Of a stretch of DNA of 33,109 nucleotides, positions 1 to 33,109 are shown in pieces. Source of the stretch: Acidobacteriota bacterium. GTDB lineage: Bacteria; Acidobacteriota; Terriglobia; Bryobacterales; Bryobacteraceae. The position numbers and the translations under genes are program-made. Location of the stretch: positions 1 through 33,109 of the forward strand of contig VFZY01000048.1 of the NCBI GenBank assembly GCA_016870915.1, read 5' to 3'. Below the pieces are notes generated by a model. That model had not been told where the DNA came from. It searched no databases and worked only from the letters and a program-made list of their open reading frames with translations. How positions within the stretch are numbered: the first letter of the stretch is position 1; each line of letters begins with the position of its first letter.

Positions 1-292
1 TCAGCCGGAAGGTTGGATCCTGCGAGAGCCGCTCGGCATCGTTGACATCCTCGTAGCCGGCAATCCGGCTGTAGACGGACTGGCGCAGTAGGTCCGCCAG
101 CGGAAGCTGGGTATTCTTGCCGCGCCGTGAGTCAGTCAGGTGTTGGGCAATGAGAGCACCGAAGCCCAGCCGTTCATCCAACTCACGCACCAGGATCAGA
201 CCACCATCGGAAGTAACGCGCGATCCCTGGAAGTCGATCTTGAGAAGGCCGTTGAACGAGAGCTGAAAGGGCTGGTTTTGTTTGTCACCCAT
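1..292 (-). CDS. IS1380-family transposase, N-terminal part (runs off the window)
   Basis: Reading the minus strand from an ATG at 292 gives 97 codons without a stop up to the window edge. The product has the N-terminal features of IS1380-family transposases: a TSDGGLILVRELDERLG block near residues 32-48, then LTDSRRGKNTQLPLADLLRQ, then an RIAGYEDVNDAERLSQDP block and FRL at the edge. In the family this is the region ahead of the DDE catalytic core, so no catalytic residue is visible here. It would cut and paste the element in which it lies. The gene sits inside the 3' part of an Oar-like outer-membrane protein gene on the same strand, so it was inserted there. Family assignment is by remembered motif similarity. 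Whether the whole transposase is intact cannot be seen. Confidence 0.88.
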   Translation of the reverse strand, partial: MGDKQNQPFQLSFNGLLKIDFQGSRVTSDGGLILVRELDERLGFGALIAQHLTDSRRGKNTQLPLADLLRQSVYSRIAGYEDVNDAERLSQDPTFRL

Positions 293-402
293 TGGGTGCT
301 GTCCTCCGCAGGGGTCTTCGCTGCCTTCAAACCCCTATCGATATTGATGCGGACGAGCATCCAGGAGATTCGCACGCGCGGCTCAAAACGGAAATGTGGG
401 TT
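1..402 (-). mobile_element. IS1380-family insertion sequence, transposase-start end only
   Basis: The Oar-like reading frame loses its family pattern just after the WWTGAPINL segment (about 403-430 on the plus strand), and the transposase ATG lies about 110 bp further on at 292. The element end is therefore placed at about 385-402; the minus strand there reads CCCACATTTCCGTTTTGAGC. That sequence would be the terminal inverted repeat plus leader, but the other end and the target duplication lie outside the window, so the exact boundary is an estimate. Confidence 0.7.
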
Positions 403-3234
403 CAGATTGATGGGGGCGCCTGTCCACCAGTTGTTGATGAAGCTGAGAGACCAGCCGCCCGCAATGGCGTTCGCCGCGCGGCCGGCATTGGCCAGATAGC
501 GCCGCCCTTTGCCGAACGGCAGCCGTGCCACCACGCTGGTGACGTTGGTCAGAGTCTGATCATACGCGGAGACTGCCTTCTCGGCCCCCAGGTTGTAGAA
601 GTCCTGCGGCGACGCGGCGGCGCCGTTCGGGTTCTCAAGCGCTCCGGCCGAGTTGTCCAACGCTTTTGAGTACGTGAACGAGTTCAGCAGGAAGAAGCCC
701 GCGCCGTACCGTCGTTCAAAACGAACCTGAAGGCTGTTGTAGTTCGCCCAGCCGCCATTGAATGCGTAGGTGATATCGCTAAAGCTCGCGATGGGCCGCC
801 GGGCCTGCAGCGCGATGTTGCTTCCGTTGGTGTTCGGCCGCGCCTGATTGTAGTCGGCGAAGAGCAGAAGCTTGTTGCTGCGGTTGCCCACGTAGGCCAC
901 ATCCAGCAACGTGTTTGCCGCAATCTGCCGCTGCACGGAGAAGAACCAGCTCATTACATAGCTGGTGCGTGTGTCGCGCGGCATGTAGGTGATGTTGGCC
1001 ACCAGTGGATTGAATCGCGCGGGGCTGGTGAGGTCGGCGGGGTAGCCGTCCTGCGTCGGCCGGAATCCCGGGCCCGGCGACTGGGTGACCACCGCGTTGA
1101 TCAATTGCGGGCCGTTGATGGCCAGAATGTTCCCGCCGCCTGACCGGTTGAAGTGAATGAAATTCACCCCAAAGCCGGAACGGATCACCGTGCGCTGATC
1201 CAGCGAGTAGGCAAGGCCCGCGCGCGGCGCCCAGTTGTTCCGGTCCGGGCGAATCAAGGCACGCTCGTAGACGCCGCCAGATCGGGCGGCTTCCATCTTC
1301 AAGCCCACCGGGTCGAAGTTCGAAAGTACATTGTTGGCATCCCACTGGGGCGTGGCATATTCGAACCGCGTGCCCAGGTTCAACGTGAGTTTGCGGGAAA
1401 CCCGGAAGTCATCCTGCAGGTAGAAGAAATTGAGCGTCTGGCGGTAGTTGGCGATCAGGAAGTTCGTCAGCGCATAGCGGTTGCGCGCGCCGAACAGGAA
1501 ATCGGCGATGTTGTAGCTGTTGTCGTTCGCGGTGACACCCGCCGGGCGCGAGAAGAAACCTTGATAGCTGTCCTGGCCGTAGAGCGGGTTCACGTCCTGA
1601 ATCTGGGTGTGGACACGCTGATACTCGTAGCCCGCTTTGAGCGAGTGCTGCCCCAGGAACCGTGAGAAATTCACCTTGGGATTCCAGAGCGTTGGAAACT
1701 GCCACTGCGGGTTCGTCGCCTGGCGGCCCAGATTCGACAGACCGCCGATCACCTGGGTGGTCAGACCCCCGGCGACGCGCGGATCGTTCGGCAGCCCGCG
1801 AATTCCGAACAGGCTCTCCATCGTCGGTCCTCCCAAGGCCGGCGGCCGCTTGCCGGCGATGGTGCGTGAGATGCCCATGCGGATTTCAAGAAGATCGGTG
1901 GGCGACGGCGTGTACGTGGCCGCTGAGGCAAGCTGCTGGTTCAGAACATAGGTGTAGCCGTTGCCATCGCCGCCGGCCGGGCCGGGAATGTTCGGTTCAT
2001 CGAAGATGTTCGCCTTGCGCTGGCCCAGACGCGTGAAGCCGTTCCAGCGGTTGTTCAACTGATAGTCGAACTTGGCATTGTATTTGTCGGTGAAGTCGGA
2101 AAAGCGGCGCAGAAGCTGGAAGTTGTTGGCGCGCCCGGGTGCCGTGGGCGCCGGGAGTTCAGTGAAGACGCGGCGCGCGAACGGCGAGATGTCGGTGGGG
2201 GGAATGGGTGTGTTGGCCGGATACAGAGCGCCCGTCAGCGGGTTGCGCACAGGCACGCTGAACACGCCCCGGCGGTCGTCCATCGTGGGGAGGTTGGCGA
2301 AATCCAGCCCGCGGCGCACCTGGCGGAATCCCTCATAGTCCAGGAAGTAGAAGGCACGGTTCGGGCGCATGGGGCCGCCCAGCGTGAACCCGAACTGATT
2401 GCGAGCCAGCGGCGGCTTCACACCGGCGCGCGGCTTGAAGAAACCGGTTGCGTTCAGGGCCCGGTTGCGCAGAAACTCCCAGGCGCTGCCATGCATGTTG
2501 TTGCCGCCGGACTTGTACGCCACGTTGACCGTGGCGCCACCCGAACGGCCATACTCGGCCGACATGTTGTTGGTCACCACCTGGAACTCGGCCACGGCGT
2601 CGGGCGGCGGCTGCATCACCTGATTCGAGAATCCCTGGTTGCTGGTCCCGTAGGCGTTGTTGTCGATTCCATCCAGAAGAAAGTTGTTCACCGTACTGCG
2701 CAGCCCGTTGACGTTGAAGGAGCCCTCGCGGGGCGTGGCGCCACCGGTGGAAAGCAGGGAGGCGCGCGTTCCGGTGGAAAGCAGCGCCAGGGAAGAGTAC
2801 GCCCGGCCGTTCAGCGGCAGTTCGACAATGGCCCGCTGGTTCACCACCTGGCCGCGCTGCGAGGAGTCCGTTTCGATCAGCTTCGCCGCTCCCGTCACTT
2901 CCACCGTTTCAGTCACCTGGCCCACGGCCATCTCAAGGTCCACGCGCTGGCGGGCGCCCACGCTCACCGCAACCTCGGCCGCCACTGCTTTCGAGAACCC
3001 GGGCGCCTCCGCCGAGACGCGATACCGCCCGGGGCGCACCGTAAAGAACTCGAAGCTGCCGGATTCATCGGTGGACTTGCGCGTCTCGATGCCCGTGTCG
3101 AGATTGGCCAGGGTGATGGATGCCGCCGCGATGACCCCACCGGTCTTGTCTCGAACAGTTCCAAGCACCGTGGCTGAGTCGAACTGAGCAAGCGCCAGGC
3201 CGGCGCCCAAAAGGCAGGTGAGAAGGATTTTCAA
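400..3234 (-). pseudogene. Oar-like TonB-dependent outer-membrane protein, 3' end cut off by an IS
   Basis: About 945 codons remain of a TonB-dependent receptor-like protein of the large acidobacterial 'carboxypeptidase-regulatory domain' type. I choose the TTG at 3232-3234 as start: it follows GAGG with good spacing and opens a signal peptide (LKILLTCLLGAGLALAQ). Then come an Ig-like carboxypeptidase-regulatory domain (about residues 20-105), a plug region with VELPLNGR and NNFLLDGIDNN motifs, the NNMSAEYGRSGGATVN segment, and a beta-barrel with alternating aromatic strands. After GAPINL the frame enters insertion-sequence DNA and ends in nonsense residues at 196. Judging from the intact relative at 9681-12884, roughly the last 100 residues, including the final membrane strands, are missing. 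The barrel probably cannot fold unless the IS excises. Such proteins sit in the outer membrane and are thought to take up large substrates; no substrate is visible. Confidence 0.85.
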
Positions 3235-3323
3235 GACTGATACCTCTACCTGGAACGATACCACTCGAATGCTACGGAGGTATGACGGGCAGCCCGCCTC
3301 CGGTGTGCGATGATGGCGGGTGA

Positions 3324-3908
3324 ATGGGAGCACCGGTGGATCTTGGAGCTCGGGCGGCGGATAACCTTCGCTACATTCGCGAGACCATTGAGAGCGCTCG
3401 CACCTTCACCGCGGTGCCCGGATGGGGCGGTGTTGGCCTGGGCGTGATTGCCCTGGTGGCCTCCGTGGCCGCGTCGCGCCAGACTGAGCCCCGCGGTTGG
3501 ATGATGGTCTGGCTCGGTGCAGCCGCTCTGGGCGCCCTGATCGGGCTTGCCGCGGTCGCCCGGAAGGCTCGGCGGTTGAGTGCCTCCCTCAGCGCCGCGC
3601 CGGCCCGGAAGTTCGCACTGAATTTCGCCCCGCCCATTCTCGCCGGGGCGCTGATCACCGTGGTGCTGGCGCGCAACGGCATGTACGGCGTGATGCCCGC
3701 TGTGTGGCTGCTGCTGTATGGCGTGGCCATCGTCACCGGGGGTGCGTTTTCCGTGCCGTGCGTGCCGGTGATGGGTTTCTGCATTCTCGGTTTTGGCGTG
3801 GGCGCGGCCTTTGTGCCGGCCGAATACGGCAACCTTCTTCTCGGGACGGGATTCGGGGTGATCCAGATCGGCTTCGGAGTCTGGATCGCCGTGAGGCACG
3901 GAGGGTAA
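3324..3908 (+). CDS. multi-pass inner-membrane protein of unknown function
   Basis: A 194-residue protein with about six hydrophobic segments (near residues 31-50, 57-77, 103-119, 122-142, 146-166 and 171-190) separated by short charged loops, and an N-terminal soluble stretch rich in Arg and Asp. I recognise no catalytic motif. It is followed after 4 bp by a winged-helix regulator gene whose ribosome-binding site (GGAGGG) lies at the end of this frame, so the two are almost certainly one operon. A membrane protein paired with a small regulator suggests a sensor, or a protein whose expression the regulator controls; this is inference. The start at 3324 is the first ATG; a GTG ten bases further on would be out of frame. 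Confidence 0.75.
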   Translation: MGAPVDLGARAADNLRYIRETIESARTFTAVPGWGGVGLGVIALVASVAASRQTEPRGWMMVWLGAAALGALIGLAAVARKARRLSASLSAAPARKFALNFAPPILAGALITVVLARNGMYGVMPAVWLLLYGVAIVTGGAFSVPCVPVMGFCILGFGVGAAFVPAEYGNLLLGTGFGVIQIGFGVWIAVRHGG

Positions 3909-3912
3909 CGCG

Positions 3913-4284
3913 ATGGCACGAACCAGTGCGGTCCGTAAAGTGGTGGCACAGCCCCGGCTGTTGGATGCGCCGGCCCGCGCCGCCGAGCTGGACCGCCTTA
4001 TCCATGACCGTGTCCGGCTCGGCATCATCAGCGCCCTGGCCGCCCAGGAAGGCATGACGTTCTCGGAACTGAAGAAGGCCCTCAACCTCACCGATGGCAA
4101 CCTCAGTGTCCACGCCCGGAAACTGGAAGAGGCGGGCTACATCACTGCCGAAAAGGCGTTCGTGGGCCGGGTTCCCAAGACATCCTACCGTCTGAGCGAG
4201 GAAGGAAAGCTCGCCCTGGGCCGCTACCTGAATCACATGGAAGCGCTCATCGCCGCAACCCGGCGAGGGCCATCCAACCCCTAG
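3913..4284 (+). CDS. winged-helix transcriptional regulator (HTH_34/MarR-like)
   Basis: A 123-residue protein with a winged-helix DNA-binding domain over most of its length. Residues about 28-48 (HDRVRLGIISALAAQEG) form the first helix, MTFSELKKAL the second and NLTDGNLSVHARKLEEAGYI the recognition helix. The wing follows at KAFVGRVPKTSYRLSEEGK. This pattern matches the 'winged helix DNA-binding' family often annotated as HTH_34 or ArsR/MarR-like regulators; no ligand domain is present. The gene starts at an ATG preceded by GGAGGG, 4 bp after the membrane protein stop, so the genes are co-transcribed. It probably binds DNA as a dimer and regulates its own operon. It ends 280 bp before dnaA; no role in replication control is shown. 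Confidence 0.85.
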   Translation: MARTSAVRKVVAQPRLLDAPARAAELDRLIHDRVRLGIISALAAQEGMTFSELKKALNLTDGNLSVHARKLEEAGYITAEKAFVGRVPKTSYRLSEEGKLALGRYLNHMEALIAATRRGPSNP

Positions 4285-4563
4285 TACCACCCACCTCGGA
4301 GAGGGATACAACATTTGTGGGAAAAATTGTTACGAATCCGCGCAAGTGTTGAAAAAAAAGAGATTTATAGAGTTTAGAATTTTGGATGCGTGAGAACGGA
4401 AGTGTGTTAGACTGAGATACCGCAGGCGTGTTGTGGCTCGAAGTGGACCAGTCAGTCAGCGGCTGCTGGGAGACACCCGCCGATTCCCCCGAACAGAACG
4501 GGATGATGTTTTTCCACAACCTGCGGAAAATATGTGGGATTCTTGTGGCCGGTTGATGGATCG
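4285..4563 (+). promoter_or_regulatory. dnaA upstream region, possible origin/promoter
   Basis: This non-coding stretch ahead of dnaA contains an A/T-rich tract (4347-4385, with a run of A and TTTATAG) that stands out against the GC-rich surroundings. It also holds TAGAAT (4375-4380), which resembles a -10 box, and DnaA-box-like sequences: TTTTCCACA at 4510-4518 (one mismatch to TTATCCACA) and, reversed, TGTGGGAAA at 4316-4324 (two mismatches). Together they suit a dnaA promoter and possibly part of oriC. The number of good boxes is small, so the origin assignment is tentative. Confidence 0.4.
4510..4518 (+). promoter_or_regulatory. DnaA-box-like site before dnaA
   Basis: TTTTCCACA differs from the consensus TTATCCACA at one position and lies about 45 bp before the chosen dnaA start. 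This suits DnaA autoregulation or origin function. Confidence 0.45.
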
Positions 4564-5868
4564 ATGAACATCTGGGAGCAGATTAAGAGCGAGTTGGGGC
4601 GGGAGTTGAACCCGGAGAGCTTTCAGAACTGGGTGGTTCCATCGCAGTTTGGGCGTCTCGAGGGGAGTTCCCTGCTGGTTTTTGTTCCGAACCAGGCCTC
4701 ACGGGAATGGCTCGAAGAGGAGTACGGTGATCGCGTGATGGGCGTGGTGCGCTCCCTGCGGTTTCCAGTGACGGAAGTCCGGTACGAGGTGGGAAACGCA
4801 CCCCCTCCGGAAACCGCTTTTGGGATGGAGCCAAGGTTCGCACCCCCTTCTCTCTATCTGAATGACCGGTTCAGCTTCGATTCGTTCGTCGTCGGCTCCT
4901 GCAATCAGTTCGCCCACGCCGCGGCTCTGGCTGTTTCCAAAGCGCCGGCGCGCCGCTACAACCCGCTGTTTATCTACGGTGGCAGCGGCATGGGCAAAAC
5001 CCATCTGATGCATGCCATCGGCCGCAGCCTGGTCAGTTCCTACGCCTCCATGCGCGTGGTCTACACCACCAGTGAGCGGTTCATGAATGAGATGGTGAGC
5101 AGCATCAAGCAGGACCGCATGCCGCAGTTCCATCAGCACTACCGTTCGGCCGACGTTCTGCTCATTGATGACATTCATATCCTGGCCGGCAAGGAACGCA
5201 CCCAGGAAGAGTTCTTCTATACGTTCAATGAACTCTACGAACACCAGAAGCAGATCGTCATCTCCAGCGATTCCGCGCCGAAGAACACGCCGGGGCTGGT
5301 GGAGCGGCTGAAATCGCGGTTTGAATGGGGGCTGATGGTGGACGTTCAGGCCCCGGATCTTGAGACCAAGATGGCCATCCTGGACAAGAAAGCCGAAGCC
5401 GAAGGCATTCACCTGCCGGAGGATGTCCGGATCTTCATCGCGACCAAAACCAAGTCGAACGTACGAGAACTGGAGGGCGCTCTCACCAAGCTGCTGGCCT
5501 ACTCCTCCGTGGCCAGCGTCCCCATCAACATTCACATGGCCCAGCAGGTGCTGCGGCACCTCTCGCACGGGAACGAAAAGCGGGTGAGCATTGAGTCGAT
5601 CGTGCGCGCCGTGGCGGAGAAGTTCCAGCTTCAGCCTTCGCAGTTGAAACAGAAGACCAACGCAAGGGAGATCGCCTACCCTCGCCAGGTAGCCATGTAC
5701 CTGGTGAAAGACCTCACCACCGCTTCGCTGCCGGAAATCGGGCGGGCGTTCGGTGGAAAGCATCACACCACGGTGCTACACTCCGTGCACAAAATTGAGC
5801 GGTTGCGGCAGAAGGACCCGGATTTGAACAAGATGATTCACAGCCTAACCGACTCATTACAAAGCTGA
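4564..5868 (+). CDS. dnaA: chromosomal replication initiator DnaA
   Basis: A 434-residue DnaA when started at the ATG at 4564 (MNIWEQIKSELG), which matches where family members begin; a GTG ten codons upstream at 4534 is an in-frame alternative. Domain I covers about residues 1-80 and the linker is short. The AAA+ domain starts near residue 99 (LNDRFSFDSFVVGSCNQFAH). Walker A is GGSGMGKT at about 139-146 and Walker B is VLLIDDIH with the Asp pair at about 202-203. Domain IV carries the DNA-binding signature KHHTTVLHSVHKI near residue 400, where most relatives have DHTTVLH. ATP-bound DnaA binds 9-mer boxes and melts the origin. dnaN and gyrB follow on the same strand, the usual order at bacterial origins. 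DnaA-box-like sites on both sides suggest autoregulation. Confidence 0.98.
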   Translation: MNIWEQIKSELGRELNPESFQNWVVPSQFGRLEGSSLLVFVPNQASREWLEEEYGDRVMGVVRSLRFPVTEVRYEVGNAPPPETAFGMEPRFAPPSLYLNDRFSFDSFVVGSCNQFAHAAALAVSKAPARRYNPLFIYGGSGMGKTHLMHAIGRSLVSSYASMRVVYTTSERFMNEMVSSIKQDRMPQFHQHYRSADVLLIDDIHILAGKERTQEEFFYTFNELYEHQKQIVISSDSAPKNTPGLVERLKSRFEWGLMVDVQAPDLETKMAILDKKAEAEGIHLPEDVRIFIATKTKSNVRELEGALTKLLAYSSVASVPINIHMAQQVLRHLSHGNEKRVSIESIVRAVAEKFQLQPSQLKQKTNAREIAYPRQVAMYLVKDLTTASLPEIGRAFGGKHHTTVLHSVHKIERLRQKDPDLNKMIHSLTDSLQS

Positions 5869-6103
5869 TGGAAGAATTTTCCTCAGATGGCGCGAAGAGC
5901 ATTGTTGAAGGTTGTGAAGATTTGGGCGGGCGGGCCTGTTTTTCGTTTGTCTCACACCTGGCTTTCCACAGATTGCGAAGACAGGAAGGCAGTGCGTTTT
6001 GTATAATTTAGAGAGATATCCACATTTCGACAGGCCCTATGATGAGTGTTCTTAAATAGGCTGTATGAATGAAGAAGGATAGAGTTTAGGGAGAGCGGGA
6101 TCG
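5869..6103 (+). promoter_or_regulatory. dnaA-dnaN intergenic region with DnaA-box-like sites and a -10 box
   Basis: These 235 bp hold a perfect -10 hexamer TATAAT at 6002-6007, although no convincing -35 stands at normal spacing. There are two DnaA-box-like sites: ATATCCACA at 6016-6024 (one mismatch) and CTTTCCACA at 5962-5970 (two mismatches). The region is poorer in GC than the flanking genes, especially at 5995-6070. It probably contains the dnaN promoter and may be part of oriC. Confidence 0.45.
6016..6024 (+). promoter_or_regulatory. DnaA-box-like site between dnaA and dnaN
   Basis: ATATCCACA has one mismatch to TTATCCACA and lies 9 bp after the TATAAT box, so bound DnaA would overlap a dnaN transcript start. 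Confidence 0.45.
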
Positions 6104-9648
<3,545 letters not shown>

Positions 9649-9680
9649 CACTCCTCCCGCAAAGCGGTATTCTTGACCTC

Positions 9681-12600
9681 ATGGACATGAGGTCTTTCTC
9701 GATATCTCGCATCGCCGGTTGCCTGGCGCTGAGCGTCGCTGCGTGCTTCGCTCAATCCACGGGAACCATCGTCGGCACGGTGGAAGACCGCAGCGGAGCC
9801 GTGATCGCCGGTGTTGAGGTGCAGGCCGCCAATCAGCTTACCGGCCTGGTCTTCACCGCCGCCGCCGATGAGTCAGGACGCTTCGGCTTCCAGCGCCTGC
9901 CCGTGGGCGAGTATCAGGTGAAGGCTTCCAAAACAGGATTCCGCCAATTTGTTTCGGAGACATTCCGGCTGGATGCCGACCAGAACCGTCAGGTGACGGT
10001 GACCCTCGATGTGGGAAGCACCACCGAGTCACTCACGGTCACCGGCGCCGTGGCCCAGGTGGACACGGTAAGCGGCGTGCTCCGCGAGGTGGTGGATCAG
10101 CGGCGCATCGCCGAACTGCCGTTGAACGGCCGCAATCCGGTGCAGTTGCTCACGCTGGCGCCGGGCATTGTTCCCGGTCCCGCGTCGGGCGGTCTGGGGC
10201 GGAACGGCGGCATGGCTGTCAACGGCGCTCGCGCCACCGGAACCAACTATCTTCTGGACGGTGGCGACAACAACGATCCGCAGGACAACACACCGGCCGT
10301 CATCCCGAACCCGGATGCCCTGGAGGAGTTCAGCATCCTCACCAACAACTTCAGCGCCGAATATGGCCGCAACGCGGGCGGCGTGGTGAACGCGGTCACC
10401 AAGTCCGGCACCAATCAGGTGCACGGGTCGGCCTATGAGTTCATTCGCAACGATGCGCTTGACGCCCGGTCGTTCTTCGCGCTCTCGAAAGGAAGGCTGC
10501 GCCGCAATCAGTTCGGCGCCTCGCTGGGCGGCCCCGTCATCCGGAACAAGGCTTTCTACTTCGGCTCCTATGAAGGTACGCGGCAGCGGCGCGGCAGCAC
10601 CGTCTCCAACCTGCTGGTCCCCACGGCGGCCGAACGCTCGGGTGACTTTAATGCGTCCACGGTCCGGCCGAGGGATCCGGCGACCAGTCAACCGTTTCCA
10701 GGGAATCGGGTTCCTTCCACACAGCTCGATCCCGCCGCTGTCAAGTTCCTCGACGCCCTGCGCGTTCCCCAACCGAACGCCGCGGGAGGGCGGCACATCT
10801 ACAACAGGCCCGAAAATCAGGATGCGGAGCAGTTCATGGGCCGGGTGGACTACAGCCTGAGTGCCGCGCAACGTCTGAGCGGCCGGGCCTTCAAGTCGCA
10901 AAGCGAGGATCTGCTCACCGCCGGCCTTCCCTCGCTGCAATCGGAGGTGCGCTTCGACACTTGGAACATCACGAGCCAGCATACCTGGACGCTGACGCCG
11001 CGGCTTCTCGCCGTCGGCCAATACACCTTCAACCAGTCGCAGATCGACAGGGGACCTCTGCCCGTGGGCGGCGGCGAAGGGGTGTCCTATCAGTCGATGG
11101 GCGTGCGGGCGGCGCGCGGCGGCCTGAGTGCGCTCGGCAAGACACTGGTGCCCCATTTTCGTGGCGGCGTGAACGGCTACTGGGACCTGGGGCAAGACAA
11201 CCTTGTCCTGATCGACCGCACCACCCGTCAGTATTCCGAAATCGTCACCTGGTCGGCCGGCGCGCATACCTGGAAGTTCGGGGGCGAGTACCGGTGGAGC
11301 AAATCGGACCGCGTGACGGCCAACGGTGTCGACCCGCAGTTCACCTTCACCGGGCAGTTCAGCGCGAGTGCCTTCTCCGATTTTCTGCTTGGCCTGCCCG
11401 CCCGTTTCACGCAGGGGTCCGTTCGGATCAATCAGATTCGCGCCAAATCGCCCTCGTTCTTCGCCCACGATGACTGGAAGGTAAGCCGCGACTTCAGCCT
11501 CTCCATCGGTGTGCGCTGGGACCCGCTGCTGCCCTTTTACTCGGCGGCTGATGAACTCACCGTCTTCCGGCCCGGGTTGCAATCGAACGCCTTTCCGGGT
11601 GCGCCCATCGGGCTGCTCTATGCGGGTGACAGCGGTGTGCCTCGTGGCGGCACCGGCACCGATTGGAACAACGTGGCTCCGCGTGTGAGCTTCGCCTGGA
11701 GCCCGTTCGGGAATCGCAAGACCAGCGTCCGCGGAGGCTACGGCGTCTTCTTCGATCTGCCGCGCTTCCATCAGGTGAGCCACTTCGTCAACTCACCGCC
11801 TTACTCCCTGCAGGTGAATGTGAACGCGCCGCGCAGCTTTTCGGATCCCTACGGCGGCCGCGTGAACCCCTTCCCCTACGCGCCCCCCGCCACACCTGAG
11901 GCGCGCGCGGCCTATCGCTTCCTGGCGCCCGTCACCGTGGGCCTCTCGGTGGACCCCGATTACGCCGCGCCCTACAACCAGCAGTGGAACTTCAACATCC
12001 AACGGGAGCTGGCGCCCGATTACCTGTTCACCGCGGCCTATGTCGGTTCGAAGGCCACGCGCCTTCCCATCCGCCGTGAATTGAACCCGGCTGTGTTCCG
12101 CGCGGGAGCCACCCTGGCGAACATCGATGCGCGGCGCATCTTCAGTCCCTTCGGCAGCATCATCAGCTATGAGAACGTCATCAACTCAACCTATCACTCG
12201 CTGCAGGTAACCCTGAACAAACGGTTCAGCCGCGGCTTCACGGTGCTGGCGAACTATACCTGGAGCAAGGCGATTGATGGCATGTCAATCGACGTGGACG
12301 CGTTCAACGGACAGGACACACTGAATCTCCGCGGTGACAAGGGCCTGGCCGACTTCGATATCCGGCACCGTGTGGTCACGTCCTTTCTTTGGGAGCTGCC
12401 CGGGCCCAAGGCTCGCATCCCGCGGCTGTTGGTGGGCGGCTGGCAGGTGAATGGCATCGCGAGCGCGCAGGCCGGCTCGCCGCTCACCATCACCAGCGGG
12501 CAGGATCGAGCGCTGTCGGGAGCAGGCACGCAACGGCCCAACGTTGTTGCGAATCCCCGGCTTGCCAGTGGAAGAAGCCGGGATGAGCAGTTCAGCCGGT

Positions 12601-12884
12601 ATTTCGACCCGGCGGCGTTCGCGCTGCCCGCCGTCGGGGCCTATGGAAACGCGGGCCGCAATCTGTTGGTGGGGCCTGGCCGCTGGAACCTCGATCTGGC
12701 GCTGTTCAAGAGCGCGAAGATGAGCGAGCGCTGGAACGCACAATTCCGTTGGGAAATGTTTAACGCGGTCAACCATGCCAACCTGGGCAATCCACGCACG
12801 AACATCGGGGCGGCGCGTGCGGGCGCCATCGACAACACCACCGAGGCCCGGGTGATGCAGATGGGCCTGCGGCTCACCTGGTAG
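9681..12884 (+). CDS. Oar-like TonB-dependent outer-membrane protein
   Basis: From the ATG at 9681 (another at 9687) the product has 1067 residues. A signal peptide (ISRIAGCLALSVAACFAQ) is followed by an Ig-like carboxypeptidase-regulatory domain (about 28-115, with GTIVGTVEDRSGAVI and GEYQVKASKTGF). Then comes a plug with IAELPLNGRNPVQLLTLAPG, NYLLDGGDNNDP and NNFSAEYGRNAGGVVNAVTK, and a long beta-barrel. The last residues, MQMGLRLTW, end in Trp as expected for outer-membrane barrels recognised by the Bam machinery. Members are very numerous in acidobacteria and are presumed importers of oligosaccharides or other large substrates energised by TonB; no SusD-like partner is present. It is the intact relative of the truncated gene at the window's left end. 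No clear Shine-Dalgarno sequence precedes the start, and gyrB ends 32 bp upstream. Confidence 0.92.
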   Translation: MDMRSFSISRIAGCLALSVAACFAQSTGTIVGTVEDRSGAVIAGVEVQAANQLTGLVFTAAADESGRFGFQRLPVGEYQVKASKTGFRQFVSETFRLDADQNRQVTVTLDVGSTTESLTVTGAVAQVDTVSGVLREVVDQRRIAELPLNGRNPVQLLTLAPGIVPGPASGGLGRNGGMAVNGARATGTNYLLDGGDNNDPQDNTPAVIPNPDALEEFSILTNNFSAEYGRNAGGVVNAVTKSGTNQVHGSAYEFIRNDALDARSFFALSKGRLRRNQFGASLGGPVIRNKAFYFGSYEGTRQRRGSTVSNLLVPTAAERSGDFNASTVRPRDPATSQPFPGNRVPSTQLDPAAVKFLDALRVPQPNAAGGRHIYNRPENQDAEQFMGRVDYSLSAAQRLSGRAFKSQSEDLLTAGLPSLQSEVRFDTWNITSQHTWTLTPRLLAVGQYTFNQSQIDRGPLPVGGGEGVSYQSMGVRAARGGLSALGKTLVPHFRGGVNGYWDLGQDNLVLIDRTTRQYSEIVTWSAGAHTWKFGGEYRWSKSDRVTANGVDPQFTFTGQFSASAFSDFLLGLPARFTQGSVRINQIRAKSPSFFAHDDWKVSRDFSLSIGVRWDPLLPFYSAADELTVFRPGLQSNAFPGAPIGLLYAGDSGVPRGGTGTDWNNVAPRVSFAWSPFGNRKTSVRGGYGVFFDLPRFHQVSHFVNSPPYSLQVNVNAPRSFSDPYGGRVNPFPYAPPATPEARAAYRFLAPVTVGLSVDPDYAAPYNQQWNFNIQRELAPDYLFTAAYVGSKATRLPIRRELNPAVFRAGATLANIDARRIFSPFGSIISYENVINSTYHSLQVTLNKRFSRGFTVLANYTWSKAIDGMSIDVDAFNGQDTLNLRGDKGLADFDIRHRVVTSFLWELPGPKARIPRLLVGGWQVNGIASAQAGSPLTITSGQDRALSGAGTQRPNVVANPRLASGRSRDEQFSRYFDPAAFALPAVGAYGNAGRNLLVGPGRWNLDLALFKSAKMSERWNAQFRWEMFNAVNHANLGNPRTNIGAARAGAIDNTTEARVMQMGLRLTW

Positions 12885-13258
12885 TCTGCTTTCCGGGTCC
12901 CCGCAACGCCTCCGCCGCTGTCGCGCGAATCTCCGCATCCCCTCCGGGCGGCCCGGCGCAAATGCGGCAGTGCCGTGCCGGTGTCGCCGAATGCCGCAAG
13001 CGCGTTCGGGCGAAGGCGCGAGGCCCCAAGGGAATGGACCTCGGCGCGCAGACACGCTTCAAGTTCGCGCTGCGCATCGTCGTATTGCTGCAGCCACCCC
13101 AGCAGCATCGCGTAGTTGTACCGCGTGCCGGCGCCGTTCGGACGCAGGCGCAGCGCCGTGTCGAACGCCTGTTGCGCTTCCGCCGGCCGGTACGTCGCGG
13201 CCAGCGGGTTCGCCAGATTCCCGTGAGCGTCGGCGTGGTCTGGCTTGATACTTGACGG
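12874..13258 (-). pseudogene. decayed TPR-repeat protein remnant
   Basis: Minus-strand translation shows tetratricopeptide-repeat character spread over two frames. From about 13258 down to 13000 one frame gives IKPDHADAHGNLANPLA, then AEAQQAFDTALRLRPNG, then TRYNYAMLLGWLQQYDDAQR and ELEACLRAEVHS, all classic TPR helices. After about 12960 the pattern continues in another frame (GGDAEIRATAAEALRGPGKQ) to a stop at 12874-12876 that overlaps the 3' end of the Oar-like gene. The middle (LGASRLRPNALAAF) fits TPR poorly, so there are at least two frame changes. No start codon with a ribosome site is left, and the upstream part is replaced by the end of the permease gene. Such TPR modules mediate protein-protein contacts. 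This is the tail of a once larger gene, now broken. Confidence 0.72.
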
Positions 13259-13264
13259 CTCTTG

Positions 13265-15883
13265 TTACTCCTCCCGAAGCCCTGTGAATGAGATCGTTCG
13301 GACCATCCATCGAGCCGGCAGGTAATTCGCCAGCCAGGCCACAAGTGCCAGCACCCCGGCGACGCTGGCAAGAGTCGGTAGATCCAGTCTCACCGATCGC
13401 AGAACCTTCGACGCGCCAAATTCCGACAGGATGTACGCCAGCGCCGCGCCGGCCGTCAGGCCAATCGCCACCAGCACCATCGCCTCAGCAGCCACGCCTC
13501 GAATCAGTGAAGGCTCCGAGGCGCCCAGCACCAGCCGCATTCCGATCTCCTTCCTGCGCTGGGAAAGCAGATACGCCATGGTGGCCCCCACGCCCAACAC
13601 GGTGAGTGCCAAAGCTGTTGCCGCAAACAGGCTTAGCAGCACCAGCAATGACCGCTCCGGCACCATGGCCTGGCTCACCAACTCGCGCATGGTGCGCACT
13701 TGGGCAAGTGCAATGCTCGAGTCCAGGTTGCGCAGTCCCCGCCGGGCAGCGCCCACCGCCTCTTCGGGGTCGCCGGAGGTCCGAATCACAACGTTGGCCA
13801 GCCATGCCGGTTGCTGCAGGTGAGAGTAATACTGCTCCGGGCGCGCCTCGACGTCAAGACCCCAGTGCCGGACATTCGCCACCACACCGATCACCTCATG
13901 CCACGGCCCCGCCGAGCCACCGGGCTTGGCGCGGTGCCCCACCGCCTTGCCGTTCGGGAAATGGAGGCGCGCCGCGGCTTCATTCACCAACATCACCGGA
14001 GCGCTGCCGTCGCGATCCGCGCCGGTGAATGCGCGGCCTTCGACAAGCCGCATCCCGATCGCCTGGAAATACCCGGGGCTGACGAATCGAATGTGGGCAC
14101 GGCGCGGTTGACTCGGGTCCGGCGGCTCCACACCTTCAATCGCCAATCCGCGCCGCCCGTCCTGGCCGCTGAGAGGTAAGTGCGATGTGAGACCCACTGC
14201 CTGAACACCCGGCGCCCGCGCAATCGCGTCCAGCCATTCACTCGTCGCGGCAATCACTGCCGGTGGCTGCGCGTAGCGTTGACCGTGAAAAACAGCCTGC
14301 ATGGTGATGACGCCGTCGGGGCGAACCCCGGTGTCAACCGCGCGAAGGGCGGCAAAGGCTCGAAGCGCGAGCCCTGCCCCGCTCAGCAACACAACGGACA
14401 AGGCAACCTGAGCGGTGATCAGTGTCTGGCGGAATCGCTTGCCGCGCACGCCGCCTCCACCTTCCTTAAGCGCCGCGCTGATTCCAGACGACGCCCCGCG
14501 CCAAGCCGGAGCCAAGCCAAACACGAGTCCACAAACCAGCGAGAGCACCAGGCAGAAACTGAGGACGGTGACATTCACCGCTGCCTCGCGCAATCCGAGC
14601 AGCGGCACGTCCGCTGGCACCAGGGACTTCAGGACGGGCACTGCCGTGTAGGCGAGAGCCACGGCGGCCGCACCGCCAATCAGTCCGATGAGACCGTTCT
14701 CGCACAGCAGTTGGCGCAGAACACGCCGGCGCCCCGCGCCGATGGCAAGCCGCACGGACAGCTCACGCTCACGGGCGGCCGTTCGGGCCAGAAGCAGGTT
14801 GGCGAAGTTCGCGCATGCGATCAGGAGAACGAACCCCACAGCGGCTTGCAGGCCCAGCAAAGTACCTCGCACTTCACCCAGTAAGACCTCCCTCAGGGGC
14901 ACCACATTCGCACCGTGGCCCTTGTTCGCGGCCGGATGCTGTTGCTCAAGGCGAAGGGCGATGGCATCCATCTCCGTCTGCGCGGCAGCCAGCGAGACCG
15001 AGGGCCGCAAGCGCGCGATGACGTTCAGCATGTGGCTGCCGCGGTCGAGAGATTCCCGGTTTTGGATCACAAGCGAACTGAAAAACTCGACATCCGCCAC
15101 CGGATACGCGAAGCTCTCCGGCAGAACGCCGGCAATCGTCGCGGACTTCCCGTTGAGATTCAGCGAAGTGCCCAGCACGGAATGCGCCCCGCCCAGTCGG
15201 CGCTGCCAGAACCCGTGCGTGAGCACAGCGGCATGGTATGGCGCGCGAATGTGTTCTTCGCGGGCGAATCCGGGGCCGATTGCAAGTTTCACGCCCAGCA
15301 CAGCGAAAAACTCCGGCGACACCATGCCCCGCAGCAACTGCTCCGCGCCGTCCGGCTTTTGCCAGGTCACCACGTCGTGGATAACGGCCGACATACCCTC
15401 GAAACTCTGTACTTGATCCCGCCAGTCGAGGAAGTCCGGCACCGAGACGACATTGCGGAGATTGTTCTCCTTCGGTCTCTTTTCAAAGATCGAGACAATG
15501 CGATCGGGTTCGCCATAGGGCAGACTGCGCAGCACCACGGAGTGCACAATCGAGAAGACGGCGGTGTTGGCGCCGGCGCCCAGAGCCAGAACCGCGATCG
15601 CAGCCATGGTGAATCCCGGATTCTTACGAAGCAGCCGAAGGCCGAAACGAAGGTCTCGCGCGATGGAAGCCACGCCGTTGCCCCAGTGCGCGTCACGCAC
15701 GCTGTCCTTCACGGTCTCGATCCCCCCGGCCTCCATCACAGCGGCCCGGCGCGCCTCGTCCGGCTTCATCCCGGATTTCACGAATTGGTCGGTCCGCAGG
15801 TCCACCCAGGAGCGAATCTCCGCATCCAGGTCAGCCTCGCGCTTCGGACGGCGGATCCAGTTTCGCCACATTTTTCTGAGCAT
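13265..15883 (-). CDS. ADOP-family ABC transporter permease (FtsX/MacB type)
   Basis: An 872-residue membrane protein that matches the 'acidobacterial duplicated orphan permease' type. It has an N-terminal cytosolic prefix domain (about 1-75, with AEIRSWVDLRTDQFVKSGM and PDEARRAAVMEAGG). RDLRFGLRLLRKNPGFT precedes the first membrane helix (about 95-118), followed by a MacB-like periplasmic domain. A central FtsX block has helices (VGFVLLIACANFANLLLAR, then RELSVRLAIGAGRRRVLRQL). A second periplasmic domain and a second FtsX block (SQRRKEIGMRLVLGASEP) end the protein. No ATPase gene is adjacent, which is typical of this 'orphan' class. The gene starts 10 bp after the PadR stop and is clearly co-transcribed. 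In related proteins these blocks drive efflux or mechanotransmission; the substrate is unknown. Confidence 0.93.
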   Translation of the reverse strand: MLRKMWRNWIRRPKREADLDAEIRSWVDLRTDQFVKSGMKPDEARRAAVMEAGGIETVKDSVRDAHWGNGVASIARDLRFGLRLLRKNPGFTMAAIAVLALGAGANTAVFSIVHSVVLRSLPYGEPDRIVSIFEKRPKENNLRNVVSVPDFLDWRDQVQSFEGMSAVIHDVVTWQKPDGAEQLLRGMVSPEFFAVLGVKLAIGPGFAREEHIRAPYHAAVLTHGFWQRRLGGAHSVLGTSLNLNGKSATIAGVLPESFAYPVADVEFFSSLVIQNRESLDRGSHMLNVIARLRPSVSLAAAQTEMDAIALRLEQQHPAANKGHGANVVPLREVLLGEVRGTLLGLQAAVGFVLLIACANFANLLLARTAARERELSVRLAIGAGRRRVLRQLLCENGLIGLIGGAAAVALAYTAVPVLKSLVPADVPLLGLREAAVNVTVLSFCLVLSLVCGLVFGLAPAWRGASSGISAALKEGGGGVRGKRFRQTLITAQVALSVVLLSGAGLALRAFAALRAVDTGVRPDGVITMQAVFHGQRYAQPPAVIAATSEWLDAIARAPGVQAVGLTSHLPLSGQDGRRGLAIEGVEPPDPSQPRRAHIRFVSPGYFQAIGMRLVEGRAFTGADRDGSAPVMLVNEAAARLHFPNGKAVGHRAKPGGSAGPWHEVIGVVANVRHWGLDVEARPEQYYSHLQQPAWLANVVIRTSGDPEEAVGAARRGLRNLDSSIALAQVRTMRELVSQAMVPERSLLVLLSLFAATALALTVLGVGATMAYLLSQRRKEIGMRLVLGASEPSLIRGVAAEAMVLVAIGLTAGAALAYILSEFGASKVLRSVRLDLPTLASVAGVLALVAWLANYLPARWMVRTISFTGLREE

Positions 15884-15893
15884 GACTGCCGCC

Positions 15894-16217
15894 TCACGCC
15901 TTCAGCGCCCCGGCAATGGCCAAGGAAATCAGCGTCCAGTGCTTGGCCTCGGTTTCCAGTTGCCGGCGCCCCGGCTTGGTCAACTGATAAAACTTCGCCC
16001 TCCGGTTGTTCTCGGATTCACCCCACTCGGAGCTGAGCCATCCGGCTTCCTCCATGCGGTGCAACGCCGGAAACAATGACCCGGGCCCCACCTCGAAAGC
16101 GCCGTTCGTGATCTGGCGGATGCGAAGCGAGACGCCCAGCCCATGCAGCGGTCCCATGGACAGCGCCTTTAAAATCAGCAGGTCGAGCGTTCCCTGCAAG
16201 AGGTTGGTCTTCTTCAA
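15894..16217 (-). CDS. PadR-family transcriptional regulator (acidobacterial ADOP-linked type)
   Basis: A 107-residue regulator that starts at TTG (16215-16217) behind a strong GGAGAGG ribosome site. The winged helix comprises LLQGTLDLLILKALSMGPLH, then GLGVSLRIRQITNGAFEVGP and SLFPALHRMEEAGWLSSEW, with the wing RRAKFYQLTKPGRRQL. These are the signatures of the PadR family, which binds as a dimer to palindromic operators and usually represses. The C-terminal part is short (about 25 residues), as in the acidobacterial subgroup that is commonly paired with ADOP permeases. The ADOP gene follows on the same strand after 10 bp. Direct repeats and a palindrome overlap its promoter, so autorepression is likely; the inducing ligand is unknown. 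Confidence 0.93.
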   Translation of the reverse strand: MKKTNLLQGTLDLLILKALSMGPLHGLGVSLRIRQITNGAFEVGPGSLFPALHRMEEAGWLSSEWGESENNRRAKFYQLTKPGRRQLETEAKHWTLISLAIAGALKA

Positions 16218-16226
16218 TGTGGCCTC

Positions 16227-16267
16227 TCCTATCGCTTATCGATATGAGAGTACGAGGTTTCCTATCG
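16227..16267. promoter_or_regulatory. putative PadR operator: repeats around the promoter
   Basis: TCCTATCG occurs twice (16227-16234 and 16260-16267), 33 bp apart centre to centre, with the palindrome TATCGATA (16237-16244) between. One repeat lies in the promoter spacer and the other overlaps the ribosome-binding site. Spacing of about three helical turns suits cooperative binding by a small dimeric regulator such as PadR. Function is inferred from position. Confidence 0.4.
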
Positions 16268-16275
16268 AATGTCAA
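16247..16275 (-). promoter_or_regulatory. sigma-70 promoter of the padR-ADOP operon
   Basis: On the minus strand TTGACA (16270-16275) is followed by a 17-bp spacer and TACTCT (16247-16252), a perfect -35 with a four-of-six -10. It points at the PadR TTG start 30 bp downstream of the -10. Confidence 0.65.
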
Positions 16276-16324
16276 TAGGAGACTTGCTGGAAGGCCTGCC
16301 GTCAGTCTGGGCGCCGGCGCCCTG

Positions 16325-17488
16325 CTACCAGTCCGCGACGCTGCCGTCTTTGTGGAATACCGCCATCGTCACCTCGGGCTCCCAGGGATGCTTGGCCGCT
16401 TCCGCCTCGTTGATGTCGATGCCCAGCCCGGGCGCCGTGGGTGGCAGCACCTCACCCTGGTTGACGTTGAATCCGCCCGTCACAATGTCGTTCCGCCAAG
16501 GCACGTCGTTGCGCACCACTTCCTGAATCAGGTAGTTCGGCACCGCGAACCCGATATGAATGCTGGATGCCGTACTCACAGGACCCTGAGGATTGTGGCA
16601 CGCCACCGGAATGGAATATGTCTCCGCCATGGCAGCGATACGGCGCGTTTCGCTGATTCCACCGCAGTGGGAGACGTCGGGCTGAATGATCGAAACCGCT
16701 CGCTTCTCCAGCAGCTCGCGGAACTCCCAGCGGCCCACAAGCCGTTCGCCCGTGGCCGTCGGAAATGGCAGCGCGCGAGTCACCTCGGCCAGCGCGTCCA
16801 CGTGTTCCGGCCAGCACGGCTCCTCGTACCAGTAGAGGTTGTAGTCCGTCAGCAGGCGTCCGAACTGAATGGCCGCGGCGGCCGTTGTTCGGGCGTGGAG
16901 ATCGAGCATGATATCCACACCGTCCCCCACCGCTTCGCGCATGGCCTGGACGGCGCGCGCCGCACGCTTCATCACCGCCGGGTTCTCAATGTACTCGGCA
17001 ACCGGAACCGGCATCGACTTGAACGCCGTGAAGCCGCGCTCCACACTGGCCCGTGCCAACTCGGCGAAATGGGCCGGGTCGCCGGTGCGGTAGATGTCTT
17101 CCAGTTTGCCGCCGCCCAGGTGGTCGTAGAGCCGCAAACGGTCGCGCACTGGGCCGCCCAGCAGTTCGCAGACCGGCCGGCCCAGTTCCTTGCCTTTGAT
17201 GTCCCACAGCGCCTGATCGATGCCGCTCATCGCGGAGAACGTCACGTTGCCGCCGCGCCAGAAGTATTGGCGGTGCATCGTTTGCCAGAGATGCTCGATG
17301 CGGCGCGGGTCCTGTCCGATGAGGAGCACTGCGAGATCCTCAACGGACCCCGTCACGCCCTTCGTCTTCCACTCCAGCGTCGCCTCGCCCCAGCCGTGGA
17401 GGCCGGGCTCTGAGGTCTCCACTTTCACAAGAACCCAGTTGCGCATACGCGCATGGACGACGAGCGTCCTGATGGCGGTGATCTTCAT
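16325..17488 (-). CDS. mandelate racemase/enolase-family sugar-acid dehydratase (D-galactonate dehydratase-like)
   Basis: A 387-residue enolase-superfamily enzyme most like DgoD. The N-terminal cap contains GWGEATLEWKT and LIGQDPRRIEHLWQTMHR, then MSGIDQALWDIKGKELGRPV. The barrel carries LDLHAR (Asp196 metal ligand, His198 acid), YWYEEPCWPEH (Glu222/223), ATGERLVGRWE (Glu248), IQPDVSHCGG (Asp271) and ACHNPQGPVS (His298). These are the metal and His/Asp positions of galactonate dehydratases, which abstract the alpha-proton of an aldonic acid and eliminate water to give a 2-keto-3-deoxy acid. The exact sugar acid is uncertain: gluconate, arabinonate or rhamnonate enzymes share the fold. It lies alone on the minus strand next to a secreted unknown, and a group of sugar-type enzymes starts 630 bp away on the plus strand. 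Confidence 0.85.
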   Translation of the reverse strand: MKITAIRTLVVHARMRNWVLVKVETSEPGLHGWGEATLEWKTKGVTGSVEDLAVLLIGQDPRRIEHLWQTMHRQYFWRGGNVTFSAMSGIDQALWDIKGKELGRPVCELLGGPVRDRLRLYDHLGGGKLEDIYRTGDPAHFAELARASVERGFTAFKSMPVPVAEYIENPAVMKRAARAVQAMREAVGDGVDIMLDLHARTTAAAAIQFGRLLTDYNLYWYEEPCWPEHVDALAEVTRALPFPTATGERLVGRWEFRELLEKRAVSIIQPDVSHCGGISETRRIAAMAETYSIPVACHNPQGPVSTASSIHIGFAVPNYLIQEVVRNDVPWRNDIVTGGFNVNQGEVLPPTAPGLGIDINEAEAAKHPWEPEVTMAVFHKDGSVADW

Positions 17489-17501
17489 GTTGGAATGCGT
17501 T

Positions 17502-18080
17502 CTACTTGCCCGAGTGAGCTTCCTTCAGACGCGCCGCCAGACGGGCGGCCGTGCGGTCCAGTTCATCCGGCGTCGTGTTCTTCGGCCGTTCGTAAATGCT
17601 CCACAGGACGCGGCGGGAGCGGCGGTCCACCAGAAACGTGGTCCCTTTCGCGCGGTTGAAGTTGGAGACACGTGGTGGCGCGGCGTCTACCGGCGCAATG
17701 ACGGGGGCGTCGCCGTCTTTGGCCGCCTTTGTGTCGGAGGCTTCGGTCTTCTTGGCGGAGTCCTCCGCGGCCTTGCTTGCAGCTTCGGCGGCCTTCGCCT
17801 GCTCTTGTTCAGCCTTTTCGCGTTCCGCCTTCTCAATCGCGTCGAAGCGGACCTGCAGCGCCTCCCCAATGCGGTCAGAGAAAAACGCGTCCGCGCGCTC
17901 CGGGTCGGTGACAATCTGGAACAGGCCCAGCCGCGTGAGATGGTTCGCCAGGTACTGGTCAAAGCCGTTCGACATGGGGAGAATGTAGACCGATTGCACG
18001 CTGCTAAGGTCGGCATTCGGCGCCGCTATGGCGGTGGCGGCCGCGAGCGGGATGAGGAGGAGTGGAACCAGGGATCTCAC
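17502..18080 (-). CDS. secreted protein of unknown function with Ala/Glu/Lys-rich coiled coil
   Basis: A 192-residue protein starting at GTG (18078-18080). A clear signal peptide (SLVPLLLIPLAAATAIAAP) predicts export to the periplasm; there is no lipobox Cys. Residues 24-75 form a compact domain (SVYILPMSNGFDQYLANHLT, ADAFFSDRIGEALQ). Residues 80-125 are a highly charged Ala/Glu/Lys-rich helix. The C-terminal part has a NFNRAKGTTFLVDRRSRRVL segment and ends in an amphipathic helix. The C-terminal pattern recalls small periplasmic proteins that combine a nucleotide-free fold with low complexity, but I recognise no named family. It ends 13 bp before the dehydratase gene, so the two may share a transcript. 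Divergent from it, the Gfo/Idh/MocA gene starts only 38 bp away, leaving a compact shared promoter zone. Confidence 0.75.
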   Translation of the reverse strand: MRSLVPLLLIPLAAATAIAAPNADLSSVQSVYILPMSNGFDQYLANHLTRLGLFQIVTDPERADAFFSDRIGEALQVRFDAIEKAEREKAEQEQAKAAEAASKAAEDSAKKTEASDTKAAKDGDAPVIAPVDAAPPRVSNFNRAKGTTFLVDRRSRRVLWSIYERPKNTTPDELDRTAARLAARLKEAHSGK

Positions 18081-18118
18081 GTACTCATAATAACGCCGCG
18101 TGATAAACTCGCGAATTC

Positions 18119-19063
18119 GTGAGCAAGGTACGGATCGGTTTCATCGGCGCGGGATACATCGCGGGGGTTCACAGGAGCAGCCTGGCGGCGGATGATCGGG
18201 TTGAGATCACCGCCGTCTATGATACGGAGCTCACCCGCGGCGGTAGTCTCGCGGTGCCGGGTCTCAGCGAGCTGTTAGACCGCGTCGACGCTGTTTACAT
18301 CACGGCTCCCAACACCTCACATGCCAGGCTGGCGCTCGAATGCATTGAAGCCGGCCGGCACGTGTTCTGTGAGAAGCCTCTGGCCACGTCGATGGAGGAT
18401 GCCCGCCAGGTGTTGACCGCCGCCCGGCAATCGAAAAGCGTGTTTCAGGTGGGATTCAACCGGCGGTTCGCCAAGGTCTACAAGCGGCTGCGAGAGGTGA
18501 TCCTGGCGCGGCCGGCCCGTTGCGCACACGTGAAGATGAATCGCGGCGAGTTGCTGAAGCCATCTTGGACCGCGGACCGGAGCGTCACCGGCGGCTTCCT
18601 GTTCGAAACGCCAATCCACATGTTCGACATGATGCGATTCCAGTTCGGCGAAGTGGCCGCGGTCACGGCCCGGCAGAGCCGCACGGATGACTTCTCCCTC
18701 CTGGTTGAGTTCGCAAGCGGACTGCATGCGACCTTCGTCACGTCGGCCCACGCTAGCTGGTACTTCCCTTATGAAAGGCTGGAGGTGTTCGGCGAGTACT
18801 GCACGGTGGAGACGCTTGAGATGGAGAGGATCGCCTACCGGCTGGATCTGGCCGCTGAGACAATCAGCGAGGACTTTTCGGCCTATCCCATGGAAGAGCG
18901 CTTCGGGTTCGCCGAAGAGGACCGCCTGTTTGTGGATGCCGTACTCGGCCACCGGGAGCCTGCCGTCACTGCCCTGGACGGCTACCGCGCCGTCGAACTG
19001 GCGTCTGCCACCTATGAGAGCGCGCGCCTTGGATGCCGCGTTGAGATTCCCATGCTGCCGTGA
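18119..19063 (+). CDS. Gfo/Idh/MocA-family NAD(P)-dependent oxidoreductase
   Basis: A 314-residue protein starting at GTG (18119). The N-terminal Rossmann fold has GFIGAGYIAG (about 7-16) for NAD(P), VDAVYITAPNTSHA, and the family hallmark GRHVFCEKPLATS with Glu85-Lys86-Pro87 near the active site. The C-terminal half is the mixed beta-sheet substrate domain with ETPIHMFDMMRF, whose His167 and Asp170 lie where relatives have the catalytic acid/base. Members oxidise or reduce sugars, inositols or their derivatives in the cytosol; the substrate cannot be read from the sequence. It is followed after 18 bp by a Tat-type TIM-barrel protein and then an amidohydrolase, on the same strand, forming a probable operon for carbohydrate turnover. 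Confidence 0.92.
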   Translation: MSKVRIGFIGAGYIAGVHRSSLAADDRVEITAVYDTELTRGGSLAVPGLSELLDRVDAVYITAPNTSHARLALECIEAGRHVFCEKPLATSMEDARQVLTAARQSKSVFQVGFNRRFAKVYKRLREVILARPARCAHVKMNRGELLKPSWTADRSVTGGFLFETPIHMFDMMRFQFGEVAAVTARQSRTDDFSLLVEFASGLHATFVTSAHASWYFPYERLEVFGEYCTVETLEMERIAYRLDLAAETISEDFSAYPMEERFGFAEEDRLFVDAVLGHREPAVTALDGYRAVELASATYESARLGCRVEIPMLP

Positions 19064-19081
19064 CAGTGTACCCTGGGTAGC

Positions 19082-19990
19082 ATGAACATCTCACGCAGGG
19101 GACTTTGGGCCGCGGGTGCCGGTCTGGCACTGGGCGGCCGGGCGAGTGCCGCTGAAGAGAAGAAACGCATCCGTTTGGCCGTGTCGACGTACTCGTACTG
19201 GCACTTTAGAACCGAGAAGTACCCCATCGAGAAGGTGATTGAACACGCTGCCCGCCTGGGCTTTGAAGGTGTCGAGATCCTGCACCGCCAGATGGCCAGT
19301 GAGACCCCCGAATACATCGCCAACCTCAAGCAGCTTGCGTTCCGGCACGGTCTGTCGTTCCCCATGCTCTCCATTCATCAGGACTTCGTGTCGCCGAAGG
19401 AAGAGGAGCGCGCCAAGCACATCGCCCACACACGGCACTGCATTGAACTCGCGGCGCAGTTGGGCTGCGGGGCCATCCGGCTGAATTCGGGGCGTTGGAA
19501 GACCATCCCCAGCTTCAATGATCTGATGAAGGTGAAGGGGAATGAGCCGCCGCTTGCGGGCTACGCCGAGTCCGATGCTGTGAAGTGGTGCGTCGACTCG
19601 ATCCGCGAATGCCTGCCGTGGTCCCAGAAGTACGGTGTCATGATGGCGCTGGAAAATCACTGGGGCCTGACGACAAAGACCGAGACCCTGCTTGAGATCT
19701 GGCGCGCCGTGAATTCGCCCTGGCTCGGTATCAACATGGATACCGGGAACTTCCCCGGCGAGCCGTACCCCGAAATCGAGAAGCTGGCGCCTCATGCCAC
19801 CATCGTGCAGGCGAAGACCTACTACGGCGGCGGCGAGTGGTATACCCTGAACCTCGACTATCCCCGCATCGCGGCCACCCTGCGGAAAGCCGGCTTTGGC
19901 GGCTGGGTTTCGCTTGAGATGGAAGGCAAGGAAGCACCCGAAGGGGCAGTGGAAAAGAGCCTTGCCGTGTTGCGCTCCGCATTCGCCTGA
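19082..19990 (+). CDS. Tat-exported sugar phosphate isomerase/epimerase-like TIM-barrel protein
   Basis: A 302-residue protein with a twin-arginine leader ([18 protein letters not shown], Ala-rich cleavage site near residue 23), so it is probably exported folded to the periplasm. The mature part is the xylose-isomerase/AP-endonuclease-2 TIM barrel: [24 protein letters not shown], then [14 protein letters not shown]. Candidate metal ligands are Glu191 in MALENHWG, Asp220 in INMDTGNF and Glu279 in VSLEMEG. Such proteins isomerise or epimerise sugars, or act as 3-keto-sugar enzymes together with Gfo/Idh/MocA oxidoreductases. Its stop overlaps the start of the next gene by one base (TGATGG), so translation is coupled. 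The leader sets it apart from cytosolic relatives. Confidence 0.9.
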
Positions 19991-21300
19991 TGGCATCCCG
20001 GCGCGAGTTCCTGTTACAGGGCGCCGCCGCTGCGGGCCTGGACCTCAGCGGAATTCCGAACTTCTGTACCCACGAGCATTGGGGTAGCATCTCCGCGATT
20101 GGAACCGTGCCCGAAGGCTACCGTGCGGACGTGGAACAAGGGGCCGTTCCATCGCGGTCCGCTCGCCTGGACGACGTGCTTCTGGATCCCTATCTTCGCG
20201 GTTGGCTGAGTGCCGCCGGAGTTCGCGTCGAGACGGGCGCCAGATCATGGCTCACCAGGCGGAAGTTGGATCGCGATCTGGAACGTCAGCGGCTCAGCGG
20301 TGCGTACCAGTGCGTTCGGCGCGGCGTGCTCAAGCTGCATCAGGTGGACATCGATACCGCGGGTGAGCGGGACATGGACGCATTGGACGCACGGATCGGC
20401 CAGCGATATGGAAACGTGTTTTCGTGGTACCGGCAGGCGATGAAGCTTGCTGGGTTCAGCGAACTGATCCGGCCGGTGCATCCGGAGTTCTACGAGCGCG
20501 TGGCGTCCCGCGAGGCCGCCGCCGAGGAGCGCGCGTTCACGCGCACAGTGCTTCGAATCGACCCGTTCCTCGGGCTCTGGACCGGGAAGTCGGAGCGCCG
20601 CGATGCCCTCGCCCGAATCGTCGGCGTGGAGCCGGCCGACGCCCGTACCTGGCGGCAGTTTCTGGAAGCGTGGTTCCAGCGAGCCAAGGACGGCGGCGCC
20701 GTGGGCACCAAACAGTTGCAGGCGTACCGGCGTCCGTTGTTGTTTGACGTGCGTGATGACACCGCCGTGCGATGGCGCGGTGCTTTGGATGCGACGGAGG
20801 TGCGTGTATTCCAGGATTGGGTGGTGCATGAGTGCTCGCGGTTGGCCGCGGAGTTGGGCTGGGTGCATCAGGTGCACGTGGGCACCCACAATCTGGCGGA
20901 GTCAAGCCCGGTGCCGCTGGGGACATTGGCGCAGCGCTATCCGAAGATGCGCCTCGTGATGATTCACTGCTGGCCGTTCCTCCGGGAGGCGGGCCAGCTC
21001 GCGAAGCAGACGCCGAACATTTACTTGGACACCTGCTGGCAGTGCATCTTGAACCCCGAGTTCTTGCGCGAGGCCTTGTCGCTGTGGCTCAACTACGTCC
21101 CCCGTCACAAGATCACTCTGGGCCACGATGCCACGAGCGTTGAGATGGCGGTGGGGTCCAGTCTGTTTACGCGGGAGATTCTGCAGGACTCGCTGCGGCG
21201 CTTCGGAATGGGATGGAGCGTGCGCGATCGTCGAGCCTTCGCGGCTGATCTCCTGCACAACAACGCGGTGGAACTGTACGGATACGGCCGTCGCGTGTGA
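19990..21300 (+). CDS. amidohydrolase-family protein with a Tat-like N-terminus
   Basis: A 436-residue TIM-barrel metal hydrolase of the amidohydrolase-2 type. It shows the HxH metal pair in CTHEHWG (His28, His30), a Lys in GAVGTKQLQAYRRPL (Lys241, a possible carboxylated ligand), WVHQVHVGTHN (His296), MIHCWPFLRE (His326) and ITLGHDAT (Asp380). The middle (about 85-230) is a long, mostly helical insertion. Relatives hydrolyse C-N or C-C bonds or isomerise uronates; the substrate is unknown. The start SRREFLLQGAAAAG looks like a Tat signal, but the hydrophobic part is very short and runs straight into the metal site, so export is doubtful. The ATG overlaps the previous stop, so this is the last gene of the sugar operon. 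tRNA-Arg follows 2 bp after the stop on the other strand. Confidence 0.85.
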   Translation: MASRREFLLQGAAAAGLDLSGIPNFCTHEHWGSISAIGTVPEGYRADVEQGAVPSRSARLDDVLLDPYLRGWLSAAGVRVETGARSWLTRRKLDRDLERQRLSGAYQCVRRGVLKLHQVDIDTAGERDMDALDARIGQRYGNVFSWYRQAMKLAGFSELIRPVHPEFYERVASREAAAEERAFTRTVLRIDPFLGLWTGKSERRDALARIVGVEPADARTWRQFLEAWFQRAKDGGAVGTKQLQAYRRPLLFDVRDDTAVRWRGALDATEVRVFQDWVVHECSRLAAELGWVHQVHVGTHNLAESSPVPLGTLAQRYPKMRLVMIHCWPFLREAGQLAKQTPNIYLDTCWQCILNPEFLREALSLWLNYVPRHKITLGHDATSVEMAVGSSLFTREILQDSLRRFGMGWSVRDRRAFAADLLHNNAVELYGYGRRV

Positions 21301-21302
21301 GG

Positions 21303-21379
21303 TGGTAGGGATGGGCAGATTCGAACTGCCGACCTTTCGCTTAGGAGGCGAACGCTCTATCCAACTGAGCTACATCCCC
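21303..21379 (-). tRNA. tRNA-Arg (anticodon CCT)
   Basis: The minus strand folds into a full cloverleaf of 77 nt with encoded CCA. The acceptor stem GGGGATG pairs with CATCCCT (first pair G-U). The D arm contains AGCTCAGTTGGATAGAGC. The anticodon stem TTCGC/GCGAA has the loop CTCCTAA, giving anticodon CCT for the AGG codon. The T arm is GGCAG-TTCGAAT-CTGCC. It lies between the amidohydrolase stop and purD. Confidence 0.96.
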
Positions 21380-21407
21380 ATGGGCGGCGTACAACTCAAT
21401 GGTAGCG

Positions 21408-22628
<1,221 letters not shown>

Positions 22629-22672
22629 AGTAGAACGGCTTCCTCCCGATAGAATGGAGCTATCTAACCAGT

Positions 22673-24499
22673 ATGAAGTATGACGTGGTGGTGGTAGGAG
22701 CAGGACACGCCGGCTGCGAAGCGGCCCGGGCAGCCGCGCGAATGGGAGCCCGGACAGCCCTGATTACAATGAATGCCGACCTCATAGCGCAGATGTCGTG
22801 CAACCCGGCAATCGGCGGTATCGCCAAGGGCCATCTGGTGCGTGAGATCGACGCCCTTGGCGGACTCATGGGGGAAGTAGCCGATGCAGTGGGTATCCAG
22901 TTCCGGCTGCTGAATGCCAGCCGCGGGCCGGCCGTCTGGTCGCCGCGTGCCCAGATGGACAAGCGGCGCTATCGGGAGAAGGTGAAAGAGGTGCTCGAGA
23001 AGGAGCCCAACCTGCGAATCCTGCAAGCTGAGGTGGCAAGGCTGATCGTGGAGGGTGGGGAGATTCAAGGGCTCTACCTGATGGACGGGCGGCGGGTCGC
23101 GGCACGGGGTGTGGTAATCACCACCGGGACCTTCCTCAACGGGCTGGCACATGTCGGGGAGTCCCGGTACAGCTGCGGCCGGAGCGGAGAGGCTCCCTCG
23201 GAGGTGCTTGGGACCCAGTTGAGAAACCTGGGATTGGGCTGGAAACGGTTGAAGACCGGTACACCCCCCCGGCTGGATGGGCGTACCATCGACTGGACAC
23301 GGTTTGAGGCCCAGGCAGGGGACGCCGAGCCAACGCCCTTCTCCTTCATGACGGAGCGGATCGAGCGTGAACAGATCAAATGCTACGTAGCCTACACCAC
23401 TCCCGAGACACAGGCCATCCTGCGGGAAAGCTTGGCTCGGTCACCGCTATACAGCGGACAGATTGAGGGCGTGGGCCCCCGGTACTGTCCATCGATCGAA
23501 GATAAGGTCGTGAAGTTCCCGGATCGGGACCGGCACCAGATATTCCTGGAGCCGGAGGGGCTCGATACGAATGAGGTGTACGTCAACGGCATGTCGACCA
23601 GCATGCCCATCGATGTGCAGGCCCGAATGATCGCGTCGATCCCTGGACTGGAGGACGCCGAGATGATCCGGCCGGGCTACGCCATCGAATACGACGCGAT
23701 GGACCCGCGATCGTTGGATCACGGTCTCGGGGTTCGTACAGTGCGGGGGCTGTACCTAGGCGGCCAGATCAACGGAACGTCGGGATATGAGGAAGCTGCG
23801 GCCCAGGGTCTGGTAGCGGGAATGAGTTGTGCGCTATATGTTGGGGGTCAGGCCGGCGTGGAAATTGAGCGGGATGAGGGATACGTCGGGATCATGATTG
23901 ACGACCTTGTCACGAAGGGCGCGGATGAACCGTATCGCATGTTCACGTCTAGAGCCGAGTTCCGCCTGCGGCTCCGAATCGATAACGCCGACGAGCGCCT
24001 GACACCGCTGGCCAGGAGGACGGGGTTGGTTGGCGACCAGCGGTGGGAGCGGTTTCAAGCGAAGGAATCTCAGAAGAAGGCAGTCGTTCGGTTGCTGGAA
24101 GAGACAAAATTCCGCATCGGTCAGGATAGCGTCACCGGGGAAGTGTGGCTGAGACGCCCGGAGGCCCGGCTCGCGGATAGGCGGGCGTGGGTGGAGGAGA
24201 CCCTGGGAACGGCGTTGATTGGGGGTGTCGCGGAAACCGTCGAAACCGAGGTGAAGTACGAGGGATATCTGGCGCAGCAAGCTCGGCAGGTGGAACGGTT
24301 GCAGGCTAGCGGCGAGGTCAGGATTCCGGCAGGCTTTGAGTACCACGGAGTTCCGGGCCTGTCGAGGGAAGTGTGTGAGCGGCTGGAACGGGTAGCACCG
24401 GCAACTCTAGGCCAAGCGGGCCGGATCCAAGGGGTGACACCGGCGGCTGTCGCGCTACTGGAGGTGTATCTCCGCACCAAGCGTGCGTTTCGAGGGTAA
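22673..24499 (+). CDS. mnmG: tRNA uridine-5-carboxymethylaminomethyl(34) synthesis enzyme MnmG (GidA)
   Basis: A 608-residue FAD enzyme of normal length. FAD binding is shown by [20 protein letters not shown]. The conserved block [48 protein letters not shown] and the [19 protein letters not shown] signature follow. The C-terminal helical region with [15 protein letters not shown] binds tRNA and the partner MnmE. The complex adds a carboxymethylaminomethyl group to U34 of several tRNAs. mnmG is commonly near oriC together with rsmG (gidB), parA and parB; here rsmG is missing and parS sites with parA follow directly. The coding strand is G-rich, in contrast to parA. Confidence 0.98.
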
Positions 24500-24500
24500 G

Positions 24501-24519
24501 GCGCAGATTTTTGCTGCGC
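24501..24519 (+). terminator. hairpin just after mnmG, possible terminator
   Basis: GCGCAG (24501-24506) pairs with CTGCGC (24514-24519) across a seven-base loop, one base after the mnmG stop. There is no T run behind it on either strand, so intrinsic termination would be weak. Confidence 0.3.
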
Positions 24520-24657
24520 GCGGTTCAGAGGTAGCGGTCGGAGCACGACTGTACGGCGTGCCAAGGGCGGCCCTGCAGTAGCAGGAGCGTGGAGGCGCAT
24601 GGGTAAGAGTGCGAGCTGGCCTCCCGCAGCCTTTCGCGACTCCGCGGAAACTTGATG

Positions 24658-24671
24658 GTTCCACGTGGAAC
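24658..24671. promoter_or_regulatory. parS site 1
   Basis: A perfect 14-bp palindrome, GTTCCACGTGGAAC, flanked by G on both sides. It closely matches the bacterial chromosomal parS consensus built around CACGTG, bound by the ParB helix-turn-helix. Confidence 0.9.
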
Positions 24672-24759
24672 GACGGATTGGAGCGCGAGTGAAGCGAAAC
24701 CGGATCCTGTGCTTGCTCCCCAGGATCAACCTTCATTGATCAGCGTCGGTCATAGGCTG

Positions 24760-24773
24760 GTTCCACGTGGAAC
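24760..24773. promoter_or_regulatory. parS site 2
   Basis: A second GTTCCACGTGGAAC, 102 bp after site 1, extended here to a perfect 16-bp palindrome (G before, C after). Confidence 0.9.
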
Positions 24774-24812
24774 CGTTGTTTGCAGCAGGTGGTCAATTCC
24801 ACCCCCCTGACG

Positions 24813-24826
24813 GTTCCACGTGGAAC
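24813..24826. promoter_or_regulatory. parS site 3
   Basis: A third GTTCCACGTGGAAC, 53 bp after site 2 and 50 bp before the parA start, close enough to influence parA transcription. Confidence 0.9.
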
Positions 24827-24876
24827 GAATTCAGGCAGCCCCGAGCGTGATACCATCCATAGAGAAAAGGACGTGA

Positions 24877-25662
24877 ATGGCAAAAGCAATTGCAGTCGCA
24901 AATCAGAAAGGCGGCGTGGGCAAGACCACAACAGCCATCAACCTCGCGGCCTCCCTGGCCGCAAGTGAGCTTAAAACCCTACTAATAGATATCGACCCCC
25001 AGGGCAATACCACCACTGGCGTCGGCATTCCCAAACAGGACCTGCCCGCCACCAGCTACGACGTCCTCATCGGAACTAAGGAAATCTCCCAAGCCATCCA
25101 ACCCACCGAATTCCAGGGACTTCACATCCTGGCGGCGGACAAAAATCTCGTCGCCGCCAACGTCGAACTCATCGACGTCGAAAACCGGCAAACTCGCCTC
25201 CGCGACCAGCTTGCCACCATCCGCGACCGCTACGACTTCATCATCATCGACTGCCCGCCCGCCCTCGACCACCTCACCCTCAACGCCCTCGTCGCCGCCG
25301 ACAGCGTCCTCATCCCCATCCAATGCGAGTTCTTCGCACTCGAAGGCGTATCTCAGCTCATCGATACCATCGACAGAATTCGGGAATCCCTGCACCCCAC
25401 CCTCGCCATCGAAGGCATCCTCCTCACCATGTTCGACGACCGCACCAACCTCACCCGCCAGGTCGCCGCCGACCTCAAGGATTTCTTCCAGGATCAGGTC
25501 TTTGACACCGTCATCCCCCGCAGCGTCCGCCTTGCCGAAGCCCCCAGCCACGGCAAGCCCGTGCTAGCCTACGACATGCGCTCGAAAGGCGCCGAAAGCT
25601 ACATCAAGCTGGCAAAAGAAGTCCTCGCGCGCTCAAACCGGACCCAGCAGGCAGGCCAGTAA
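24877..25662 (+). CDS. parA: chromosome partitioning ATPase ParA (Soj)
   Basis: A 261-residue deviant-Walker ATPase. It starts AKAIAVANQKGGVGKTT with the Walker A' Lys11 and Lys16, then LLIDIDPQGN (Asp38/Asp40) and the Walker B FIIIDCPPALDHLT. FFALEGVSQL and the C-terminal VIPRSVRLAEAPSHGKPV are also hallmarks of Soj-type chromosomal ParA. ATP-bound dimers coat the nucleoid, and ParB-parS complexes stimulate hydrolysis, which pulls the origin toward the pole. The ATG follows AAGGA with 5-bp spacing; the nearest parS ends 50 bp upstream. parB starts 12 bp after the stop. Third codon positions are overwhelmingly C, a sharp change from mnmG. Confidence 0.97.
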   Translation: MAKAIAVANQKGGVGKTTTAINLAASLAASELKTLLIDIDPQGNTTTGVGIPKQDLPATSYDVLIGTKEISQAIQPTEFQGLHILAADKNLVAANVELIDVENRQTRLRDQLATIRDRYDFIIIDCPPALDHLTLNALVAADSVLIPIQCEFFALEGVSQLIDTIDRIRESLHPTLAIEGILLTMFDDRTNLTRQVAADLKDFFQDQVFDTVIPRSVRLAEAPSHGKPVLAYDMRSKGAESYIKLAKEVLARSNRTQQAGQ

Positions 25663-25674
25663 GAAAGTCTCCCA

Positions 25675-26571
25675 GTGACCAAACCCATCGAAACCCGAAA
25701 AGCCCTCGGCAAAGGCCTCTCCGCCCTCCTCCCACAACGCCCCCGGCCCGTCGAGCCCGTCCCCGAACCCGCCCCATCCGCAATCAGCACGGCCACGGTC
25801 GCCCAGATCCCCATCACCCTCATCGACCCCAACCCGCTCCAGCCCCGCACCGTCTTCCAAGCCGACCGCCTCCAGGAACTCGCCGACTCCATCTCCCAGA
25901 ACGGCGTCATCCAACCCCTCATCGTGCGCCGCCAGGGCCCACGCTACGAACTCGTCGCCGGCGAACGCCGCTGGCGTGCCTCCCGCCTCGCCGGCTTCGA
26001 ACACGTGCCCTGCGTCATCCAGGACATCGCCGACGAACAGCTCATGGTCGTCGCGCTCATCGAAAACATCCAGCGCGAAGACCTCAATCCCATCGAAGTC
26101 GCGCAAGCCTATGAGCGCCTCATCCGCGAACTCAACCTCACCCACGAAGAGATCGGCCGCCGCACCGGTAAGGACCGCGCATCCATCACCAACATCGTCC
26201 GCCTGCTCCGTCTACCTAAGGATCTTCAGATCCTGGTAGCCGAACACCGCCTCTCCACCGGCGCGGCCAAAGCCATCCTCGGCCTGCCCACGGAGGAACT
26301 CCAACGCCAGGTCGCCGAAAAGACCGTCTCCCAGGGCCTCTCCGTGCGCGCTGTCGAACGCGCCGTCCAGGCCATCAACGAGCCCCGAACACCAAATTCA
26401 GAATCCGAGCCCGCAATCGACCCCAACGTCCGCGCCGCCATCGATGAACTGGAAAGAGCCCTCGGAACCCGCGTCCGCATCGTCCCCCGCGGCGACCAGC
26501 GCGGCCGCATCGAGATCGAATACTATTCCCAGGACGAACTCCACCGAATCTATGGCCAGATTGTCGGCTGA
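25675..26571 (+). CDS. parB: chromosome partitioning CTPase/DNA-binding protein ParB (Spo0J)
   Basis: A 298-residue protein starting at GTG (25675). The N-terminus KALGKGLSALLPQ is the usual ParA-contact tail. The CTP-binding/ParB-Nuc domain has ITLIDPNPLQPRTVF, LADSISQNGVIQPLIVR and VAGERRWRASRLAG. The central domain has LIENIQREDLNPIEVAQAYE followed by the helix-turn-helix LTHEEIGRRTGKDRASITNI, which reads parS. A Pro/Ser linker precedes the C-terminal dimerisation domain with RVRIVPRGDQRGRIEIEYYS. ParB loads on parS as a CTP clamp and spreads. The three parS sites just upstream of parA provide its target. parA and parB are clearly one operon. Confidence 0.97.
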   Translation: MTKPIETRKALGKGLSALLPQRPRPVEPVPEPAPSAISTATVAQIPITLIDPNPLQPRTVFQADRLQELADSISQNGVIQPLIVRRQGPRYELVAGERRWRASRLAGFEHVPCVIQDIADEQLMVVALIENIQREDLNPIEVAQAYERLIRELNLTHEEIGRRTGKDRASITNIVRLLRLPKDLQILVAEHRLSTGAAKAILGLPTEELQRQVAEKTVSQGLSVRAVERAVQAINEPRTPNSESEPAIDPNVRAAIDELERALGTRVRIVPRGDQRGRIEIEYYSQDELHRIYGQIVG

Positions 26572-26591
26572 CAGAAGTGGGAAGGGAGAAG

Positions 26592-26668
26592 TGGTGCCGG
26601 CGGTAGGACTTGAACCTACGACCTACGGCTTATGAGACCGTCGCTCTAACCGACTGAGCTACACCGGC
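26592..26668 (-). tRNA. tRNA-Met (anticodon CAT), elongator type
   Basis: The minus strand gives a 77-nt cloverleaf with encoded CCA. The acceptor is GCCGGTG/CGCCGGC (one G-U pair), the D arm AGCTCAGTCGGTTAGAGC, the anticodon stem ACGGT/GCCGT with loop CTCATAA (anticodon CAT), and the T arm GTAGG-TTCAAGT-CCTAC. The first acceptor pair is a true G-C, so it is not an initiator. A tRNA-Ile with lysidine-modified CAT is possible but the overall sequence looks more like elongator Met. Confidence 0.92.
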
Positions 26669-26769
26669 GAGGTGAAACCAACACCTTCAGGGTATGCGGC
26701 CCGGGTTCGGTCTGTCAATATCAGCTATTCAGGTCCGATACTAGAATCAGCCCGTACTACACTACAAAC

Positions 26770-28065
26770 TTGGCGCACGCTATCCGCTTTGAAGCGGTGT
26801 CGAAAAGCTATCCCATCTACCGGTCGCCGCACGACCGCCTCACCGAACTTGCCACCTTCAACCGCGCCAAACGCCACACCGACTTCTGGGCTCTCCGCGA
26901 CATCACCTTCGACGTCCAACCCGGCGAAACCTTCTGCGTCATCGGCGAAAACGGATCCGGCAAAAGCACCCTTCTCCAACTCGTCGCCGGTATCCTCCAG
27001 CCCACCCAGGGCTCCGTCGATGTCGCCGGCCGCGTCTCCGCTCTCCTCGAACTCGGCAGCGGCTTCAACCCCGACTTCTCCGGCCGCGACAACGTCTACC
27101 TGAACGGAGCCATCCTCGGCCTCTCCTCCGCCGAAATCGACCGCCGCTACTCAAGCATCACCGCCTTCGCCGAAATCGGCGATTTCATCCATCAGCCCGT
27201 CAAAACCTACTCCAGCGGCATGACCGTCCGCCTCGCCTTCGCCGTCGCCATCCACGTCGACCCCCGCATCCTCCTCGTCGATGAAGCTCTCGCCGTCGGC
27301 GATATCTACTTCCGCCAACGCTGCATGCGCAAGGTCCACGAACTGCGCACCCAGGGCGTCACCATCCTCTTCGTCTCCCACGCCATCGGCGACGTCAAGG
27401 CCGTCGGCCACCGCACAATCTGGCTCGATCAGGGCCGCGTCCGTGAACTCGGAGCAACGGATTCCGTTGTCGTGAAATACCTCGCCGCCATGGCCGAAAA
27501 GGACTCCGCCTACCTCCAGCTCAAGAAACAAACCGCGCCAGCCTCCCCCCGCGGTGCCGTCTTTCAAGCGGCCAGGACCGCTCAGCGCGTGCCCAACATC
27601 GATCACCGCCACGGCGACCGCCGCGCCGAAATCACCGGCATCGAAATCCTCGACCCGCACGGCCAGCCCACCCACCTGCTCGAACCGTCCTCCCGGATCA
27701 CCGTCCGCATCTCCGCCCGCGCCCACGAACCCATCGCCCTCCCCAACATCGGCTTCATGCTCCGCAATCACCTCGGCGTCGACTTCGCCGGCACCAATAC
27801 GGTCCGCGAAGGGTACGAACTGCCCCCGATGCACCCCGGAGACATCTATACTGTAGACTTCCACCTCGACCTTCCCGCGTTGTACCCCGGCAACTTCTCG
27901 TTCTCGCCGGCCATCGCGGACGGGACGCTGCGCAACTACCGCATGTGCGATTGGATCGACAACGCGATCACCCTCCAAATGGGCCACGGCGAAGGCCAGG
28001 TCTACGGCTATCTCCACCTGCCCTGCCGCGTCGAGGTCTATGTTCCGGAGGAAGACCGTGCCTGA
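26770..28065 (+). CDS. ABC transporter ATPase for polysaccharide export, Wzt-type with C-terminal sugar-binding domain
   Basis: A 431-residue protein; the best start is TTG (26770) and no clear ribosome site precedes it. The ATPase domain (about 1-245) has Walker A GENGSGKST (59-67), a Q-loop region, the shortened signature YSSGMTVRLAFAVA, Walker B RILLVDEALAVGD and the H-loop FVSHAIGDV. The C-terminal half (about 270-430, starting RRAEITGIEILDPHG) has the all-beta look of the Wzt_C carbohydrate-binding domain, with LRNHLGVDFAGTNT and YPGNFSFSPAIADGT. In E. coli O8/O9a this domain recognises the terminal modification of the finished polymer before export. The matching permease Wzm is not upstream, where parB and a tRNA lie, so it must be elsewhere. 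It overlaps the next gene by 8 bp. Confidence 0.92.
   Translation: MAHAIRFEAVSKSYPIYRSPHDRLTELATFNRAKRHTDFWALRDITFDVQPGETFCVIGENGSGKSTLLQLVAGILQPTQGSVDVAGRVSALLELGSGFNPDFSGRDNVYLNGAILGLSSAEIDRRYSSITAFAEIGDFIHQPVKTYSSGMTVRLAFAVAIHVDPRILLVDEALAVGDIYFRQRCMRKVHELRTQGVTILFVSHAIGDVKAVGHRTIWLDQGRVRELGATDSVVVKYLAAMAEKDSAYLQLKKQTAPASPRGAVFQAARTAQRVPNIDHRHGDRRAEITGIEILDPHGQPTHLLEPSSRITVRISARAHEPIALPNIGFMLRNHLGVDFAGTNTVREGYELPPMHPGDIYTVDFHLDLPALYPGNFSFSPAIADGTLRNYRMCDWIDNAITLQMGHGEGQVYGYLHLPCRVEVYVPEEDRA
28047..28052 (+). promoter_or_regulatory. ribosome-binding site that fixes the methyltransferase start
   Basis: GGAGGA lies 5 bp before the GTG at 28058, inside the 3' end of the Wzt gene. It favours GTG 28058 over the upstream in-frame ATG at 28040. 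Confidence 0.7.
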
Positions 28066-29329
28066 GTTCACCGGCGAACGCGTCATCCCCGGCCACGTCA
28101 ACCCCGACCTCTGGAATGAACACCTCTCGCGCTACGCCTTCGCCACCCGCCTCGCCCGCAAACGCCGCATCATCGATGTCGGCTGCGGCGCCGGCTACGG
28201 CAGCGCCGAACTAGCCTCCTCGGCCGCCTCCGTCGTGGGTGTTGACATCTCAGTCGAAGCGGCCCGCGAAGCAGCCGCCACCTACGGCGGCCCCGCCATC
28301 TCGTTCGCCGCGGCCTCCTGCACGGAACTGCCCTTTGCCGAAGCCACCTTCGATCTCGCCGTCGCCTTCGAGGTCATCGAGCACCTCAACGACTGGCAGG
28401 CCATGCTCCGCGAAGCCCGCCGTGTCCTTGCCCCGCACGGCCAGCTCGTCGTCTCCACCCCCAACCGCCTCTATTACGAGCAGACCCGCGCTGCCTCCGG
28501 CCCCAACCCGTTTCACGTCCACGAGTTCTCCTACGAAGAGTTCCGCGACGCGCTGCTCGAAGTCTTCCCCCACATCGCCATGTTCGTCCAGAACCACGCC
28601 GAAGCCGTCGCGTTCTGCCCAACCCAGCCCTCCAAGGGCACCGAAGCCCGCCTCGAAGGCGGACCGCCCACAGCCGCCACGGCCCACTTCTTCATCGCCG
28701 TCTGCGCCGCCACGCCCCAGATGGGCGCGCCGACCTTCCTCTACCTTCCCAAGGCCGGCAACGTCCTGCGCGAACGCGAACTCCACATCTCGAAGCTCGA
28801 ACTCGATCTCGCCGCCAGCCTCACCGAACACGCCAGCCTCGTCGAACTACACCGCGAGCAGAACAACGAACTTCAGCAGGCCAACCGCTGGGCCGCCGAA
28901 CTCGACGTCAAACTCACCGGCGCCTCCGCACGCATCGCTCAGCTTCAGGATGAACTCGTCGCCCAGCAGACCCGGGCCCAACACGCCATCACGCGCCTCG
29001 AAGCCGAGCAGGAAGAACAGCACCGCCACTACGAAAAAGAGCTGGCCACCCAGGAAAAAGAGCTGGCCACCCAGGAAAAAGAGCTGGCCACCCAGGCCGC
29101 CGAGACCGCATCGCTCCGCACAGACCTCGAAGCGAAACAGCAGGAGCTTCTCCGCTGCATCACCCTCCTGCACCAGGCCGAGCAGTCCGTCGAAGAGCGC
29201 ACACAGTGGGCCCAATCCCTCGACGCCGAAGTCGCCCGCTTGAACGATGAGCTTCGAAACATTTCCGGCTCAAAATGGTTGAAGCTTGGCCGCACCTTCG
29301 GGCTGGGCCCACGGGTCACGCCGCACTAG
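28058..29329 (+). CDS. SAM-dependent methyltransferase with long C-terminal coiled coil (candidate chain-terminating enzyme)
   Basis: A 423-residue protein starting at GTG behind GGAGGA. Residues about 1-210 are a class I methyltransferase: RRIIDVGCGAGYGSAELA (SAM loop), VVGVDISVEAAREAA (acidic ribose ligand), FDLAVAFEVIEHLNDW and GQLVVSTPNRLYYEQ. From about residue 235 to 405 the sequence is charged, Pro-free and heptad-like, a long coiled coil rich in Glu, Gln and Ala. It includes the exact heptad EKELATQ three times. The last residues (NISGSKWLKLGRTFGLGP) form a basic amphipathic tail that could touch the membrane. WbdD of E. coli O9a also joins a methyltransferase to a coiled-coil ruler, with a kinase domain between; no kinase is seen here. 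The gene overlaps Wzt by 8 bp, so the two are translationally coupled. Confidence 0.85.
   Translation: MPEFTGERVIPGHVNPDLWNEHLSRYAFATRLARKRRIIDVGCGAGYGSAELASSAASVVGVDISVEAAREAAATYGGPAISFAAASCTELPFAEATFDLAVAFEVIEHLNDWQAMLREARRVLAPHGQLVVSTPNRLYYEQTRAASGPNPFHVHEFSYEEFRDALLEVFPHIAMFVQNHAEAVAFCPTQPSKGTEARLEGGPPTAATAHFFIAVCAATPQMGAPTFLYLPKAGNVLRERELHISKLELDLAASLTEHASLVELHREQNNELQQANRWAAELDVKLTGASARIAQLQDELVAQQTRAQHAITRLEAEQEEQHRHYEKELATQEKELATQEKELATQAAETASLRTDLEAKQQELLRCITLLHQAEQSVEERTQWAQSLDAEVARLNDELRNISGSKWLKLGRTFGLGPRVTPH
29033..29095 (+). repeat. 21-bp perfect tandem repeat, three copies
   Basis: The unit gaaaaagagctggccaccca+g occurs at 29033-29053, 29054-29074 and 29075-29095 with no mismatch. 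Each unit encodes one heptad (EKELATQ) of the coiled coil of the methyltransferase, so a change in copy number lengthens or shortens the coil without a frameshift. Confidence 0.97.
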
Positions 29330-29330
29330 A

Positions 29331-31661
29331 ATGCGTGTTCTGGCGCGCATTCTGCGAGGACTGCCGTGGCTCATCCTCTCGCCCCTGCTCATTGCCGTAC
29401 CCGCTCTGGCGCTCGCCCTGTGCGACCTCGTCTGGGCGTTTGCCGGCCGCCGCAAACCCCCCGTAAACCAGGCCCCGCGAACCGATGCCGTCAGCATCGT
29501 CATCCCCACCTGGAACACCCGCGATCTCCTCGAAAAGTACCTGCCCCATACCCTTCGGGCCATCGAAGGTCTGCCCGGCAGCGAAATCATCGTCGTCGAC
29601 AACGGCAGCCAGGATGGCAGTGCGGACTACGTCCGTCAGGCCTTTCCCACGGTCCGCCTGCTCGCCCTTCCCACCAACCTCGGGTTTGGCGGCGGCTCCA
29701 ACGCCGGCATCACGGCCGCGAAGAACGACATCGTCATCCTACTCAACAGCGACATGCGCGTCGAGCCCGATTTCGCCCGGCCCCTTCTCGCCGCCTTCAC
29801 CGCCCCCGACATCTTCGCCGTCTCCTGCCAGATCTTTTTCCCGGACCCATCCAAACACCGCGAAGAAACCGGCCTCACCGAAGGCTGGTGGGACACCGGC
29901 ATGCTCCGCGTCGGCCACCGCATCGACCCCAAAGTCCGCGAGCCCTACCCCTGCTTCTACGCCGGCGGCGGCTCCACCGCCTTCCACCGCGCCAAGTTCC
30001 TCGAACTCGGCGGCTTCGATCCGCTACTCGCCCCCTTCTACCTCGAAGACACCGACCTCGGCTACATGGCCTGGAAGCGCGGCTGGCGCGTTCTTTACGC
30101 ACCCGCCAGCGTCGTCTATCACGAACACCGCGGCACCATCGGGCGCAAGTTCTCCCGGCAATACATCCAATCCATCGTCAAGAAGAACTTCATCCTCTTC
30201 GCCTGGAAGAACATCCACCACTGGCCCCGTCTCTCCTCCAGCTTCTTCTTCGCCTTCGCCGGCGGGCTCCTCAGCCTGCTGTTCGGCGACGCCCCGGAGC
30301 GCCCCAACCTCCTCGGCCTCGCCCGCGCTGCCCGGCAGTGGCCCGCCGCCGTGCGCTCCCGATGGCGCGCGCGTTCACTCGCCACCATAGGCGACCTCGA
30401 AGCCTTCCGCCGCCACCAGGGCGGTCACTACCTCGATACGTTCTTCGAGCGCCCCCGCCCCGAAGGCCCGCTCAGCGTCGTCATGGTGTGCCCGTATCCT
30501 GTCTGCCCGCCCAACCACGGCGGCGGCGTCTTCATGAACCAGACCGCGCGTCTGCTCGCGCCCATGACCAGCCTCGGCATGATCGTCCTCGTCGATTCGC
30601 CCGAAGAGATCCCGCCCCACCGTGAGCTCGAAGCCGCGGGCATCGAAGTCGATTACCTGGTGCGCGTCGAAGGCCGCTCCCGCGGCATCACCAACCTTGA
30701 GCCCGCCGCCGTCCGCGAATACGCCAGCCGCGATCTGGCCTGGCTCATCCACCGTCAGCTCTTCACGCGCCGCGCCGATGTTCTTCAGCTCGAATACACC
30801 AACATGGGCCAATACGCCGAGCCTTACCGCCAGACCCTCACCTCGGTCTTTGAGCACGACGTCTATTTTCAGTCCGTGGCCCGGCGTCTCCGTCAGAACG
30901 GTCCGCGCCCCGGCTCCGTCAAGCCCCTGGTCGAATACCTGCGAGCGCTCCGGTATGAACTCAACATGCTGCGCCAGGCCGACATCGCCCAGGTCTGCAC
31001 ACGCGAAAACCTGCGCTACGTCCTCAGCTTCGCCCCCGAACTCGAAGGCCGCGTCCAAGCCGGCCTGCGCGCGGGCATCGACGTTCCTTCATACCCCTTC
31101 ACACCCGCCGGCCGCGAGCCGGAGACCATGCTCTTCCTCGGCAGCTTCCGCCACCTGCCGAATCAGGAAGCCCTGAACTGGCTCATCCATCAGGTCATGC
31201 CCCACATCCTGCGAGCCCGCCCCAACGCCCGCCTCGTCATCGTCGGAGCCGATCCCCCGCCCCGCCACCTATTCACCCTGCCGGAAAAAAATCTCGAAAT
31301 CCGAGGCTTCGTCCCCGACGTCAAGGACCCCCTGCGCCGCTACGCCGTCTTCCTCTGCCCCATCCTCACCGGCTCCGGCATCCGCGTCAAGCTGCTCGAA
31401 TCCTTCGCCGCCGGCATCCCCTGCGTCTCAACCAGAATAGGAGCCGAAGGCCTCGGCGAAACCGACGGCGACCTCTGCCGCCTGGCCGATCACCCCGAAG
31501 ACTTCGCCGCAAGAGTCGTCGAGACTCTGGCAGATCCAGCCACAGCGGCCGCCATGAGCCAACGCGCCCGCCATCACGTCGAACAACACTGGGACATGGC
31601 CACCGTCACCCGCCGCCTGGAACAGCGCTACCGCGACGCCCTCGCCCAAAAACGCGCGTGA
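29331..31661 (+). CDS. two-domain glycosyltransferase (GT2 followed by GT4/GT1-type)
   Basis: Started at ATG 29331, one base after the methyltransferase stop, the product has 776 residues. A hydrophobic N-terminus (ILRGLPWLILSPLLIAVPAL) probably anchors it to the inner membrane. The GT2 domain (about 50-330) has AVSIVIPTWNTRDLLEKYL, IIVVDNGSQDGS, the metal-binding VILLNSDMRVEPDF (NSD in place of DxD), YAGGGSTAFHRAKF and FYLEDTDLGYMAWKRGW, the last as in rhamnosyltransferases. After a hydrophobic hairpin, the C-terminal part (about 380-776) is a GT-B-type domain ending in MLFLGSFRHLPNQEALNWL, LEIRGFVPDVKDPLRRY and LTGSGIRVKLLESFAAGIPC. It probably adds two successive sugars in surface-polysaccharide assembly. 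It follows Wzt and the methyltransferase in one operon. Confidence 0.9.
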   Translation: MRVLARILRGLPWLILSPLLIAVPALALALCDLVWAFAGRRKPPVNQAPRTDAVSIVIPTWNTRDLLEKYLPHTLRAIEGLPGSEIIVVDNGSQDGSADYVRQAFPTVRLLALPTNLGFGGGSNAGITAAKNDIVILLNSDMRVEPDFARPLLAAFTAPDIFAVSCQIFFPDPSKHREETGLTEGWWDTGMLRVGHRIDPKVREPYPCFYAGGGSTAFHRAKFLELGGFDPLLAPFYLEDTDLGYMAWKRGWRVLYAPASVVYHEHRGTIGRKFSRQYIQSIVKKNFILFAWKNIHHWPRLSSSFFFAFAGGLLSLLFGDAPERPNLLGLARAARQWPAAVRSRWRARSLATIGDLEAFRRHQGGHYLDTFFERPRPEGPLSVVMVCPYPVCPPNHGGGVFMNQTARLLAPMTSLGMIVLVDSPEEIPPHRELEAAGIEVDYLVRVEGRSRGITNLEPAAVREYASRDLAWLIHRQLFTRRADVLQLEYTNMGQYAEPYRQTLTSVFEHDVYFQSVARRLRQNGPRPGSVKPLVEYLRALRYELNMLRQADIAQVCTRENLRYVLSFAPELEGRVQAGLRAGIDVPSYPFTPAGREPETMLFLGSFRHLPNQEALNWLIHQVMPHILRARPNARLVIVGADPPPRHLFTLPEKNLEIRGFVPDVKDPLRRYAVFLCPILTGSGIRVKLLESFAAGIPCVSTRIGAEGLGETDGDLCRLADHPEDFAARVVETLADPATAAAMSQRARHHVEQHWDMATVTRRLEQRYRDALAQKRA

Positions 31662-31756
31662 CTGTCGATCACCCAAGAGAATACGGCGGTTGCCTCGGCT
31701 ACCGCGCCACGCTCCTGCTGTTCTGCGGACGAGAGCTAGAATGGAACTGGAGCGTC

Positions 31757-32040
31757 TTGCACGTACGGTTCTACATCGATCCAGCGACCGGCTCGCCGCA
31801 CATTTACGGCCACGCTGTTAGCGAAGCCGAGACGATTGAGGTTCTGGAGCAGCCGGGTGAGGATCGGCATGGCCGTGAGGGCTCGAGAGTCGCATTGGGG
31901 CAAACCGCGTCAGGGCGATACCTTCGAGTTATCTATGTGCCGACCCGGAGCCGGACAGTGTCTTCGTGATTACGGCGTACGAATTGATCGGAAAGCCGCT
32001 TGCTGCTTTCCGGCGGCGTGGAAAGAAGAAGCACCAATGA
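31757..32040 (+). pseudogene. frameshifted DUF4258/BrnT-like toxin gene
   Basis: The first frame reads VRFYIDPATGSPHIYGHAVS, then AETIEVLEQPGEDRHGREGS and GRYLRVIYVP, after which it goes off pattern and stops at 31969. From 31942 another frame continues the same protein: DPEPDSVFVITAYELIGKPL, then AAFRRRGKKKHQ and a stop at 32038-32040. Restoring one C at about 31940-31941 would join the two into a single protein of about 95 residues. The family (small basic proteins ending in VITAYE...GKPLAA.RRR) is usually encoded just before a short acidic partner and is regarded as RelE/BrnT-like toxin. The stop overlaps the partner's ATG (ATGA), as in a toxin-antitoxin operon. Start TTG 31757 is tentative. 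A sequencing error cannot be excluded. Confidence 0.7.
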
Positions 32041-32249
32041 GCGAAACTAAACTACCTGGCGAAACGAAACTACCGGATAGATGGGACGATGCCCGATTGC
32101 GCCGGGTTCTGGCGCACTACGAGGAACAGACCGAGCATGATGCCTTGATCGAGGACGAGGCCGGTGTACAGTCTGCGGAAACGGTAATGGCAGTTCCGCA
32201 TGAACTTGTACAGGAAGTGCGCGAACTCATCGCCAAGCGTCAGCGCTAG
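32037..32249 (+). CDS. small acidic protein, probable antitoxin partner
   Basis: A 70-residue protein whose ATG overlaps the stop of the toxin-like frame (ATGA). The N-terminus repeats TKLPGETKLPDRWDD, followed by helices LRRVLAHYEEQTEHDALIED and MAVPHELVQEVRELIAKRQR. The last helix contains VPHELVQEVRELI, a pattern common in small antitoxins of type II pairs. No named domain is recognised. It is intact while the toxin frame is broken, which is the expected survivor if a pair decays. Its size, acidic middle and coupling support an antitoxin role; this remains an inference. Confidence 0.65.
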   Translation: MSETKLPGETKLPDRWDDARLRRVLAHYEEQTEHDALIEDEAGVQSAETVMAVPHELVQEVRELIAKRQR

Positions 32250-32362
32250 GTTGGGGAAGCCTGTCGGCCGAGTCTCTTCAGCGGGCCGGCCTGACAGTGA
32301 TCGTACTGACATGATCACTTGGCGTCGCATGGCCACCCATCCCGTGCCATAATCGGACCGTC

Positions 32363-32914
32363 ATGCCAACGGACATCACCGCACTCATCCGCGACGTCGC
32401 AGATGCGCGGGGTCGGATGCTCGCCTCCGTTGCCGGGTTGACGGAAGACCAGGCGAGCTACAGGCCCTCTCCGGATGAGTGGTCCATTGTCGAAAACGTG
32501 GAACACATCGTCCTGGCTGAGGTCAGCGGTGTTTCGAAGATCTGGCAAGCCGCTCTCAGCCTTCGCGCCGGCGCGCCTCTCTTCCCACCGGATCAACACA
32601 CGAATCGAGGACTCACAATCGAGCAGATCGTGGAAAGCACCTGGAAGCCCCGCGAAACGGCGCCACCTGTGGCAACGCCACACATCGGCGGCCCGCTCGA
32701 ATTCTGGACGGTCCACCTTGCCGCATGCCAACTCATGCTTGACCGTCTGGCGCTCGTCCTCGAAGGGCTCGACCTGGAAGCGGTGGTCTTCCCCCACTTT
32801 CTGTGCGGTCCTCTTGACGCGGGGCAGCGCCTCAATTTCCTCCGCTTCCATTCCGATCGCCATGTCCAGCAGATCGAAGGAATCAGGAATCGGCTGCCGC
32901 CATCCCAGAGCTGA
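32363..32914 (+). CDS. DinB-superfamily four-helix protein
   Basis: A 183-residue protein with the four-helix pattern of the DinB/YfiT superfamily. SYRPSPDEWSIVENVEHIVL near residues 32-51 matches the conserved 'P..GEWSI.ev..HL' segment with His48 as metal ligand. The second metal pair lies in NFLRFHSDRHVQQIEGI, His163 and His167. Members bind Zn or Ni and include thiol-dependent S-transferases (bacillithiol, mycothiol), though most are uncharacterised. The gene starts at ATG 32363, 113 bp after the antitoxin-like gene, with no evident operon partner. All three His are present, so it is probably functional; the substrate is unknown. Confidence 0.88.
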   Translation: MPTDITALIRDVADARGRMLASVAGLTEDQASYRPSPDEWSIVENVEHIVLAEVSGVSKIWQAALSLRAGAPLFPPDQHTNRGLTIEQIVESTWKPRETAPPVATPHIGGPLEFWTVHLAACQLMLDRLALVLEGLDLEAVVFPHFLCGPLDAGQRLNFLRFHSDRHVQQIEGIRNRLPPSQS

Positions 32915-32961
32915 CGGACCCTGATCCGCGCCCCCAGCCCCGCCCCAATCTTCTAAGGAAC

Positions 32962-33109
32962 TCATCCGGCCACTTCAAGTGGGATGAGCGCGTAACCCAT
33001 TGATTTTGCTTTGGCGTGAAGTTTGGCCTCCAGCCTTTTCTGATACCGGAGTTGGTCGGCGGCGAATTTAGAGTCGTCGAACTCCTGGCGTGTGGTGATC
33101 AAGTGGAAG
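32962..33109 (-). CDS. C-terminal end of an unidentified protein, possibly a transposase
   Basis: An open minus-strand frame enters from the right edge and stops at 32962-32964 after 49 codons. The visible tail is basic and helical: FHLITTRQEFDDSKFAADQL, then RYQKRLEAKLHAKAKSMGYA and LIPLEVAG. Lys/Arg-rich helices ending in a 'LGF.LVP'-like motif are found at the C-termini of several transposase families, but I cannot name one. No inverted repeat is recognised between its stop and the DinB gene 47 bp away. Confidence 0.45.
   Translation of the reverse strand, partial: FHLITTRQEFDDSKFAADQLRYQKRLEAKLHAKAKSMGYALIPLEVAG

Follow-up and report, generated by a model that had tools for sequence, protein, structure and literature searches.

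Three parS-type palindromes in the parA leader as the probable chromosomal centromere of a Bryobacteraceae bacterium

Three identical 14-nt palindromes precede parA in this acidobacterial contig, and we conclude that they very probably serve as parS, the centromere of a chromosomal ParABS system of canonical type. This reading is close to certain because of the sequence of the sites and their conservation. The coordinates of the region are presented in Table 1 and refer to the window, which is the whole stretch of 33,109 nucleotides analysed.

The three palindromes and the parAB genes

We searched the window for GTTCCACGTGGAAC and found exactly three copies, with no other match in its 33,109 bases when up to three mismatches were allowed. 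The exact search agrees with the original prediction of three identical perfect sites within 170 bp, unique in the window and placed between mnmG and parA (Table 1). Under an order-2 Markov model, the exact sequence is expected by chance 0.0004 times in the window and 0.08 times in 6.61 Mb, and the only perfect 14-nt palindromes of the window were the three sites and a GC-rich one at 16309. The sequence is a C/G variant of the 14-16 bp parS palindrome of TGTTNCACGTGAAACA type, and the same string appears in nine papers, some of which deal with parS in other phyla, for example in M. xanthus and P. aeruginosa.

Table 1. Positions of the sites, genes and predicted signals around parA
Feature	Position	Strand	Basis
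dnaA, ~20 kb upstream	4534..5868	+	PF00308 E 3.9e-68
mnmG (gidA), upstream neighbour	22673..24499	+	PF01134 E 4.2e-164
Terminator-like hairpin at mnmG end	24484..24505	+	consensus scan
parS1, perfect 14-nt palindrome	24658..24671	no strand	exact match
parS2, perfect 14-nt palindrome, 102 bp after parS1	24760..24773	no strand	exact match
parS3, perfect 14-nt palindrome, 53 bp after parS2	24813..24826	no strand	exact match
Predicted -35, AATTCA, poor consensus match, 17-nt spacer assumed	24828..24833	+	inferred from -10 position
Extended -10 element TGATACCAT, predicted parA promoter, hexamer at 24851-24856	24848..24856	+	position; conserved TGNTANNNT
AAAAGGA, Shine-Dalgarno-like, before parA ATG	24865..24871	+	sequence reading
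parA, 261-aa ParA/Soj ATPase	24877..25662	+	ORF; PF13614 E 1.5e-65 from residue 3
parB, 298-aa ParB	25675..26571	+	ORF; PF02195, PF17762, PF23552; PDB relatives 7bnk, 6sdk, 1vz0

The original prediction would have been refuted by many further copies round the chromosome. A genome-wide motif search did not find them: in the draft assembly of the same genome (6,612,146 bases in 367 contigs, 96.9% complete) the exact motif was confined to the same three copies in the parA leader, although an additional exact copy could have been missed because the assembly is incomplete. Among the matches listed, one site with a single mismatch was present (C5:4739), and we judged it a chance occurrence, since 42 one-change variants arising at roughly the Markov rate lead to the expectation of a few such sites per genome. 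Sites with up to two mismatches numbered 54, compared to 39 for the reversed control.

Palindromes with a CACGTG core serve other factors elsewhere, and the consensus scan that scored two terminator-like sites in the region (0.7 expected) gave such a score to 24758-24775. The three sites could on these grounds be operators of an unrelated factor, or a terminator, instead of parS. We give this explanation hardly any credence, as the same string is printed in the extracts on parS of other phyla, the motif stands beside parAB and mostly there alone in the order, and half-sites with GTTC and GTTT share the same position across relatives.

The genes directly downstream fit the parS reading. ParA is a Walker ATPase with an AAA_31 domain from residue 3, encoded adjacent to parB, and it carries no plasmid-type N-terminal DNA-binding extension. 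ParB possesses the N-terminal CTPase, helix-turn-helix and C-terminal dimerisation domains, all above the cut-offs. Its motifs GERRWRA and ENIQRED were both found and presumably form the CTP site. The nearest solved chains are ParB/Spo0J proteins, the closest by sequence being 7bnk_A, which we take to be the ParB of M. xanthus. The nearest named ParBs, found in records of Bryobacter, Bryobacteraceae and other Acidobacteriota, are at most 63% identical and place the genome among the acidobacterial Bryobacteraceae. The rsmG (gidB) gene is absent between mnmG and parA and was located on another contig (G000:C2:45133-45594); in many relatives the mnmG-parA gap of 500-900 bp leaves, by its length, room enough for rsmG.

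In Caulobacter ParB, residues R173 and G201 distinguish a parS-binding ParB from Noc, according to extracts of PMC7383237. The recognition helix GKDRASITNIVRLLR of the window ParB has the arginine and the glycine follows further on, which points to a protein of the parS type rather than the Noc type. Across the order, the equivalent of R173 was R in 99/99 loci and that of G201 was G in 97/99; these counts come from 110 loci, 11 of which were left out because they had no match to the strict motif. The equivalent of Q162, listed as a contact residue in the same extracts, was His in 81 of the 99 loci, the window ParB among them.

We infer from these features that ParB, a CTP-dependent clamp, most likely binds and loads at the three parS sites. 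Loaded ParB would close and slide along the adjacent DNA, and nucleoid ParA-ATP would move the ParB-parS complex and hence the surrounding chromosome region.

Conservation of parS before parA and position relative to the origin

We analyzed 120 genomes of the order, including that of the window, which alone represents its genus among the genomes compared. A ParB match was present in 112, and 110 loci were retained (109 relatives with a main ParB match at E < 1e-60, and the window). Eight of these were set aside since parA was not found or less than 300 bp of contig preceded it (G043, G044, G066, G076, G078, G092, G106, G113). The exact motif GTTYCACGTGRAAC was observed upstream of parA in all 102 order loci with at least 300 bp before the gene, with the nearest parS at most 200 bp from parA in 101 of them. 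With canonical parAB directly downstream and the exact motif restricted to this spot in the draft genome, this conservation bears out the original prediction that the sites are parS. The 102 genomes contain 254 exact copies, and 226 of these are located no more than 3 kb upstream of parA; in 87 genomes this is true of every copy. One to three copies per genome were found in 88/102, with a maximum of 11, and at least one exact copy was present in 110/120 order genomes.

In the rest of the phylum, we looked at the 29 loci with the best scores: 21 had the exact site ahead of parA, and the other eight, the only evidence found against the centromere reading, had none in the short stretch examined (400-750 bp). 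Among mostly Firmicutes loci, parS preceded parA in 12 of 14 among those listed, out of 60. Taken together, these counts make the arrangement widespread and ordinary. What the present analysis adds is the order-wide conservation of parS in a parA leader with an extended -10 element, together with a weak lead on a ParB residue and a parS base. Judged by titles and the opening lines of abstracts, no published account of acidobacterial parS was found among the papers listed, Livny 2007 lying outside that scope. For this order of soil bacteria, whose members are known mostly through metagenomes, the result provides a clearly defined centromere, as a rule with one to three parS fixed in the leader of parA.

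Some relatives carry expanded arrays before parA, counting exact and one-mismatch sites together: 13 in L088 (G020), 15 in L085 (G091) and 8 in L106 (G107), spanning 1.3 to 1.6 kb. In the G091 array, some parS are repeated together with their flanks. Genome G045 has extra parS distant from parA (C11:9658 and C26:28186), at most ~1 kb from other ParB-like matches, and these are perhaps mobile elements with the host's type of parS.

The centromere had also been placed about 20 kb from dnaA. This holds in the window, where the first parS lies ~20.1 kb from the dnaA start, and does not hold as a conserved property: in eight of nine nearly complete relatives the dnaA-parAB gap ranged from ~0.7 to 23 kb, with variable side and orientation. 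The remaining relative differs from these eight, with dnaA and parAB ~1.06 Mb apart (G008, C1). In addition to dnaA, the window of this draft assembly contains one strict-consensus DnaA box (4510) and no origin-like skew.

The GC skew of the window goes from +0.13 (1.5-kb bin from 22501) to -0.25 (bin from 25501), and third-position skew was lower in parA than in mnmG in 89/98 order loci. A change of sign at this place could suggest that the parS cluster is the replication origin itself. We consider this very unlikely, as an origin normally shows the opposite sign. In 28/37 mostly Firmicutes loci the skew likewise fell from mnmG to parA, so the step stems at least in part from the genes themselves. 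Moreover, when 20 places of 20 kb each were sampled in four genomes, three of the four relatives (G104, G008, G049; L285-L344) exhibited a strong skew that alternates in sign, also at a great distance from parS. The skew step was therefore ruled out as a mark of the origin. Genome G074 had only a weak negative-to-positive tendency across its parS region.

The alternating skew of G104, G008 and G049 is often common to genes on both strands and forms a mosaic unlike two simple replication arms. In the window, five plus-strand genes between 24877 and 31661, from parA to a glycosyltransferase, have strongly C-rich third positions and a coding-strand skew of -0.48 to -0.66; in the 15 measured genes to the left of this block, third-position skew was -0.19 to +0.25.

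The predicted parA promoter and possible ParB feedback

Reading the parA leaders of the order side by side, we first spotted TGNTANNNT, an extended -10 motif. It was present within 150 nt before parA in 93/103 order loci, compared to 6.4 in dinucleotide shuffles. Because a stricter scan for two consensus hexamers detected no sigma-70 promoter in this stretch, the promoter call rests on conservation. In 90/93 loci the closest parS precedes the last extended -10 match; in the other three (G046, G103, G108) the sole match is upstream of parS and may be due to chance. From the end of parS to the -10 hexamer, we measured 4 to 94 nt in these 90 loci, apart from one locus with 450. In 47/90 the distance was at most 23 nt, at which parS would overlap the predicted -35 or the spacer. 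For the window this distance is 24 nt, which leaves a single base between parS3 and the predicted -35; the parA start codon is 20 nt past the hexamer.

In 15/90 loci (including G014, G016, G018, G048, G050, G062, G064, G088 and G118), 6 nt separate the end of the hexamer from the start codon of parA, which is often TTG or GTG. This suggests that the parA mRNA would be leaderless or nearly so in these 15 loci.

Because parS3 is placed right beside the predicted promoter of parA, ParB that loads and slides there may modestly lower parAB transcription in a negative feedback. We consider such feedback plausible, with the balance close to even. The autoregulation put forward in the original prediction would fit the promoter geometry, and an action of ParB on parA transcription is an idea already published. 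In extracts of PMC11790492, repression was 4- to 5-fold with a KorB operator located 4 bp ahead of a -35; an operator 1.5 kb away repressed equally, and the authors call KorB alone weak. A proposal made for mycobacteria (PMC2346475, described below) also speaks for feedback.

Alternatively, the sites could serve as centromere only, with parS preceding parA through joint inheritance with the gene pair and ParB having no meaningful effect on parA, to which we would give slightly less than an even chance. The distance from parS to the -10 is variable and no helical phasing was detected (R 0.09, p 0.59 over 61 values of up to 60 nt, each genus and distance counted once), so that no fixed operator geometry is conserved, which counts against strong feedback. 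The three loci whose sole -10 match precedes parS and the negative sigma-70 scan count against it as well. The discussion of PMC11790492, as far as our extract goes, describes repression by sliding ParB as generally weak or nil, with weak exceptions, and in the extract of a review (PMC7022226) the influence of chromosomal ParB on genes nearby is given as weak or minor. Against a purely centromeric role stand the position of parS upstream of the extended -10 in 90/93 loci, over the -35 or spacer in about half of the 90, and the repression by KorB from near the -35, although it was equal from 1.5 kb. A phasing test on the spacings between parS sites gave R 0.22 and p 0.023 (79 spacings), a value that was not relied on, being one of several tests with kinship only roughly allowed for. 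For feedback by ParB, the compact layout, with centromere and promoter within ~200 bp, would offer an easy system in which to address self-control by a chromosomal ParB, a question on which the cited extracts report weak or mixed effects.

The variable base of the half-site, GTT[C/T]CAC, varies with the ParB residue six past a conserved Asn (184 in Caulobacter). In the 99 strict-motif loci, half-sites with C and T numbered 1 and 91 where this residue was Q or H, compared to 231 and 81 where it was R or K. Both traits were available in 95 loci: R/K was combined with C in 65 and with T only in 11, and Q/H was combined with T only in 18 and with C in one. On a tree of ParA and MnmG (98 loci, ParB left out), Q/H requires about three changes, with two or three independent switches only. 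Two independent pairs were found on supported branches (three on all), base and residue changing together in 1.6 on average, and in a few of 200 pairings one pair moved the opposite way. With only two supported independent pairs, or three at most, no test can reach significance.

The 11 loci without the strict motif, all of family f3, genus g42, have R/K with 2 C and 40 T, and go against the residue-184 rule beyond the family. Outside the order, C was combined with A, D or N in L182, L189, L203 and L180, and L185, L188, L191, L193 and L196 had R or K and only T. We therefore rejected a residue-184 code as a general rule. A narrower proposal would have ParB and parS of Bryobacteraceae co-evolving through this residue, Q/H going with GTTTCAC and R/K allowing or favouring GTTCCAC as in the window (Arg/Lys-G versus Gln-A recognition), with the same sites acting as operators for direct ParB feedback on parA; we regard this combination as rather unlikely. 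Because half-sites with GTTC and GTTT occur naturally alongside different ParB residues, they form a ready set for the analysis of drift in ParB-parS recognition.

Comparison with known systems

Four systems described in the papers cited below, compared here from extracts of these papers, are closest to the arrangement of the window. Myxococcus xanthus shares the printed sequence GTTCCACGTGGAAC and the clustering of sites upstream of parA, but its 22 sites occupy 3 kb at a distance of ~4 kb upstream of parA (PMC3899335), whereas the window has three sites within 170 bp, the last of which ends 50 bp before parA. Bdellovibrio bacteriovorus likewise has few parS (two) upstream of parAB, which in that species are drawn near the origin, and its ParA and ParB levels are regulated; this regulation is linked to the predatory cell cycle, and the extracts make no mention of an overlap with a promoter (PMC10547168).

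In Mycobacterium bovis BCG, parS lies on the promoter elements of gidB beside the par genes, and competition between ParB and RNA polymerase at the promoter overlapped by parS was proposed (PMC2346475). The same paper cites an earlier suggestion that ParB at a promoter-near parS modulates parAB. There, however, the gidB -10 is overlapped, whereas parS3 of the window stands just before the predicted -35 of parA, and rsmG (gidB) lies elsewhere in the genome of the window. Finally, KorB of RK2 is also a clamp-forming CTPase of the ParB family that represses from a promoter-near operator, but it represses distant plasmid promoters together with KorA (PMC11790492).
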